Source: Bryobacteraceae bacterium (GTDB lineage Bacteria; Acidobacteriota; Terriglobia; Bryobacterales; Bryobacteraceae). From it: a stretch of DNA of 64,000 nt. Under the pieces are notes generated by a model. The model was not told where the DNA came from. It was given only the letters and a program-made list of their open reading frames with translations, and ran no database searches. Shown piece after piece: positions 1-64,000 of the stretch. The stretch covers positions 1 to 64,000 of the forward strand of contig JANWXD010000001.1 of assembly GCA_025055455.1 (NCBI GenBank). Reading direction: 5' to 3'. The translations under genes and the position numbers were made by a program. Every line of letters begins with the position of its first letter. Position 1 is the stretch's first letter.

Positions 1-1020
1 ATCGTCGCCAACCAGCTCCGGCAAATCCTCCAGCTCGATCCTAAGGTGCTTGTGCTCGGCGACATTCTCGGCCAGTGGATTGACCGCGACGAAGCCATCC
101 CGGCGGCCGCCAAGGCCCTGGGGGCGCGTTATCCGTTCAAGACGCCGGGCACTTGGATGCCCGTGCAGCAGACGCTCCAGCCATTCCCGCAGGTGCCGTA
201 TTGGAGCACCATTCTTTCCTGGGGTTCCCCGCTCGGTTTCTCCACTTATAACTCGCTTCAAGTCTCCTTGAACAAGCGGTACTCGCACGGTTTGAACTGG
301 ATCGCGAATTACACCTTTTCCAAGAGCTTGGACAACCTCGAGTCCGCCTTTAACAGTTGGTCGAACTACGGTCGCCCAATGGATTACTACAACCTGAAGC
401 TGGAGAAGACGGTTTCGCCGTACGACCGCGCCCACATCGTCAAAGCGGGCCTGAGCTGGGAGCTGCCGTTCGGCAAGGGCAAGCGGTTCGGCTCGGCCTG
501 GCATCCGGCGCTGGAGACGCTGCTCGGCGGATGGACGCTCCACTTCATCGGCAACTGGTCGAGCGGCGAACCGTTGGGCTTCAGCGGGACGGCAACGCCG
601 AACGCCAACTTCGCCACCAATCGGGCGTTGATCGTGAATCCGAACAACGAGCCGCTGGGCGTTGCCTTCGATCCGAAGCGCTTCGATATGTCGCGGATTT
701 CTACGCCCGGAACCACAGCTCACAAGAAGGTCAACACCGCGATCATCAAAGATCCGCCGCGCTACGTGCGGGGCAACGCCAGCTACCGCTTCTCGCAGAT
801 CCGAGGCTTCGCCTTTTACAGCGAAGACTTCGGCCTGCGGAAGAATTTCACCGTCAGGGAGCGCTTCAAAGTCCAGATCCGGGGTGAGTGGCTGAATGCC
901 TTCAATCGCCAACGCTTCACCGACATTGACACGAACCCGGCCAGCCCGCTGTTCGGCCAAGTGGTGGGCGTGGGCGGCTTGCCGCGGCAAACCCAGGTCG
1001 GGCTCCGGCTGGACTTCTGA
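1..1020 (+). CDS. TonB-dependent receptor, Oar-like, C-terminal part (5' end outside window)
   Basis: The frame is open from the first base of the window to TGA at 1018-1020, so this is the last ~339 residues of a longer protein. The sequence is rich in alternating aromatic and polar residues typical of outer-membrane beta strands (NWIANYTFSKSLDN, IRGEWLNAFNRQRF) and ends in ...VGLRLDF, a terminal-Phe strand as expected for an outer-membrane barrel inserted by BAM. The motif order (YNSLQVSLNKR, ANYTFSKS, terminal QVGLRL) matches the large Oar-like receptors with an N-terminal carboxypeptidase-regulatory domain that are abundant in Acidobacteria. The substrate cannot be told. The following beta-helix and glycosidase genes suggest oligosaccharide uptake, which is inference only. 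Confidence 0.85.
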   Translation: MVANQLRQILQLDPKVLVLGDILGQWIDRDEAIPAAAKALGARYPFKTPGTWMPVQQTLQPFPQVPYWSTILSWGSPLGFSTYNSLQVSLNKRYSHGLNWIANYTFSKSLDNLESAFNSWSNYGRPMDYYNLKLEKTVSPYDRAHIVKAGLSWELPFGKGKRFGSAWHPALETLLGGWTLHFIGNWSSGEPLGFSGTATPNANFATNRALIVNPNNEPLGVAFDPKRFDMSRISTPGTTAHKKVNTAIIKDPPRYVRGNASYRFSQIRGFAFYSEDFGLRKNFTVRERFKVQIRGEWLNAFNRQRFTDIDTNPASPLFGQVVGVGGLPRQTQVGLRLDF

Positions 1021-1074
1021 GATGCGTACTGCCGGGACGGGCGCCCGGCGGCCCCGTCCCGGCCCCCAAAGATT

Positions 1075-2940
1075 GTGTGCCGGCTGCGACTGAGTTTCCT
1101 TGCGGCGGCTTTACTGGCCTCCGGCGCGACTTACTATGTGGATTGCGAATCCGGATCCGACGCAGCCGCAGGAACATCGCCGCAGGCCGCGTGGCGTACG
1201 CTCCAGAAAGTTGCCGTCACGACCTTCGTCCCCGGGGATAGCATCCTTCTGCGGCGCGGAACGCGCTGCCAGGGGATCTTGTGGCCCAAGGGTTCCGGGG
1301 CCGAGGGGCGCCCGATCCGCATCAGCGCCTACGGATCTGGGGCGCTCCCTTTGATCGAAGCCGGAGGCCAGGAAGCCGCCATCAAACTGTACGACCAGCA
1401 ATACTGGCATGTCGAGAACCTCCATACGCGAGGAGGAAATCCTTACGGCGTGGTGGTCAGCGGCACGGCAGGCGTCCTTCGCCATTTCCGCTTACGGAAT
1501 CTGCTGGTGGAAGACGTAGGCGGCCAGGTCAAGACCAAGGCCTCCGGACTTGTGGCGGTTCTGGCTCCGGAAAGCCTCCGCATGGAGGACGTGGTGATCG
1601 ATGGGGTCACGGCGCGCAACACCACCCAGTGGGCGGGGATCATCGTGCAGGGCGGCTCCCGAGAAAATCCGATCCGCGGCGTGGTGGTCCGCAACGCGAT
1701 CGTGCATCAGGTCTACGGCGATGGCATCGTGCTGTTTCAGGTCGCCGACGGGCTGATCGAGCACAGCGCCGCCTGGCTGACGGGGTTGAACCCGTCGGCG
1801 GAAACCGGCACGCCGAACGGCATCTGGACCTGGCGCTGCCGCAACTGCACCGTGCGTCGGACGGAAGGCTTCTTCACGGATTCGCCGGGGGTCGACGGCG
1901 GCGTCTACGACATTGACTGGGGCAACGACGACAACGTCGTCGAGCACAATTACGCCCATGACGCCCAGGGCTACTGCGCTTCCGTATTCGGCGCGCACGG
2001 AGAGGTGACGACGAACAGCACGGTGCGCTACAACGTGTGCGTGAATAACGGGCGCAGTCCGAAGCTGGCGCGCCGGCAAGGCGATCTCTACATCACCACG
2101 TGGGAAGGCGGCGCCTTGGATGGCATCCTCGTGCACAACAACACGTTCTACTGGACGCCGCCGATTGATGCACCGGCTGTGCAGATGGATCACGCCGACT
2201 TTCGCGGGGACCGCCCGAACGTGTTCCGCAACAACGTGATCTTTTCCGCCGTGCCGAGCATGATCCGGAGCAACCGTAGCTTGCGATTCGAAGCGAACGT
2301 GTACTGGTATCCCGGCGGCGGCGAGCCGGTCTGGCGGTATGGCGACAACGAGTACCGGGGCATCGAGGCGTGGCGACTCGCCGCGGGATCGGAGGAGGTT
2401 TGGGCCGATCCTCGCTGGGACGCGATGCTGCGCCCGCAGCCGGGGTCTCCCTTGCTCGATCCGGCGGCGCGGCTGCGGGCCGGCGCGATCGAGCCGGGCG
2501 GACGCGCGCTGCCGGCTGCGCCCCCGCGGCTGGCGGTGCCGGGGCGAAGCCGGGACCGCTGGCTGTTGCTCCTTCTCTCGGGGAGCGATCCGGAGGTCTG
2601 CCGCAGCCAGCTCGTGTTCGTTCAGGCGGCTCTGGCGCAGTACGGAGACTCGGTCCTGGAAAGCTTGCTCGAGTGGGAAGGTCCGGCCGAGGGCATCGAC
2701 AACCTGGCGTATGACTGGCGGCTAGGAGCCGTACGGTTCGCGCGCGGCCTTTCGCTGCGACGATTCTTCCGTGGCGCCAGCGCCCAAGGGATGATGATGG
2801 CACTGGTGGATCCCATCGGGCGTGTGCGAGCGCGATGGGATGGTTCGGTGCGTCCGGCGGAGCTTGGTCTGACGCTGCGATATCATCTTGGACCGCCGCC
2901 CGGCGCTGGAGCGCGTCACCCGCTCTGGCCCGTGCGGTAA
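1075..2940 (+). CDS. Secreted right-handed parallel beta-helix protein with C-terminal thioredoxin-like region
   Basis: A 621-residue protein from a GTG start. The N-terminus is a signal peptide (residues ~1-18, ending SGA). It is followed by the Y-Y-V-D...SGSD...G-T-S-P-Q-A-AWRTL opening common to pectate-lyase-like/DUF1565 beta-helix proteins. Residues ~60-440 carry repeated short strands with N-rich turns (FRNNVIF, HNNTFYW), consistent with a parallel beta-helix that binds or cleaves polysaccharide. Residues ~500-610 form a separate region (LLLLLSGSDPEVC, then ALVDPIGRVRARWDG) that resembles a peroxiredoxin/thioredoxin-like fold without a CxxC. It lies 28 bp before the GH42 gene, probably in the same transcript. 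No catalytic residues could be assigned, so lyase, hydrolase or pure binding are all possible. Confidence 0.75.
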   Translation: MCRLRLSFLAAALLASGATYYVDCESGSDAAAGTSPQAAWRTLQKVAVTTFVPGDSILLRRGTRCQGILWPKGSGAEGRPIRISAYGSGALPLIEAGGQEAAIKLYDQQYWHVENLHTRGGNPYGVVVSGTAGVLRHFRLRNLLVEDVGGQVKTKASGLVAVLAPESLRMEDVVIDGVTARNTTQWAGIIVQGGSRENPIRGVVVRNAIVHQVYGDGIVLFQVADGLIEHSAAWLTGLNPSAETGTPNGIWTWRCRNCTVRRTEGFFTDSPGVDGGVYDIDWGNDDNVVEHNYAHDAQGYCASVFGAHGEVTTNSTVRYNVCVNNGRSPKLARRQGDLYITTWEGGALDGILVHNNTFYWTPPIDAPAVQMDHADFRGDRPNVFRNNVIFSAVPSMIRSNRSLRFEANVYWYPGGGEPVWRYGDNEYRGIEAWRLAAGSEEVWADPRWDAMLRPQPGSPLLDPAARLRAGAIEPGGRALPAAPPRLAVPGRSRDRWLLLLLSGSDPEVCRSQLVFVQAALAQYGDSVLESLLEWEGPAEGIDNLAYDWRLGAVRFARGLSLRRFFRGASAQGMMMALVDPIGRVRARWDGSVRPAELGLTLRYHLGPPPGAGARHPLWPVR

Positions 2941-2968
2941 ATCGGTTTGAGGGTAACAGGGGCTTGTC

Positions 2969-5074
2969 ATGAGGCTGAGAGGTCTGTGTTTTTGTGTTTG
3001 TCTGCCGCTTGCGGCGCAGACGGCGAAGATGGAGACCCTGCTGTACGGCGTCTCGTATTACCACGAATACATGCCGTACGAGCGGTTGGAAGAAGACGTG
3101 CGACTGATGGAGAAAGCGGGCATCACTGTCGTGCGCTTGGGCGAGTCCACCTGGAGCAGTTGGGAACCTCGGGACGGCGAATTCGAGTTTGCTTGGATGG
3201 AACGCATAATCGACCGGCTGCACAAAGCCGGAATCAAAGTGATTCTCGGCACTCCGACGTATTCGATCCCCCCGTGGCTGTACCGCAAGCACCCGGAGAT
3301 TCTGGTCAGCCATCTGACGGAGGCGCCGCCGCTTGCCGTGCGAACGCAGCCCACTTATCCGAGCTTTGCGCCAGGGGGCGCCTACGGGCCACGGCAGAAC
3401 ATGGATCTGACGCATCCGGTTTACCGCTACTACGCCGAGCGCATCATCCGGCACGTGGTTGCCCGTTTTAGGAATCACCCCGCGGTCATCGGCTATCAAA
3501 TTGACAATGAAACCCACCCGAACCCTTCCAACGCGCCGCACATGCATGCGGAATTCGTCTGGTATCTGAAGCGCAAATTCCAGACGCCGCAGACGCTCAA
3601 CCGCCTCTGGGGCCTCGCTTACTGGGGCCAACTGGTCCAGGACTGGGACGAGTTCCCGCCACGCCAAGGTATCCTCAACCCCGGCTACAAGCTGGAATGG
3701 GAACGATTCCAACGGCAGACGGTCACGGACTTCCTGGCATGGCAGGCGGCGATCGTGCGGCAGTACAAACGGCCGGATCAGTTCATTACGCACAACTTTG
3801 TGGGCGGCGTGCGGACCAACGTGGACCAACCCGTCATCGCCCGGCACCTGGACCTTGCGGCCGTCAACCCGTATCACGCCGTGCAGGACGAGCTCGACGG
3901 GATGGCGATCAGCCTGTCCGGCGATCTCTGCCGGTCGCTCAAAGGACAGAATTACCTTGTCACAGAGACGAATGCGCAGACGATCGGATGGGACTCCCGC
4001 ACGCAGTTTCCTCCCTACGACGGTCAGCTCCGGCTGAGTGCATACAGCCACTTCGCCTCCGGCGCCAACATGGTGGCGTACTGGCACTGGCATTCGCTCC
4101 ACTACGGGCAGGAAACGTACTGGAAAGGGGTGCTGTCGCATGATCTGGAGCCCAACCGCATCTATGCCGAAGTGACGCGCATTGCCGGCGAACTCCAGCG
4201 TGTCGGTCCCCGACTCGTCAACCTGAGGAAAAACAACGCCGTCGCGATGCTGTTGAGCGTGGACTCCTATCACGGGCTTCGGTTCATGCCCTTCGACGAT
4301 CGCGTGAACTATCTGACGGTGCTCCACCAAATGTACGGGGCGCTCTACCGGCTGAACATCGAAGTAGACTTCGTGTTCCCGGAGACGGAGGACTTCAGCC
4401 AGTACAAGGTCCTCGTCGTCCCGCCGCTATACATCGCCTCGGACGAGCTGCTCAGCAGGCTGGCGCGCTACGTCCAGGGCGGGGGCCATCTGGTGCTCTC
4501 GTTCAAGAGTGGGTTCGCCAATGAGCACTCCACCGTGCGCTGGACGCGCGCGCCCGGGCCGTTGCGGGAGGCGGCCGGCTTTTCCTATCAAGAATTCTCG
4601 AGCCTGGCCCGCCCGCTCGCGTTGAAAGGCGACCCTTACGGGGCCGGTGAAAACAACCGCGTCTCCGTGTGGGCCGAGATGATACAGCTCGAGGGCGCCA
4701 CGCCGCTGGCTTGGTACGATCATCCCTTTTTCGGCAAGTATCCGGCGCTGACGCGCCACCATTACGGCAAAGGCACGCTGACGTACCAGGGAACGTTCCT
4801 CTCCGACGAGCTTCAGGAGAAAGTGCTGGCCGAAACACTGCGGCTTGCCGGATTGTCGGGCCCGGACCAACAGCTTCCAGCACCGGTGCGCGTCAAGCGG
4901 GGCGTGAACGCGGCGGGCAGGACCGTGCGTTTCTATCTCAACTACTCCGGACAGTCCCAGAGCTTTCGGTATCCTTATGGCTCCGGGTGCGACCTCCTGA
5001 CCGGGCGCGAGATCCAATCCGGCGCTCTTGTGGCGCTCGGGCCGTGGGACTTGGCCATAATCGAAGAGCACTAA
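2969..5074 (+). CDS. GH42-family beta-galactosidase-like glycosidase, secreted
   Basis: A 701-residue protein with the full GH42 layout. There is an N-terminal signal peptide (~residues 1-17, ending LAAQ), a TIM barrel opening with GVSYYHEYMP, and the paired catalytic glutamates. The acid/base is E181 in QIDNE and the nucleophile is E333 in VTETN. A trimerisation-like flavodoxin fold follows (~400-620, LVVPPLYIASDELL) and then a small C-terminal beta domain. GH42 enzymes usually hydrolyse beta-D-galactosides or alpha-L-arabinopyranosides and are often cytoplasmic, so the signal peptide is notable. Its neighbours (isomerase, ribulokinase-like kinase, symporter) fit release and use of galactose, arabinose or fucose. 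The exact substrate is not shown by the sequence. Confidence 0.9.
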   Translation: MRLRGLCFCVCLPLAAQTAKMETLLYGVSYYHEYMPYERLEEDVRLMEKAGITVVRLGESTWSSWEPRDGEFEFAWMERIIDRLHKAGIKVILGTPTYSIPPWLYRKHPEILVSHLTEAPPLAVRTQPTYPSFAPGGAYGPRQNMDLTHPVYRYYAERIIRHVVARFRNHPAVIGYQIDNETHPNPSNAPHMHAEFVWYLKRKFQTPQTLNRLWGLAYWGQLVQDWDEFPPRQGILNPGYKLEWERFQRQTVTDFLAWQAAIVRQYKRPDQFITHNFVGGVRTNVDQPVIARHLDLAAVNPYHAVQDELDGMAISLSGDLCRSLKGQNYLVTETNAQTIGWDSRTQFPPYDGQLRLSAYSHFASGANMVAYWHWHSLHYGQETYWKGVLSHDLEPNRIYAEVTRIAGELQRVGPRLVNLRKNNAVAMLLSVDSYHGLRFMPFDDRVNYLTVLHQMYGALYRLNIEVDFVFPETEDFSQYKVLVVPPLYIASDELLSRLARYVQGGGHLVLSFKSGFANEHSTVRWTRAPGPLREAAGFSYQEFSSLARPLALKGDPYGAGENNRVSVWAEMIQLEGATPLAWYDHPFFGKYPALTRHHYGKGTLTYQGTFLSDELQEKVLAETLRLAGLSGPDQQLPAPVRVKRGVNAAGRTVRFYLNYSGQSQSFRYPYGSGCDLLTGREIQSGALVALGPWDLAIIEEH

Positions 5075-5119
5075 GCTGGGGGCTGACAAACAGCCTGAAA
5101 GGGCTTACAATCGAACCTT

Positions 5120-6529
5120 ATGCCAAAACACATGACCTTCGGCCTGATCGTCGGCAATCGGGGCTTCTTTCCGGACCATCTGGCCAAGTCCGGTCGCGAG
5201 GAAATGATCCGGGTGCTGGAGGCGGCCGGCATGGGCGTGGTCTGCCCCGGTCCGGAAGACACCAAGTTTGGCGCGGTGGAAACACGCGCAGAAGCCAAGA
5301 AGTGCGCGGAGCTGTTTCGCAAGCACCGGGATGCCATCGACGGCATCATCGTCTCGTTGCCGAACTTTGGCGACGAGCGCGCCGTGGCGGAGACGCTGCG
5401 GCTGGCGGACCTCAAGGTGCCGGTGCTGATTCAGGCGACCCCGGACACCCCGGGGCGGATGACGATCCGCGACCGCCGCGACAGTTTCTGCGGCAAGATG
5501 TCGGTGTGCAACAACCTGACGCAGTACGGCATTCCCTATTCGCTCACCAGGCTGCACACCGTCGCGCCGGACTCGGAAGCGTTTCGCAAAGACCTGGAGT
5601 GGTTCGCCGGAGTGTGCCGGGTGGTGAACGGGTTGCGTAAAGCCCGCATCGGCGCCATCGGGGCCCGTCCAGCGGCGTTCAACACCGTTCGTTACAGCGA
5701 GAAGATCCTGGAAGCCTACGGCATCGACGTCGAGACCGTGGATCTTTCCGAGATCCTGGGCCGTATCCAGCGTATGAAGGATACCGACGAGGCGGCCCAG
5801 CAGAAGCTCGCCGCCATCCGCAGCTACGTCTCCACGCAGGGCATCCCGGAGGACTCGTTGCTGAAGATGGCCAAACTCGCGGCCGTGATCGAAGGCTGGA
5901 TGAAGGAGACGGAGGTAACCATCAGCGCCGTGCAGTGCTGGACCGCTATCGAGGAATACTTCGGCGTGGTGCCCTGCACCGTGATGAGTATGATGAGCAA
6001 CCAGCTCCTGCCCAGCGCGTGCGAGGTGGACGTCTGCGGCACGGTGGCGATGTACGCCCTCGCCCTGGCTTCCGAGACGCCCAGCGCGTTGCTCGATTGG
6101 AACAACAATTACGGCAACGACCCTGATAAGGCCGTGTGCTTCCACTGCAGCAACCTGCCGAAGCATTTCTTTCAGGATTTCCGCATGGATTTTCAGGAGA
6201 TCATCGCGGGAACGGTCGGCAAGGAACGGACCTTCGGAACGGTGGTGGGCCGCGTCAAGCCCGGCCCCATGACCTACCTGCGCGTGTCCACCAACGACCG
6301 CAGAGGGGTTCTGGCCGCCTATGTCGGCGAGGGCCGGTTCACGGAAGACCCGCTCGATACCTTCGGCGGCGCCGGCGTCGTAGAGATCCCTCGCATGCAA
6401 GACTTGCTGCGCTACATTTGCGAGAACGGCTTCGAGCACCACGTCGCGGCGAATCTGTCGCATGTAGCTTCCATCGTTTACGAAGCTGGCAAGCGCTATC
6501 TGGGCTGGGAGATTTACTGGCACAAGTAG
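5120..6529 (+). CDS. L-fucose/L-arabinose isomerase family protein
   Basis: A 469-residue cytoplasmic protein. The N-terminal Rossmann-like part (TFGLIVGNRGFFP, then IDGIIVSLPNFGDE) and the C-terminal part with the cluster DWNNNYGNDPDKAVCFHCSN follow the fucose isomerase superfamily, which interconverts aldoses and ketoses with a divalent metal held by Glu, Asp and His. It is shorter than classical L-fucose isomerase (~590) and near L-arabinose isomerase (~500), so the aldose could be L-fucose, L-arabinose or another sugar. It starts 46 bp after the glycosidase and is followed 57 bp later by an FGGY kinase, a normal isomerase-kinase order for pentose or 6-deoxyhexose catabolism. Confidence 0.85.
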   Translation: MPKHMTFGLIVGNRGFFPDHLAKSGREEMIRVLEAAGMGVVCPGPEDTKFGAVETRAEAKKCAELFRKHRDAIDGIIVSLPNFGDERAVAETLRLADLKVPVLIQATPDTPGRMTIRDRRDSFCGKMSVCNNLTQYGIPYSLTRLHTVAPDSEAFRKDLEWFAGVCRVVNGLRKARIGAIGARPAAFNTVRYSEKILEAYGIDVETVDLSEILGRIQRMKDTDEAAQQKLAAIRSYVSTQGIPEDSLLKMAKLAAVIEGWMKETEVTISAVQCWTAIEEYFGVVPCTVMSMMSNQLLPSACEVDVCGTVAMYALALASETPSALLDWNNNYGNDPDKAVCFHCSNLPKHFFQDFRMDFQEIIAGTVGKERTFGTVVGRVKPGPMTYLRVSTNDRRGVLAAYVGEGRFTEDPLDTFGGAGVVEIPRMQDLLRYICENGFEHHVAANLSHVASIVYEAGKRYLGWEIYWHK

Positions 6530-6586
6530 CCGCGGGACTCGCGCTCTGCGGCGTTTGCTGGAACCCGAGAAGATCGAGGTGCAACG

Positions 6587-8176
6587 ATGGCCATTGTCGC
6601 GGGTGTTGATTTCGGCACGCTGAGCGTGCGGGTTTCGATCGTGGACAGCCGGCGGGGGAGGCTGGGCTCGGCCACCGCCGAGTATCCACTGTTTCGCAAG
6701 AAGGAGGACCCGGATCACGCCACGCAGCGCCACGAGGATCACATGCGCGCCTTCGCCGAGGCCATGCGCCAGGCGCTGGAGGTGGCGGGCGTGGACGGGC
6801 GTGCGCTCGAGGCCATCGCCCTGGACACCACCGGCTCGAGCGTGGTTCCAGTCGGCGAAGGGCTCGAACCGCTGGACGAGTACTACCTCTGGTGCGACCA
6901 CCGGGCTAAGAAGGAAGCGGCGCTGATTACCGAAGTGGCGCATCGCGAGAAGCTCCCGCATATCGAGTGGTGCGGCGGCGTCTATTCCTCCGAGTGGGGA
7001 TTTTCCAAGCTGCTGCACTGGCTGCGAAACAACCCGGACAAACGCGACCGCATGGTGACGGCCCTGGAGCACTGCGACATGGTGGCGGCGGTACTTTGCG
7101 GGATCCGCGATCTCGCCCAATTGCCGCGCAGCGTCTGCGCTGCGGGCCACAAGTGGATGTGGAACGAGAGCCTCGGCGGCCTGCCTCCGGAGGAGTTTCT
7201 CGTGAAGGTGGACCCGCTGCTGGCCGGAGTCCGGGCCAAGCTGATCGGCCGCTACGGAACCTCGGACCAGATCGCCGGGCGCCTATGCGAGGCCTGGGCG
7301 GAACGGCTGGGGCTCCGGCCCGGCATCCCGGTTCCGATCGGGGCCTTCGACGCGCACTGGGATGCCATCGGGGCCGGCATCCGCGAGGGCGACGTGGTCA
7401 ACGTGGTCGGCACCTCCACCTGCATCATGGCCATCGCGCACGAGGTGGGCCTGATCCCGGGTGTGTGCGGCATCGTGAAAGGCTCGATTCACCCGCACTA
7501 CTACGGCATCGAAGCCGGGCTTTCGGCCACGGGCGACATTTTCGACGCGGTAGCGCGCCGGGCCGGAACGACCGTAGCGAATTTATCGCAGGGGCTGGAG
7601 CGCTACCGCGCCGGACAGACCGGCCTGCTGCGCCTGACCTGGGACAACGGCGACCGCACCGTGCTCGTCAACGCCGAGCTTGGCGGCGTGACGCTCGGTT
7701 GGAACCTGACGCACAGTGCTCAGGACGAACTGTTCGCGGCGATCGAAGGCACGGCGTTCCACACCCGGGTGATCCTCGAGCGCATGGCCGAGCACGGCGT
7801 GCCGATCCGGCGCGTGATCAACGGCGGCGGCATCCCGCCCAAGAACGAGACGCTGAACCGCGTTTACGCCAACGTCTTCAACAAGCCGGTGCTGGTGCCG
7901 GAAAGCGAGGTAACCAGCCTGGGCTCGGCTATCTTTGCGTTCCTGGCGGCCGGAACCTTCAAAACCATCGAGGAGGCGCAGGACGCGCTGTGCCCGAAGT
8001 ACCGCACCGTGGCGCCGGATCCGGCGGAAAACGCCGTCTACGAGCGCCTGTATCCGCTCTACCGCAAGCTGTACTTCGGGCTGGGCCGCCCGAGCGCCGA
8101 GCCGGTCCCAGCTGGAGACGTGTTGCCCGTCCTGCGGGAGGTGGCCGAACGGGTGCGGCAGGGTGCGGGCCTCTGA
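6587..8176 (+). CDS. FGGY carbohydrate kinase, ribulokinase-like
   Basis: A 529-residue two-domain sugar kinase. The N-terminal phosphate-binding strand (AGVDFGTLSVRV), the region IALDTTGSSVVPV, the conserved DxHWDA (GAFDAHWDAIGAG) and the C-terminal nucleotide loop (RRVINGGGIPPKNE) are those of the FGGY family. The arrangement VGTSTCIM and HxYYGIEAG agrees best with AraB-type ribulokinases, which phosphorylate L-ribulose at O5. Length (~530) is slightly below AraB (~560). A GAGGTG ribosome site precedes the ATG. Its partner isomerase lies immediately upstream. Because that isomerase is of the fucose superfamily, L-fuculose or L-rhamnulose cannot be excluded as the natural substrate. Confidence 0.85.
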   Translation: MAIVAGVDFGTLSVRVSIVDSRRGRLGSATAEYPLFRKKEDPDHATQRHEDHMRAFAEAMRQALEVAGVDGRALEAIALDTTGSSVVPVGEGLEPLDEYYLWCDHRAKKEAALITEVAHREKLPHIEWCGGVYSSEWGFSKLLHWLRNNPDKRDRMVTALEHCDMVAAVLCGIRDLAQLPRSVCAAGHKWMWNESLGGLPPEEFLVKVDPLLAGVRAKLIGRYGTSDQIAGRLCEAWAERLGLRPGIPVPIGAFDAHWDAIGAGIREGDVVNVVGTSTCIMAIAHEVGLIPGVCGIVKGSIHPHYYGIEAGLSATGDIFDAVARRAGTTVANLSQGLERYRAGQTGLLRLTWDNGDRTVLVNAELGGVTLGWNLTHSAQDELFAAIEGTAFHTRVILERMAEHGVPIRRVINGGGIPPKNETLNRVYANVFNKPVLVPESEVTSLGSAIFAFLAAGTFKTIEEAQDALCPKYRTVAPDPAENAVYERLYPLYRKLYFGLGRPSAEPVPAGDVLPVLREVAERVRQGAGL

Positions 8177-8206
8177 GGCGCAGGCGGGGAACTCACCCGC
8201 GAGGCG

Positions 8207-9895
8207 TCAGGCGTTTCGAAGGTTGCGCGTGGGGCGCAGCCGCGACAGCAGCACGCCCGTGAGAATCACCACGAGGCAGCCGATGACGTTGTACCAGAGG
8301 AAGGAGACCCCCGTGAGCCGCCAAGTCAGGAAGATGGCCGCCTCGCCGGCGAGGACGGCGGCGAAGGCCGCGTTGGCCGTGACGCGCGGAAAGTAGAACG
8401 CTAGGATGAACACCCCGAGCATCCCGCCGTAAAAAAACGACCCCACCATATTCACGGCTTCGATGAGCGCGCCGAGGCTGCTGCCGAACTCGGCGGTCAG
8501 CACGGCGTACGCGCCCCAGAACACCGTAGCCGCTTTCGCCGCCCGAAGATAGTGCCGGTCGTCGGCCTCGGGACGGAAATGCCGGCGGTAAATGTCCACG
8601 ACCGTGACCGTGGCCAGGGAGTTGATCTCAGCCGAGATCGAAGACATGGCCGCGGCGAAGATGGCGGCCATGATCAAACCCACCACGCCGGCCGGCATGT
8701 AGCGCGTGACGAACGTCAGGAAGATGTAATTGGTGTCGTTGGCGCCGGAGACGCCGCGGCTTTCGGCGAACTCGGCGGTCTGGCGCCGCACGGCTTCGAA
8801 GGCCTGTTCCGCCTGGCGATATTCGCGCACGCGCTCCGCCTGAAGCGCACCGTCCCCGTTCGCGCGCGCCTCGAGCAGCCGTTCGGCCGCCTCCCGGCGA
8901 GCGGCAAACGCGGATTCATAGCGCGCCTGGAGCGCACCGAAGCCTTCCTGCCGTTGGAGCTTTTCGAGCGTCACCGGCTGAAACAGCAGGGGTGGCCGTT
9001 CGAAGATGTAAAACACAAACACGATGGCGCCGGTGAACAGGATGAAGAACTGCATGGGCACTTTGGCCACGGCGTTGAACAACAGGCTCAGGCGGCTCTG
9101 GGCGATGGACTTTCCGGTGAGATACCGCTGGACTTGCGACTGGTCGCAGCCGAAGTAGGACAGCGCCAGGAACATGCCGCCGATCAGGCCGCTCCAGAGG
9201 TTGTAGCGATCGTTCCAGTCGAAGTTCGTGGTCACCGCGTTGAGGCGGCCGGCCGCGCCGGCCAACGTCAGGGCCTCGAGAAAAGAAACGTGGTCGGGCA
9301 GCAGCGCGATGGCCGTGACGAGCGCGGCCACGATGCCCGCGAACATGATGAGCATCTGCTGGAAGTCAGTCCAAGTGACGGCTTTGATGCCGCCGAGCGT
9401 CGTATACAGCACGACCAGCGACCCCATCACCAACGTGGTGATCCGGTCCGGCCAGCCTAGGATCACGGTGAGCACCACCGCGGGGGCGTAGAGCGCCACA
9501 CCCACGGCAAGGCCGCGCTGGATGAGAAAAATGAGGCTCACTAGAAACCGAGTCTTGGCGTCGAACCGATGCTCCAGATATTCATATGCCGTATAGACTC
9601 CGGCGCGGTGAAAGATGGGAACCGCCGTCACCGATAGCAGGATCATGGCCAGGGGCAGTCCGAAGTAGAACTGCACGAAGCGCATTCCGTCCACGTACGC
9701 CTGGCCCGTGGTGGAAATGAACGTGATGGCGCTGGCTTGGGTCGCCATGATGGAGAGCGCCATGGCGTACCACGGCATGGTCTTGCCAGCAAGCAGGTAT
9801 TTGCCGACGGTGTCGGTTCCGCGGCCGCGCCGCAGGCCATACCACACCACGGCAACCAGCGATCCGGCCAGCACGGCCCAGTCGAGCGGCCTCAC
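8207..9895 (-). CDS. Sodium:solute symporter (SSS family)
   Basis: About 562 residues, polytopic inner-membrane transporter of the SSS/SGLT family. The family signature region is present (GGIKAVTWTDFQQMLIMF), as are the unwound first helix (LSIMATQASAITFISTTGQ) and the late MSSISAEINSLATVTVVDIY segment. I take the GTG at 9895 as the start. It overlaps the stop of the upstream small gene in GTGA, and the protein then opens M-R-P-L-D-W. A longer frame extends further upstream but runs through that gene. A charged ~90-residue segment between two membrane helices (roughly positions 8750-8980) is predicted helical and rich in Ala/Glu/Arg, longer than usual. A sugar is the likely substrate from context, not proven. 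Confidence 0.88.
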   Translation of the reverse strand: MRPLDWAVLAGSLVAVVWYGLRRGRGTDTVGKYLLAGKTMPWYAMALSIMATQASAITFISTTGQAYVDGMRFVQFYFGLPLAMILLSVTAVPIFHRAGVYTAYEYLEHRFDAKTRFLVSLIFLIQRGLAVGVALYAPAVVLTVILGWPDRITTLVMGSLVVLYTTLGGIKAVTWTDFQQMLIMFAGIVAALVTAIALLPDHVSFLEALTLAGAAGRLNAVTTNFDWNDRYNLWSGLIGGMFLALSYFGCDQSQVQRYLTGKSIAQSRLSLLFNAVAKVPMQFFILFTGAIVFVFYIFERPPLLFQPVTLEKLQRQEGFGALQARYESAFAARREAAERLLEARANGDGALQAERVREYRQAEQAFEAVRRQTAEFAESRGVSGANDTNYIFLTFVTRYMPAGVVGLIMAAIFAAAMSSISAEINSLATVTVVDIYRRHFRPEADDRHYLRAAKAATVFWGAYAVLTAEFGSSLGALIEAVNMVGSFFYGGMLGVFILAFYFPRVTANAAFAAVLAGEAAIFLTWRLTGVSFLWYNVIGCLVVILTGVLLSRLRPTRNLRNA

Positions 9896-10044
9896 GGCGT
9901 GAACGTCCTGGCGAAAAGGTAGAAGACCACGATTTGAAAGGCCAGCCAGCCCGCCACGGCTAAGTACAACCGGGGCCACGTGCCGAGTACGGGCGGTGGC
10001 TCGTCAATGGAAACCTCCGGGCGGACGAGATCCGGCGGGCTCAT
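9892..10044 (-). CDS. 50-residue single-span membrane protein coupled to the symporter
   Basis: A small gene supported by context. Its ATG overlaps the stop codon of the PIG-L gene (ATGA at 10044-10041) and its TGA overlaps the GTG of the symporter gene (GTGA at 9895-9892), so all three should be translationally coupled. The product starts MSPPDLVRPEVSIDEPPP, is acidic and proline-rich at the N-terminus, and then has one hydrophobic helix (~residues 27-46, LYLAVAGWLAFQIVVFYLFA). It resembles the very small partner subunits found next to some SSS transporters. No family could be recognised from sequence, and the accessory role is inference from the overlaps. Confidence 0.75.
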   Translation of the reverse strand: MSPPDLVRPEVSIDEPPPVLGTWPRLYLAVAGWLAFQIVVFYLFARTFTP

Positions 10045-12554
10045 GGCAGCACCTTGGCGGCGCTCAGCAGATTGGCAAAGATGCGGTAGGCGCCGGGAAC
10101 GCCGGCCGGCAACTGGCGGAACCAGGATAAGGCAGTGAAGACGTACGCTCCCTTGCCGTGGCGCGCCACCAGCGTGCCGCCCAGCAGGGGCTTCTCGCCC
10201 GGATCGTGGGTGGCCCACAGCGGCTGGTAGCGCGGATCCCACTCCACGGCGAAGTACAAGCCGCGCTCCTGCACCCAGCCATCGAAGTCGGCGGCGGTGA
10301 TATGGTTCGGAGCCTTCAGCAGTGGGTGGTCCGGATCCGGGAAACTGACCGGCGCGTCCTCGACCGACACACGCGCGCGCCCGACCCGGAGCGGGTACGG
10401 CCCGAGCTTGTCGAGCCCCGCGGACTCTCCTCCGAACCCGAGTACGTTGTACTGCACGACCAGCGTCCCGCCGCGTTCCACGTAGTCGAGCAGGCGGTGG
10501 ACATTGGCGCGCAAGTCGGCGCGGACGTTGAAGGCGCGAACTCCGGTGACGATCGCGTCGAAATGGCCGAGCTCACCGCGGGCCAGGTCCGCGCTTTCGA
10601 GCAACGTTACTTCACAGCCCAGCTGCCGCAGTGCGGCGGGCACCTCGTCGCCTGCTCCCATGATGTAGCCCACGGACCGCGCCAGCGTCCGGACGTCGGT
10701 GCGCACCAGCCGAGCTTGCGCCCGCGGAAACACGGTGCGCGGCTCGATGTGGGGGTAGCGAACCGTGACCATGCCCCTGTCCACCTCGCGCGTGCCCAGG
10801 GTCGCCACCGCGCGCGCCACTCCGTTGGAGGGCTCCGCCGGGGGCGTGAGCAGGAATCGCACCGCAGTGTGTTCTCCCGCGTGGGCGATGCGAAACGGCG
10901 CCGAGACCGGCTCGACGCGCCAACCCGCGGGCAGCTCCAGCCGCAGCGTCCCCTCTACGTCGGCGGCGTTGCTCAGCAGGAGTACTTCGATCGGTTTGGG
11001 ACCGGGATGGGGGAAGAGGAGAGATTGGGCCGCCGCCCGCACGGCCACCGGCGGGACGATCTCGAAGGGTCGCGTCAGTTCGCCGACCGCCCGGTCCACA
11101 TAGCGGTGAATCACAGGGCGCTCGAGCTCGACTTCGTGTTCGTCGAAACGCAAGCGGAACCGTGCGCGCAGCACCGGCTCCGGGTCGGCCCGATTGACGA
11201 GCTCGGGTTCGTCGATCGAATACCGGGCGCCGGCGGGCGGATGGCGCAGCCAGAACGGCTGCGAGTACGCCTGAGTGTCCGGGATGCGCACACTGAGGGC
11301 GTGCCGCAGCGGCTGGTTGTACGCGAGCGGCTTCGCCAGCTCCGCCGCCGGCGCTTGCGGGACGCCTTCCAGCCGCACCCCGGCGAGGGTCACAGCGAAT
11401 GGCGACCGGTTCACGGCGGTGATCTCGACCTTGACGGTGGAACCTGGGACGGCGTGCGGCCGGTCGGTCGAGGCGTCCAGCCACAGGCCGGCGGCCAAGG
11501 CCAGCGCCTCGTCCAATTCGGCCAGCTTGCGCGCGCCCCAGGGATCCCGGATCTGCCGGATGAGAGGCCGGGCGTCGAGCAGCAGGGGAATCACCGCCGC
11601 CGGGTTGCGAGGGTCGAAGCGGCGAAGGGCTTCTGCCAAAACCGGAGCCACAGCCGCACCGCCCGGCACACGGTTCCAGGTGGTGTCGACGCCGTCGAAC
11701 AGATCCTCGTTGGCAGGTTCTCCCGCCACGTGGACGAGATAATTCTTGACCGAGCCCCTTCGCTCGGCGGAGCCGAATCCCTGGCTGCGGTGCATGCTGC
11801 GGCTCATGCCCGCAATCTCGGCGTAGGAATAGCCGAGCCGCGGGTCGTATTCCCCGGTGTCCACGACCACGAAGCCTCCGGACTCCCGGGCTAGCCGCTG
11901 CTGCTCTTCGCTCCAGAAAAAGACGTTCCAAACGACCCGCTTGGCTTGCCAGGGCTGGACCCATCGAAGCTGCTCGGGGAAGCGCGCGGGGTCTGCGGCG
12001 GCGAAAAAGGCCTCTTTGCCGAGCAGGGCGGAGGCCTGATGATGGCCGTGCCCATCGCGCGGGGTGCCGCTGAAAACCAGCACGATGACATCCGGACGGA
12101 ACCGCCGGATGGCCAGCACGATGTCGCCGAGCACTGCATCTCGCCCCCACTTGGCCACGGTCTCCTCGGCGGATTTCGAAAAGCCGAAGTCGATGGCGCG
12201 GGTGAAGAACTGCTCCGCTCCATCAATGCGCCGGGCGGCCAGCAGTTCCTGGGTACGGATCACGCCCAGCAGGTCTCCCTGCTCCGGACCGATGAGATTC
12301 TGGCCGCCTTCGCCCCGAGTCAGCGACAGGTAGGCGGTGGTGACCTTCCGGCCGCGGGCCAGATAGGTGAGCAGAGCAGTATTTTCGTCGTCCGGGTGGG
12401 CGGCGATCATTAAAGCGCTTCCCAGCACATTGAGTTGCTCCAGCGCCAACCACAACCGAACGGCGCCGGCCAAGTCCCGTTGGGCGGCCGCCGGCACGGC
12501 GGCGAAGGTGCCGATGAGTACAACGGCCAGGAACTTGACCAACACGGCGGACAT
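10041..12554 (-). CDS. Secreted PIG-L (LmbE-like) family deacetylase, large form
   Basis: About 837 residues from the ATG at 12554, chosen because a signal peptide follows at once (hydrophobic run VLVKFLAVVLIGTFAAV, cleavage after AAAQ). The open frame continues upstream but without one. The zinc-site motif AHPDDE lies at residues ~52-57, with the later GHGHH motif, as in GlcNAc-type de-N-acetylases. The remaining ~550 residues are beta-rich (NPCBM/galactose-binding-like) and a C-terminal segment near FDAIVTGVRAFNVRADL looks like a glutamine-amidotransferase-like fold. These large secreted forms are typical of Acidobacteria and act on acetylated sugars or glycoconjugates; the substrate is unknown. 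The stop overlaps the next gene's ATG. Confidence 0.85.
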   Translation of the reverse strand: MSAVLVKFLAVVLIGTFAAVPAAAQRDLAGAVRLWLALEQLNVLGSALMIAAHPDDENTALLTYLARGRKVTTAYLSLTRGEGGQNLIGPEQGDLLGVIRTQELLAARRIDGAEQFFTRAIDFGFSKSAEETVAKWGRDAVLGDIVLAIRRFRPDVIVLVFSGTPRDGHGHHQASALLGKEAFFAAADPARFPEQLRWVQPWQAKRVVWNVFFWSEEQQRLARESGGFVVVDTGEYDPRLGYSYAEIAGMSRSMHRSQGFGSAERRGSVKNYLVHVAGEPANEDLFDGVDTTWNRVPGGAAVAPVLAEALRRFDPRNPAAVIPLLLDARPLIRQIRDPWGARKLAELDEALALAAGLWLDASTDRPHAVPGSTVKVEITAVNRSPFAVTLAGVRLEGVPQAPAAELAKPLAYNQPLRHALSVRIPDTQAYSQPFWLRHPPAGARYSIDEPELVNRADPEPVLRARFRLRFDEHEVELERPVIHRYVDRAVGELTRPFEIVPPVAVRAAAQSLLFPHPGPKPIEVLLLSNAADVEGTLRLELPAGWRVEPVSAPFRIAHAGEHTAVRFLLTPPAEPSNGVARAVATLGTREVDRGMVTVRYPHIEPRTVFPRAQARLVRTDVRTLARSVGYIMGAGDEVPAALRQLGCEVTLLESADLARGELGHFDAIVTGVRAFNVRADLRANVHRLLDYVERGGTLVVQYNVLGFGGESAGLDKLGPYPLRVGRARVSVEDAPVSFPDPDHPLLKAPNHITAADFDGWVQERGLYFAVEWDPRYQPLWATHDPGEKPLLGGTLVARHGKGAYVFTALSWFRQLPAGVPGAYRIFANLLSAAKVLP

Positions 12555-12575
12555 CCAAACAAGCGGGGGTCGGGT

Positions 12576-13445
12576 ATGAAACTGGCGGAGTGGTGGGGTT
12601 GGGCGCGGCGGAGAATCCGCAGAGCCGAGCCGCGCGAGCCGGCCATCGGCCTGGCGTTGGGCGGCGGCTTTGCCCGTGGAATCGCTCATATTGGGGTGCT
12701 CCGGGTCTTCGAACAGCACCGGATTCCTATAAGGTACATCGCCGGCGTCAGCGCCGGCTCCATCGTGGCAGCCGCCTTCGCCAGCGGACGCTCGGCAGAG
12801 GAGATCGCTGGCGTGGCGGGCCACATGCGATTCCGCGACGTGGCGCGCTGGACGCTCAGCCGCATGGGGCTGATGGACAGCGACCGCATGGAAGGCTTCC
12901 TCAAGAAGTTGCTAAAGGCTTACACCTTCGAGCAGATGCGCATCCCCCTGGCCGTGGTGGCCACGGACCTGAACGCCGCCAAACCCGTCGTGTTTCGCGA
13001 CCGGGGCGAGGTGTTCCTGCCCATCCGCGCCAGTTGCGCTTATCCAGGCCTGTTCCGTCCCATCCGCTACGACGGCCGCTACCTGGTCGACGGCGCCATC
13101 ACCATGGAGATTCCCGCACTGCCGTTGCGGGAAATGGGGGCCACACACGTGGTGTCCGTGGTGCTTCCGATGCCGACCCCCTTGGTGGATCCGCAGAACT
13201 TGTTCCGCGTGGTCAACCAGTGCTTTCAGATCCTCCAGGCGCGCACGGACTGGGAGTGGCGCAAACATTCCGACGTGGTTGTAGCCCCGGAGGTGAGCGG
13301 TAGCGGTTGGGACTCCTTCGGGGATAGCGAGCGGCTCATCGCCGCCGGGGAGCAAGCCGCCCGGGCCGCGCTGCCCATGATCCTAGCCTGGATCGAGGGC
13401 CGTGTCACGCCCCGCGCCCGCCAACCGGGCCGCGCGCGGGCCTGA
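12576..13445 (+). CDS. Patatin-like phospholipase family protein
   Basis: A 289-residue alpha/beta hydrolase of the RssA/patatin type. It shows the oxyanion-hole motif GGGFARG, the nucleophile elbow GVSAGS and the dyad aspartate in DGAIT, which together define the Ser-Asp lipid acyl hydrolases. The ATG at 12576 is taken as start. An upstream extension of the frame would overlap the divergent PIG-L gene, whose start is only 21 bp away. There is no clear signal peptide, so the product is probably cytoplasmic or membrane-peripheral. The C-terminus ends in an Arg/Pro-rich tail. The lipid substrate is not evident. Confidence 0.9.
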   Translation: MKLAEWWGWARRRIRRAEPREPAIGLALGGGFARGIAHIGVLRVFEQHRIPIRYIAGVSAGSIVAAAFASGRSAEEIAGVAGHMRFRDVARWTLSRMGLMDSDRMEGFLKKLLKAYTFEQMRIPLAVVATDLNAAKPVVFRDRGEVFLPIRASCAYPGLFRPIRYDGRYLVDGAITMEIPALPLREMGATHVVSVVLPMPTPLVDPQNLFRVVNQCFQILQARTDWEWRKHSDVVVAPEVSGSGWDSFGDSERLIAAGEQAARAALPMILAWIEGRVTPRARQPGRARA

Positions 13446-13446
13446 G

Positions 13447-13926
13447 CTATTCCTCCTCTTCCTCCAACTGCTGGGCCAGGTAGTTCTCGTAGCCGACCTC
13501 CTTGATCATGTGGAGCTGCGCTTCGAGCCAGTCCACGTGCCCCTCTTCGTCTTTCAGGAGCTTTTCCAGCAAGTCGGCGGAGGCATTGTCCCCCAGTTCG
13601 CGGGCTTTCTTGATTCCGTTGTTGTACATCGTCACGGCCCCCAGCTCGAGCTTGAGGTCGTTTTCCAGTTGGGCCTTGACGGTCTCACCGATGTTCAGCG
13701 GCAGGGTTTCTCCCATCCGGGGCATCCCATCCAGAAAAAGAATTCGTTCGATCAGAGCCTCGGCGTGCTTCATCTCCCCGATGGCGTTCTTCTTGATATG
13801 CTCGCCGAGCCTCTCGTAACCCCAGTTTTCGCACATCTCCGCGTGCACCATGTACTGGTTGACCGCGGTGAGCTCCTCTTTGAGCGCTTCGTTCAGGATC
13901 GCGATCACTTCCTTGTGTCCACGCAC
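13447..13926 (-). CDS. bfr: Bacterioferritin
   Basis: A 159-residue ferritin-like protein of normal bacterioferritin length. The dinuclear ferroxidase ligands are all in place (E18, E51, H54, E94, E127, H130), and the inter-subunit heme ligand M52 is present in EMKH. This marks it as a heme-binding bacterioferritin that stores iron as a 24-mer. Translation starts at GTG 13926 behind a purine-rich AGGGGGA. The C-terminus ends in a run of five glutamates. It converges with the patatin gene with one base between the stops. Confidence 0.96.
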   Translation of the reverse strand: MRGHKEVIAILNEALKEELTAVNQYMVHAEMCENWGYERLGEHIKKNAIGEMKHAEALIERILFLDGMPRMGETLPLNIGETVKAQLENDLKLELGAVTMYNNGIKKARELGDNASADLLEKLLKDEEGHVDWLEAQLHMIKEVGYENYLAQQLEEEEE

Positions 13927-14282
13927 TGCTGTATCCCCCTGTGATTTCGATTACTGGTCCGTACCGTGACGTTCGCACGTCCAAGGTTCAATTCTAGCAG
14001 GCCCCACCATAGCGCGGCGACTAGCTCCTTCCCGCCGCCCACCGATGGCCCGACTCGCAAATTGAGTAGAACGAACCGGGGAAAAGTAGGCGTACCGGTA
14101 TCGCTCAGCTTGCTCCGGACAGCGAACCGGCGTGTGGAAGCAGGATGAAAACGGCGGCGGAACAGTCCTGATCGAAGGGAGCCCAGCCCGGAACGAACCT
14201 TCCTCGATTCAAGCCCGCCACAGACAGCCGACAATGCCCGGCATTCCGTTGCGACCCCAAGCAGAGTACGAGAACCGCTATG
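13927..14282. other. Intergenic region upstream of bfr; start of the duplicated segment
   Basis: About 355 bp without a supportable gene. The part next to bfr must hold its promoter, but I see no convincing -35/-10 pair. From about 14221 the sequence matches the region starting near 15701 (shared core CAGCCGACAAT), which is the non-coding flank of the tandem duplication described for the neighbouring genes. Confidence 0.6.
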
Positions 14283-14880
14283 TTACCTGCTACTTTTATC
14301 GATGACATAAGGAACCTCGTGGTGCAGCAACGAGCTGTCCTGTTCGTGCTCACCGCGGCTTGGCGAGATCCGGTTACGATCAATCCTGATTCGCAACCGT
14401 CGCTGATCGATTCTTGCCCCCACCAAGTACCCCATCACAGCCCCTACGGACCACGTAGCCAGGAGCGCCCCCCCTTCCCTCCCTCTCCAAGTCAACTCCC
14501 TGGGCCAAAACGTAGTAGCCTACTCCGATCGGAAAGACCGCGGCAAGCAAAAATCGCGCCGGCCCTTTCCTCCACCGCACCGTCGCCTCGGATAGTAACT
14601 CTCGCGAGACCGTGTCCGACCCTTCGGCACCACGTTGGGGTCCGAGGTGCGCTTCACTCGCAGCTCGAGGGCCTCCGGCAGCACCTTTTCGACGCGGCCG
14701 CGAATGTGCACGCCGTTCAGCAGCACCGTCTCGTGTCGCGCTTCTCGACCAGTGGGGCGAGCTCTCCCCAGGCGACGACAAGCTGTTTGGGAGCGCCGGC
14801 AGACAGAGCCGGCACCGAGCCCGGCGCTAGCACCAAAGCCCAGGACAGCGTGTAGTTACGGATTGGCTTGCGCATGGCGT
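14221..14880. repeat. Direct duplication, left copy
   Basis: Roughly 660 bp aligned with 15701-16352 over the gene and ~60 bp of downstream non-coding DNA. Identical stretches include GCAACGAGCTGTCCTGTTCG and CTCACCGCGGCTTGGCGAGA. This copy contains the frameshifted gene. The distance between copies is about 1.48 kb, with the divergent paralogue between them. Confidence 0.85.
14283..14875 (-). pseudogene. Third, frameshifted copy of the small envelope-protein family
   Basis: Closest relative is the intact gene at 15757-16350. From ATG 14875, with a good GGAGAGGAGG upstream, the reading opens with a signal peptide and APLVEKRDT, then breaks. Compared with the intact copy, an A is missing after 14733 (CTCGTGTCG against CTCGATGTCG), one base is missing near 14605-14612, and one C is gained in the C7 run at 14468-14474. 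Translating across these shifts restores the family sequence segment by segment: VLLNGVHIRGRVEKVLPEA, then ARFLLAAVFPIGVGYYVL, then GYLVGARIDQRRLRIRID. Three independent indels make a sequencing error unlikely. Confidence 0.85.
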
Positions 14881-14935
14881 AGTGCCTCCTCTCCATCTCC
14901 ACCCATGCCGCGGTCGGAATCCTCGTGCCAGCTCC

Positions 14936-15550
14936 CTAGGGTCGACGGAGGGAGCCCGTCTTGCGCCGCTCGAGCGTCCGTCGTGCCAGTATCGGGAGCA
15001 CTTCCGGAGCCCGTGGCTTGGGCGTTCGGCTTCCTCGAGGGAGGCTTTGGCTGGACGCGGACGAACAAATAGTCAGTATCAAGATCGCGCCGATCACGTA
15101 GCCAAGTATGGCTCCGACCGCGGCGATGCCGAAGTAACCGGCCGCTCCGATCATCTCGGGACCCAGGCCCGAAAACCCCAAAAGAACGGGCAAACCGAGA
15201 AACCCGGCCACACCTAAAGCGATTCGCGCCCCGCCTTGCCTCGACTCGACGGTGAACGCTGAGACAAGGCGCCGGGAGACTCGTGCCCGGCCCTTCGGCA
15301 CTAAGTTTGGGTCTGAAGTGCGCTTCACCCACACCTCCAGCGCATCCGGCAGCACCTTTTCCACCCGTCCCCGGAGCTGCACGCCGTTCAGCAGCACCGT
15401 CTCGATGTCACGCTTCTCGACGAGCGAAGGGAGTCGCTCCCACGTGGCGAGGACCTCCGCGGGCGCGCCGGCCACCAGTAGCCCCGCCAACCAGCACCAT
15501 CCAACGCCCAGCATCGCCAAGCGGCGAATCACGACACGATGAGAGTGCAT
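14936..15550 (-). CDS. Small envelope protein, divergent paralogue with different C-terminus
   Basis: A 204-residue protein with an N-terminal signal or anchor (hydrophobic LAMLGVGWCWLAGLLVAGAP). Residues ~45-95 (LVEKRDIETVLLNGVQLRGR, then VLPDALEVWVKRTSDPN) are clearly homologous to the neighbouring 15757-16350 product. That segment is a short beta-rich module resembling an RNA-binding Sm-like or PepSY-size fold, function unknown. After it come two or three membrane-spanning segments (~105-165) that differ from the paralogue, and an Arg/Pro-rich tail. It sits between the other two copies, so it is probably the older duplicate. No family name recognised. Confidence 0.7.
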   Translation of the reverse strand: MHSHRVVIRRLAMLGVGWCWLAGLLVAGAPAEVLATWERLPSLVEKRDIETVLLNGVQLRGRVEKVLPDALEVWVKRTSDPNLVPKGRARVSRRLVSAFTVESRQGGARIALGVAGFLGLPVLLGFSGLGPEMIGAAGYFGIAAVGAILGYVIGAILILTICSSASSQSLPRGSRTPKPRAPEVLPILARRTLERRKTGSLRRP

Positions 15551-15700
15551 TCCGAGCCCCTAGCTATGGGGCCTCGCCGGGCAGGCTTGAAGCCTCCACA
15601 CGGCCCGGACCGGCGACGACTTCCACGTAAACAACCGGCGACCGACCCACCGGCAGTTGTACTGCGGGTCCATGAACCGATTTCAGCCTGCTACCGACAG

Positions 15701-16352
15701 CCGACAATACCCGGCCTTACGTTGCGATCCCGAGCAAAGTTACGAGAAGCGCTGTGTTACATGCTGCTCTTATCGACGACATAAGGAGTCTCGCGAGGCA
15801 GCAACGAGCTGTCCTGTTCGTTCTCACCGCGGCTTGGCGAGATCCGGTCAGGATCGATCCTGATTCGCAACCGTCGCTGATCGATTCTTGACCCCACCAA
15901 GTACCCGATCACGGCGCCTACGGACCATATAGCCAGGATCGCCCCACTTCCCTCCCTCTCCAAGTCGACTCCCTGGGCCAACACATAGTAGCCTATTCCG
16001 ATCGGGAACACCGCAGGCAGCAAAAATCGCGCCGACCCCTGCCTCCACTGCACCGTCGCCTCGGATAGTAACTCTCGCGGCACTCGTGTTCGACCCTTCG
16101 GCACCACGTTCGGGTCCGAGGTGCGTTTCACTCGCACCTCCAGGGCCTCCGGCAGCACCTTCTCCACCCGGCCGCGAATATGCACGCCGTTCAACAGCAC
16201 CGCCTCGATGTCGCGCTTCTCGACCAAGGGCGGGAGTTCCGCCCAGGTCGCGACGACTTCTTTCGGCCCTCCCGCTAACAACGCCGGGGCCAACACGACC
16301 GCCAGCAGCATGGCCAGAGCAGCTTTGTGTTCAGCGACTCGCTTGCCCATGA
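15701..16352. repeat. Direct duplication, right copy
   Basis: Partner of 14221-14880, carrying the intact gene. The shared non-coding flank (15701-15756) shows that the duplication event copied more than the coding sequence, placing its left boundary near 15695. Confidence 0.85.
15757..16350 (-). CDS. Small envelope protein of unknown function, intact family member
   Basis: A 197-residue protein: signal peptide (~residues 1-27, ending LLAGG), the family core (VEKRDIEAVLLNGVHIRGR, VLPEALEVRVKRTSDPN), a loop VPKGRTRVPREL, two membrane helices (~108-125 FLLPAVFPIGIGYYVL and ~135-152 AILAIWSVGAVIGYLVG) and a charged tail starting RIDQRRLRIRID. It has a strong GAGGAGG ribosome site and overlaps the end of the SurA-DsbA gene by 20 bp, so it is probably cotranscribed with it. 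It is the likely parent of the broken copy at 14283-14875. No known family could be named. Confidence 0.75.
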   Translation of the reverse strand: MGKRVAEHKAALAMLLAVVLAPALLAGGPKEVVATWAELPPLVEKRDIEAVLLNGVHIRGRVEKVLPEALEVRVKRTSDPNVVPKGRTRVPRELLSEATVQWRQGSARFLLPAVFPIGIGYYVLAQGVDLEREGSGAILAIWSVGAVIGYLVGSRIDQRRLRIRIDPDRISPSRGENEQDSSLLPRETPYVVDKSSM

Positions 16353-17350
16353 CGGAAAGCCTCCTCGATGGCCGCTTCGAGCTGCGTGAAGTCGGACACC
16401 CGGCGGCCGTTGACGAAAAACGTCGGCGTGCCCGAAACGCCCGCCTTGCGCCCGAGCTTGATGTCGCGTCTGACCCGTTCGGCCGCGGCCGGGTCTTTCA
16501 AGCACGCCGCGAATTCGGCGCCGGAAAGACCTCGAGCCTCCGCTAGCGATAGCAACGCGGCATCACTCAGCGGTCCGTCGTATTCGAACAGCGCCTGGCG
16601 GTACTCCCAGAAACGTCCCTGGCGCTCGGCGCAAGCCGCCGCCACGGCGGCCGGAAACGCGTGAGGGTGATTGGGGAGGGGGAAGTGGCGGAACACGTGC
16701 CGGATCCGGCCTTCCCAGCGGGCGAGCGCCCGCCGCACCACAGCCTGGGCTTTGCGGCAAAAGGGACATTCGAAATCGGCGAACTCGACCACCTCGACTG
16801 CCGCCTCGGCGGGACCGAGGCGCGGCCCGGGATCTGCCGCTAGCTCCCCCGCCGCTTGGCGGTTCAAGTAATTGACGATCGTGGACTGGCGCCGCAAATC
16901 CTCGAGCAGACGCCGAAAGGCCTCTGCCCGCCGCTGGTCTTCCAGGTTCCGGCGAATCCGGTATTTCGCTTCCGCAGCGAGGGCGCCGGGGAAACGCTCG
17001 CGGCTGCGCAACCATGCCGCCTCGACCTCTTCGTCGGAAACCGCAGCGAACTGCAACCGCCGGGCCAGAAATTCCTCGACGGTCAGGTTCTCCCTCCGCG
17101 CCGCCTGTTCGAGCAAGAGGTTGTCAATCAGCCTGACGAGCATGCTCTCCCGCAGGCGGAGGATCTGCTGCTCCAGTTGAGCCAGTTGCGGACGGATCTC
17201 TTCGTTCAGCCGCTTCTGTGTGATTGGCTCGCCGTTGACGAGAGCCAGGATCTGATCGTGCGAGTCCTGAGACCGTGCGGGGAACAGCAGCAGAGCAGCG
17301 CCGCACAGGAGAGTGAGCGCTGGGTTGCTGGGGACCGAGGCGCGGCCCAT
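16331..17350 (-). CDS. Periplasmic SurA-N/DsbA fusion (thiol-disulfide oxidoreductase with chaperone-like N-terminus)
   Basis: A 339-residue secreted protein. After a signal peptide (~1-27) it has a SurA/parvulin-type N-terminal helical domain (residues ~31-150, opening ALVNGEPITQKRLNEEI), then a DsbA-like thioredoxin domain from ~185. The redox motif is CPFC at 195-198 in ADFECPFCRK, and the cis-proline loop is GTPTFF near 313. The likely role is disulfide formation or isomerisation of exported proteins, with the N-terminal domain binding unfolded clients, as known for related acidobacterial proteins. ATG 17350 follows GGAGG. The 3' end overlaps the start of the small envelope-protein gene. 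Confidence 0.88.
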   Translation of the reverse strand: MGRASVPSNPALTLLCGAALLLFPARSQDSHDQILALVNGEPITQKRLNEEIRPQLAQLEQQILRLRESMLVRLIDNLLLEQAARRENLTVEEFLARRLQFAAVSDEEVEAAWLRSRERFPGALAAEAKYRIRRNLEDQRRAEAFRRLLEDLRRQSTIVNYLNRQAAGELAADPGPRLGPAEAAVEVVEFADFECPFCRKAQAVVRRALARWEGRIRHVFRHFPLPNHPHAFPAAVAAACAERQGRFWEYRQALFEYDGPLSDAALLSLAEARGLSGAEFAACLKDPAAAERVRRDIKLGRKAGVSGTPTFFVNGRRVSDFTQLEAAIEEAFRHGQASR

Positions 17351-17471
17351 GGCCGACCTCCGGGCCTAGCTTGACAAAAAAAATGAGGTTCAATAGTACG
17401 AAAGCACCAAGGCGCAGCCACGCCGCGGAGTCCCCGCACACCGGAAGGCCAATCGCTCGGGCCGCGGGGCC

Positions 17472-18131
17472 TCAAGGTTCCGGTCGCCAGTCGAAGTACC
17501 GCGGGCCGACCAGAAAATTCCGTGCCACCGCATCGGGGACCACCAGGTGTAGCAGGAATCCGATCACGCCGTGGAGTAGGCCGAGCAACGCCAGATTGCG
17601 CCAGCGCAGGTAGACGCGCGCGCTCAGCCAGCCGCCGGCCAAGGTCACCGCCATGAGAAACGGATTCGGCGCGTGGGCTGCGCAAAACAGCAGCGCGGCG
17701 GTCCAACTGGCATGTCCGTCAGCGAGCACGGCGCGAAGCCGGTTCAGAAAGTAACCGTTCAACAGATATTGCTGAACGAATCCCCACGCCAGATACAGGC
17801 TCAGATTGGAGAGCGACCGTTCCAGATGGAACCGCTCGAGGGTGCCCACTCCGTAGCCGACCAACAGCAGCCCGAACACGAGCACCGCCACCCACGGGGC
17901 GAGCTTCACCACCGGCTCGCGCCAGGGCCCGTTCAGCCCCAATTGCGCCGGCCCCTCTCGCCGCCGCCAGTGCGAAGCCAAAAGAAAGACCGCCGCGGGC
18001 AACCAGGCCAGCTTATGGATCCGGCGAAAGAACCAGATATAGAGGAACGCATAGGCCGCCACGGCGGCGGGCTCCGCCAGCCAGCGGTACGTCCTCAGTT
18101 GCACGCGAGGCTTTTCAAGTTCCACCCGCAA
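17472..18131 (-). CDS. CPBP (CAAX-protease/Abi-like) family membrane protein lacking catalytic glutamates
   Basis: About 219 residues with six or so membrane helices. The two histidine motifs of the CPBP intramembrane protease family are recognisable: FCAAH with H153, and LLGLLHGVIGF with H187. In the position of the catalytic EExxxR motif it reads Q120-Q121-YLLN, so the glutamates and arginine are absent and proteolysis is doubtful. The start is uncertain: TTG at 18131 gives a 37-bp overlap with the upstream gene, while GTG at 18125 or 18104 would shorten it. It may act as an inactive membrane protein, or the motif may be a lineage variant. Confidence 0.7.
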   Translation of the reverse strand: MRVELEKPRVQLRTYRWLAEPAAVAAYAFLYIWFFRRIHKLAWLPAAVFLLASHWRRREGPAQLGLNGPWREPVVKLAPWVAVLVFGLLLVGYGVGTLERFHLERSLSNLSLYLAWGFVQQYLLNGYFLNRLRAVLADGHASWTAALLFCAAHAPNPFLMAVTLAGGWLSARVYLRWRNLALLGLLHGVIGFLLHLVVPDAVARNFLVGPRYFDWRPEP

Positions 18132-18955
18132 ATGATGCTGGCTTGGAGCTTGTCGCCGCCCGGGCCGGGCCAGTGGGTTTCCAGGCTGATCGCACCGCGG
18201 TAGCCGTCAGCCAGAAGCGCCGCAATCTGCCCCTTCCAGTCGATGGCGCAGGTGCCGAGGGGGCCCCATTCGGGCGTGTGATCCTCGACGCGGCAGTCCT
18301 TGGCATGCACGTGGACGATCCGGTCCTTGGGCAGCAACGCATATCCTTCGGGAAATGGTTTTTCGCCGGCGACGAAGGCGTTGGCGGGATCCCAGACGAG
18401 CTTCAGGTTCGGGTGGCGGACCGCCGCCAGAGCCCGCGCCGACTCGGCGGCGGTGGCAATGTTACAGGCGTGTTCGTTTTCCAACCCGATGATCACGTCC
18501 TCACGGGCAGCTTGTTCGGCCAGACGCGCCAGGGCTTCGACGACGCGGTCGAAGACGCGCGGCGGATCCACAGTGCGCCAGTAGGAAAACACGCGAACGA
18601 TCGGCGCGCCCATCCGGTGGGCGATCTGGAAGGCGCGCTCGGCCAGGCGCGGCTGGTCTTCGTAGGTGTGGCGCGAGGCGAAGACATCGTGCTGGAAGCG
18701 GCGGTCCACTTCAGGGGCGTCGGGGAGCACGCACTTGAAGATGGGCGAGGCGATGGAGATCACCTGCAAGCCGCGGGCAGCGAGAATCTGCCGGGCGCGC
18801 CCCAGCTCCTCGTCGGAGAGGTCCATGATGTTCTTGCCCCAGAGGACGCGAAGCTCCGCGCCGCTCATGCCGATGCGCGCCATAGCCTCCGCCGCCGTTT
18901 CCAGATCGGCGGAAAATTCGTCCGTAATGGCGGCGATGCGCAGCTTGGGTTCCAT
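18095..18955 (-). CDS. Sugar phosphate isomerase/epimerase-type TIM-barrel protein
   Basis: A 286-residue AP-endonuclease-2-like barrel. Motifs include IAAITDEFSADLE at the N-terminus, IGLENEHACN, KLVWDPANAF, IVHVHAKDCR and a C-terminal ISLETHWPG, which supply the usual Glu/Asp/His metal ligands of the xylose-isomerase-like superfamily. Such proteins catalyse isomerisation or epimerisation of sugars or inositols; the substrate is unknown. The end overlaps the CPBP gene, and it follows thiI by 33 bp, so the three genes may share a transcript. Confidence 0.85.
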   Translation of the reverse strand: MEPKLRIAAITDEFSADLETAAEAMARIGMSGAELRVLWGKNIMDLSDEELGRARQILAARGLQVISIASPIFKCVLPDAPEVDRRFQHDVFASRHTYEDQPRLAERAFQIAHRMGAPIVRVFSYWRTVDPPRVFDRVVEALARLAEQAAREDVIIGLENEHACNIATAAESARALAAVRHPNLKLVWDPANAFVAGEKPFPEGYALLPKDRIVHVHAKDCRVEDHTPEWGPLGTCAIDWKGQIAALLADGYRGAISLETHWPGPGGDKLQASIICGWNLKSLACN

Positions 18956-18988
18956 AGCTCAAATTATGGACGGCCCGGCGCCGGTGAA

Positions 18989-20197
18989 TCAAAGGGAGGG
19001 CGTCTGCTCGGCGGCAGCGATGGGGCGTTCCAGGCCGGAGGGCCGTACCATGACGGTTTCGGTCTGCTCGACCAGGCGCGCGACGAGAGGCGCCATCTCG
19101 ATTTCCTGCTCCCAGGCCTCGATCTCCTCCAGACGCCCGCGCGTTTCCGGATGGCGCGCCACGAAGGCCGAGCAGCAGTCCTCGTACGGCCGGATCGAGA
19201 TGTCGTACGTTCCGAACCGGCGGGCCAGTCGCACGACTTCGTTCTTGTCGTATCCCATCAGCGGAGCGATCACCGGTCGCGGCGCGGCGGCGTAGATCAC
19301 CCGGAGATTGTCCAGGGTTTGCGAGGCCACCTGCGCGAGGTTGTCGCCGGTGACGAAGGCTTTGGCGCCCTCCCGCTCCCGCAGCTTCTCGGCGATCTGG
19401 AACATGGCGCGGCGGTAGACAAGCATGCGCGCCTCGGCCGGTACTTTGTGAACGATGGCCTTCTGTAATTCCAGAAAGGGCACGATGAGGACTTTGGTGC
19501 GGCCGTTGAAGCGCGCCAGCACTGTCGCCAGGTCCAGAATTTTCTGGCGCACGGCCGCTTCATAGAACGAGTAGTTGTGGAAATGCAGCAGCAGGCATTT
19601 GCAACCGCGCTTCATGGCCAGCAACGCCGCCACGGGCGAGTCGATGCCGCCGGAGATCAAGGCGACGACGCGTCCGGAGACGCCCACGGGCAGGCCGCCG
19701 GGGCCCGCCAGCAGATCGGTGTACAGATAGGCGGCGTCGAAAGCCACTTCGACGTGAATGGTCAGATCCGGATCGACCAGGCGCACGGGACGCCCCAGGG
19801 CGGCCACCGCAGCGCCGATTTGTCGGTTGATCTGTTCCGAGGTGAGCGGGAAGCGCTTGTTGGCGCGGCGCGCAGAAATCTTGAACGAACCCGGAGGCGC
19901 GCCTTGGGCGATCTCGAGAGCTTTCTTTTCTATGGCCGCGAGATCGAGTGGCACGCGGGCGGCGAAGGCGAAATTGGCGATGCCGAAGGTTTCCTCAAGG
20001 GCGGTCCGGATTTGCTCCCGATCCGAATCCGCCCACAAGGCGAGCGTCAAGCGGCCCCCAACGCGCCGAACCAGCTCCCGGACCCGCCTGCGGATGTTCA
20101 CCGCCAGGGCCGTTTCGAAGCGCGGGCGATTGCCGGCCTTCAGCCCCGTCTCGCCATAGTGGATGACCACGTGGGTTGCCCACGAGTACAAGCTCAC
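18989..20197 (-). CDS. thiI: tRNA 4-thiouridine synthase ThiI, short form without rhodanese domain
   Basis: A 402-residue protein with the ThiI order: N-terminal ferredoxin-like region, THUMP domain (~60-165) and the PP-loop ATPase with SGGIDSP at 182-188. It adenylates U8 of tRNA before sulfur transfer, and may also serve thiazole synthesis. A conserved PYEDCCSAF segment is present. The C-terminal rhodanese domain of the E. coli enzyme is absent, as in most non-gammaproteobacterial ThiI, so sulfur must come by another relay. Confidence 0.92.
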   Translation of the reverse strand: MSLYSWATHVVIHYGETGLKAGNRPRFETALAVNIRRRVRELVRRVGGRLTLALWADSDREQIRTALEETFGIANFAFAARVPLDLAAIEKKALEIAQGAPPGSFKISARRANKRFPLTSEQINRQIGAAVAALGRPVRLVDPDLTIHVEVAFDAAYLYTDLLAGPGGLPVGVSGRVVALISGGIDSPVAALLAMKRGCKCLLLHFHNYSFYEAAVRQKILDLATVLARFNGRTKVLIVPFLELQKAIVHKVPAEARMLVYRRAMFQIAEKLREREGAKAFVTGDNLAQVASQTLDNLRVIYAAAPRPVIAPLMGYDKNEVVRLARRFGTYDISIRPYEDCCSAFVARHPETRGRLEEIEAWEQEIEMAPLVARLVEQTETVMVRPSGLERPIAAAEQTPSL

Positions 20198-20290
20198 ACC
20201 CCCAATTGTATCGGGCCGTTTCTAAGTTCGGTCTAGGAGTGCCTCCGCCCGCGCAAGTGATTCCTAGGGTTGCATCGGCTAAGGCCGAAG

Positions 20291-21964
20291 TTAGCGCAGG
20301 CCGTGGCCTTCCACCGCCGTCAGAAACTGGTTCGGCTTGATGTTGGTGAAGCGCTCCTTCAGGCCCGAGGGCCACTCGATCTCGAGCACCTTCACGAGAG
20401 GATCCTGCCCCAAGCCGAACACCAGCACGACGTCGCTTTGCGAGCAGTAACTGGAGCCGCTGTGCACCATGCGCCACTGTTTGCCGGAGGCGCTCTCGAT
20501 GCGGATGACGGCGCCGATGCCGTCCCGGTTGGACTTCGTCCCCACCGTCCGGATCGAGATCCAGCGGTTGCGGTTGCCCCCGTCGTTGCGAAACAGGTAC
20601 GCCGGGCCGTGGTTGGTGGTGACGAGCAGGTCCAGGTCGCCGTCGCGATCGTAATCGCCATAGGCGGCGCCGCGCGCCACGATCGGCCGGGCGAAAGCCG
20701 CCCCTAAGGCCCGCGTCACCTCTTCGAAGCGCCCCTTGCCTAAGTTGCGGAACAGATGCGGCGGTTGCCGGTAAGTGACCTTGGGCTGCACGCGGTTGAT
20801 CTCCTCTTCGATATGCCCGTTGGCCACGAACAGATCGAGCCGGCCGTCGAGGTCGTAATCGAAAAAGAACACGGCGAAGGCGAGCGTCAGCAAGCTGTGT
20901 TTGCCGACGGCGGATCGGGGCGCCTCGTCGACGAAGAGGCCGTTGCCCTCGTTGTGGTAGAGCGCCACCATTTCGTTGGAGAAATTCCCAACCGCCAGGT
21001 GGGGCCGTCCGCAGCCATCGTAGTCGGCCGCATCCGTGCCCATGGCGCCGCGCGCCACTCCGTCTTCGCCGAAGGCCACTCCGGCGGAGACGCCTTCTTC
21101 GGTGAACGTGCCGTTGCGATTGTTGCGATAGAGTTTGTTCGGCTGCGTGTCGTTGGCGACGAAAATGTCTGTCCAGCCGTCCCCGTTGTAGTCCAGAATC
21201 GCCACGCCCAGCGACTTGCTCGTGGGGTCGTAGAGGCCGGTCCGCCGCGTGACGTCTTCGAACTTACCCCCTCCCAGGTTGCGGAACAGCCGGGAGCTCG
21301 TGCCCTTGTACGATTCCGGCGTGCAGTAGGACTTCGTGACGCCGTCGAGCGAACACCACAAATCGCCCTTCGGACTCCACTGCACGTAATTGGCCACGAA
21401 CAAGTCGAGCTTGCCGTCGCGGTCGTAGTCGAGCCAAGCCGCGCTCGTGCCAAAATCGGCGTTTCGGATGCCCGACTCCCGCGTGACGTCGCGAAAGCGG
21501 AACTTGCCGAGATTGCGGAACAGCCGGTCGCCTTCGAGCGCCGTCAGATATAGGTCGGGGCGGCCGTCGTTGTCGTAGTCGCCGATCGTGACGCCCATGC
21601 CGTAAAGCTCCACGGCGAGACCCGAGCCGGCAGTGACGTCCGTGAAGGTTCCATCCCGGTTGTTGCGGTACAGGGCGGGAAGCGACCGACGGCCGCGGGG
21701 CGTCCAGTCCCGCGAATTGACCAAAAAAATATCCAGCCAGCCGTCGCCGTCGGCGTCGAAGAAGGCGCAGCCGGGGCCCAAGGTCTCCGGCAACCATTTT
21801 TTTCCGGCCCGGCCGCTGTTGTGGGTGAACCGAATGCCGGCAGCAGCGGTCACGTCGGTGAAGGTGATGGTGGCCGCGGGCGCCGCCACGGCGAGCACCG
21901 TGGCGAGAGCGACCAACTCAATCGGAGATGCGAGCCGCGATCCGCTCAAGAGGCACACTCTCAT
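20291..21964 (-). CDS. Secreted CRTAC1-family protein (FG-GAP repeats, UnbV/ASPIC C-terminus)
   Basis: A 557-residue protein with a signal peptide (~1-31) followed by FTDVTAAAGIRF, the usual opening of CRTAC1-like proteins. At least six calcium-type D-x-D/N-x-D-G loops (DADGDGWLDIF, DYDNDGRPDLY, DYDRDGKLDLF, DYNGDGWTDIF, DYDLDGRLDLF, DYDRDGDLDLL) indicate a seven-bladed beta-propeller. The end holds a UnbV/ASPIC module (RWISIRTVGTKSNRDGIGA). These proteins are extracellular and of unknown biochemical role. It overlaps the upstream cytochrome gene by 47 bp, so the two are probably made together. Confidence 0.88.
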   Translation of the reverse strand: MRVCLLSGSRLASPIELVALATVLAVAAPAATITFTDVTAAAGIRFTHNSGRAGKKWLPETLGPGCAFFDADGDGWLDIFLVNSRDWTPRGRRSLPALYRNNRDGTFTDVTAGSGLAVELYGMGVTIGDYDNDGRPDLYLTALEGDRLFRNLGKFRFRDVTRESGIRNADFGTSAAWLDYDRDGKLDLFVANYVQWSPKGDLWCSLDGVTKSYCTPESYKGTSSRLFRNLGGGKFEDVTRRTGLYDPTSKSLGVAILDYNGDGWTDIFVANDTQPNKLYRNNRNGTFTEEGVSAGVAFGEDGVARGAMGTDAADYDGCGRPHLAVGNFSNEMVALYHNEGNGLFVDEAPRSAVGKHSLLTLAFAVFFFDYDLDGRLDLFVANGHIEEEINRVQPKVTYRQPPHLFRNLGKGRFEEVTRALGAAFARPIVARGAAYGDYDRDGDLDLLVTTNHGPAYLFRNDGGNRNRWISIRTVGTKSNRDGIGAVIRIESASGKQWRMVHSGSSYCSQSDVVLVFGLGQDPLVKVLEIEWPSGLKERFTNIKPNQFLTAVEGHGLR

Positions 21965-24737
21965 GGAAATGAATCCGTTGCCGCTCGTTGTTGTCCTCCG
22001 GACTGAGCAAGCGCGGCTTCTGAGTGATGCTTTGGGCAGACTCGTCCGCTTTGAAGCGTAGGAATAACTTTTCTGCCCGTTTCGCTTTTTCCCACTCGCC
22101 CAAGCCGCGGTAACACAGCATCAGGTTGTAGTGCGCCTGCACGTCTTCCGGATCGACGGCGAGGACTCGTTGGAACGCCTCCACCGCGGCTTTATAATCC
22201 CGTTTGAGGAACAACACCCGGCCCATTTGATTGAGAACCACGCGATCGCGGGGATACAGGGCCGCCACCGTGCGCAGGGACGCCAGCGCGCCGTCGTAGT
22301 CGCCCTCGGCCTTCTGGATCATCGCCTTGAAGAAGTGGATCCGCCCCAGCTTGGGATTGATCCGCAGGGCGCGCTCGATGAAGGGCTTGGCGGCCTCGGT
22401 CTGCCCCTCCTGAATCAGCGCTCGCGCCACGTTCAACCAGCCGTCGGCGTAGTTTGGATCGGCTTCCGTGACGCGCAGGAAGGCGTATTCGGCGCCTTTC
22501 AGATCGCCTTGCAGGAGCAGGCCGATGCCCCAGTCGTTCCACCGTTCCCAATCTTGCTTGTGCACCACGGGTCGCCAGACGGTGGCTTCTCCGGGCCCCG
22601 CCAATTCCAGTTTGGCCGTCGCCTGGGCAATGGTCGTGATGGGCAGGTCCGGAATGTGATCCTTGATCAGACCCGAAACGTTCTTCGGGATGTTGGTGGG
22701 GGAGAACGTGAAGATCCGGCTGTCGTGATTGGCGCTTACCAGAGTGGCTGGCTGGCCCGGTGCCGGCTCGCCGGCATAAGAGAACTGTGTGTAATAATGC
22801 GAGAACTTGCGGTGGTTCAGTTTCGCGGTGACGGTGATGGGCCCTTTGGCGTCGCGCGGGATGCGCAAGATATAGTGCGCGACGTCGGCCGCACCGGGCG
22901 GGATCAACCGCACGTACAGGACGCTACGGGCCTGCCAGGCATTGCGCTTGTTGATGGGATTGCCCGCGGCATCCAGCATGTAGGAGCGATAGAAGTGGGC
23001 GCCCTTCTCCACGGGTCCTTTGCCGCCATCTTCGACCATGCCGCTCCAAAAGATGATCCGGCCCGTGGCGTCGCGCGCTTGCACCTCGAGCCAGACGTCG
23101 AAGGCGTCCACGGTTCCGCCCGGGAAGAAGTGGCCGATGCCGCGCGTGCGGACCACGACGTCCAAGCCGATGGCCGAGCCGGGTTGAAACTTGGCCCCGG
23201 CCTTGTCGATCGGCGCAGCTAGCCGTCCCACTTCGCGAATGTAAAGTTCCCCGCTCTGCTCGGCCTCTTCACCCACGGCGAAGCTGGACATCAGGCGGGG
23301 CCCTTCCTCGGCGCGCCGCAGCATCCGGACCGCACCGGGAATCTCCTCGTAGGGCCAGGCGGCGAAGATGTCCATCGTGATGAAGCCCGACTGCAGAAAC
23401 TCCTGCGTGACCTGCATTTGTTTGTGGTCTTTGTTCACGTAGGCGAGCGCGGTGTTGGCCGCCGGGAAGCGGTGGGAGTGCACGAACCCGTTGATGTTCC
23501 CTGGATCGCGCGAGGGAACCAGAGGCATGTGGCAATCCGAGCAGGTTTTCGCTTGCGGGGGATAATAGAAGGACCGGGCGCCTTGGCCCGACACGCCGCT
23601 CGCTTGCCAGCTGTCGTAGTCGTTGAAGCCGCGGAACCAGCGGTAGTTGTTCACCGGAACGTCCAAGTGCACCTTGTGGCAGGCCGAGCAAAACTCGGCC
23701 GAACTGCGCATGAACGGTTTCATGAAGGTGCGGCGGTGCGGTTCCGGATCCACGTTGGTCAGAAACCGGTCGAGCCAGCGGATGACACGATTCTCGCTCA
23801 CCGCCAAATGGTGTAACGGCGGATACATCAGGGTGAATCCGCCGTTACCCATCGTGCCCTCGACGTGCACGATCGAATGACACGATACGCAAGCCAAGCC
23901 GGCATGCGCCTCCGGCGTGTCCAGCTGTTTGACGGCCGGGATGTCGAAGCGGCCGTTGAAGAACATGGCGTGATCGTGGCAGCCGGCGCACCAACGGCTC
24001 GGCTTGGTGCCCACGATGCTTTGCATGTACTCGATGGACTTGCGGTAGAACTGGTTGTTGAACGAAGAGAACCGGTGGGCGGAGCTGAGCCACTGCTCGT
24101 AGATGTCCTTGTGGCACTCGCCGCAAACGTGGGAATCGAGGAAAAAGTCTGAGGGGATCAACTCGCCGGTGGTGGTCTTCGCCGAGGAAGGCCACAGCGG
24201 AGACTTCGGACCCAGGCCCTCCTCTTCCATCGACGTGGGCACCACAAGCGGGTTCCGAATCTCGCGAGGATACGCGGGCCAGAATCGTTCTTTCGTATAG
24301 GTGCCAGCGCGGAGCGCGACCAACAGGACCAGAGAAAATTGCAATCCGCGGGCGAACCACCGCCAGCCCCGACCGCCTCCCAAAGCCTTGCTCAGCGCAT
24401 AGCGGAGCAGCGCTACCAGCCCGGCGATGGCCAACCCAATATGCGCCCACAGGATCCAGCGGTTGGGCCGTAGTGCTCCAGCCCACGTCAAGTAGAAGCC
24501 TAAGGCAGCCGAGACCCCTAAAAGCACCGTGGCCAAGCGGGCCTCGCGCCGCCACTCGGGCCGTCGAATCAGCAACCATGCCACTGCCGCGGTGAGAGCC
24601 GCCCCCAGCACGATGTGGGCCAGCACGTTGGCCATGTAGAAGACGCTGGGCGTTGCAAAACCCCACAGATAAGCGGAGTTCAAAAGTAGAACGATCAGCC
24701 CCGCCCCAACGAATGAAACCCCCCGTGCGCTGCGCAT
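21918..24737 (-). CDS. Membrane-anchored pentaheme cytochrome c with C-terminal TPR repeats
   Basis: A 939-residue protein. The N-terminus has about five hydrophobic segments (residues ~8-150). A periplasmic part carries five CxxCH heme sites: CGECH (205-209), CAGCH (250-254), CVSCH (283-287), CSACH (350-354) and CSDCH (399-403). The spacing recalls cytochrome c554/NrfA-like multiheme modules. A beta-rich middle (~500-690) follows, and then TPR repeats (~735-890, e.g. DGWLNVARALIQEGQ and VLNQMGRVLFLKRDY). It probably transfers electrons at the membrane surface while the TPRs bind a partner. A candidate promoter lies upstream at 24782-24810. Confidence 0.87.
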   Translation of the reverse strand: MRSARGVSFVGAGLIVLLLNSAYLWGFATPSVFYMANVLAHIVLGAALTAAVAWLLIRRPEWRREARLATVLLGVSAALGFYLTWAGALRPNRWILWAHIGLAIAGLVALLRYALSKALGGGRGWRWFARGLQFSLVLLVALRAGTYTKERFWPAYPREIRNPLVVPTSMEEEGLGPKSPLWPSSAKTTTGELIPSDFFLDSHVCGECHKDIYEQWLSSAHRFSSFNNQFYRKSIEYMQSIVGTKPSRWCAGCHDHAMFFNGRFDIPAVKQLDTPEAHAGLACVSCHSIVHVEGTMGNGGFTLMYPPLHHLAVSENRVIRWLDRFLTNVDPEPHRRTFMKPFMRSSAEFCSACHKVHLDVPVNNYRWFRGFNDYDSWQASGVSGQGARSFYYPPQAKTCSDCHMPLVPSRDPGNINGFVHSHRFPAANTALAYVNKDHKQMQVTQEFLQSGFITMDIFAAWPYEEIPGAVRMLRRAEEGPRLMSSFAVGEEAEQSGELYIREVGRLAAPIDKAGAKFQPGSAIGLDVVVRTRGIGHFFPGGTVDAFDVWLEVQARDATGRIIFWSGMVEDGGKGPVEKGAHFYRSYMLDAAGNPINKRNAWQARSVLYVRLIPPGAADVAHYILRIPRDAKGPITVTAKLNHRKFSHYYTQFSYAGEPAPGQPATLVSANHDSRIFTFSPTNIPKNVSGLIKDHIPDLPITTIAQATAKLELAGPGEATVWRPVVHKQDWERWNDWGIGLLLQGDLKGAEYAFLRVTEADPNYADGWLNVARALIQEGQTEAAKPFIERALRINPKLGRIHFFKAMIQKAEGDYDGALASLRTVAALYPRDRVVLNQMGRVLFLKRDYKAAVEAFQRVLAVDPEDVQAHYNLMLCYRGLGEWEKAKRAEKLFLRFKADESAQSITQKPRLLSPEDNNERQRIHFHESVPLERIAARISD

Positions 24738-24781
24738 AACCTTTCCGGCTTCCTCTGAGTGGTTACGGTCGGATCACACCG

Positions 24782-24810
24782 ATGTTAGTCTGGAAACCGA
24801 AAGTTGACAA
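24782..24810 (-). promoter_or_regulatory. Candidate sigma70-type promoter for the cytochrome gene
   Basis: Reading the minus strand, TTGTCA (24810-24805), a 17-base spacer and TAACAT (24787-24782) lie about 45 bases before the start codon at 24737. The match is moderate and no start site is known. Confidence 0.4.
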
Positions 24811-24964
24811 TAATGAAAAAATATTAGCGGAACCGTGGCCGTGCGAAGCGCACTTGCCCCCGCTCTTGCCGGTAGGCGCAATTCGGGGGCGTCCCGAACG
24901 CCACCGCGATACAGCGCCGTCAGGCGACCCGCCCGTAACGGATCCCGCCGCGCGTTCAGCCGCC

Positions 24965-26890
24965 TTACCGAGCAGAGTTGATGGTTGCCGTTGAGGGAGA
25001 TTGCAGGAACGCGAGAAACTCCTCGGTGTCGCGCGTCAGGCCGGCGAACGTGGCCCGCACGCGTTCGTCCGGATCCAGGATGGCGTAGTAGGGGATAGCC
25101 GTGGTCCCGAAGCGGGACTCGAGCAGACGCTGGTTTTCCTCGGAGGCGGCGTCCGTGCCGTCCGTGTACAGCTCCACCAGCACGAAATCCTTCAGCCGGG
25201 CGGCGATTTCCGGTCGCGGAAACATGTTCGCCTTCATCCAGTGACAATTCGTGCAGGCGTAGCCGGTGAAGCTGACCAGTACGAGCTTGCCTTCGGCCCG
25301 GGCCTGCTCGAGCGCCTGGCGGTACTGGTTCTTGAGCCACACCGGGCCGGCGGAAGCCGCACCGCCGACGCCGGAAGCCGACGGAGGAGGCACGTACGCG
25401 TCCAGTTCCCCGAGCCGTGCGCCGAACATGCCGGGGATCAAACTGAACGAGAACACCAGGAACGCGACCCCGACCATCAAACGCCCGACTCCGAGAGGCT
25501 CGTCGCCGCGAACCCCCTCCATGCGGAGAAAGCCGAGCAGATACAGACCCGGCAGGGCGAACAAGACCACCCAGGCCGCCAAGAAGCGCTCGCGGGTCAG
25601 CACGTTCCACTGCATCACGGCGTCAACATTGCTCCAGTATTTGAGCATCACCGCCAGCACCACGAATCCCAGCACGATCTTGACGCGCGCCATCCAGCCG
25701 CCGCTTTTGGGAAGCCGCTTCAAGTAAGAAGGAAACAAGGCCAGCAAGAAAAACGGCAGCGCCAGGCCGGCGGCGAACGAGACCATGCCCGCCAAGGGAC
25801 GGAGGCCGCCCGCCGTGAGCGAGCCCGCCAGCAACGTGCCGACAAACGGCCCCACGCAAGCGAACGCCGTGAGGGAAAATGTCAAGCCCATCAGCAGGGT
25901 GCCGAGGGAGCCTCCGCGCTGGGAGGCCCGATCCAGCCGCGTGAGGATGCCCGAGGGAATGGTCAGCTCGAAGGCGCCGAGGAGGCTGAGGCCAAACACA
26001 AAGAAGACCAGGGCGATGAAGCCGTTCACCCACGGGCTGGAAGCTAGCTGCTGGGCACCGAACGGTCCTAAGGCCGCAGTGGTCGCCAGGCCGAGTGCGG
26101 AAAACAGAACGATGATCCCCAGGCAGAACAGCACCGCCTGGCCGAGGCTCCCGGTGCGCGAACCGGCTTGCTGATGAACGAAGAACGAAACCGTGATGGG
26201 GATCATGGGAAAGACGCACGGGGTGAACACGGCCGCCAGCCCGAATCCGAAAGCGACGGCGAGGAAGAGGGCGAGCCCCCCTGCCTGCGGTGGCGCAGAC
26301 GGGGCGGGCGGCGGCGCGGCAGCGGCACGCGAAGGCTCGAACAACAGGTATCCGGGCGGCAGCGTGACGTTGGGTGCCGCGGCAAGAGCGTCGATGCGGA
26401 GCGTCGCCGTGGCGGTGCGGCGCACCGGCAGCAAACATTGCTTGGCGTCACAGGCTTGATAGCGCGCCTGCGCTGCGAGCTCCAGCGGTCCTGCCGGGGC
26501 TTCCGAACTCAGTTCCACTTCGAGCAGGAACTCGACCTTGTTCTCATACGCTTCGACGTCGAGATTGAAATTGGGATCGAACTTGCGCTTGGGCGGAGGC
26601 TGGTAGACGCGGTAGCGCGCGATGGCGGGGTGGTCGGCCAGCTTCAACGTAGTGGGAATCGGCCCTCCCGCAGGAGTGGACAGCGAATAGAGGTACCAGC
26701 CGGGCTCGATGGTGGCCACCAGCCGCGCCAGAACCTTTGCGCCGGGCGGTACGACGGGCGGCTCGAGCGATAAAGACCACTTGACGGGATCCAGCCGCTG
26801 GGCTCCCAGGGGTGCGACCACGCCGCAGAAGAGCGTCAGGGCCGCCAGACGGAAGGTCCGGCGTCTAGGACGGGTTCTGGGCCAATACAT
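24965..26890 (-). CDS. dsbD: Thiol:disulfide interchange protein DsbD
   Basis: About 641 residues from ATG 26890, chosen because an export signal follows ([19 protein letters not shown]); the open frame extends upstream only inside plsX. It has all three DsbD parts: a periplasmic N-terminal domain with C147/C152 (CDAKQC), an eight-helix membrane core with the paired cysteines in TPCVFPM (C225) and FACVGPF, and a C-terminal thioredoxin domain with CTNC at ~546-549 and cis-Pro in TAIPYY. It carries electrons from cytoplasmic thioredoxin to periplasmic thiols. The start overlaps the end of plsX by 26 bp, so it is cotranscribed. Confidence 0.92.
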
Positions 26891-27893
26891 GCGCCGACCA
26901 ATTCTGTAGCTCGCTCTCGATGCGCTGGTTGACCTGGCCCGCGGAGAACTCCGCCGCCACCCGGATCGCATTCTTGATGGCATTGGCGTTGGAGCGGCCA
27001 TGACAAATAATGCAGACGCCGCGGACCCCGAGCAAGGGAGCGCCGCCGTACTCGGAATAATCCACCCGCCGCTTGAAGTTCGTGTACGCGGCCCGAGAAA
27101 GGACGTAGCCGATCTGCCGCGTAATGGTGGCCTTGAGGGATTCTTCCAGCAGATGCTTGACGACCTCCACCATACCCTCACTGACTTTCAGCGCCACGTT
27201 GCCCGTAAAGCCGTCGCAGACAATGACGTCGGCGGCGCCGGTGTAGAGGTCCCGGCCTTCGACATTGCCAATGAAGTTCAGCGGCAGCGACTTGATCAGG
27301 CGCGCGGCGCTGCGCGTCAGTTCGTTGCCCTTGTGCTCTTCTTCGCCGATGGACAGCAGGCCGACGCGGGGATTGGCGGTGTGGAAGATGACGCGGGAGT
27401 AGATATTGCCCATAACGGCGAACTGGGCGAGCATGCGCGGGGTGCAGTCCACGTTGGCGCCGACGTCCACCATCACGGCGGGTTTGCCTTTCAGGGTGGG
27501 GAAGGCCGACGCGAGCGCCGGGCGCTCGACGCCCGGCACCGTGCCCTGCACCATTTTGGCGGTGATCATCACGGCGCCAGTGTTGCCGGCCGAGACCCAG
27601 CCTTGAGCCACCCCGTCGCGGACCAAGCGAGCGGCCACGCGGATGGAGCTATCGCGCTTGGCGCGGACCGCTTTGGTGGCGCTGTCCTCCATCAGCACGC
27701 GCTCGCTGGCGTGGACGATCTCGATCGGTAGTTTTCGTACCCCATCGTGCCGCGCGCATTCCTCCCGCAGGATGTCCTCGCGGCCGACTAAGATCACGCG
27801 CACGCCGAGCGTTTTGGCCGCGCGGACGGCTCCCTCGACTTCCGGTTTGGGGGCGTGGTCGCCGCCCATGGCATCCACTGCGATCGTGACCAT
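26865..27893 (-). CDS. plsX: Phosphate acyltransferase PlsX
   Basis: A 342-residue protein starting [15 protein letters not shown], the diagnostic N-terminus of PlsX. PlsX makes acyl-phosphate from acyl-ACP for the first step of phospholipid synthesis. Further conserved stretches are [16 protein letters not shown] and [11 protein letters not shown]. It follows rpmF in the common yceD-rpmF-plsX order, but fabH is not next; instead dsbD overlaps its end. Confidence 0.96.
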
Positions 27894-27920
27894 AACCGGC
27901 TCGGGAACAGCTGCTTCGCC

Positions 27921-28103
27921 CTACTCTTCTTCGACCTCGATGACTTCGCGTCCCTTGTACGTGCCGCAGTGAGGACAAACGCGGTGCGGCAGCTTCGGTT
28001 CGTGGCAATTCGGGCACTCGGTCAGCCCCGCCGCTCGGAGCGCGTCGTGGGCGCGGCGGTTATTAGTGCGCCGTTGGGAATGTCTGCGTTTTGGATTCGC
28101 CAT
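27921..28103 (-). CDS. rpmF: 50S ribosomal protein L32
   Basis: A 60-residue basic protein starting [20 protein letters not shown], the canonical L32 N-terminus. It keeps a complete four-cysteine zinc ribbon (CPNC ... CPHC), so this is the zinc-binding (C+) form. It lies between yceD and plsX, as in many bacteria. Confidence 0.98.
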
Positions 28104-28161
28104 GAGTCACAAAACCTTGCTCTTCCATCTTACTGAAGCGTGCGAAGATTCTAGCGCGGGA

Positions 28162-28680
28162 CTACAGGTCCCGAAGCGCCGCCCAGCGGTCGTCCACCGC
28201 CTGGGGACGGCAGGCGCAGGGGGCCAAGTTGCGATTTTGGCCGCACTGCGGACAGATGCCCTTGCAGTCCTCGCGGCAGATGCGCCGCATCGGAAGCGCC
28301 AGCAGGATCTGTTCCCGCAGAACGTCCTCCAGTTCGAGACCCTCGCCCTGATAGAAAGCCACCTCGCAGTCGCTTTCGCTGAGCTCGACCTCCTCGACGC
28401 GCGGCGATGAGGTGAGCGGTTCGTAAAACAGGTCAAACGCCAAGTCCAGCGGGAAGCTGGCCGGTTCCAGGCAGCGGTCGCACTCGGCCTGCATGCACAC
28501 GGTGAGCCGACCGCGGACGCGAATCTCGCCGCCGGAGTTAGGGATCAGCTCCGCTGAGCCGCTGGCTTCGAGCAGCGAGGCTTGCCACAGCTTCGCATCG
28601 AAGAACTCGATCTGGCCCGGCGGAAACGTCTCGTGAAAGCGGACCTTCCGCAGCTCCATCTCGCGGACGCTGAGGAACAT
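28162..28680 (-). CDS. YceD/DUF177 family protein
   Basis: A 172-residue protein of the DUF177/YceD family, linked in other bacteria to 23S rRNA accumulation. It has the characteristic cysteine pair CDRC (near residue 70) and a C-terminal motif CKGICPQCGQN that could bind a metal. The ATG at 28680 has a strong AGGGGAGG upstream and a TATAAT element further up. Its position directly before rpmF supports the assignment. Confidence 0.9.
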   Translation of the reverse strand: MFLSVREMELRKVRFHETFPPGQIEFFDAKLWQASLLEASGSAELIPNSGGEIRVRGRLTVCMQAECDRCLEPASFPLDLAFDLFYEPLTSSPRVEEVELSESDCEVAFYQGEGLELEDVLREQILLALPMRRICREDCKGICPQCGQNRNLAPCACRPQAVDDRWAALRDL

Positions 28681-28720
28681 TGAGACCTCCCCTGCCGGCT
28701 CGGACGTTGATTTCCTTTTT

Positions 28721-28726
28721 ATTATA
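28721..28726 (-). promoter_or_regulatory. Consensus -10 element of the yceD-rpmF-plsX-dsbD transcript
   Basis: On the minus strand the hexamer at 28726-28721 is a perfect TATAAT, about 40 bases before the yceD start, in an AT-rich island within GC-rich DNA. A -35 element at optimal spacing is weak (closest CGACAA, 19-base spacer), so the promoter may depend on the strong -10. Confidence 0.55.
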
Positions 28727-28767
28727 GCGGGCTTGGGCCGGACCCTTGTCGTCGCAAGCGGGGGATC

Positions 28768-29559
28768 TTAGTCCCGCAGACGCCAGCGGTCGGTGTGAAA
28801 TTCGGCCCGGTCTTCATTCCAGGTGCCGAACTTGGCCGCCATCTGCCCGCCGTCTACGAAGAGCGCTGCGCCAGTGATGTACGAAGCCAGGTCGGAGGCA
28901 AGGAACGCAATGGCCGCGCCCACCTCTTCGGGTTCGCCGCCGCGACCCAAGGGAATATCGCGGAAGTAGTCTTTCAGAACCTGGGGCGAAGCGAAGTACT
29001 GCGTCGTCAGCCGGGTGCGGATCAGCCCCGGGCAGACGGCGTTGACGCGAATCTGGTACGGGCCCAGTTCGTTAGCGGCGGTGTGGAGGATGCCGAGGAG
29101 GCCGGCTTTGCTGGCGTTATAAGCGATCAAATCGGCTTCCCCGTCGAAGGAGTTCGTCGAGGCCGTCAGGACGATGGCGCCCCGGCGGCGCGGCTTCATG
29201 CGGGCGGCGGCCGCCTGCACCGTCTCGAACACGCCGGTCAGGTTGACGGCGATGGTGCGGTCCCATTGTTCCCGCGTGGTGGCGTTGAGTTCGGCCGGGG
29301 CGCCGATGCCGGCGTTGGCGACCACCACGTCGGGTGCGCCGGCGGCGTCGAAGGCCGCTTCCAGCGAGGCGCGGTCGGTGACATCGGCGACGTAGCCGCG
29401 GGCTCCGAACGTCGCCGCCACTTCCGCGGGCCGCTCCGAGGCGAGATCGAGGATCCAGACGGCAGCCCCCGCCGAAGCCAGGATTCGGGCGGCCGCCAGC
29501 CCAATGCCGTTGGCGCCCCCGGTGACGATCGCCGTCTTGCCGTGAAAGTCCAGCTGCAT
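28768..29559 (-). CDS. SDR-family oxidoreductase
   Basis: About 263 residues from ATG 29559 (M-Q-L-D-F-H-G-K-T). It is a classical short-chain dehydrogenase/reductase with cofactor loop TGGANGIG, the NAG motif VVANAG, the catalytic serine region VLTASTNS and YNASK. An aspartate after the second strand (LDLAS) favours NAD over NADP. The C-terminal ~25 residues are charged and unusual (TWNEDRAEFHTDRW). The substrate is unknown. The gene is divergent from the CRTAC1 gene, with a REP-like repeat between them. Confidence 0.88.
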   Translation of the reverse strand: MQLDFHGKTAIVTGGANGIGLAAARILASAGAAVWILDLASERPAEVAATFGARGYVADVTDRASLEAAFDAAGAPDVVVANAGIGAPAELNATTREQWDRTIAVNLTGVFETVQAAAARMKPRRRGAIVLTASTNSFDGEADLIAYNASKAGLLGILHTAANELGPYQIRVNAVCPGLIRTRLTTQYFASPQVLKDYFRDIPLGRGGEPEEVGAAIAFLASDLASYITGAALFVDGGQMAAKFGTWNEDRAEFHTDRWRLRD

Positions 29560-29583
29560 AGCAGTCCGTTTTAACACGCCACC

Positions 29584-29670
29584 GTTTCCGGGGGGACAGG
29601 CGACGCAACCCCGATATTCGGCTCCCCTTGGCCGCGGCGAGTTTGGGGTTGCGTAGCCTGTCCCCGAAAC
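29584..29670. repeat. REP-like inverted repeat
   Basis: The left arm 29584-29612 and right arm 29645-29670 are reverse complements over about 26 bases with small mismatches. Both contain GGGGACAGGC followed by ACGCAACCCC when read in the same orientation. The 32-base spacer is GC-rich. It fits a single REP/BIME-type hairpin mobilised by RAYT-like enzymes, or a palindromic transcription end between divergent genes. Confidence 0.75.
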
Positions 29671-29684
29671 TCATACTGGGTGGG

Positions 29685-31418
29685 GTGGGGCGGTTGACCC
29701 GGCGCGAGCTGCTGGCTTTGTTGGCGACGGCGCCGATCCCGCTCCAGGGCCAAGGTGTGGCCACGCGCGGCGTCAAGCCGCTGCCGCGCGGCAAGCCCTC
29801 GGGCCTTCCGTTTCACGCCCGCTTCACCGACGTGGCGCCGCAGGCGGGCCTGACCGCACCGGTCATTTACGGCGGCGTGGACCGAAAGGACTACATTCTC
29901 GAAACCATCGGCTGCGGCGCGGCCTTCTTCGACTACGACAACGACGGCTGGCTCGACATTTTTCTGCTCGGCGGCACGCGCCTCGAAGGAAATCCCGAAG
30001 GCGCCACCAACCGGCTCTATAAGAACAACCGCGACGGCACCTTTACCGACGTCACGGAGAAAGCCGGACTTGCCCGTACCGGCTGGGCATCTTCGGTCGC
30101 TGTGGGCGACTACAATAACGACGGCTTCGAAGATCTCTTTGTCACTTACTGGGGCCAGAACGTCCTATACCGTAACAACGGCGACGGAACCTTTACCGAT
30201 GTGACCAAGGAAGCGGGGCTTCTCGAGTCGCGGCGGCGCTGGGGCGCCGGCTGCACCTTTGTGGATTACAACCGGGACGGTTATCTTGATCTTTTCGTGT
30301 CCAATTACCTCGAGTTCGATTTCGCCAAAGTCCCGAAACCGGGCGGAAACATCAATTGCACCTGGAAAGGCATTCCCGTCAACTGCGGGCCGCGCGGCCT
30401 TCCCCCGGGCGTCCACAGCCTCTACCGCAACAACGGCGATGGAACGTTCACCGACGTCAGCGTCGCTTCCGGCGTGGCCAACGCCACCGGCACCTACGGC
30501 ATGACCGTCGTCGCCGCCGACTTCGACAACGACGGCTGGCCCGACATCTACGTGGCGTGCGATTCGACTCCCAGCCTTTACTTCCGCAACAACCGCGACG
30601 GCACCTTCACCGAAGAAGGTCTCGAACGGGGCGTGGCGCTCAACGAAGATGGCATGGAGCAAGCCGGCATGGGGCTCGGCATCGGCGACTACGACCTGGA
30701 CGGCAACTTGGACATTTTCAAGACGCATTTCTCCGACGACACCAACATCCTCTACCGCAACAACGGCAAGGGCGTCTTCGAGGACATGACCATCCGCGCC
30801 GGCCTGGCCGTCGAAACCCGCTTTGTCGGCTGGGGCGCCGGGATCGTGGACCTGGACAACGACGGCTGGCCAGACATCTTTTTTGTCACCGGCAGCGTGT
30901 ATCCAGAAGTGGAAAAGCATCTGCCCGCCTACCCTTACCGGACGCCCCGCGTTATCTTCCGCAACCTCGGCAACGGCAAGTTCGAAGAGCTGATCGAGGA
31001 GGGCGGGCCCGGCGTGGCCGCGGCCCATTCCAGCCGGGGTTGCGCCTTCGGCGACTTCGACAACGACGGCGACCTGGACATCCTGATCGTGAACATGAAC
31101 GAGCCCCCTTCGCTGTTGCGCAACGACTTGAGCGGCCGCAACCAGTGGCTGAAAGTCAAGCTCATCGGCACCAAGTCCAACCGCAGCGCCATCGGCGCTC
31201 GCGTGGTGTGTCGTTATGGGAAATTCCGTCAGGTGCAAGAAGTGCTGAGCCAATCGAGCTTTTATTCCGTCAACGATTCGCGCCTGCACTTCGGTCTGGG
31301 CGCCGCTGAGACCGCGGATCTGGAGGTGCGCTGGCCGACCGGTGCCGTCGAGAGGTTTCTGAAAGTTCCCGCAAACCAGTTGGTTGTCGTGAAAGAGGGA
31401 GAAGGAATTCTCCGTTAG
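29685..31418 (+). CDS. CRTAC1-family protein with Tat-like signal (FG-GAP repeats, UnbV/ASPIC C-terminus)
   Basis: About 577 residues. The start is uncertain: GTG 29685 or TTG 29694 puts a twin-arginine-type signal (LTRRELLALLATAPIP) at the N-terminus, whereas a TTG at 29628 would place the start inside the REP-like repeat. The body has seven D-x-D/N-x-D-G loops (DYDNDGWLDIF through DFDNDGDLDIL) forming a beta-propeller, and a C-terminal UnbV/ASPIC module (QWLKVKLIGTKSNRSAIGA). It is a paralogue of the minus-strand gene at 20291-21964 but belongs to a different subfamily. It is extracellular, with unknown function. Confidence 0.87.
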   Translation: MGRLTRRELLALLATAPIPLQGQGVATRGVKPLPRGKPSGLPFHARFTDVAPQAGLTAPVIYGGVDRKDYILETIGCGAAFFDYDNDGWLDIFLLGGTRLEGNPEGATNRLYKNNRDGTFTDVTEKAGLARTGWASSVAVGDYNNDGFEDLFVTYWGQNVLYRNNGDGTFTDVTKEAGLLESRRRWGAGCTFVDYNRDGYLDLFVSNYLEFDFAKVPKPGGNINCTWKGIPVNCGPRGLPPGVHSLYRNNGDGTFTDVSVASGVANATGTYGMTVVAADFDNDGWPDIYVACDSTPSLYFRNNRDGTFTEEGLERGVALNEDGMEQAGMGLGIGDYDLDGNLDIFKTHFSDDTNILYRNNGKGVFEDMTIRAGLAVETRFVGWGAGIVDLDNDGWPDIFFVTGSVYPEVEKHLPAYPYRTPRVIFRNLGNGKFEELIEEGGPGVAAAHSSRGCAFGDFDNDGDLDILIVNMNEPPSLLRNDLSGRNQWLKVKLIGTKSNRSAIGARVVCRYGKFRQVQEVLSQSSFYSVNDSRLHFGLGAAETADLEVRWPTGAVERFLKVPANQLVVVKEGEGILR

Positions 31419-31539
31419 CGAAACCCCGGCCCGGAGAACGCCCCAAGTTAAACCTCGAAATCACCTTGGCCGCAGGAGCCGTTCATTCGTAGCTCGTTCG
31501 GCCCCAATTTCGCAGGTGTGGCATTACACTGAAGCTGAG

Positions 31540-32922
31540 ATGCATCGCGAGAAGCAGATTTACCTCGCCAAGATCGCAGCCGTCTTGTCCGTCCTTCCAG
31601 TTCTGATCTATGCCTACAGTTTCGGCGCCCCCCGTCGCAGCACTGGGGCCCCGGGCGACGACACCTGCTTCACGGCCGGGTGCCACCAAGCCCCGGGCAG
31701 CACGTTGATCCGAGACTCGAGCGCCATCCAGCTCGACCCCGGCCGGCCGGACATGACCTATGTGCCAGGCGGCGGCAAGGTCCGCTGGACGGTGACGATC
31801 AGCGACCCCCAAGCGGTTGTCTTCGGCTTCCAGCTCACGGCGCGGCTGGAAAGCGACACGCGGAACGGGCAAGCCGGGGACTTCGAGCCGGCGGACTCCT
31901 CCACCCAAGTCCTCTGTGACGATGGCTCCCTCAAGACCGCGACCCAGCCCTGCCGGCCCGGCGTGACGGTGCAATTTGTGGGACACAGCGTGCGGCGGAC
32001 TTCGGGCACGTTCAGTTTCGATTGGACGCCGCCCGCCACCAACGTGGGCAACGTTCTGGTATGGATCGCCGCCAACGCCGCGAATGGCAATGGCATGACC
32101 TCCGGAGACCGCATTCACCTAGCGGGACCGTTCGTGCTCCGACCCGCCGCCATTGGCCCGCGACCCACGATCGCGCAGGGCGGCGCCGTGAACGCCTGGA
32201 GCTCGAGGCCGACAATCTCCTCCGGCGCTTGGATGTCCATCTACGGCCAGAACCTGGCGCCCACGACCCGCACTTGGCGGGCAAGCGAAATCGTCAGCGG
32301 AGTGCTGCCAACCCAGTTGGATGGTGTGAGCGTAAAGATCAACAACCGGGACGCGTTCGTTTACTACATCAGCCCAACCCAGATCAATGTGCAGGCTCCC
32401 GACGACGATACCACGGGCATGGTGCCAGTGGTCGTCGCCACCCCGAACGGGACCAGTGACCCGGTCATGGTGGAAAAGCGGCGGATCGCTCCGGCGTTGT
32501 TCACGTGGGCGGGTTTCGTCCCTGACGGGCAGCGGTATGTCGGCGCGCTGTTCCCTGACAGCGATTTTTCCGGCAGACCTTGGGTCGGACGGCCCGGCCT
32601 GCTGGCACCGCTGAACATTCCGACCCGGCCGGCGCGACCGGGTGAATTCGTTCTGCTCTTTGCCACCGGATGTGGCGACACCAACCCGGCACAGCCAGCG
32701 GGCCGGGTGGTGAGCGGAGCGCCGCGCTTGACCAATCCAGTGGCCGTCCGCATCGGCGGCGTGCCAGCGGAGGTGTTCGAGAACACCGGCTTTCTGATCT
32801 TCGCCGGCGAGTGCCAGTTCAACGTGCGGATTCCAGACGTCCCGGACGGAGACCAGCGGGTGGAGTTGCAAATCGGCGGCGTGGAGACGCAGCAGGAAGT
32901 TTACATCACTGTCCAGCGGTGA
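31540..32922 (+). CDS. Secreted protein: choice-of-anchor V-like domain plus Solibacter-type C-terminal (TIGR03437-like) domain
   Basis: About 460 residues from ATG 31540. An N-terminal signal or anchor (KIAAVLSVLPVLIYAYSFG) is followed by TGAPGDDTCFTAGCH, the opening of the reelin-like/choice-of-anchor V domain. The heme-like motif is CX4CH rather than the usual CxxCH. Residues ~205-460 form the Ig-like domain typical of Solibacter (VNAWSSRPTISSGAWMSIYG, YISPTQINVQAP, RPARPGEFVLLFATGCG, FNVRIPDVPDGD). Probably extracellular; no enzymatic role is visible. It is followed 30 bp later by another protein with the same C-terminal domain. Confidence 0.8.
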   Translation: MHREKQIYLAKIAAVLSVLPVLIYAYSFGAPRRSTGAPGDDTCFTAGCHQAPGSTLIRDSSAIQLDPGRPDMTYVPGGGKVRWTVTISDPQAVVFGFQLTARLESDTRNGQAGDFEPADSSTQVLCDDGSLKTATQPCRPGVTVQFVGHSVRRTSGTFSFDWTPPATNVGNVLVWIAANAANGNGMTSGDRIHLAGPFVLRPAAIGPRPTIAQGGAVNAWSSRPTISSGAWMSIYGQNLAPTTRTWRASEIVSGVLPTQLDGVSVKINNRDAFVYYISPTQINVQAPDDDTTGMVPVVVATPNGTSDPVMVEKRRIAPALFTWAGFVPDGQRYVGALFPDSDFSGRPWVGRPGLLAPLNIPTRPARPGEFVLLFATGCGDTNPAQPAGRVVSGAPRLTNPVAVRIGGVPAEVFENTGFLIFAGECQFNVRIPDVPDGDQRVELQIGGVETQQEVYITVQR

Positions 32923-32952
32923 GAATTTCTCCATGCCCTGCCCACTACTGGC

Positions 32953-33771
32953 ATGAGGCTTCTCATGCGAGCGGTGGTCTGGCTGGCCGCGGGGCTGGGC
33001 GGGCTCTGCTGGGCCCAAAGCGAAGCACATTGCACGTCAACCGGCCCCTGCTATTCCGAGGGGGGCCTGGTCAACGGGGCCAGCTTCGTGGCAGGCGCTC
33101 TGGCGCCGAACACCTTGGCCACGCTGTTCGGTTCGCGCCTGGCGTGGGGAACCCGCGCGATCACTTGGGAGGATGTGGAGGCAGGTGCTTTGCCGACGGT
33201 CTTGCCGGGGACGGGAGTGCGCGTGCTGGTCAGTGACCGCCCCGCCCAGATCTACTTCGTCTCACCGACCCAGGTGAACTTCCTCATCCCGACGAACCTC
33301 ACTGCCGGCGAGGTGACGATCCAACTGGTGCGAGACGCCACGGCGGGGCCTCCGCTGCGGGTGCGGCTGCGGGAGACCGCTCCGGCGCTCTTCTTGCTTG
33401 ACCCGGAAACAGTGATCGCCACCCGCAAAGATTTCTCGCTGATCCGCCGCGAACAGCCTGCACGGCCTGGAGAAGAGATCATCCTTTGGGCGACCGGGCT
33501 GGGCCCCACGGTTCCCCCCCAGGTCTACGGCCGGATCCCCACCGCGGCGAGCCGGATCGAACGCGCGCGCAGCTTCGCGGTCTTGCTCGACGGCGCCGCG
33601 GTAGCGCCGGAGCGGATCTCTTATGTCGGCGTGGCCCCGGGGTTCGCCGGTTTGTATCAAATCAATTTGACGCTGCCGGAAGAACTGAACGAGAACCCAG
33701 AAGTCCGCATCGCGGTGGGGGCCGACATAAGCCCGCCCGGGTTGCGGCTTGCGGCGCGGCGGTCCGACTAG
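32953..33771 (+). CDS. Secreted protein with Solibacter-type (TIGR03437-like) Ig domain
   Basis: A 272-residue protein with signal peptide (~1-21, ending CWAQ). Almost all of the rest is one TIGR03437-like unit: VNGASFVAGALAPNTLATLFG, IYFVSPTQVNFLIP, RPGEEIILWATGLGPT, YQINLTLPEEL. Unlike the preceding gene there is no extra N-terminal domain. The domain is known almost only from Acidobacteria and its function is not known. Probable operon with the upstream gene. Confidence 0.8.
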   Translation: MRLLMRAVVWLAAGLGGLCWAQSEAHCTSTGPCYSEGGLVNGASFVAGALAPNTLATLFGSRLAWGTRAITWEDVEAGALPTVLPGTGVRVLVSDRPAQIYFVSPTQVNFLIPTNLTAGEVTIQLVRDATAGPPLRVRLRETAPALFLLDPETVIATRKDFSLIRREQPARPGEEIILWATGLGPTVPPQVYGRIPTAASRIERARSFAVLLDGAAVAPERISYVGVAPGFAGLYQINLTLPEELNENPEVRIAVGADISPPGLRLAARRSD

Positions 33772-33842
33772 ATCCGGGAAACGCACAAAAGATGCGGCAC
33801 GTTTAACGAGGTGTGGGCTAGAATGAGCCAAGGGAGGCCGGA

Positions 33843-34655
33843 ATGTACCGCGGTGTTGCGGCGTTGGTTGGATGTGCTTGCGCCCTGTTGGCCCAGACCA
33901 CTTCCGAGGGCGCGCAGCAGACGGGCTGGCGGGAGGTCAGCCCCGCCGGATCGGGACAATATGTCGTCGAGCCGGGCACGCGCATTCCCCTGAGCCTGCT
34001 GAACAGCGTCAGCACGAAGCACTCGGCCGAAGGCGACCGGGTCTATTTGGAGACGATTTTCCCGATTCTGGCCAACGGCCGTGTGGTCATCCCTCCGGGG
34101 AGTTACGTGGCGGGGACGATTACGGAAGTCAAGCGGCCGGGGCGCGTCAAGGGCCGCGGCGAGTTGTATCTCCGTTTCGATTCGTTGACTCTGCCGAACG
34201 GCGTGACGCGAGACTTCCGCGCCCGCGTAGGCGCCCTGGACGGCAGTGCAACGCAGGAGCTGGACCGGGAAGAAGGCAAGATCAAGAGCGAGGGCAACAA
34301 AGGGGGAGATGCCCGCACGGTGGGGGAAGCGACGGCCGCGGGCGCTTCCATCGGCGTGATCTCGGGCAGCGCTGCGGGACGGCCGGGTCTGGGCACCGCG
34401 ATTGGCGCGGCCGCGGGCGCGACGGCGGGCATGCTCGGCGTGCTGCTTTCCCGGGGACCCGACGTCGTGCTCACGCGAGGCACGACGCTCGAAATGGTCC
34501 TCGATCGCCCTCTGAGCTTCACGGCCGAAGAAATTGACTTCAGTGCAGCGTCGCTGCCCCGAACCAGCGTCGGCGCCAGCGCGCCGCCCGCACGCCAAGA
34601 CAAGGAACGTCGCGGCTTGCCCCTTCCCGGGCGCGTCGGACGCTGGCCGTACTGA
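33843..34655 (+). CDS. Secreted/lipid-envelope protein of unknown function with glycine-rich region
   Basis: A 270-residue protein with a short signal peptide (VAALVGCACALLAQ). The body resembles the TrbI/VirB10-like beta domain seen in acidobacterial proteins: IPLSLLNSVSTKHSAEGDRV, then VVIPPGSYVAGTITEVKRPG, then ELYLRFDSLTLPNG. A Gly/Ala-rich segment (~165-205, GISGSAAGRPGLGTAIGAAAG-like) may span or associate with a membrane, and the C-terminal tail is Arg/Pro-rich. It is not part of a secretion operon here, so no function is assigned. It ends 5 bp before the adenylation gene. Confidence 0.7.
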   Translation: MYRGVAALVGCACALLAQTTSEGAQQTGWREVSPAGSGQYVVEPGTRIPLSLLNSVSTKHSAEGDRVYLETIFPILANGRVVIPPGSYVAGTITEVKRPGRVKGRGELYLRFDSLTLPNGVTRDFRARVGALDGSATQELDREEGKIKSEGNKGGDARTVGEATAAGASIGVISGSAAGRPGLGTAIGAAAGATAGMLGVLLSRGPDVVLTRGTTLEMVLDRPLSFTAEEIDFSAASLPRTSVGASAPPARQDKERRGLPLPGRVGRWPY

Positions 34656-34660
34656 ACCGA

Positions 34661-35827
34661 ATGCCACCTTCCGAGGCCGCCCCGGCCCTGCCAGAGGCAA
34701 CGCTCGCTTCGCTCCTCGAGGCGCGAGCCGCCCGCTTTTCGCACCGTGCCGCAATTCTGGCTCCCGGCCGTTGGGAGTTGTCCTACGGCGCCCTCTGGGA
34801 GCAGATTGCAGCCGCTACCCAGCAACTGCGGCGATTGGGATTGGGGCGCCGAGACCGGGTCGCGATCGTATTGCCCAACGGCCCCGAGGCCGCGACTGCG
34901 TTCTTGGCTGTCGCCTGCTCTGCCATCGCCGCGCCGTTGAATCCGGCCTACACGCGGGAGGAGTTCGAGTTTTATCTGGCCGATCTGCACGCGAGCGCGC
35001 TCTTGGTCGGCCAGGATCCCAACCGGAACGCTCTCGAAGCGGCGCGCAGACTCGGTGTCCCACTGCTCCGGCTGGTCGGGGCGCCGGGCGCGCCGGCGGG
35101 GAGCTTTCGCCTCGAGGGGACGCCGGGAAAGCCTTCCGAAGACGACTCGGGCGCGCCCGAGGACACCGCCTTGCTTCTGCACACTTCAGGAACGACGTCC
35201 AAGCCGAAGCTGGTCCCGCTCACGCACCGCAACCTCTGCGTGTCGGCCCGCAATATCGCGCTGAGTCTGCAATTGGATGGGCGGGATCGGTGCCTGAATG
35301 TCATGCCGCTGTTCCATATGCACGGCCTGGCCGCCGCCTTGCTGGCTTCGCTTTACGCCGGCGCCAGCGTGGTCTGCTCGTCAGGATTCCGTGCGGGTGA
35401 GTTTTTCGAGTGGTTGAGCCAGTTCCGTCCCAGTTGGTACACATCGGTGCCCACGATCCACCAGGCGGTTCTTGCGGCGAGACGGCGCATGCCACACCGG
35501 GTCGGAGACACGTCACTTCGCTTGATCCGTTCCTGCTCCTCGGCGCTGGCGCCGCAGCTCATGGCGGAGCTCGAAGACACGTTCGAGGTGCCCGTCATCG
35601 AGGCCCACGGGATGACGGAAGCGGCGCATCAGGTGGCGAGCAATCCGCTGCCGCCGGGGCAACGCAAGCCGGCTCGGTGGGACGGCCTACAGGAGTGGAA
35701 ATCGTTCTCCTGGACGAGAAGGGAGAGCCGACGGGTCGCGGGGGCCGCGGCGAAGTCGCGGTGCGGGGAGAAACGATCACTTCCGGCTATCTGGACAACG
35801 CCCGAGCCAACGAAGCCGCCTTTGTAA
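34661..35827 (+). CDS. AMP-dependent synthetase (ANL) domain, 5' part of a frameshifted gene
   Basis: Residues 1-337 form the larger subdomain of an acyl-CoA ligase/adenylation enzyme: phosphate loop LLLHTSGTTSKPK, IALSLQLDGRD...NVMPLFHMHG, and the A5 motif VIEAHGMTEAAHQ. After 35671 the frame turns into non-homologous sequence (ARWDGLQEWKSF...). The C-terminal adenylation motifs continue in the +1 frame downstream. Adding one G in CCGG at 35669-35672 joins both parts as QRKP-GSVGRPTG. It should activate a carboxylic acid as acyl-AMP for the attached carrier domain. The substrate is not predictable. Confidence 0.85.
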   Translation: MPPSEAAPALPEATLASLLEARAARFSHRAAILAPGRWELSYGALWEQIAAATQQLRRLGLGRRDRVAIVLPNGPEAATAFLAVACSAIAAPLNPAYTREEFEFYLADLHASALLVGQDPNRNALEAARRLGVPLLRLVGAPGAPAGSFRLEGTPGKPSEDDSGAPEDTALLLHTSGTTSKPKLVPLTHRNLCVSARNIALSLQLDGRDRCLNVMPLFHMHGLAAALLASLYAGASVVCSSGFRAGEFFEWLSQFRPSWYTSVPTIHQAVLAARRRMPHRVGDTSLRLIRSCSSALAPQLMAELEDTFEVPVIEAHGMTEAAHQVASNPLPPGQRKPARWDGLQEWKSFSWTRRESRRVAGAAAKSRCGEKRSLPAIWTTPEPTKPPL

Positions 35828-37314
35828 ACGGTTGGTTCCGGACCGGGGACCAGGGCTACCTGGATGCGGACGGCTATTTGTTTCTCACCGGGCGCCTGAA
35901 GGAGATGATCAACCGCGGCGGCGAGAAGATCTCCCCCCGCGAAATCGAGGAAGCTTTGTTGGCGCATCCCGAGGTGGCCGAGGCGGTCGCCTTTGCGATG
36001 CCGCACCCACGGTTGGGAGAGGATGTCGGCGCGGCGGTGGTGCTCCGAGGTGGGCGTCAGACAAGCCCGCAGGCGCTGCAACGGTTCGCCGCCCAGCGTC
36101 TGGCCGACTTCAAAGTGCCTCGAGTGATCCGCATCGTGCCGGAGATCCCCAAAGGCCCCACCGGCAAGCCTCTGCGCGTCGGCTTGGCCGCAGCCCTCGG
36201 CGTCGAAGCGGTCCCAGGCGCCCGCGAGAGGAGACACATTTCTTCGTTCGAGACCGAATGGGAACGGCGGCTGGCCGCGCTGTGGCGCGACGTCCTCGGA
36301 GTGGAGACCGTGGCAAGGGACGATGACTTCTTCGAACTGGGGGGAGATTCCGCGCTAGCGACGCTGGTCACGGCGCGGCTCGGCGAGCAATTCGGGGTGA
36401 CCCTTCCGCTGGCGGAGTTCTTCGAGAGGCCCGTGCTTGCCGAAGTCGCCCGCCGGTTGGAGTCAGAACAGGCCCGGCCGCTGCCAGACGGGGTCGTTGC
36501 CCTCCGAACGGCAGGGGACAGACCCGCCTTGTTTTGTCACCCCGGCCTTACCGGAAGCCTGCGGCTATTCGTCGACCTCACGCAACACTTGGCCCCGGAG
36601 CAGCCCGTGTATGGATTCACGCTCCCGCGCTGGAGCCGGGAGCTGGCCGACGGCGGCATCGGCGGGCTCGCCGAAGCCCGCATCGGTCAGATTCAGGCCG
36701 TCCAACCGCGAGGGCCCTACTTTCTGGTTGGGGCGTGTCTGGGCGGAGTGGTGGCGCTGGAGATCGCACAACGACTGGCTGCGCGAGGCGAAGCGGTCGG
36801 CCTCCTCGCGATGGTAGACACGTTCAATCCGGCTTGGAACGCCGGCAGCGGCGGTTTGGCTCTCCGGCTGCGCCATGGCGCCGGTCGGGTCGCATTCCAC
36901 CTGAAGGCGCTTGCCTTCGGCGGGCCGATCGGACGAAAAGAGCACCTCCGCATTCGGGCCCAAACTTTCTTGCGTGCGCGCCGGGAGGAGGTGGGGTTGC
37001 TGCTTTACCGCGCCTTCGCTCGGCCCGACAGCGAGCCGCCGCGGTGGCTGAGGAGGACCGAATACGCGCTTCGCCTGGCTGAGCGCCGCTACCAGCCTTC
37101 GCGGTACGCGGGCAGGGTGCTGCTTTTCGCGAGCTCCGATCCGAGGGCCGCGGTGTACCCGGTTCCACTGATGGGCTGGCAGGACGTGTTGTGCGGGGAG
37201 GCGGTGGAGTTTCGGTTTCCCGGCAGCCACGAAGGATTGCTTGCCGGAGCCCACGCGTCGCAAATCGCCAGGCTGATCTCGGCCTGTCTCGACGAGGCGC
37301 GCTGTCGCCTGTAA
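35671..37314 (+). CDS. ANL C-terminus, carrier protein and thioesterase domains, 3' part of the frameshifted gene
   Basis: This frame (open back to 35410) continues the adenylation domain from GSVGRPTGVEIVLL through the A7/A8 region (GWFRTGDQGYLDADGYLFL, GRLKEMINRGGEKISP) and the A10-type lysine loop (PKGPTGKPLR). A phosphopantetheine carrier follows (FFELGGDSALA, near 36330-36360). Then comes an alpha/beta-hydrolase thioesterase whose nucleophile elbow is GACLGG, so cysteine replaces serine. The later Asp (MVDTFNP) and His (PGSHEGLL) of a triad are present. The restored product is ~884 residues: a one-module activating and releasing enzyme. Confidence 0.85.
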   Translation, partial: GSVGRPTGVEIVLLDEKGEPTGRGGRGEVAVRGETITSGYLDNARANEAAFVNGWFRTGDQGYLDADGYLFLTGRLKEMINRGGEKISPREIEEALLAHPEVAEAVAFAMPHPRLGEDVGAAVVLRGGRQTSPQALQRFAAQRLADFKVPRVIRIVPEIPKGPTGKPLRVGLAAALGVEAVPGARERRHISSFETEWERRLAALWRDVLGVETVARDDDFFELGGDSALATLVTARLGEQFGVTLPLAEFFERPVLAEVARRLESEQARPLPDGVVALRTAGDRPALFCHPGLTGSLRLFVDLTQHLAPEQPVYGFTLPRWSRELADGGIGGLAEARIGQIQAVQPRGPYFLVGACLGGVVALEIAQRLAARGEAVGLLAMVDTFNPAWNAGSGGLALRLRHGAGRVAFHLKALAFGGPIGRKEHLRIRAQTFLRARREEVGLLLYRAFARPDSEPPRWLRRTEYALRLAERRYQPSRYAGRVLLFASSDPRAAVYPVPLMGWQDVLCGEAVEFRFPGSHEGLLAGAHASQIARLISACLDEARCRL

Positions 37315-37631
37315 ACATCGCTGCCCGAGCGTGTGGGCCCCGCACGCCGTATGGCTTCGAGGTCAGCGGCCGGAGACTCCCACGAGCCGGAGGAAGCCCA
37401 CGCTCGGGACCACGACAACGAGGGCCTGAACGATCGGACTCCAGACCGGGAGATGGTGGGCGCGCTGGGAGGCGGACTGCGGCTTGAAGGTTCTCGTGAC
37501 CGGGCGGGCAGCGCGTCCGAGGACGCCGGCGGCCGGACTGGACGCGAATCCGGACTTACCGCCCGCTGACGTCTCCGGGCGGTCGTCGAGGCGCGGCGAC
37601 GACGCGGGTCCATAGTGTTACTGTGATCTCC
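37315..37631. other. Intergenic region, no gene recognised
   Basis: About 315 bp of GC-rich DNA between the thioesterase and the carboxylase gene. Short open frames exist on both strands but none shows a family resemblance, a credible start or coding-like organisation. No promoter or hairpin stands out. Confidence 0.5.
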
Positions 37632-39173
37632 ATGAACCGACTGGAAGAACTGCGCAGAAGGCACGCGGCCGCGGAAGCCGGCGGTGGCGCGGAGCGCCGC
37701 GAACGCCAGCACCAAGCCGGCAAGCTGTCGGCCCGGGAGCGCATCGAGCTGCTGCTGGACGAAGGCACCTTCGAGGAGCTGGACAAACTGGTGCGCCACC
37801 GCTGCCGCGACTTCGGCATGGACGAGCAGCTCATCGACGGCGATGGTTTCGTCACCGGCTACGGGGAAATTCACGGTCGCCTGGTGTACGTCTTTGCCCA
37901 GGACTTCACGGTCTTTGGCGGCTCCCTTTCGGAGGCGAACGCCCAAAAAATCTGCAAGATCATGGATCTGGCGCTCAAGAACGGAGCGCCGGTGATCGGC
38001 CTCAACGACTCCGGCGGGGCGCGCATTCAAGAAGGCGTCCTGTCGCTGGCCGGCTACGCGGAGATTTTCCTTCGAAATACGCTGGCAAGCGGCGTGATCC
38101 CGCAGATTTCAGCCATCATGGGGCCGTGCGCCGGAGGCGCCGTCTACTCGCCCGCCATCACCGATTTCGTGTTCATGGTGGACGGCACCAGCTACATGTT
38201 CGTCACCGGTCCGGACGTCATCAAGACCGTGACGCACGAGGACGTGACCAAAGAAAAGCTGGGCGGGCCAGTGACCCACAACACCGTGAGCGGCGTGGGG
38301 CATTTCATCGCCCCCGACGATGCCGAGTGCTTGCGCATGATTCGCCAGCTGCTCGAATACTTGCCGCAGAACAACCGGGAGGATCCTCCCCGCAAGCCGT
38401 GCACGGATCCCGCGGACCGTCAGGAGCCGCGCCTGGACACGATCGTGCCCGAGGATCCCACGTTGCCCTACGACATGAAAGAAGTCATCCGGCTGGTGGT
38501 GGATGACGGCGAATTCTTCGAAGTGCACGAGCATTTCGCGCGGAACCTGGTGGTGGGCTTTGCGCGGTTGGACGGCCGGCCGGTGGGCGTCGTGGCCAAT
38601 CAACCCGCCCACCTGGCCGGTTGCTTGGACATCAACTCCTCCGTCAAAGGCGCGCGCTTCGTGCGCTTCTGCGATGCCTTCAACATTCCGATTCTGACCT
38701 TCGAGGACGTTCCGGGCTTCTTACCCGGAACGGATCAGGAATATGGCGGCATCATCCGGCACGGCGCCAAGCTGCTCTACGCCTACGCGGAAGCGACGGT
38801 GCCCAAGATCACCGTCATCACCCGGAAAGCGTACGGCGGCGCCTACTGCGTCATGGGATCGAAGCACTTGCGCACGGACGTCAACTACGCTTGGCCGACG
38901 GCCGAGATCGCGGTGATGGGCCCGGAGGCGGCCGTGGAGATCGTTTACCGGCGGGAGCTGGCGGCGGCCAGCGACCGGGAGGCGGTGCGCCGGCAAAAAA
39001 TCGCGGAATTTCGGGACCGATTCGCCAACCCCTTCGTCGCCGCCGAGCGCGGGTTCGTCGACGATGTCATCGAGCCGCGCCAAACGCGCCCCAGGGTGAT
39101 CCGGGCGCTGCGCATGCTGGAGAACAAAGTGGATACGATGCCACGAAAGAAGCACGGAAATATTCCGCTTTGA
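37632..39173 (+). CDS. Acyl-CoA carboxylase carboxyltransferase (beta) subunit, propionyl-CoA carboxylase type
   Basis: About 513 residues, the usual length for PccB/AccD-type subunits. Two crotonase-like halves are clear: the N-terminal acyl-CoA pocket ([38 protein letters not shown]) and the C-terminal carboxybiotin pocket ([38 protein letters not shown]). It transfers CO2 from biotin to propionyl- or another acyl-CoA. The biotin carboxylase and carrier subunits are not in the window. ATG 37632 is preferred over an upstream GTG. The end overlaps the next frame. Confidence 0.93.
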
Positions 39174-39997
39174 TTCGTTCTGCGCGCCAAGGGCGATGTG
39201 CTACAACGGAACTTCGGGAGGCGCCGATCGTCAGGCTCTGCGTTCTCGCTAGTGGCAGTTCCGGCAATTGCATTTTCCTGGCGACGGAGAGCACGCGCGT
39301 TTTGGTGGACGCCGGGCTGAGCCGCCGCGAAATCATCGCGCGCTTGCGCCGAATCGGGGAGAGCCCGGAGCGGCTCGACGCGATCCTGATCAGTCACGAA
39401 CACACCGACCACGTCTCGGGCTTGCCGGCGCTCGTGCGGGGACTCCAGACGCCGGTCTATCTTTCCCGGCTAACGGCACCGGCCATCGACTGGGGCGAAG
39501 CGGAGCCGACAGTCATCCCCTTCCAGGCCGGGAGCCGGTTCGCCGTGGGCGATATCGAGGTGACCAGCTTTACCTTGCCGCACGATGCGGCCGATCCGGT
39601 AGGCTTCACGTTTTCGGCTTGCGGCGTCAAAGTCGGCCTGGTCACGGATCTGGGCTACATACCGGAGTCCGTGAAGTATCACCTCCGAGGCACCGACCTG
39701 CTCGTGCTCGAATCGAATCACGATCTGGAAATGCTCAAAGTAGGGCCCTACCCTTGGTCGGTCAAACAGCGCGTCATGGGCCGCAAAGGGCACCTTTCGA
39801 ACGACCTGGTTTGCGAGTTCCTTCGCCAGGATCTAGACCGGACGGTGTCCCTGCTGGTGCTCGCGCACCTGAGCGAGAACAACAACCACCCAGAGCTCGT
39901 GCGGATCGGGGCGCTCCAAGCCTTGCAACACCGGGGACTCAACCCCAAGCTCGTGATCGCCGAGCCGCGATGCCAAACCGAAGTTTTCACGTTCTAG
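39170..39997 (+). CDS. Metallo-beta-lactamase-fold hydrolase (YycJ/WalJ-like)
   Basis: About 275 residues. The protein proper begins [12 protein letters not shown]. The zinc motif SHEHTDH is complete and is followed by the expected VTDLGYIPE and [12 protein letters not shown] segments with further ligands. Related proteins act on nucleic acid or cell-wall-linked substrates; the role here is unknown. No ATG is available. TTG 39170 overlaps the carboxylase stop (TTGA). Alternatively a rare ATC start at 39227 sits just behind GGGAGG. The gene is followed 16 bp later by purB. Confidence 0.87.
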
Positions 39998-40013
39998 ACC
40001 GAGGTCTCGAGCA

Positions 40014-41372
40014 ATGATCGCACGTTACACCCGGCCCGAGATGGGCCGCATCTGGAGCGAGGAGAACAAGTTCCGCACGTGGCTGGAAGTGGAGCTGGCC
40101 GCGGCGGAAGTGCTGGCCGACTTGGGCCAGGTGCCCCGCGAGGCGGCTCGGCTGCTGCGCCAGCATGCCCGCTTCGATATCCAGCGCATTCACGAAATCG
40201 AGCGAGAGGTGAAACACGATGTCGTCGCGTTCACGACATCTGTAGCGGAAAGTATGGCCGCAGCCGGACATGCCGAAGCGTCCCGCTGGTTACACTACGG
40301 GCTAACCTCGTACGACGTAGTCGACACGGCTCAGGCCCTCCAGATCAAACAGGCCGCGGCGCTGTTGCTCGAGGGTTTGGACGGGCTCGGCCAGGTGTTG
40401 CGCCGCCGGGCGATGGAGTTCCGCCACACGGTGCAAGTAGGCCGGACCCACGGGGTGCACGCCGAGCCGATCACCTTCGGCCTCAAGCTGGCCCTCTGGT
40501 ATGACGAAGTGGCGCGGCAGCGGAACCGCCTACAAGCCGCCGCCGAGGAAATGGCCGTCGGAAAGCTGTCCGGGGCCGTCGGTACCCTGGCCCATTTGAG
40601 TCCGGAAGCCGAGCAAGCCATCTGCGAGCGGCTGGGACTGCGGGTTGCCCCGGTCTCCTCCCAAGTGATTTCCCGGGACCGGCACGCCTTTTTCCTGTCG
40701 GTGCTGGCCTTGATCGCCGCCACCAGCGAGAAGATCGCCCTCGAGGTGCGCCATCTGCAGCGCACCGAGGTCCGGGAGGCCGAGGAGCCGTTTACGGAGG
40801 GTCAGAAGGGCAGTTCGGCCATGCCCCACAAGCGCAACCCGGTGACCAGCGAGCAGATCTGCGGCTTGGCGCGAGTGGTTCGCTCCAATGTGCAAGCGGC
40901 GTTCGAAAATATCGCGCTGTGGCACGAACGCGACATCTCGCATTCCTCCGTCGAGCGGGTCATCCTCGCCGATTCGTGCATCCTCACCGACTACCTGCTG
41001 GCCAAGACCACCTGGCTGGTCGAGGGAATGCGCGTCTACCCCGAGCGGATGCGGCGCAATGTGGAGCTCACCCGCGGGCTGATTTTTTCCGGGCAGCTGC
41101 TGCTGGATCTAGCGGCAGCCGGCATGCTGCGGGAAAAAGCCTACCGCATCGTGCAAGCCCATGCGATGAAGGCGTGGGAGGAGGAGGGAGATTTCCGCGC
41201 CGCAATCGAGAGCGACCCAGAGATCCGCGCCGTCCTGTCGGCCGAGCAAATCGCCGAGGCCTTTTCACTCGAGCGGCAACTCCGCCACGTGGATCGCATC
41301 TTCGAGCGCGTCTTTGGCGCTGTCGCAGAGCCGACCGCGGAGCTCCAGGTGGAATCTACGGCATCTTCTTGA
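40014..41372 (+). CDS. purB: Adenylosuccinate lyase
   Basis: A 452-residue fumarase/aspartase-superfamily enzyme that cleaves SAICAR and adenylosuccinate in purine synthesis. The N-terminus IARYTRPEMGRIWSEENKF and the signature SSAMPHKRNP (flexible loop with the catalytic Ser) are diagnostic. A TxHGVHAEPITFG segment supplies further active-site residues. Length fits the bacterial short form. Confidence 0.96.
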   Translation: MIARYTRPEMGRIWSEENKFRTWLEVELAAAEVLADLGQVPREAARLLRQHARFDIQRIHEIEREVKHDVVAFTTSVAESMAAAGHAEASRWLHYGLTSYDVVDTAQALQIKQAAALLLEGLDGLGQVLRRRAMEFRHTVQVGRTHGVHAEPITFGLKLALWYDEVARQRNRLQAAAEEMAVGKLSGAVGTLAHLSPEAEQAICERLGLRVAPVSSQVISRDRHAFFLSVLALIAATSEKIALEVRHLQRTEVREAEEPFTEGQKGSSAMPHKRNPVTSEQICGLARVVRSNVQAAFENIALWHERDISHSSVERVILADSCILTDYLLAKTTWLVEGMRVYPERMRRNVELTRGLIFSGQLLLDLAAAGMLREKAYRIVQAHAMKAWEEEGDFRAAIESDPEIRAVLSAEQIAEAFSLERQLRHVDRIFERVFGAVAEPTAELQVESTASS

Positions 41373-41463
41373 TTCCGAACGGCCAACCTCGCGCCACGAC
41401 AAGTCCGCCCAGCGAAAGCTTTCTCCTACGGATGTCGTTTCAATCAGCTTCAAAAATCAGGGG

Positions 41464-41491
41464 TTGGAAAAAGGCCGTTTCGGGTTATATT
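41464..41491 (+). promoter_or_regulatory. Candidate promoter of the response-regulator gene
   Basis: TTGGAA (41464-41469), a 16-base spacer and TATATT (41486-41491) lie about 30 bases before the ATG at 41521, with a GAGAAAGGA ribosome site between. This is one of the better sigma70-type matches in the window. Confidence 0.55.
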
Positions 41492-41520
41492 GGGGATGTC
41501 GAGAAAGGACACAGCCGTTC

Positions 41521-41970
41521 ATGGAAAAATCGCCCCAAACTGGCAGGCGGGGCACCCTCGAGTTGGCCCGGGTATTGCTAGTAGATGACGATCCGACTTC
41601 GCGGCTCACGCTTCAGACGGTGTTGGAGGCGGGCGGCTATCATGTAGATGCCGCAGCCTCGGCCGCAGAGGCGATTCGGCTGATGGAATCCGGCGAGTAC
41701 GAGCTGGTTCTTACCGACTTGCGGATGGAATCCCCCAAGGCTGGGCTCAAGGTGCTCGCCCACGCCCGCATGATGGATTACAAACCCGCTACGGCGCTGA
41801 TCACGACCTACCGGAGAACGCGGACTCCGGCCAAGCGCCGGGCCAAAGCCAATCAAGCGGTGCTGATCCAGTCCGAAGATCTGCCGGAGCTGCTGGGCAA
41901 GGTGGCCGAGCTCATCAGTGAGCGCGCCACGCGGCGGGTGGAACGCGAGCTGCGCCACACGCGAAACTGA
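41521..41970 (+). CDS. Single-domain response regulator (REC)
   Basis: A 149-residue protein made of one receiver domain: acidic pocket VLLVDDDPTSR, phospho-acceptor Asp in VLTDLRM, and a Thr/Ser position in ALITTYR. In place of the conserved lysine near the C-terminus it reads VLIQSEDL, so the Lys is absent, which would weaken normal phospho-signalling. No output domain follows. ATG 41521 has a good ribosome site and upstream promoter. No histidine kinase is nearby, so the partner is unknown. Confidence 0.85.
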   Translation: MEKSPQTGRRGTLELARVLLVDDDPTSRLTLQTVLEAGGYHVDAAASAAEAIRLMESGEYELVLTDLRMESPKAGLKVLAHARMMDYKPATALITTYRRTRTPAKRRAKANQAVLIQSEDLPELLGKVAELISERATRRVERELRHTRN

Positions 41971-41989
41971 GGCAATCGGCCTGTCGTTT

Positions 41990-42119
41990 CCGCCATCGAG
42001 GCGCCCCACTCGCGCCCGAAACGCCGCCGCAGCTTGGAGGATTGGACGCCGCCCAGCAGGCGGGACGAAGCTTGAGGGCGTTGCTGGATTCGTTGCAGAA
42101 AGGCGACGGGCGGCGGTAG
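41990..42119 (+). pseudogene. Degenerate 3' remnant of a coiled-coil MNIERTIEFIL-type gene
   Basis: Nucleotide alignment with the coding sequence near 43830-43945 is evident: GGGCGTTGCTGGA, then C-T-C-G-C-C-C-type and CAGCTT/CAGCTC blocks, and GCCCA-CAGG. The last readable codons are LLDSLQKGDGRR followed by TAG (42117-42119). The 5' part of the gene is not present. The rest of the gap, 42120-42308, shows nothing recognisable. Confidence 0.65.
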
Positions 42120-42308
42120 GACAGAGCCAGCCGGAGCCGTTTACCGCCACGTGACGTGGAGTCGCGCTGATCAAAGGCGAAGATGTGCCGGAGCTGCAGG
42201 GCGGCTGGCCGAGTCGAGCCGTGAGTCGGGCGGCTTGTGCCCCGTGCCACGCGGAACCGAGGCAACCCCCGAAGTAACGAAAACGCAGTCTGAAGCTGGG
42301 CGACCACG

Positions 42309-43313
42309 TCAGCGGAACGTTATGACCTCGGGGTAGATTTGCGGCTTTCCGGGCCGTGGCTGACACGGACCCGAGGATTGGCTGTATCCCGGCCAGAGTG
42401 TGCGAACGATTTGTGGGATGCGAACCGGATCCGACGGAAGGTTCTCGGTAGCGATCGAGAGTTTCGGGCGAAACCGCGCGATTGTGGTGGCGCCTCCGAG
42501 CAGCGCTTTTTCTTCCGCTCCTTCCACGTCCATCTAAATGAAGTCGACTCGCGAAAGCTGCAGTTCGGATACCAAGCGGTCGATGGTCGTGACGGGCAGT
42601 TCAATGGCCCCCGTCGTTGGACTTTCGACGCGCTCTCGCATAACGAAGCTGTCGAGGACCGAGTTATCATGCAGGTACATCCTCAAGACGCCCACATGGT
42701 TCCAGAGCCCCTTGGGATAAACGATGACCCGGCTGGCCGCGATCTCGCTGGCAAAATTGCGCTTTAGGCACTCCACATTGGCGGGAGATGGTTCAATCGC
42801 CACGACAAGCTTGGCGCCACGGTCGAGTGTGGTCCGAGTGAACACGCCGAAAGCCGCGCCACAATCCAGCACGACGTCTCCCGCCTCCACGCAGTGTCCG
42901 GGCTGCTGGTAAATATCTCGGGCCTGTTCCGCTAGCGTAAATATCAGGCCTTCCGACGATCCTGCGGGAACCCAGAACTCACCGTACGGTGTGGCCCACA
43001 GCTCGAAGCCTGAGCTTTGTTCGACCCTGCGAGACGACGATTGTATCTTCGCGAAAAGTGCCCGCTGGGCGTCGCGGGTGTCCAAGCTCGTGAGGGCCCC
43101 GCGCAGTGAGCATCCCGGGGACCGTCCTGCCGCCCAAAGTGCCAGGAGGGTAACCTTGCGAGGCAGGACACGGTGAACCCGTCGAGCGTTCTCCTCCCCG
43201 ACGGCGGAGATGATCTCGGGGAGGAATTTCAGAGCCACCAGGCCAATCCCGAACAGGACAACACCAATGACGAGAAAAACCCTCCACCTCATTCTTGAGC
43301 GGATTGTATCCAA
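42309..43313 (-). pseudogene. FkbM-family methyltransferase interrupted by an in-frame amber codon
   Basis: From ATG 43313 the frame encodes 259 residues: one membrane helix (~10-30), then the SAM-binding strand VVLDCGAAFGVFT and VVAIEPSPANVECLKRNF, ending SRVDFI. A TAG (42536-42534) follows. The same frame then continues MDVEGAEEKALLGG to 42309. The family motif is VDFIKMDVEGAE, so the TAG stands where Lys is expected (AAG to TAG, one base). With the codon read, the protein would be 334 residues. The C-terminal part lost on termination includes conserved acidic residues, so the truncated protein is probably inactive. The upstream half could still be made. Confidence 0.85.
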
Positions 43314-43678
43314 AGAGTCCGCATGTGTGAAGCCCGAGTGGCGCCCTTTTGTAGGGGCGGGATGAGTTTGACCGGTACCTCGAGAGAGGATTAGATCACT
43401 TGTGCGATCTCACAGTGGCCCCAGGAATGCCAGCAGCGCTCTTGGCTTGCCCTGCGCCAGACCCAGGAATACTTGCCGCACGCGGGCAGCTTCGTCTTCG
43501 CGGCAAAGGATGGCCTCCTCCGGCATGGCGGCGCTGCCGTCGTGAAGCAGAGGACGGCGAAAGCGGAATCCGCGTCAGGCGGGCGTGGAGATTTCTCGGG
43601 GGCGGGCGCCGGCCTGCGCGATGCCATCGCCCAGACCGGTGTGGTGTGACAGTTTCCGCGGTATTCTGGTGGGGCTGC
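43314..43678. other. Intergenic region with a possible decayed reading frame
   Basis: About 365 bp between the divergent FkbM and coiled-coil genes. From about 43470 to the TGA at 43647-43649 one plus-strand frame is open and codon-like (LPHAGSFVFAAKDG..., ending ...DAIAQTGVV), but it has no credible start and matches no family I recognise. It may be the tail of a lost gene. Confidence 0.4.
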
Positions 43679-44119
43679 ATGAACATCGAGCGGACGATCG
43701 AGTTCATCTTGCAATGCCAGGCGCGTGCGGAAGTTCGGATGGACCGATTCGAGGCGCGCATGGCCAAGATGGAAGCGCGGTTCGACAAAGAGATCGCGGC
43801 CATCAACAGGTTGTCACGCCAAGGCGGCCGCATCCTCGCCCAGACGCAACGACAGCTCAAGGAGCTGGCCGCTGCCCACCAGGCCACGGAACGGACCTTG
43901 CGGGCGTTGCTGGACTCGATGCGGAAAAGCAACGGCCGGCGCTCGGTCAGACGAACGCCACGGCGCCTACAGCCCCAGGATGTGAAACCCGGCGTCGGCG
44001 AAGACTACGTTGCCGGTGACGCCCCGGCTCAGCTCGCTCGCCAGGAACACGGCCACGTCGGCGACCTCAGCCGGATCCACGTTGCGGCGCAGGGGCGCGC
44101 GCTGGGGCATGACCTCTAA
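43679..44119 (+). CDS. Small coiled-coil protein (MNIERTIEFIL family), apparently with lost stop codon
   Basis: From ATG 43679 the product opens MNIERTIEFILQCQARAE and is a continuous heptad-rich helix to about residue 88 (MDRFEARMAKMEARFDKEI, RQLKELAAAHQATERTL). Such short coiled-coil proteins are numerous in Solibacter-like genomes and have no known function. After SNGRR the frame reads TCG (43943-43945), where the remnant at 42117 has TAG, and then runs on 58 codons into DNA antisense to the end of fabI. The tail (RRTPRRLQPQDV...) is low-complexity and probably not functional. Confidence 0.65.
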   Translation: MNIERTIEFILQCQARAEVRMDRFEARMAKMEARFDKEIAAINRLSRQGGRILAQTQRQLKELAAAHQATERTLRALLDSMRKSNGRRSVRRTPRRLQPQDVKPGVGEDYVAGDAPAQLARQEHGHVGDLSRIHVAAQGRALGHDL

Positions 44120-44734
44120 CATCGTCGAGAAACCCGGCACCGCCCGAGCCGATGCCGTCTTGATCGGGCCGGCGGAAATCGCATTGACGCGGATACCCCG
44201 GGGCCCGAGGTCAGCCGCGAGATACCGCACCGCAGCCTCGAGCGAAGCTTTGGCCACCCCCATGACGTTGTAATTGCTGACCACGCGGATGGAGCCAAGG
44301 TAAGTCAGCGTTGTGATGGAGCCGCCGGAACGCATCAGCGGCGCGGCCATGCGCGCCAGGGCCACGAGCGAATACGCGCTGACGTCGTGCGCCAGTAGGA
44401 AGCCGGCGCGCGACGTTTCGACAAACGGCCGGGCCAGATCTTCCCGGTTGGCGAAGGCAATGCTGTGCACGACGGCGTCGAGGCAGCCCGCCGCAGCGTT
44501 GAGCTCCGCGCCCAACCGGGCGATGTCCTCGTCGCTGGTCACGTCGCAGCCGAAAATTCGGGCCTGAAGGGCCGCGGCGAGCTCTTCGACGGTGGCTTTC
44601 TGCCGCTCCCCCTGGTAGGTCAGAAATAGGCGCGCGCCCTCTCGGTGAAACGCCTCGGCGATCGCATAGGCAAGACTCCACTTGTTGGCCACTCCCAGAA
44701 CGAGCGCGTTCTTCCCTTCCAGCAATCGGGACAT
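43967..44734 (-). CDS. fabI: Enoyl-[acyl-carrier-protein] reductase (NADH) FabI
   Basis: A 255-residue SDR-type enzyme that performs the last reduction in fatty-acid elongation. It has the FabI cofactor loop LVLGVANKWSLAYAIA, the tyrosine pair Y145 and Y155, and K162 in the Y-x6-K arrangement (YNVMGVAK) specific to FabI. AGPIKT precedes the substrate-binding loop. ATG 44734. Its 3' end is overlapped on the other strand by the read-through tail of the coiled-coil gene. Confidence 0.95.
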   Translation of the reverse strand: MSRLLEGKNALVLGVANKWSLAYAIAEAFHREGARLFLTYQGERQKATVEELAAALQARIFGCDVTSDEDIARLGAELNAAAGCLDAVVHSIAFANREDLARPFVETSRAGFLLAHDVSAYSLVALARMAAPLMRSGGSITTLTYLGSIRVVSNYNVMGVAKASLEAAVRYLAADLGPRGIRVNAISAGPIKTASARAVPGFSTMLEVMPQRAPLRRNVDPAEVADVAVFLASELSRGVTGNVVFADAGFHILGL

Positions 44735-44767
44735 GACCGCCTATTGTAGTCCAGCCGGCCGCGGCGG

Positions 44768-45703
44768 CTAGCGCAGCCGCACGGGCACACCGCCCCGCTC
44801 CTTGCTTTTCTGCGCCGCATCGAGGAACGCAAACAGCTCGAGCGTCTCCTCGTTGGGCACTGGTGGCTGGCGCGTCTGGAAAAATCGCACGATCTCGCGC
44901 ACCAGGGGCGCGTAGCTCCACTTGGCGTTCGGATCGCTCGGTATGGCTTTGGTGCCTCGGAACACTACAGCCCCGAAACTGGTCGAGGGCCGAACCACGC
45001 GCAAGCTGCCCAACCGGCCGTCCTTCCAGCGGCAAACCACCTCGTCGGCGTTCTCCGTAGCCACGCGGGTGACCTCCTCGCAGCCCGGACCCATCAAGGC
45101 AAATAACATCTCCGCGGCGTGGATCCCGTACCAGGACAGATCCAGATAATGATGCGGCTCGAACGGCCCTGGTCCCCACACGATGGCGCCGGTGATGTCC
45201 GGGGTTTTCAGGGACGCCACGATTTCGCTGTAGCGCAGGCTCGAGGTGCTGAACCACGGGACACCCGCCTCGCGCGCCAGACGGGCGATTTCGCGGGCAT
45301 CCTCGAGTGTGGCCGCCAAGGGTTTGTCGATGAACATGGGCTTGCCAGCAGCGATGATCTGGCGGGCCTGCTCGAGATGCACGCGCCCGTCCACGCTCTC
45401 GAGCAGCACCCCATCCACTTTGGTGCACAACGCGGGAATAGTCGGGACGATCTCCACACCCCAGCGGGACGCCAGTTCTTCGGCGAACTTGTCCACGCGC
45501 GTGCGGCTGGCTTCCACGTCCGGGCTGCCGCCCTTGTAAGCCGCCACGACGCGCGCGCCGGGAACATGATCGGGGGCCGAGGGGTCATTCAACAGGCGGG
45601 TGAACGCGATCACGTGCGAGGTGTCCGTGCCGACAATGCCGAGACGAAGTTGCGCCGCGAGCGGGAGGAGTGCGACGAAGAGCAGCAGAGCCGGTCGCAT
45701 CAT
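44768..45703 (-). CDS. Exported Gfo/Idh/MocA-family oxidoreductase
   Basis: About 311 residues from ATG 45703 (a second ATG at 45700). A signal peptide comes first (PALLLFVALLPLAAQ), then a Rossmann domain opening RLGIVGTDTSHVIAF, the family lysine region MFIDKPLAATLEDA (EKP-like, here DKP), and GIHAAEMLFALMG with the catalytic His. Exported members of this family are frequent in Acidobacteria and Planctomycetes and act on sugars or cyclitols with a tightly bound nicotinamide cofactor. The substrate is unknown. It is divergent from recG with 26 bp between. Confidence 0.85.
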   Translation of the reverse strand: MMRPALLLFVALLPLAAQLRLGIVGTDTSHVIAFTRLLNDPSAPDHVPGARVVAAYKGGSPDVEASRTRVDKFAEELASRWGVEIVPTIPALCTKVDGVLLESVDGRVHLEQARQIIAAGKPMFIDKPLAATLEDAREIARLAREAGVPWFSTSSLRYSEIVASLKTPDITGAIVWGPGPFEPHHYLDLSWYGIHAAEMLFALMGPGCEEVTRVATENADEVVCRWKDGRLGSLRVVRPSTSFGAVVFRGTKAIPSDPNAKWSYAPLVREIVRFFQTRQPPVPNEETLELFAFLDAAQKSKERGGVPVRLR

Positions 45704-45729
45704 GCCGGCATTGTACACTAGTGGGCGCC

Positions 45730-47829
45730 GTGGATCTGTCGACTCCGGTCAAGTACGTCAAGGGCGTGGGACCGGCGCGGGCGCAAACGCTGGAAAGCAA
45801 AGGCATCCTCACGGTGGAAGACCTACTCACCTATGCGCCCTTCCGCTACGAGGACCGCAGTAACACTAAGGCGATTCGCGAACTGGCCCCCGGCGAGATG
45901 GCCACGGTGGTCGCCACGGTGCGCACGGCGCGCTTGTCAGGGTTCCGCCGGCGCGACCTCGGCCTGTTCGAGGCCACCTTCAGCGACGCATCGGGCGCGG
46001 TGCTTCTGGCCAAGTGGTTTCATGCGAGCTACCTTGCGGACGTCTTGGCTCCGGGGCGAAGGGTGGCGCTGTACGGGAAGGTGGACTTCGACAGCTTCAC
46101 CGGCGAGCTCGGCATGCTCCACCCGGAGTTCGAGATCCTCCCCGAGGACGAGGACGATCCGGAGGCGTCGCTCCACGTGGGCCGCATCGTGCCGGTCTAT
46201 GAAGCCGCTGGCAAGATCACCACGCGCATATTTCGGCGGATCGTGCACCAGGCGCTGCAAGCGCTCGCCCCGCTGCCGGATCCCTTGCCCGAAACCTTGC
46301 GCGCGCGGCTGAACTTGCCCGACCGCTGGCAAGCCACGCGCGAGCTGCATTTCCCGCCGGCGGAGGCCGACCTACGGCTGCTGAACGGATTCCGTTGGCC
46401 TGCACAGGTTCGCCTGATCTTCGAGGAGTTCTTCTGGCTCGAGCTCGGTTTGGCGCTGAAGCGACGCAGCGCGCGGCTTCGCCCAGGCATCGCCTTCGAG
46501 CTTTCCGACCGGGCCCGCGAACAGATCAAGCGCATGCTGCCTTTCAAGCCCACGGCGGCGCAGAAGCGCGTATTGGCCGAAATCGCCCGCGACATGGCCG
46601 CTCCCCACCCCATGAACCGGCTCCTGCAAGGCGATGTGGGAAGCGGCAAGACGTTGGTGGCCGCCGAAGCCGCCATCATTGCCATCGAAAGCGGCTACCA
46701 GGTGGCGGTGCTGGCACCCACCGAGATTCTGGCGGCGCAGCATTACTTCTACTTCAAGGGTCTCTTCCGGGATCTGGGCTACACGGTGGTGCTCCTGACA
46801 GGCTCCTTGTCGGCGCGCGAGAAGGCGCAGCTGAAAAAATTGGTGGCCGAGGGGCTGGCGCAGCTGGTGATCGGCACGCACGCCTTGCTCGAAGAGGACG
46901 TCGCCTTTGCGCGGCTCGGCCTGGCGATCGTCGACGAGCAACACCGCTTCGGCGTCATCCAGCGCTTGAAGCTGATGCGCAAGGGGGTCGCACCCGACGT
47001 GCTGGTCATGACCGCGACCCCGATTCCCCGGACGCTGGCGCTGACGCTGTACGGAGATCTGGACGTGTCCGTGCTCGACGAGCTACCGCCGGGGCGCAAG
47101 CCGGTGGTGACGCGCCACGTGAGCGAAGACCGTATCGAAGAGGTATGGAGTTTTCTCAAGCGCCAGATCGAAGCCGGCCGGCAAGCCTACATCGTCTATC
47201 CGGTCATCGAGGAGTCGGACGTCAAATCCATCAAGGCCGCTGAGAAAATGTACCGCCACTTGCGGGAGGCGGTGTTTCCCGGCTTCCGCGTGGGACTCCT
47301 TCACGGGCGGCTGCCGGCCTCGGAAAAAGAAACCGTCATGGAGGCGTTCCAGCGAGGTGCAATCCAAATCCTGGTGGCCACGACGGTGATCGAAGTCGGA
47401 GTGGACGTGGCCAACGCCACGGTGATGGTGATCGAACAAGCCGAACGGTTCGGTTTGGCGCAGCTGCATCAGTTGCGCGGCCGCGTGGGGCGGGGCGCGG
47501 AGCAAAGCTACTGCCTTCTGGTCACCGGTAAGCTCAACGAGGCGGCGCAGGAGCGGATTCGAACGATGGTCGAGTCCACGGACGGGTTTCACATCGCCGA
47601 GGTAGACCTCAAGCTGCGGGGCCCGGGAGAGTTTTTCGGGACGCGACAGTCGGGCCTGCCGGCGCTGCGCATCGCCAACCTGCTGCGCGACGGGGAGATC
47701 CTGGAGCAGGCGCGGGCGGAAGCACAGCGTTTCGTCGAGGAACCTCCGTCCGAAGAAGAGATGCGACGGGCGGTGAGCTATCTGCGGGACCACTGGCAGC
47801 GCCGCTATGCCTTGGTGCAGGTGGCGTAA
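45730..47829 (+). CDS. recG: ATP-dependent DNA helicase RecG
   Basis: About 699 residues from GTG 45730 (M-D-L-S-T-P-V-K-Y-V-K-G-V-G-P), with GTG 45721 as alternative. It has the wedge/OB domain (~1-200), Walker A GDVGSGKT, DEQHRFG as the DExH-type box, TATPIPRTLALTLYGD, and the C-terminal helicase motifs TTVIEVGVDV and QLRGRVGRG. The final segment LKLRGPGEFFGTRQSG is the TRG motif region. RecG remodels stalled replication forks. Confidence 0.96.
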   Translation: MDLSTPVKYVKGVGPARAQTLESKGILTVEDLLTYAPFRYEDRSNTKAIRELAPGEMATVVATVRTARLSGFRRRDLGLFEATFSDASGAVLLAKWFHASYLADVLAPGRRVALYGKVDFDSFTGELGMLHPEFEILPEDEDDPEASLHVGRIVPVYEAAGKITTRIFRRIVHQALQALAPLPDPLPETLRARLNLPDRWQATRELHFPPAEADLRLLNGFRWPAQVRLIFEEFFWLELGLALKRRSARLRPGIAFELSDRAREQIKRMLPFKPTAAQKRVLAEIARDMAAPHPMNRLLQGDVGSGKTLVAAEAAIIAIESGYQVAVLAPTEILAAQHYFYFKGLFRDLGYTVVLLTGSLSAREKAQLKKLVAEGLAQLVIGTHALLEEDVAFARLGLAIVDEQHRFGVIQRLKLMRKGVAPDVLVMTATPIPRTLALTLYGDLDVSVLDELPPGRKPVVTRHVSEDRIEEVWSFLKRQIEAGRQAYIVYPVIEESDVKSIKAAEKMYRHLREAVFPGFRVGLLHGRLPASEKETVMEAFQRGAIQILVATTVIEVGVDVANATVMVIEQAERFGLAQLHQLRGRVGRGAEQSYCLLVTGKLNEAAQERIRTMVESTDGFHIAEVDLKLRGPGEFFGTRQSGLPALRIANLLRDGEILEQARAEAQRFVEEPPSEEEMRRAVSYLRDHWQRRYALVQVA

Positions 47830-47910
47830 TGCCCCCTCGGGCACGCGCGGTGCGCTCGGCCCGAGCGCCGACGGTGACACCGCCAACCCGGCTCCGGGCA
47901 CCCAGACCCT

Positions 47911-48783
47911 TCAGTCCCGCACCAGCTCCAGAAAAGCCCGGGCGGCGTGGCTGAGGGCGCGACGAGCCGGATACACCAAGCGGATTTTGCGCTCGACGTG
48001 CAGCTCCTCGACGCGCACCTCCTTGAGAGTGCCCTGCTCGAGCTCCTGCTCGACGCACATCCGCGGCAGAAAGGCCACGCCCTCGTTGCGCTGCACGAGC
48101 TTGCGGATCGTTTCCACGGTGGGCATCTCCACGTCCATGTTCAGCGGGACTTTGTGCCGCTGGAACTCCCGCAGCACCACTTCCCGGTACGGCGAGACCA
48201 CGTTGTGGGCGATGAAGGTTTCCATGCCGAGCTCCGTAATCGACACCGACTCCCGGCCGGCGAAACGATGCTGGGGCGAGACGACGAAGGCCAGATGATC
48301 GGTGTAGATCACCTGGCACACCAGCCGATCATCCATCGGATCGTAGCTGATGACGCCGAGCTCCAGATCGCCGTCCACCAGCTGCGATGGGATCTTGCTC
48401 GACAGACTGCGCCGCACCTGCACGCGCACTTTGGGATACAGCCGCCGGTAGCGTTGGATGTGCTTGAGCAAATACAGCGTGGTCGACTCGTTGGCCCCGA
48501 TGATCAATCGTCCCGCCGCATTGTCGCGCAACTCGGCCAGGGCATTCTCCATCTCCCTCTGTAAGTTAGCGAACCGCCGCGCATACTCGAAGACAACCTG
48601 GCCAGCGTCGGTGAGCATCAGTTCCTTGCCGGAGCGGTCGATCAGCTTCTCGCCCAACTCGTTTTCTAGTTTCTGGATCGCCAGCGACACCGCAGGTTGG
48701 GTCCGCAGCAACCGCTCGGCAGCCCGAGAAAAGCTTTTCTCCGTCGCCACGGTGTGGAAGACTCTCAGGGCGTAGAGCTCCAT
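47911..48783 (-). CDS. LysR-family transcriptional regulator, divergent from leuA
   Basis: A 290-residue LysR regulator. The N-terminal winged helix-turn-helix is ELYALRVFHTVATEKSFSRAAERL followed by TQPAVSLAIQKLE; the effector domain opens GRLIIGANESTTLYLL. It starts 105 bp from the 48888 codon of leuA on the opposite strand, in an AT-rich spacer (48820-48870) that contains the near-symmetric TTATTG...ATATAA. LysR proteins usually control the divergent neighbour, so control of the leucine operon by an intermediate such as 2-isopropylmalate is plausible but unproven. Confidence 0.9.
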   Translation of the reverse strand: MELYALRVFHTVATEKSFSRAAERLLRTQPAVSLAIQKLENELGEKLIDRSGKELMLTDAGQVVFEYARRFANLQREMENALAELRDNAAGRLIIGANESTTLYLLKHIQRYRRLYPKVRVQVRRSLSSKIPSQLVDGDLELGVISYDPMDDRLVCQVIYTDHLAFVVSPQHRFAGRESVSITELGMETFIAHNVVSPYREVVLREFQRHKVPLNMDVEMPTVETIRKLVQRNEGVAFLPRMCVEQELEQGTLKEVRVEELHVERKIRLVYPARRALSHAARAFLELVRD

Positions 48784-48953
48784 GGGCTCACCTCATGAAT
48801 GCGCATTTGCCGCCCTTATAGCATTTTCTTCCGTTATTGTACTCTCCGTGAATATAAATTTGACAAATTCCGGGGAGTCGTGGCAGCATGAGAGTCTGCG
48901 CCTCGGGCGGAGCAACAGGCCGCCGCGAGGCGTACGCCAAGCGCGGACGGCCC

Positions 48954-50132
48954 ATGACCAACCATCGCGTCTACATTTTCGACACCACGCTGCGGGATGG
49001 GGAACAATCGCCCGGTTGCAGCATGACGGTGGAAGAGAAGCTTCGGATGGCGCGGAAGCTCGTCGAGCTGGGAGTGGACATCCTCGAGGCGGGTTTCCCG
49101 ATTGCTTCCGACGGGGACTTCGAGGCGGTCGCGGCCATCAGCCGCGAAGTGTCATCCGTCACGGTGGCGGCGCTGGCGCGCGCCTGCGCGCTGGACATCG
49201 AACGGGCCGTCCGCGCCTTGGACAAAGCGCGGAAGCCGCGGCTCCACACCTTTATCGCGACAAGCGACATCCATTTGAAATTCAAGCTCAAAAAAACACG
49301 CGAGCAGGTGCTCGAGGAGGCGGTGAAAGCCGTAGAACTAGCCCGACGCTACGTGGACGACGTCGAGTTCTCGGCCGAGGATGCCACGCGCACCGACCCG
49401 GATTACCTCGAAGTGGTGTCGCGCGCCGTGGTCGCTGCCGGCGCTCGCACCGTCAACCTGCCGGACACGGTCGGCTACTCCACGCCGGATGAGTACGGCG
49501 CGCTGATCGGGCGCATGGTGAAGGCGTTAGGGCCCGAGGTGGTGGTCAGCGTGCACTGTCATAACGACCTTGGGCTGGCGACGGCGAATTCCCTGGCGGC
49601 CGTCCAAGCCGGGGCGCGGCAGATCGAGTGCACGGTCAACGGCATCGGAGAGCGTGCCGGCAACTGCGCCCTGGAAGAGGTCGTCATGGCGATGAAGGTA
49701 CGGCGGGACCGCCTTCCCTACGAGACCGGCATCGTCACCGAGCAGCTCTATCCCGCCAGCCAGTTGCTCAGCGAGCTGATCACGTTCGGTCCGCAGCCCA
49801 ACAAGGCGATCGTGGGCCGCAACGCTTTCGCTCACGAGGCGGGCATCCACCAGGACGGTGTGCTGAAGGAGCGCACCACGTATGAAATCATGGATCCCCG
49901 CTCGGTCGGGGTGCCGGAGAGCCGGCTGGTGCTGGGCAAACACAGCGGCCGGCACGCCTTGCGCGACCGCTGCGAACATCTGGGCTATTCGCTGACGCGC
50001 GAGGAACTGGACGAGGTGTACCGACGCTTCACAGCGCTTGCGGACCGGCGCAAGAAGGGCGTGAGCGACGAAGAAATCCTGCAGCTGCTCCAAGAGGTGG
50101 TGCCCCGGCGGGCCATCGCCGCCGACGACTGA
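48954..50132 (+). CDS. leuA: 2-isopropylmalate synthase, short form without the regulatory domain
   Basis: About 392 residues from ATG 48954 ([20 protein letters not shown]). An upstream ATG at 48888 has the better ribosome site (GGGGAG) and would add 22 atypical residues. The catalytic barrel is complete: [31 protein letters not shown], and [12 protein letters not shown] from the flexible subdomain. The ~120-residue C-terminal leucine-binding domain of full-length LeuA (~510-550 aa) is absent. It condenses acetyl-CoA with 2-ketoisovalerate. Homocitrate or citramalate synthase is possible by family, but the leuBCD neighbours argue for leucine. Confidence 0.9.
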
Positions 50133-50149
50133 GTCCGACCCCAACTCAA

Positions 50150-51232
50150 ATGGACTTAAACGTACTAGTGTTGCCGGGCGACGGCATCGGGGAAGAAGTG
50201 ATCGGCGAAGCGGTCCGGGTGCTCGAGCGCGTGGCGCAGAAGTTCGGCCATTCCTTGCACCTTCGGGCGGGCTTGGTCGGAGGCGCAGCCATCCACCGCA
50301 CGGGCACGCCCCTGCCAGGGGAGACGGTAGAGCTGGCGCTGCGCGCGGATGCGACTCTGATGGGCGCCGTGGGGCTGCCGGAGTTCGACCACGCTCCCCC
50401 GTCGCAGCGGCCCGAGGCCGGCCTGCTGGGCATCCGAAAGGCCCTCGGCGTGTTCGCCAATCTGCGACCTGTCCGAGCCTGGCCCTGGTTGCTCGATTCC
50501 TCGCCGCTCAAGAATCACGTCGTGGACGGCACGGACCTGGTGATCGTGCGCGAGCTGACCGGCGGGATCTACTACGGCACGCCACGGGGCATTTCGGGCC
50601 AGGGCGCTGAGACGCGCGCCGTCAACACGATGGTGTACACGCGTGGTGAGGTCGAGCGCGTGACCCGGGTGGCTTTCGAGCTGGCGCGAGGGCGGCGCAA
50701 GAAAGTGACCAGCGTGGACAAATCGAACGTGCTCGAGAATTCGCAGCTTTGGCGTCAGGTCGTCACGGAGGTGGCGGCCGAATATCCCGACGTCGAGCTG
50801 GAACACTTGCTGGTGGATAACTGCGCCATGCAGCTGATCCTCAACCCGCGGCGGTTCGACGTGCTGCTCACCGAAAACATGTTTGGCGATATCCTGAGTG
50901 ACGAGGGGGCGGTGCTGGCCGGCTCGATCGGGATGCTACCGTCGGCTTCGATCGGGGAGCGGCGCCCCTCCGGCGCCTGGACTGGGTTGTACGAGCCGGT
51001 GCATGGCTCGGCGCCGGATCTTGCCGGGCAGGACCGGGCCAATCCGCTCGGAGCGATCCTTTCGGTGGCCGCCATGCTGGAGTACAGCTTTGGCTTGAAA
51101 GAAGAAGCCGCCGCGGTCAACCGGGCCGTCGAGGCGGTGCTCGCTTCCGGCCGGGTCACAGCGGACCTCAAGCCGCCCGCACCGCCCGCGACCACGAGCC
51201 AAGTCGGCCAAGCCGTCTGCGAGGCGATCTAA
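50150..51232 (+). CDS. leuB: 3-isopropylmalate dehydrogenase
   Basis: A 360-residue decarboxylating dehydrogenase. It has GDGIGEEV at the N-terminus, the substrate arginines in [32 protein letters not shown], and the metal and cofactor part [21 protein letters not shown] with GSAPDLAG. The LTGGIYYG sequence marks LeuB rather than isocitrate dehydrogenase. It converts 3-isopropylmalate to 2-ketoisocaproate with NAD. It lies 17 bp after leuA. Confidence 0.96.
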
Positions 51233-51233
51233 G

Positions 51234-52640
51234 ATGACCCAACCACGCACGATCATCGAAAAGATCTGGGACGCTCACGTCGTCGCCGAGGAGCCGGGAG
51301 CGCCGGCGCTGCTGTACATTGACCTCCACTTGGTCCACGAAGTCACTTCGCCGCAAGCCTTCGACGGCCTGCGCCGCCGGGGCCTGAAAGTGCGGCGTCC
51401 GGACAAGACGCTCGCCACGGCGGATCACAACGTTCCGACCACGGATCGTTCCCTCCCGATTGCGGATGCAATCTCGGCCCGGCAAGTCGCGCAGCTGGAA
51501 CGCAACTGCGCCGAGTTCGGCATTCCCTGCTACAGTCTGGGCAGCGAACGGCAGGGCATCGTGCACGTCATCGGCCCGGAGCTCGGGCTGACTCAGCCGG
51601 GCATGACGATCGTGTGCGGCGACAGCCACACCGCCACCCACGGCGCCCTCGGGGCGCTGGCGTTCGGCATCGGAACGAGCGAGGTCGAGCACGTGCTCGC
51701 CACGCAGTGTCTCTTGCAACGGAAACCCAAAACGTTTCAAGTGTGGGTGGATGGCAGGTTGCGCCCCGGCGTCACGGCCAAGGACATCATCCTCGCCCTG
51801 ATTGCCAAGATCGGCGTGGGGGGCGGCACCGGGTGCGTCTTCGAGTACTGCGGCCCGGCCATTCGGGCACTCACGATGGAGGAGCGCATGACGATTTGCA
51901 ACATGTCCATCGAAGGGGGCGCCCGGGCGGGACTGGTAGCGCCGGACGAGACGACCTATCAATACCTCTGCGGCCGACCGTTCGCGCCGCGGGGCGCGGC
52001 TTGGGAGGAGGCGCTGGCGCGCTGGCGGCAGCTGCCCACCGACGAGGGCGCCCACTACGACAAGCGCGTGACACTGGATGCCAGCGAGCTCCAGCCGATG
52101 ATCACTTTCGGAACGAACCCCGGCATGGGCATCCCGATCACGGCGCCCGTGCCCGATCCGGCATCTGCCGCGGATCCTTTGGAACGCGAGTCGCTCGTCA
52201 AGGCTTTGCGGTACATGGACCTGGAGCCGGGCAAACCGCTGCTCGGCCATCCCGTCAACGTCGTCTTCATCGGGAGCTGCACGAACTCGCGCATGACGGA
52301 TTTGCGGGCGGCGGCTTCGATCCTGAAAGGGCGCAAGGTGCATCCGAACGTGCGGGTTCTCGTGGTGCCGGGCTCGCAACAGGTCAAGCGGCAAGCCGAG
52401 GCCGAGGGTTTGCACGAAATCTTCAAGGCGGCCGGCGCCGAGTGGCGCGAGTCCGGCTGCTCGATGTGCATTGCGATGAACGGCGACCAGTTGCGGCCCG
52501 GCGAATACTGCGTCTCGACCAGCAACCGAAACTTCGAAGGGCGCCAAGGCAAGGGCGGGCGAACGTTCCTGGCCAGCCCCCTCACGGCGGCCGCGTGCGC
52601 GGTAACAGGCGTCGTCACCGACGTGCGGACTCTGTTATGA
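51234..52640 (+). CDS. leuC: 3-isopropylmalate dehydratase, large subunit
   Basis: A 468-residue aconitase-family subunit. The [4Fe-4S] cysteines are in SCTNSRM and GCSMC, and [27 protein letters not shown] is the standard active-site region (positions ~51615-51700). With LeuD it isomerises 2-isopropylmalate. It starts one base after leuB and overlaps leuD in ATGA. Confidence 0.96.
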
Positions 52641-53248
52641 GCAAATTCACTCGCCTCGTAAGCCGCCTGGTCCCGCTTCCAGTGGACAACATCGACACGG
52701 ACCAGATCATCCCGGCGCGGTTTTTGAAGACCATCTCCAAGGAGGGGCTGGGCGAGCAGTTATTCTATGACTGGCGCTACGACGCCGACGGTCGTCCGAA
52801 GCCGGACTTCGTTCTGAATCAGCCCCGCGCACAAGGCGCGGCCATCCTGCTGGCGGGCGACAATTTCGGCTGCGGCAGCTCGCGGGAACACGCCGCCTGG
52901 GCTCTGCTGCAGTTCGGCTTCCGGGCCGTGATCAGCACATCGTTTGCCGACATCTTCCGGCAAAACGCCCTCAAGAACGCGCTGTTGCCGGTGGTGGTGC
53001 CGCACGATGTGCACGCCGAGCTGTTCGCCCTCTCGGAACGGGATCCGGACACGCAGGTGGCGATTGACCTGGCCCGGCAAACCCTGACGCTTCCGGATGG
53101 TCGCTCGGTGGAATTTCCGATCGACGCGTTCTCGAAACAATGCCTGCTCGAAGGCCTCGACGAACTGGGTTACATCCGCAAGCACGAAGCCGCCATTGCG
53201 GCGTATGAACGGTCCCACCCTGCGCCGGTCAATACCTTGGGCGGATGA
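52637..53248 (+). CDS. leuD: 3-isopropylmalate dehydratase, small subunit
   Basis: A 203-residue swivel-domain subunit, starting [20 protein letters not shown]. It contains [13 protein letters not shown] and the conserved [15 protein letters not shown]. The length fits proteobacterial-type LeuD (~200). ATG 52637 overlaps the leuC stop, so the two subunits are translationally coupled. Confidence 0.96.
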
Positions 53249-53976
53249 GCCTGACGGACGGCGTACCGCCTGGCTCGCAGGATCCGGAATGGGTACCTTG
53301 GTGCGCGTCGGGCGTCCCACCGGCAGTGAGGTGAGGCCGTCATGAGCCGTGTTTCTGCGGCGCTGATTACCGCCGTTGTCACGGCCGCCGCTCGAGAGAG
53401 CCCCGTGGGACGAGACATAGAGCCCCACGACGGGGCACGGGAAGCGGCGCTCGGGGCCAAGTCGCCGACGATGTCCGGAAACATCACCGGCTTCGCGACA
53501 GCGCTGTCGCACACCGTACTTTGAAAAGACTGCGGCCACCCTTACGGCCCCACTCCCGGAGGACTTACCGGACTGCAAGCTTAGAAGTCTGGGCGGAGCC
53601 GGGCAGCGGACTCCGAAAGCTCCCAGCTTCTCCGCGAGGTTACATCTGTGTGCCGGCCGGTTTGTTCCTGGCGGCGGGAAAGTGAGGCCGAGTTCGCGGC
53701 GGTGCCGGCACACTCCGCTGCAGGCCACAGGGGACGCCTCGGAAGAGCACCCCGGCAACCGGGCCGAGTTTTCGCTGCAATCCTTCTTAGGGAGGGCGCT
53801 CCCCCGATTGCGAGGACACTGCGGCTTCGGGAGCTCGCGCTCGACGCCGACCGCCAGGTCGTGGCGTTCGGCCTGCGCTCTTTGCTTGCGGCGGCAAGCC
53901 GCCTCGACACGGCTGCGCCCGATTCCGTAACCCACGGCGGAACATTTATACTCGGGAAAAAGTCCGACACGGGCGA
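53249..53976. other. Long intergenic region after leuD, no gene recognised
   Basis: About 730 bp between leuD and the amidohydrolase gene. Short frames occur on both strands (for example 53342-53524 plus), but none shows a domain, a ribosome site or family resemblance. A TATACT hexamer at 53947-53952, about 25 bases before the next ATG, may be a -10 element. No terminator hairpin with a T-run was seen after leuD. It could hold decayed sequence. Confidence 0.5.
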
Positions 53977-55059
53977 ATGGTTATGCGGACGATCTGGCTC
54001 ACAGGCCTGCTAGCGGTCCATTTGAACGCGCAAGTGATGTCTATCGAGGAGTACGAGCCGCGCTCTACGCTGGTGGTCCCGGAAAATCCCCGTACGCGCG
54101 CCAAGTATCCCTTCATTGATGTGCACAGCCACCAGAACCCTCTGATGCCCCCGGAGCGTTTGGACCAGCTCGTCCGGGACATGGACTCGATCAACCTGCG
54201 TGTCATGGTCAATCTGAGCGGCGGTTCCGGCGAGCGGCTCCGCAACGGTATTCAAAACATGAAGGGACGCTACCCGGAGCGTTTCGTTCTGTTTGCCAAC
54301 CTGGACTTTCGCGGTTTCGGCGAGCCGCACTGGGGGCAGCGTGCCGCAGCGCAGCTCGAGCAGGACGTGCGCAACGGGGCCCAGGGGCTGAAGATTTTCA
54401 AGAATCTCGGGCTGTCGGTACGTGACACCTCGGGGCAACGCGTGCCGGTGGACGACCCGCGGCTCGACCCGGTGTGGGAGACCTGCGCCCGCCTTGGGAT
54501 CCCGGTGCTTATTCATACCGGAGACCCCTGGCCGTTCTTCCAGCCCATGGACCGCTTCAACGAGCGCTGGCTCGAGCTGAAGCTGCACCCCGGACGCGCC
54601 CATCCGCCCGACCGGGCGCCCACCTGGGAGGCCCTGATGGCCGAGCAGCACCGGTTGTTTGCCAAACATCCGAAGACGGTCTTCATTAACGCGCATCTCG
54701 GCTGGCTGGGAGGCAATCTGGCCGAGCTGGGACGCCTCATGGACAAGCTCCCCAACATGTACACGGAAATCGGGGCAGTACTCGCGGAGCTGGGCCGTCA
54801 GCCCCGGTTCGCGCGCCAGTGGTTCATCCGCTATCAAGACCGCGTGCTCTTCGGTAAGGATGCCTGGAACCCGGTCGAATATCACACTTACTTCCGCGTG
54901 CTGGAGACCGCGGATGAGTATTTCGACTACTACCGCAAGTACCACGCCTTCTGGAAACTTTATGGCCTGGACTTACCCGACGATGTCCTGAAGAAGCTGT
55001 ACTACAAGAATGCGCTCCGCATCATTCCCGGCATTTCGTCGAAGGGATTTCCGGAATGA
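53977..55059 (+). CDS. Exported amidohydrolase-family protein (amidohydrolase 2 type)
   Basis: A 360-residue protein with a short signal peptide (VMRTIWLTGLLAVHLNAQ). The metal motif H-x-H is present in FIDVHSHQN, followed by VLIHTGDPWPF, TVFINAHLGWLGGN and VLFGKDAWNP, which give the further His and Asp ligands of the ACMSD/gamma-resorcylate-decarboxylase-like superfamily. It probably hydrolyses or decarboxylates a small compound in the periplasm; the substrate is unknown. The stop overlaps the ATG of the next gene. Confidence 0.87.
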   Translation: MVMRTIWLTGLLAVHLNAQVMSIEEYEPRSTLVVPENPRTRAKYPFIDVHSHQNPLMPPERLDQLVRDMDSINLRVMVNLSGGSGERLRNGIQNMKGRYPERFVLFANLDFRGFGEPHWGQRAAAQLEQDVRNGAQGLKIFKNLGLSVRDTSGQRVPVDDPRLDPVWETCARLGIPVLIHTGDPWPFFQPMDRFNERWLELKLHPGRAHPPDRAPTWEALMAEQHRLFAKHPKTVFINAHLGWLGGNLAELGRLMDKLPNMYTEIGAVLAELGRQPRFARQWFIRYQDRVLFGKDAWNPVEYHTYFRVLETADEYFDYYRKYHAFWKLYGLDLPDDVLKKLYYKNALRIIPGISSKGFPE

Positions 55060-55448
55060 AGCGGCGTGGCCGGCAGCATCCAATGCGCGTGAATTTTCAT
55101 GTCGGTCCGATCTGCCTGGAGTCGGAGTGGCGCGACACCGAGACGAGCCGGCGACTCTACGCCGCCCTGCCGATCGAGTCATCCGGGAGCTACTGGGGCG
55201 GCGAGTTTTACTTCCCCGTTCCCATCGAAGCGCCACAGGAAGCCGACGCCCGAGAAGTGGTCGAGCCTGGAACGGTGGCGTACTGGCCGGCCGGACGGTG
55301 TCTATGCCTGTTCTGGGGTCCAACGCCGGCCAGCGAAGGCGAAGAATGCCGCGCCGCGAGTGCGGTGAATGTCGTGGGCCGGATTCTGAACCCGGAACAG
55401 CTCGCCCAGCTGAAAGGCCGAAAGGTGCGCGTCGAAAAGGCGGGCTGA
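55056..55448 (+). CDS. Cyclophilin-like fold protein (TM1367/DUF369-like)
   Basis: A 130-residue protein, possibly starting at 55083 (MRVNFHVGP) instead of the coupled ATG 55056. The motif run GSYWGGEFYFPVP, VEPGTVAYWPAGRCLCLFWGPTPAS and AASAVNVVGRIL matches the small cyclophilin-like proteins of the TM1367 type, whose biochemical role is unknown. The 4-bp overlap suggests it is made together with the amidohydrolase. Confidence 0.85.
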   Translation: MKRRGRQHPMRVNFHVGPICLESEWRDTETSRRLYAALPIESSGSYWGGEFYFPVPIEAPQEADAREVVEPGTVAYWPAGRCLCLFWGPTPASEGEECRAASAVNVVGRILNPEQLAQLKGRKVRVEKAG

Positions 55449-55454
55449 GGGACT

Positions 55455-56957
55455 TCAGGTCCGGGCCAAGGCTTCCTCGGCCGCCCTGGCCATGACGCTT
55501 CGAGGCGCCGTTTCCCCGGTCCAGATCTCGAACTGGCGGGCCGCCTGCTCGAGGAACATCTCCAGCCCGCAGATCACCTCCTTGCCCTGCTCGCGAGCCC
55601 TGCGGATGAGCAGGGTTTCCGCCGGGTTGTATACCATGTCGAAGACCAGAGCCGCCGGAATGCGGTCCGGGAAAAAGCACTGGTCGGTGTGCGGAAACAT
55701 TCCGAGCGGCGTGGCGTGGATCAAGACGTCGAATTCCCGCTCGCGGACGGTCTCCGGAGTCAGGGCTTCACCGCCGCAGGCGCGCGCCAAGGCCTGGACT
55801 CGGGCCGGAGTCCGCCCGGTGATGCTCACACGGGCGCCCGCGTCGGCCAAGGCGAAGGCCGCGCTGCGCGCCGCGCCACCGCTGCCCGCCACAAGGACGC
55901 TGGCGCCGCTCAAACGCATGCGCCGCTTCAGGGGCGCCAGCACCCCGTCCACGTCCGCATTGGCGCCGCGCCAGCGCCCGCTTTTGCGCCATACCGTATT
56001 GACGGCGCCGATGCGCCGTGCCAGGGGATCCACGGCGTCGAGATAGCGCAGGATCCGCTGCTTGTGGGGGATCGTCACGCTGAAGCCTGCGATGGGCAGC
56101 TTCGTCGCGACGGTCATGAAGTCGCGCAAGTGAGGCGGTTGGACGCGAAACGGTAAATAGACGGCGTCGAAACGCCGGACCTCGAAGGCGCGGTTGTGGA
56201 CGACCGGCGACAGCGAATGAGACACCGGATCGGCGATGACGCCATAGATCCTGGAAGTTCGTGAAAGCTTTCCGAGGCGGTAGAGTTTGCGCAGCTCGAC
56301 GGCGTTGAGCTGCCCGGGGGCCGTGCCGTCGCCGGAGCGAGGCGCGGCATAAGTGAACAGCGCGCCGAAGGTCGGTCCCAGCACGCGGCTCGGCGCGCCG
56401 GTGTCCCCCATGGCCAGCGCAATGAGCCCCACGTCACGGTGATTCCGCAGCAGCGACAGGACGCGAAACCAGTCCGAGGGCTTGCGAGCCGTCGTCGCGA
56501 TTTTGTACGCCGCCGCCGGAATCTTGCGCAGCCGCCGCAGCACTGTCTCGAGAGCCGGAGTTGCGGAGAAATTGTGATACGAAACCACAAGCCGGGCACC
56601 CAACGACGGGAGCCGGTCGCCGACGTGCGCAGCGCTTTCGATTTCGAGATCGACAAAGCGTGCTCCGGCCTCCACCGCCGCCTCGAGAATCTCCAGCTGT
56701 TGGGCGACGCCTCCGTCGAACTGCCCGCCCGCCTCCCGGCGCCGGCAGGTCGCCATCAGGGTGCACTCGGGGTGTCGGGCGAGAAACTCCCGGATGACGC
56801 GCGGGCCGTGCTGCGGCTCGTCGAGCAGGTCCAGACGGAACTCGAAGAAATCCTCGCCCAGCTCCGCTTCACGGCACGCTTGGTCGAGCAGACGCTGCGG
56901 GGTGGGGCATCCGAGCGAGACGCAGATGGAGCTGGCACGCGCGAGTTGGCGCAACAT
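55455..56957 (-). CDS. aroDE: Bifunctional type I 3-dehydroquinate dehydratase / shikimate dehydrogenase
   Basis: A 500-residue fusion for two successive shikimate-pathway steps. Residues ~8-228 are type I dehydroquinate dehydratase with Schiff-base K152 (AAYKIATT) and H128 (VVSYHNF). Residues ~235-500 are shikimate dehydrogenase with SHSLSP (246-251), K299 in TIPHK, D335/D337 in NADVDG, and the NADP loop GSGGAARSA. This AroDE fusion is known from plants, chlamydiae and some planctomycetes and acidobacteria. The start is 37 bp after the tdh stop. Confidence 0.94.
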   Translation of the reverse strand: MLRQLARASSICVSLGCPTPQRLLDQACREAELGEDFFEFRLDLLDEPQHGPRVIREFLARHPECTLMATCRRREAGGQFDGGVAQQLEILEAAVEAGARFVDLEIESAAHVGDRLPSLGARLVVSYHNFSATPALETVLRRLRKIPAAAYKIATTARKPSDWFRVLSLLRNHRDVGLIALAMGDTGAPSRVLGPTFGALFTYAAPRSGDGTAPGQLNAVELRKLYRLGKLSRTSRIYGVIADPVSHSLSPVVHNRAFEVRRFDAVYLPFRVQPPHLRDFMTVATKLPIAGFSVTIPHKQRILRYLDAVDPLARRIGAVNTVWRKSGRWRGANADVDGVLAPLKRRMRLSGASVLVAGSGGAARSAAFALADAGARVSITGRTPARVQALARACGGEALTPETVREREFDVLIHATPLGMFPHTDQCFFPDRIPAALVFDMVYNPAETLLIRRAREQGKEVICGLEMFLEQAARQFEIWTGETAPRSVMARAAEEALART

Positions 56958-56994
56958 GGAGGGAACGACCGCTAGGATACCACGCCGATGCGCT

Positions 56995-58035
56995 TCACTC
57001 CCAGCTCAAGATGACTTTGGCCGCGCAGCCGGAGCGCACGGCCTCGAATGCCTTCTCGTACTCCGTGTAGTGGAAGTGGTGCGTGATCACCGGCCGCAAG
57101 TCCAAGCCGCATTGCAGCATCATCGTCATCTTGTACCAGGTTTCGTACATTTCGCGCCCGTAGATGCCCTTGATGGTGAGGCCGTTGAAAATCACCGTGT
57201 TCCAGTCAATGGCGATCTCCCCGTTGGGGATGCCGAGCAGCGCGATTTTGCCGCCGTGGCACATGTTGGCCAGCATGTCGCGCAGCGCCTGCGGATGCCC
57301 CGACATCTCGAAGCCCACATCGAAGCCCTCGAGCATGCCGAGCCGTTTCTGCGCCTCCGGAAGCGAGTCGGTGCGGGCGTCCAGAGCCAACGTCACACCC
57401 ACCTTGCGCGCCAGCTCCAGCCGCCAGGGGTTGACGTCCGTGATCACGATAAAGCGCGCTCCCGCATATCGGGCCACGGCCGCGCTCATAATGCCGATGG
57501 GTCCGGCGCCCGTGATCAGCACGTCTTCCCCGAGCACGGGGAAGGAAAGCGCCGTGTGCACGGCGTTGCCAAACGGGTCAAAGATCGCCGCGATGTCCAG
57601 GTCGATGCCCTCGCGGTGGTGCCAAACGTTGGTCATGGGCAGCGAAATGTACTCGGCGAACGCGCCGGGGCGGTTGACGCCCACGCCCTGCGTGTGGGCG
57701 CAGAGATGACGGCGGCCGGCCAGGCAGTTGCGGCACCGGCCGCAGACCACGTGCCCTTCGCCACCGACGATCATGCCCGGCACGAAGTCGGTCACGTTCG
57801 AACCCACGGCCTCGATCCGCCCGACAAACTCATGGCCGATGACCATCGGAACGGGGATGGTCTTGCGCGCCCACTCATCCCAGTTGTAGATGTGGAGGTC
57901 GGTTCCGCAGATGGAGGTGCGCAGCACGCGGATCAACACGTCGTTGATGCCGATCTCGGGCACGGGCACCTCTTCGAGCCACAAGCCGGGTTCCGGGCGG
58001 CTCTTGACGAGCGCTTTCATCCCTGTGGGGCGCAT
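56995..58035 (-). CDS. tdh: L-threonine 3-dehydrogenase
   Basis: A 346-residue zinc alcohol-dehydrogenase-family enzyme. The start at ATG 58035 is backed by AGGA eight bases upstream; a second ATG at 58020 (MKALVK) has no site. The catalytic zinc cysteine is in [15 protein letters not shown], a Tdh-specific run. A four-cysteine structural zinc site is in [16 protein letters not shown]. The NAD fold shows [13 protein letters not shown]. It oxidises threonine to 2-amino-3-ketobutyrate. The partner ligase kbl is not in the window. Confidence 0.94.
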
Positions 58036-58044
58036 GTGCGCTTC

Positions 58045-58572
58045 CTATTCCACGTCTTCGGGCTTCACCGTGCCCGTGTACTTGTAGACAGCGTATTTGA
58101 TGTACGCGATCAGGTCGGCCAACTCCTGTGAAGTCAGGTCGGCAGAGGCCGGCGGGTGCTTCCAGTTCTCGTTGTCCCGCACCGATTCGATGTCGCTGCG
58201 AGCGAGCTTCCGCAGCTCCGGAGGCGTCCGGGCTAGGTCGTAATACTCCGCCGTCTGATCGTCTTGCTTCACCGGCATCGCGGGGAAGCTCTGACCGGAC
58301 TTCAATTTCACCTCCTGGACATACTGCGTGCGCGTCGAAAGGATCGCCGTCGCCAGCCCTCGCGGCGGGACCCGAGCGATCACCTTGAGATCCGGGCCTG
58401 CCGGCGTGCCGCGGCCGCTGAGTGCGTGGCAGCTCCCACAAGCCGCTTTAGGCGAGTCGAAGAACAGAGCGTAACCCCGCCGGGCTTGCTCCGGTCCGCT
58501 GAACTCCTGCTGGGAGGCGAGGCTACAAAGTGAGAGCACCGCCGCGGTGATGGCGAAAGATACGCGAAGCAT
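58045..58572 (-). CDS. Secreted monoheme c-type cytochrome
   Basis: About 175 residues from ATG 58572, chosen because GGAGGTGCCG directly precedes it. A signal peptide (~1-20) is followed by one CGSCH heme site (near residue 46), with GRGTPAGPDLKVI and the likely sixth ligand Met in FPAMPV. The end ELADLIAYIKY is the usual last helix of class I cytochromes. It stops 9 bp before tdh and may be cotranscribed, although a functional link is not obvious. Confidence 0.87.
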   Translation of the reverse strand: MLRVSFAITAAVLSLCSLASQQEFSGPEQARRGYALFFDSPKAACGSCHALSGRGTPAGPDLKVIARVPPRGLATAILSTRTQYVQEVKLKSGQSFPAMPVKQDDQTAEYYDLARTPPELRKLARSDIESVRDNENWKHPPASADLTSQELADLIAYIKYAVYKYTGTVKPEDVE

Positions 58573-58669
58573 CGGCACCTCCTGGCAAGCAACTCGGCCC
58601 TCCTGGGCCCCCTTCATTATCGGACGAATCGGGCGCCTGGCGTGTGACCTTGTACAATGACATTACTCG

Positions 58670-60112
58670 ATGCGCACGGGACTGATTTCCATCCTGGTGC
58701 CGCTCTACAACGAAGAGGAGTATATCGCTGCCCTGCTCGAGCGGGTGTTGCGCGCGCCACTGCCGGCGGGTTTCGGGCGCGAGGTCATCGTGGTGGACGA
58801 CGGATCCACCGACGGCTCGAGCGAAGCCGCCGAGTGCTTTGCGCGCCGCTTTCCCGGCGTGGTGCGAGTCATTCGGCACGAGCGCAACCGCGGCAAAGGG
58901 GCTGCCGTGCGCACCGCGCTCGAACACGCCCGAGGCGAATTCAGCCTCATCCAAGACGCCGATCTCGAATACGACCCGAACGAATATCCCAAGCTGCTGG
59001 CCCCGTTAGTCGAGGGCCGGGCCGACGCGGTCTACGGCTCGCGTTTCCTCGTGGCCGGCGAACGCCGGGTGCTGTACTTCTGGCACGCGCTGGCCAACCG
59101 GATTCTGACCACCTTCTGCAACATGGCCGCGGACCTGAACCTGACCGACGTCGAGACGTGCTACAAAGCCGTCCGCACCTCGCTGCTGCGGAGCATCCCC
59201 CTGCGAAGCAACCGCTTCGGCATCGAGCCGGAGTTGACCATCAAACTGGCGCAGCGCGACGCCCGGATTTACGAGACGCCGATCAGCTACCACGGGCGGA
59301 CCTATGAAGAAGGCAAGAAGATCGGTTTCCGTGACGCCGTGGCGGCTTTCCTGGTGATCCTGCGCTACTGGCTGGTGTCGGACATTTACAAGGAGCCCGG
59401 CCCAGAAATTCTGGAAGCGCTGTCCGGAGCGCCGCGCTTCAACCGCTGGATGGCGGAGACGGTCGCGCCGTTTGTCGGGCAGCGCGTGCTGGAGATCGGC
59501 GCAGGGATCGGCAACTTGACGCGGCACCTGTCGCGGCGGCGCGAACGCTACATCGCGACCGACATCGACGAGGAGCACCTTGCCCGCCTCCGCGCGCGGT
59601 TCCAGCACCGGTCTAATCTCCAGATTCGCCGCCTGGATTTGACCAACCCGGCGGATTTTCAGGATCTTGCGGACTCGGTGGATACGGTAGTGTGCCTGAA
59701 CGTTCTCGAGCACGTCGAAGATGACCGGACCGCCTTAAAGAATCTCTATCGAGCACTGGTCCCCGGCGGACGGGCGATCGTACTGGTGCCGCACGGCCCT
59801 GAGATCTACGGCACGCTGGACGCCAGCCTCGGCCACTGCCGACGATATGGTCACGACGAGTTGCGGGCGCGCATGAAAGAGGCCGGTTTTCACCTGGAGC
59901 GTCTGATCGAATTCAACCGCGCGGGCCGTCCGGGTTGGTATCTCAATGGTCGGTTGCTTCGGCGCAGCGTAATCAGCCCCTTGCAGCTCAGAGTTTTCGA
60001 TCGGCTGGTCTGGCTTTGGAAGCGGATCGACGGTTACTTGCCTTGGCCACCCACGTCGCTGGTCGCAGTGGGTGTGAAGCCCGCAACGTCTGATCCGGGG
60101 CTGTCGAGCTAA
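58670..60112 (+). CDS. Fusion of GT2 glycosyltransferase and SAM-dependent methyltransferase
   Basis: A 480-residue two-domain protein. Residues ~5-240 are a GT-A family 2 transferase of the dolichyl-phosphate-mannose-synthase type: ISILVPLYNEEEYI, VIVVDDGSTDGS, the DxD in LIQDADLEYDP, YGSRF. Residues ~265-460 are a class I methyltransferase: QRVLEIGAGIGNLT, ATDIDEEHLARL, VVCLNVLEHVEDD. No membrane helices are evident. It may glycosylate a lipid carrier and methylate the product, which is inference. Confidence 0.88.
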   Translation: MRTGLISILVPLYNEEEYIAALLERVLRAPLPAGFGREVIVVDDGSTDGSSEAAECFARRFPGVVRVIRHERNRGKGAAVRTALEHARGEFSLIQDADLEYDPNEYPKLLAPLVEGRADAVYGSRFLVAGERRVLYFWHALANRILTTFCNMAADLNLTDVETCYKAVRTSLLRSIPLRSNRFGIEPELTIKLAQRDARIYETPISYHGRTYEEGKKIGFRDAVAAFLVILRYWLVSDIYKEPGPEILEALSGAPRFNRWMAETVAPFVGQRVLEIGAGIGNLTRHLSRRRERYIATDIDEEHLARLRARFQHRSNLQIRRLDLTNPADFQDLADSVDTVVCLNVLEHVEDDRTALKNLYRALVPGGRAIVLVPHGPEIYGTLDASLGHCRRYGHDELRARMKEAGFHLERLIEFNRAGRPGWYLNGRLLRRSVISPLQLRVFDRLVWLWKRIDGYLPWPPTSLVAVGVKPATSDPGLSS

Positions 60113-60353
60113 TTTTTCTTGCTGTGGCCCAGGGCCCGACCCGGGTTATCGCGGTTGACCTGACCGCGAATCTCGCCCCCAGGGTACAAAGTGGAGTGGA
60201 CGTTGACATAGTTGCGGGCGTCTCCTCGTACCCGCTCAGGCGAGCCTTTAAAGTGCGCGTGTGGGATTCGTCGTGCGCGGCTCCGGTGCCTGCAATCGCC
60301 AAACCAGCAAGCGCGGCTAAGATCCACGCTCGGTTCGAGAATCGAGTTTTCAT
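60109..60353 (-). pseudogene. CHRD-domain protein remnant with internal deletion and frameshift
   Basis: From ATG 60353 there is a signal peptide (WILAALAGLAIAGTGA) and the start of a CHRD domain (LKARLSGYEETPA). The frame then changes. The other frame immediately continues with the last CHRD strand (NYVNVHSTLYPGGEIRGQV) to TAG at 60111-60109. The ~70-80 residues that normally lie between ETPA and YVNVH are missing. Joining occurs inside GACGCCCGCAA (about 60205-60215). An internal deletion left the two ends out of frame, so no functional domain can form. Confidence 0.85.
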
Positions 60354-60497
60354 GCGATCCTACGAGATGTGCAGTATTGATTCTCGTCCTGATGGTAAAC
60401 CGAACTCCCTTCCCGTGGACGTAAAAACCCCGCGTGCACTCCGCCCAGGAGGCTGTGAGGTACGGTTGTGTATACCGCTTCGAGAAGGAGTAGGCTC

Positions 60498-61490
60498 TCA
60501 CCGGCGTCCCTGAGCTTCGCGCAAGACTCGCTGAGGTCCGCCGAGTTCGAGGAATTCGAGGTAACGCCCGAACGCGATCCGCCCGCTGCTCGACGGGAAG
60601 CGACGCGCGAGCTCTTGCATCTGGCGGCGTAACGCCCCCGAATCCTGCTCGGCCTGTGCCAAAGTCTGAACCGCGGAACTGCCTTGTCGCTGGACTTCGC
60701 GCTCAGCGCGGAACAGTTCGCCAAATCGCTCGACGTGGTACCCGAAGGACCGCCCCGTCTTTGTTTCGGCGTAATCCACAACGATCACCACACGCTCCAG
60801 CATCCGGTTTTCCGCCGGGCTTCCTGGCGGCGGTCGCGTAATAGCGAGTGCTCTCGCCGGGCGGCAGCCCACCCTGGTCGAACCAGCCGTCAGCGGCATG
60901 CGAAAAGCGCGTCGGCTCAGAAATACCCCTCCAGTAAAGTTCGAGAATCATCCCGTGGGCAACTATCGTCTCGACGCCCCGGTTCCCCAATGTGAATTCG
61001 ACGCCGACAATCTTCTTGCGTTCGTCGAAAAGCAGGGCCGGATCCGAAAGCTGGAGTGGATCGGCACTCTCCACGGACTCGATGTCGAGGCCGTTCGATG
61101 TGAAAGTCTCCTTCCGACCGAACACGGGCATCCAGCTGCAACCCCCGCAGCGGTTCTGGCGGCGTGGCGAGGGAATTCACTCGAACTGTTCGATAACAGC
61201 ACGCCGCAACCAGACTGGCACCACACATTCCGGCTGCACGTAGCCCTGTTGCAACCAATTTGCCCCGTCACCCGGTTCTTGGAACAGCAGCTCAAACATT
61301 CACCAGCGCACGGGTTGTTGGTGTTGCAAAGGATGCACTCAACCCGATTGTCGACATCCCTGCACACGCAGCGGATACTGCCATAAGCGCCATGGTGGCC
61401 CCCGCAGTCGTAGCTGGCTTCGCAATCCCCGGCACGCAAGAGGAATGCTAACAAGTTTACTCCGGCCGCGAGGAACACTGCGCGGAACAC
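60498..61490 (-). pseudogene. Cysteine-rich secreted protein gene broken by two frameshifts
   Basis: The best start is GTG 61490, preceded by AGGAGG with optimal spacing. A signal peptide (FRAVFLAAGVNLLAFLLRA) and a region with about 16 cysteines (CGGHHG, CVCRDVDNRVECILC, CAGECLSCC, CNRATCS) follow, to about 61180. The reading then moves to a second frame (MPVFGRKETFTSNGLDIES to GESTRYYATAARKPGG) and near 60815-60825 to a third (ENRMLERVVIVVDYAETKTG to REAQGRR, TGA at 60498). Each segment looks coding and together they make a ~330-residue protein. No family recognised. Assembly error cannot be excluded for two indels. Confidence 0.7.
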
Positions 61491-61704
61491 GGCGTACCTC
61501 CTGGTTCGCATTGTAGCCGCTCAAGAAAAACGTCAACGCGCAGATCTCCCCGGAGTTCCGGGCAAGGAGCAAACGAGGGCACTGCGCACGGCAGCCCGCG
61601 CATCCGCGCACCGCGTGCCGGCCCGGAGCCACGGCAGATTGTCCCAGTGTCCTGACTGTGGTACCGTGTAGGATCGATCTGATCTCACGCTGCGAGGAGG
61701 ACGG

Positions 61705-62013
61705 ATGGAAGCCCTGGGCATGGTGGAAACCAAAGGCCTGGTCGGGGCCATCGAGGCCGCCGACGCCATGGTGAAAACGGCCAATGTGGTGTTGACCGGC
61801 AAAGAATACGTGGGCGCCGGCTACGTCATGGTGAGCGTGCGCGGCGACGTCGGCGCGGTGAAGGCCGCCACCGACGCGGGGGCGGCGGCGGCGCGGCGCG
61901 TCGGAGAGCTCATCGCCGTCCATGTGATCCCCAACCCGGACGGGGAAGTGGAGAAAATCCTGCCGAAGGCGCAGCGAGAGGGCGAAAAGGGCAAGAAGTC
62001 GGCCAAAGACTGA
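61705..62013 (+). CDS. Bacterial microcompartment hexameric shell protein (BMC-H)
   Basis: A 102-residue protein consisting of one BMC domain: [21 protein letters not shown], the pore-loop region [20 protein letters not shown], and [20 protein letters not shown]. It is of the PduA/EutM/CcmK type that tiles microcompartment facets, with a short charged tail ([12 protein letters not shown]). AGGAGG precedes the ATG by six bases. It is the first gene of an operon with the acylating aldehyde dehydrogenase 43 bp downstream. A weak -35/-10 pair (TTGTCC, 17 bases, TACCGT) lies near 61640-61668. Confidence 0.95.
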
Positions 62014-62056
62014 GCGGAGCTGAGGCAGGCGGCTCCCGGAGGCGCTGTTCTCCCCG

Positions 62057-63910
62057 ATGCCTCACGAACACGATCCCAAGGCGCTCGAGGAGGTCCATAC
62101 CAAGGTCGAGAAGGCCTACGCGGCCTGGAAACAGTATGCCTCCTGGCCCCAGGAGCGCATGGACGCTGTCGTGGAGAAGGCGGCCGAGGCCGGACGGCTC
62201 CACGCCCGCCGTCTGGCGGAAATGGCCGTCGAAGAGACGGGTTACGGCAACGTCGAAGACAAGGTCGCCAAGAACCTGCTGTGCGCTGATTTCCTCCCCC
62301 GCGCCATGCGGGGCATGAAGCTGGTCGGCTTATTGCGCGAACTGCCGGACCAGAAGATTGTCGAATACGGGGTGCCGGTGGGAGTAATCGCGGCGATCAT
62401 CCCCACGACCAACCCCACCTCCACCGCCATCTACAAGATCCTGATTTCCCTCAAGTCCGGTAACGCGGTTGTGATCAGTCCCCATCCGCGGGCCCGGCGC
62501 TGCACGTGCGAGACGGCGGAGCTGCTGTACCGCGCCGCCCTGGAGGCGGGGGCGCCCGAAGGCATCATCCAGTGCTTGACCAACCCCACGCGGGAAGCCA
62601 CCCAAGCCTTGATGCGGCATGAACGGACCGCGGTGATTCTGGCCACGGGAGGCCACGGCATCGTGCGCGCTGCGTACTCGAGCGGCAAGCCCGCCTTCGG
62701 CGTCGGTCCGGGCAACGTGGCCGTGCTCGTGGATCGGACGGCCAACATTCCCGACGCCGTCGCGAAAATCGTCCAAGGAAAGTCCTTCGATTACGGGACC
62801 GTCTGCTCGAGCGAGCAAGCGCTAGTCGCCGAACAGGCCCTGCGCGCGACGATTCTCAACGAACTCAAGCTGCGCAAGGCGCATCTGTGCACGCCGGAGC
62901 AAAAGGAAGCGCTCGGCAAGCTGCTCGTGACGCCCCAGTGGACCATCGATCCCAAATGCGTCGGCCAGTCGCCGGTAAAGCTGGCCGAGATGGCCGGATT
63001 TTCCGTTCCGCCCGATACCTCCATCCTCGTCGCAGAATTGGAGGGCGTCGGCAAGCAGCACCCGCTCTCGATGGAAAAGCTCTCTCCCGTTCTGGCGCTC
63101 TATTTTGTGAAGGACTGGCCGGCAGCCCTGGAGACGTGCGAAGCAGTGACGCGGTTCGGCGGTCTCGGCCACACGGCGGTGATTTTCTCCAAGGACGATT
63201 CGCGGATTCGGGAATTTGCGGAGCGAATTCCGGCGATGCGCATCCTCGTGAACACTCCGGCGCCGCACGGCTCGGTGGGGCTCACCACCAACGTGTTCCC
63301 CTCGATGACGTTAGGCTGCGGCGCGGCGGCCGGCAACAGCACGAGCGACAACGTGGGGCCGCAACACTTGATCAACATCAAGCGCCTGGCTTACGCCGTC
63401 CGCCAGCCGGAGGAGGCCCTGACCATTCCCAAGCCCGCGTATGCAGTGCCGACGCCGAGCCCGGGCGAGGTGGCCGTGCCGGTCGGCACCGCCCCGGCTG
63501 CGAAGTGGGATCGCCAGACCGTGATGGCCGCCGTGGAGCAATATTTGGCCCAGCGCGGCATCCGCCTGGACGGCGCGCCGGCTCCCCCGTCGTCTCCCCC
63601 GACGGGCTCTTCCACCGCCCCGGTTGCGGCCGAGGCGCTAGTGGATCGCTTTCTCGCCGCACGGCGGGCGGCCAAGACCGCCGCGTCGCAGGCGGCGCAG
63701 ACGGCACCCGTGTGCGGTTGCCCCCACACGCCCGAGGGGACGGCAGTCTCGCCGGCCATCCAGGTGGTCGACTTCGTCTGCGAGAACGACGTGCGGGAGG
63801 CGATTCGCGCCTCGCGAAAAATCCATATTGGGCCGAAGACGATTGTGACGCCGGCCGCAAGGGAGCTGGCGGATCGGCATGACGTGCTCGTCTTCACCCA
63901 GCCAACATGA
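62057..63910 (+). CDS. Microcompartment-associated acylating aldehyde dehydrogenase with long C-terminal extension
   Basis: A 617-residue protein. Residues ~15-455 are a PduP/EutE-type CoA-acylating aldehyde dehydrogenase with catalytic C250 in YGTVCSSEQ, GVGPGNVAVLVDR and the end LTTNVFPSMTLGCGAAAGN. It converts a short aldehyde and CoA to acyl-CoA with NAD. PduP and EutE have ~460 residues. The extra ~160 residues carry two amphipathic helices resembling encapsulation peptides (484-501 DRQTVMAAVEQYLAQRG; 524-545 AEALVDRFLAARRA) separated by Pro/Ser linkers, then a small domain (~567-617, DFVCENDVREAIRASRKI, GPKTIVTPAARELA). The extension probably binds the shell. Confidence 0.92.
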   Translation: MPHEHDPKALEEVHTKVEKAYAAWKQYASWPQERMDAVVEKAAEAGRLHARRLAEMAVEETGYGNVEDKVAKNLLCADFLPRAMRGMKLVGLLRELPDQKIVEYGVPVGVIAAIIPTTNPTSTAIYKILISLKSGNAVVISPHPRARRCTCETAELLYRAALEAGAPEGIIQCLTNPTREATQALMRHERTAVILATGGHGIVRAAYSSGKPAFGVGPGNVAVLVDRTANIPDAVAKIVQGKSFDYGTVCSSEQALVAEQALRATILNELKLRKAHLCTPEQKEALGKLLVTPQWTIDPKCVGQSPVKLAEMAGFSVPPDTSILVAELEGVGKQHPLSMEKLSPVLALYFVKDWPAALETCEAVTRFGGLGHTAVIFSKDDSRIREFAERIPAMRILVNTPAPHGSVGLTTNVFPSMTLGCGAAAGNSTSDNVGPQHLINIKRLAYAVRQPEEALTIPKPAYAVPTPSPGEVAVPVGTAPAAKWDRQTVMAAVEQYLAQRGIRLDGAPAPPSSPPTGSSTAPVAAEALVDRFLAARRAAKTAASQAAQTAPVCGCPHTPEGTAVSPAIQVVDFVCENDVREAIRASRKIHIGPKTIVTPAARELADRHDVLVFTQPT

Positions 63911-64000
63911 AACACAATCTGGACACACTCAGGACCGAAATCGCCGAATACCTAGCCAGCCGAGGCTTCGCGGTCTTCCACGGCCAGTCCCGGAGAGACG
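63907..64000 (+). CDS. Start of a third gene in the microcompartment operon (truncated by window end)
   Basis: ATG 63907 overlaps the aldehyde dehydrogenase stop (ATGA) and the frame stays open to the window end, giving MKHNLDTLRTEIAEYLASRG and 11 further residues. The coupling shows that it belongs to the microcompartment operon. Too short to name. Confidence 0.7.
   Translation, partial: MKHNLDTLRTEIAEYLASRGFAVFHGQSRRD

Follow-up and report, generated by a model that had tools for sequence, protein, structure and literature searches.

The last genes of the window, by which we mean the whole 64,000-nucleotide stretch of Bryobacteraceae DNA analyzed here, encode a BMC-H shell protein, an acylating aldehyde dehydrogenase (AldDH) with a compound C-terminal tail, and the beginning of a third protein (Table 1). 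These are the three genes named in the initial annotation, and matches to PF00936 and PF00171, together with the overlap between the third gene's start (63907) and the AldDH stop, bear that description out. The third gene ends 398 bases past the window edge, has no Pfam or NCBIfam family above cut-off, and lies downstream of AldDH in 71 of 75 distinct loci. On the other side, BMC-H is found no more than 600 bases upstream of AldDH in all 72 distinct homologous loci that have more than 400 bases of upstream sequence.

The same annotation saw here the left edge of a long operon. That does not hold: a recJ-like gene, named by eye, directly follows the third gene, and searches of the whole genome with PF00936 and PF03319 place no other shell genes on the AldDH contig. 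The AldDH locus is a satellite locus. Downstream sequence without other microcompartment genes had been named as evidence against the annotation, and this is what we find for shell genes on this contig; the genome has others elsewhere.

Table 1. Features of the AldDH locus (positions in the window).
Feature	Position	Strand	Basis
BMC-H shell protein, 102 aa	61705..62013	+	PF00936, 92.4 bits
Acylating aldehyde dehydrogenase (AldDH), 617 aa, compound C-terminal tail	62057..63910	+	PF00171, TIGR02518, AlphaFold2 model mb99bb7034c45
Tail helix h1, residues 486-499, encapsulation-peptide-like	63512..63553	+	AlphaFold2 helix; recurs in homologues; putative role
Tail helix h2, residues 524-541, encapsulation-peptide-like	63626..63679	+	AlphaFold2 helix, recurring VVDRFL-type stretch; putative role
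TPAAR module, from residue 570, putative shell-docking domain	63764..63901	+	Own-genome search with profile A1
Third gene, start portion, 163 aa in full	63907..64000	+	ORF L005:2907-3398

A compound tail with a putative shell-docking module

The best NCBIfam match of AldDH is TIGR02518, acetaldehyde dehydrogenase (acetylating), at 531 bits, under the cut-off of 620. This similarity stops at residue 452, in agreement with the earlier estimate of about 160 extra C-terminal residues, and AlphaFold2 recovers the two encapsulation-type helices and the small domain that had been proposed for the tail of a microcompartment AldDH. The domain (residues 570-613) is a b-a-b-a-b unit, low-confidence linkers lie between the tail elements, and the TPAAR module modelled alone with AlphaFold2 is again b-a-b-a-b, with a mean pLDDT of 92.4. 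The tail had been considered unusual; instead, it reaches residue 608 or beyond in 114 full-length matches among 237 family genomes (query start <=12, end >=608, own genome included) and in 21 of the 76 matches from further sampled genomes, both counted by hand. To the question of whether it is common to all acidobacterial homologues, the answer is that it is common, with presence in all homologues not established.

The last 47 residues of the tail resemble the N-termini of EutQ and EutT. Profile A1 scores Escherichia coli EutQ and EutT at 14.3 bits each and EutJ, EutE and EutP at no more than 0.7 bits, a similarity that is short and weak (14 bits, with a seven-protein database). The N-terminus of RpiB also resembles the module, at 24.2 bits with profile A1, and a profile-profile comparison of the two gives a probability of 96.6% over 30 columns. 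The module has no significant relative in Pfam, in PDB sequences or by Foldseek against the PDB; a Pfam hint to PF15953 (PDU_like) appears in 4 of 40 members (best E 0.094). RpiB loci flagged for a TGA were considered as further cases of a gated module and rejected: across the 20 loci inspected, RpiB has its first stop close to its end, and in no case does that stop separate module from enzyme.

In Salmonella, the passages of PMC12487888 on EutQ deletions assign placement on the shell to H1/H2 and placement on cargo to H3/H4. We read the AldDH tail as a pair of cargo-type helices followed, after a linker, by a shell-docking module that probably ties AldDH to the shell. Helices h1 and h2 would associate with the cargo core; the TPAAR module would dock on the inner shell like EutQ H1/H2, as the sequence similarity suggests. 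The window's own AldDH gene lacks an in-frame TGA, and in this species the adaptor would always be made. The TPxAR module of AldDH, RpiB, EutQ and EutT is testable as a general shell-docking domain, which would aid prediction and engineering of cargo loading.

A dispersed compartment and its likely chemistry

Microcompartment genes are spread over at least four contigs of this genome. AldDH lies on C57, the main shell locus on C101, and the remaining shell genes on C101 and C11. On C101, three PF03319 (BMC-P) matches and one PF00936 (BMC-H) match stand in a row, and the ORF immediately preceding BMC-H is a class II aldolase (PF00596, 168.7 bits, C101:164280-164804) whose C-terminal end, FELTRSELIALVSEAMKARA, was judged by eye to form a helix. 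An RnfC/PduS-like protein and a BMC-T lie together, apart from the aldolase/BMC-P group. DeoC (TIGR00126, 283 bits, cut-off 117) and RpiB (PF02502, 163 bits) adjoin each other on contig C79, which carries no shell genes by PF00936 or PF03319. PduL (PF06130), the usual enzyme for CoA recycling, has no match in the genome, and inspection by eye of the ORFs around the shell genes revealed no hydroxyacid dehydrogenase.

This arrangement fits the published ACI architecture combined with SPU enzymes. Most likely, the AldDH locus is a satellite of a dispersed acidobacterial metabolosome that turns an aldolase-made aldehyde into acyl-CoA. The candidate aldehyde would be acetaldehyde, released from deoxyribose 5-phosphate via DeoC, or a short aldehyde formed via the class II aldolase. 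If this is true, a scarcely characterized acidobacterial compartment gains deoxyribose phosphate as a candidate substrate. The class of compartment, which the initial annotation left open, can be narrowed by the presence of DeoC, RpiB and the class II aldolase in the genome. Its tentative link to a sugar-aldehyde pathway is not sustained: the kinase, 55 kb away, is identified as a ribulokinase by NF003154 (543 bits, cut-off 428), the isomerase of the window matches PF02952, and nothing found ties either to the compartment. We rejected the window's sugar pathway as the compartment pathway on these grounds.

An invariant TGA CTG in one clade of relatives

Among the 114 full-length matches in the 237 family genomes, 22 carry one in-frame TGA between the helices and the module (counted by hand). 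In a separate presence/absence count, AldDH was scored as present at E < ~1e-120; hits in G230 and G231 (41-44% identity; long frames, AdhE-like by eye) were left out, and G089 (2e-97) was treated as negative. Family homologues were fetched in part (30 + 20 loci, all 22 TGA genomes included). From the 94 loci L014-L107 we dropped five partial ones (L045, L049, L050, L051, L052), two without a core match (L054, L057) and four without the motif by search pattern (L041, L048, L060, L067); merging eight duplicates left 75 distinct genes, 23 of them with TGA. The 23rd TGA gene, L016, comes from a separate search. Another, L093, contains a TAA at codon 27 as well, perhaps because the gene is damaged or was misread; it was kept in the counts.

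All 26 fetched TGA loci, representing the 23 distinct genes, read TGA CTG. The 23 fall in one clade of 24 (SH-aLRT 99, quick tree), in which the TGA stands 9-26 codons past the VVDRFL-type stretch of h2 and the linker takes 12 lengths, always keeping the frame. The 24th gene lost h2 and TGA together; this gene (in G003) kept the module fusion and reads SAGPTCGLPG near the lost site. Over a gene tree of length 3.93, neither TGA nor CTG changes once, versus 7-17 changes at codons -6 to -1 and +2 to +5 and six at the genuine stop. Of the 20 columns with invariant Leu, none uses CTG throughout, and a single codon is kept in 5 of the 205 columns whose residue is invariant. The genuine stops of the 23 genes are 13 TGA, 6 TAA and 4 TAG; a wider stop-codon tally over called ORFs was set aside, since it counts the AldDH frames as well.

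Beyond the TGA, the module has a median dN/dS of 0.14 (33 codons, 235 of 253 pairs usable), compared with 0.18 for the module in genes without TGA (51 of 52, L025 left out). Judged by these substitution rates, the module past the TGA is under purifying selection. At the level of sequence, an invariant UGA-CUG in a constant frame thus precedes constrained coding sequence, within a single clade. The codon after CTG encodes Thr, Ala or Ser in 23/23, and these three make up 31% of the next 20 residues. The 48 bases after TGA show no excess RNA structure in the 23 genes relative to shuffles (mean z 0.003 against codon-order shuffles, +0.54 against synonymous shuffles). A genome-wide recoding signal was considered and rejected: the pattern GGNTWYRSNTGACTG has 44 matches in 32 genomes (21 AldDH sites and 23 elsewhere, counted by hand) versus 35 for the reversed pattern in the same genomes, and the TGA CTG motif is therefore not a general signal.

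Proposed readthrough and its alternatives

We propose that, in this clade, the UGA-CUG separating the helices from the module acts as a gate for the latter. Most ribosomes would stop at the UGA and yield a core-only enzyme, and a minority would read it as an amino acid and yield a shell-docking isoform. Both a conserved in-frame stop and constrained coding sequence behind it are present in the 23 genes. UGAC is a weak bacterial stop. The context is TGA CTG in 23/23, and the leakiness of UGA CU is known from eukaryotes; in bacteria its strength may differ. According to the passages of PMC4207609 on this signal, a UGA with CU behind it is enough to cause readthrough in a fungus and is also active in HeLa cells, and the resulting readthrough, documented for eukaryotes, yields peroxisomal isoforms of enzymes.

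Alternatively, ribosomes could terminate and reinitiate at the adjoining CUG, in which case the gene is split and the TPAAR module is a separate protein of about 70 residues. Thr, Ala or Ser after every CTG is what an initiator Met would lead us to expect, and anti-Shine-Dalgarno pairing before CTG has a mean of -5.7 kcal/mol, stronger than the -2.9 at random codons and similar to the -6.2 before the next gene. Yet pairing at least as strong arises under synonymous shuffling (as low in 164 of 200 cases), GGAGG occurs in 0/23 and GAGG in 2/23 of the upstream stretches, and the AldDH's own start scores just -2.4, so the pairing measure says little here. CTG is a rare start codon, but it is never swapped for ATG, GTG or TTG in the 23 genes, whereas both GTG and TTG serve as start of the next gene, at spacings that vary (19 genes placed, nearest start codon). 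Reinitiation also needs no UGA, yet TAA and TAG never occur at the site, and the lone outlier of the clade kept the fusion. We therefore regard a split gene as unlikely. An internal start in the linker or at the beginning of the module, independent of the upstream frame, is very improbable: although an in-frame GTG stands three codons before the VCE motif in 16/23 genes, and some ATG, GTG or TTG lies between TGA and the first motif codon in 19/23, four genes have no such codon, and neither the frame kept through 12 linker lengths nor the invariance of TGA CTG is explained.

If the UGA instead encodes selenocysteine in the linker, the TGA genes form a new selenoprotein family. Among the 22 TGA genomes, SelB is above cut-off in 21, SelA present at E <= 1e-20 in 17 and tRNA-Sec above 53 bits in 13, and G003, the clade genome without TGA, has no SelA, no SelB above cut-off and no clear tRNA-Sec. 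Cys pairs are frequent in the linker, a small hairpin is predicted about 15 bases after the UGA in 6 of the 23 genes (L016, L083, L088, L091, L095, L099), and one with GG in its loop looks possible by eye in L090, L093, L094 and L096. However, G045 keeps the TGA and shows none of SelA, SelB and tRNA-Sec, which sit on three different contigs in its sister G044, and G002, G163, G168 and G171 keep it without a SelA match, absences that are not proof given incomplete genomes and a tRNA search that scored 94 of ~900-2300 candidates per genome. The 48 bases after TGA are no more structured than their shuffles, so no SECIS-like hairpin is common to all 23 genes; L079 folds at just -5.3 kcal/mol over 66 bases. 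Nor is there a Cys partner at a fixed distance in the TGA rows, to which this analysis was confined because the h2-placing pattern misplaced some non-TGA rows. Selenocysteine is thus a rather remote prospect, and both it and reinitiation are less likely than programmed UGA readthrough. The claim that no recoding occurs, with AldDH and its tail as ordinary ACI parts and the TGA clade losing its module by decay, draws on the wide occurrence of the tail in family and phylum and on the extended product being a prediction; set against the dN/dS past the TGA, like that of genes without it, and the invariant TGA CTG, it is hardly credible.

Overall, we judge the chances about even that one clade uses programmed UGA-CUG readthrough to set the ratio of core to shell-docking AldDH; readthrough as the decoding event, the isoform ratio and shell binding are what we infer. 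The explanation as a whole, a satellite-locus metabolosome with a tail adaptor and a UGA readthrough gating its module in one clade, we favor slightly over its being wrong. If true, it would bring conserved programmed stop-codon readthrough to bacterial chromosomal genes (23 distinct genes here). No title or abstract opening matched microcompartment readthrough in a literature search that did not cover most subscription journals.

Comparison with known systems

ACI compartments come from Acidobacteria, reported mainly in subdivisions 4 and 6, and their locus includes a hydroxyacid dehydrogenase (pfam00389/02826) (Sutter et al. 2021, PMC8217296). The present genome shares with ACI a main locus with a class II aldolase (pfam00596) bearing a C-terminal helix, a BMC-P triplet and BMC-H, as well as an AldDH on a satellite locus (here C57, versus C101 for the main locus). 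It differs in that relatives here are labelled Bryobacterales and that no hydroxyacid dehydrogenase was recognized beside the shell genes; the passages of PMC8217296 on ACI mention neither the tail nor a stop codon within it. All SPU compartments share DeoC (pfam01791) and RpiB (pfam02502), by which deoxyribose phosphate gives acetaldehyde (PMC8217296, in its SPU passages). The same enzyme pair occurs here, with acetaldehyde to acetyl-CoA as the corresponding step, but on a contig of its own, away from the shell genes.

Like the AldDH tail, EutQ unites a short shell-directed segment containing TPxAR with a flexible linker and two cargo helices (PMC12487888, in part). EutQ, however, is a separate cupin-domain protein with the module at its N-terminus, whereas in AldDH the module is fused C-terminally to the cargo enzyme itself, in reverse order. 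In alpha-carboxysomes, frameshifting produces a short CsoS2A and a long CsoS2B, whose extra C-terminus attaches to the shell (PMC10484944, in the passages on these isoforms). Recoding and a shell-attaching extension would be common to both cases, but CsoS2 is a scaffold protein with a frameshift and AldDH a metabolic enzyme with a predicted in-frame UGA recoding. If true, readthrough here would be the stop-codon counterpart of that frameshift and a further route to fixing the core/shell stoichiometry of a protein organelle. Similarly, peroxisomal readthrough involves an in-frame UGA followed by CU, a metabolic enzyme and an organelle-related extension (PMC4207609, in part), in eukaryotes and with a peroxisomal signal, as opposed to bacteria, a protein-shelled compartment and a predicted readthrough. 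The AldDH clade would then offer a bacterial counterpart to the targeting of peroxisomal enzymes by readthrough, relying on the same UGA-CU signal.

Locus organization and compartment type

The BMC-H shell gene, the acylating aldehyde dehydrogenase (AldDH) and the coupled third gene that the initial annotation placed at the right edge of the window are all present, and the third gene overlaps the AldDH stop and ends 398 bases past the window. In Pfam and NCBIfam it had no match above cut-off; the next gene is recJ-like (identified by eye), with a homologue downstream in 29 of the 32 distinct loci with room. All 72 distinct homologous loci with enough upstream sequence have a BMC-H ahead of AldDH, and 71 of 75 have the third gene after it; the three therefore form a stable trio. 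The annotation further expected the operon to continue into a larger shell cluster. A whole-genome search (3.95 Mb, completeness 98.75%) instead places the remaining shell genes on contigs C101 and C11, so the operon does not lead to such a cluster. BMC-domain matches number four genome-wide: one BMC-H each on C57 (the contig whose bases 1-64000 are the window) and C101, and two from a single BMC-T on C11. The three BMC-P genes stand in a row on C101.

Features of the trio and of related loci in the same genome
Feature	Contig	Coordinates	Strand	Remarks
BMC-H	C57	61705-62013	+	right end of window
AldDH	C57	62057-63910	+	right end of window, after BMC-H
Third gene	C57	63907-64000 in window (L005:2907-3398)	+	
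Class II aldolase, BMC-H, three BMC-P	C101			aldolase with C-terminal helix (by eye)
RnfC/PduS-like flavoprotein	C11	L008:8089-9402		4Fe-4S dicluster domain
Tandem BMC-T	C11	L008:9412-9963		adjoins flavoprotein
RpiB	C79	L149:982-1620	-	N-terminal TPAAR-like module
DeoC	C79	L149:143-1093	-	adjoins RpiB

Other components that the annotation named as worth seeking were partly recovered: BMC-T, BMC-P and a signature enzyme occur elsewhere in the genome (C11, C101, C79), and no PduL was found in it. The PduS-like flavoprotein adjoining BMC-T suggests electron transfer across the shell. As described by Sutter et al. (2021, PMC8217296), the ACI type comprises a class II aldolase bearing a C-terminal EP, a hydroxyacid dehydrogenase and a BMC-P triplet, its AldDH being consistently encoded at a satellite locus; the SPU type involves DeoC, RpiB and acetaldehyde. 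The window's genome shows the greater part of the ACI architecture, and it also has the DeoC and RpiB pair of SPU.

This pair probably makes up the compartment's fourth locus, and probably belongs to the same system as AldDH and the shell genes, because the RpiB N-terminus resembles the small domain of AldDH (26.1 bits, positions 21-44, own-genome search) and the two genes co-occur. Among 237 family genomes, 106 have both, 31 AldDH alone, 5 RpiB alone and 95 neither (Fisher p 6e-32, which ignores kinship and uses genome sets compiled by hand). DeoC carries about 100 residues ahead of its aldolase domain, starting with a helix-like stretch (by eye), and Cys motifs. A GH42 beta-galactosidase, a fucose-isomerase-type protein and a ribulokinase are consecutive at window positions 2969-8176; the sugar-aldehyde link once suggested for this isomerase and kinase is not supported: the kinase is a ribulokinase, and no tie to the compartment was found.

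The AldDH tail

The AlphaFold2 model, built on 31 sequences, shows low-confidence stretches after the catalytic part, which include helices at 486-499 (h1) and 524-541 (h2), and then a confident unit at 570-613, the TPAAR module, which alone has a mean pLDDT of 92.4. The tail had been called unusual, but it is not rare: by hand count, 114 family matches extend into the unit, as do 21 of the 76 matches obtained at E <= 1e-125 from 247 genomes sampled across the phylum (own genome left out). The unit's profile scores 14.3 bits with the N-terminus of E. coli EutQ and likewise with that of EutT, and at most 0.7 against EutJ, EutE and EutP, in a seven-protein database whose E-values are not those of a large search.

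Deletions in the Salmonella Eut system are reported to assign shell binding to EutQ H1/H2 (residues 9-41) and cargo binding to H3/H4 (62-99), with a flexible region between (PMC12487888). In E. coli EutQ the TPEAR motif is found at residue 31, within H1/H2, although Salmonella numbering may be off by a few residues. The AldDH tail has the same parts (two helices, linker, unit) in reversed order, from which we infer that its helices may join cargo and its unit may bind the shell. A Cys pair (CGC, CxxC or similar) recurs in the otherwise low-complexity tail linker of many homologues (window linker 63680-63763), and in the TGA-bearing relatives described below it lies upstream of h2 in 17 of 23 genes. 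A contig labelled Desulfurococcales archaeon (L052, DQVH01000062.1) also encodes the first part of an AldDH with 46% identity to the window's, which may be mis-binned or transferred.

A conserved in-frame TGA in relatives

In four named loci, all from metagenome assemblies, a stop separates h2 from the unit, which continues in frame. Evidence for this putative gate is wholly comparative; the TGA is carried by relatives, and the window's gene has none. A single in-frame TGA occurs in 22 of 114 full-length matches (family search, hand count), with additional stops among TGA matches in G002 (TAA) and G220 (TAG); the phylum sample (77 matches) has TGA in none and TAA in one. The 26 loci read gave 23 distinct TGA genes, one of which (L093) has a second stop within the core. 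All 23 read TGA CTG, preceded by Gly at codon -3 (21/23), Tyr or Phe at -2 (22/23) and Ser, Gly or Thr at -1 (23/23). They are 23 members of one 24-gene clade (SH-aLRT 99; 2 label changes; 0/500 shuffles as low), whose sole exception, L101 (G003:C333), has neither h2 nor the TGA and retains the fusion.

On the nucleotide tree of these genes (length 3.93), neither TGA nor CTG changes, compared with 7 to 17 changes at codons -6 to -1 and +2 to +5 and six at the genuine final stop (13 TGA, 6 TAA, 4 TAG). No all-Leu core column of 20 is kept as CTG throughout, and 5 of 205 invariant-residue columns have a single codon. Linker length takes 12 values and never changes the frame. Median dN/dS of the unit after TGA is 0.14 (235/253 pairs usable), similar to 0.18 in genes lacking TGA (839/1275 pairs). 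The conserved TGA CTG with a constrained unit is not chance; nor is TGA simply reassigned, as it is the real final stop in 13 of the same 23 genes.

Possible decoding of the TGA

From sequence comparison, we would rank readthrough first, reinitiation second and selenocysteine (Sec) third. UGA followed by CU is reported to suffice for efficient readthrough in Ustilago and to be active in HeLa cells too, giving peroxisomal isoforms (PMC4207609); the clade's invariant bases are UGA-CU plus G. Ordinary tRNA-Trp is also described as reading through UGA to some degree in E. coli (PMC13092985). RNA structure after the TGA showed no excess. Reinitiation at the CTG would fit the good anti-Shine-Dalgarno pairing before it and the small residue right after it in 23/23 genes, but that pairing is no stronger than the amino acids impose, GGAGG is absent from the preceding 20 bases in all genes, and reinitiation would leave UGA and CTG free to vary, yet both are invariant. 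As AldDH's own start lacks a Shine-Dalgarno by the same measure, the pairing test is weak either way.

Decoding as Sec would draw on machinery of which most TGA genomes have parts (SelB 21/22, SelA 17/22, clear tRNA-Sec 13/22). G003 also favours it: this genome, where the TGA was lost, has no SelA, no SelB over cut-off, no clear tRNA-Sec and a Cys near the lost site. However, G045 retains the TGA with none of SelA, SelB or tRNA-Sec found, and four further TGA genomes lack a SelA match. A small hairpin about 15 bases past the UGA in 6 of 23 predicted folds speaks for Sec, but none is common to all 23 genes.

Proposed function and parallel with CsoS2

Under readthrough, stopping at UGA would yield a core enzyme of catalytic domain and both helices, and extension past it would add the putative shell-docking unit. 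Small amounts of the long form could then tie the core to the shell without requiring this of every subunit. In the window's species and most family matches the unit would be on every AldDH chain, and the gate would thus be a lineage-specific refinement. The short and long forms would parallel those of CsoS2, for which both isoforms are reported to be made and isolated recombinant mini-shells to contain the long one only (PMC10484944).
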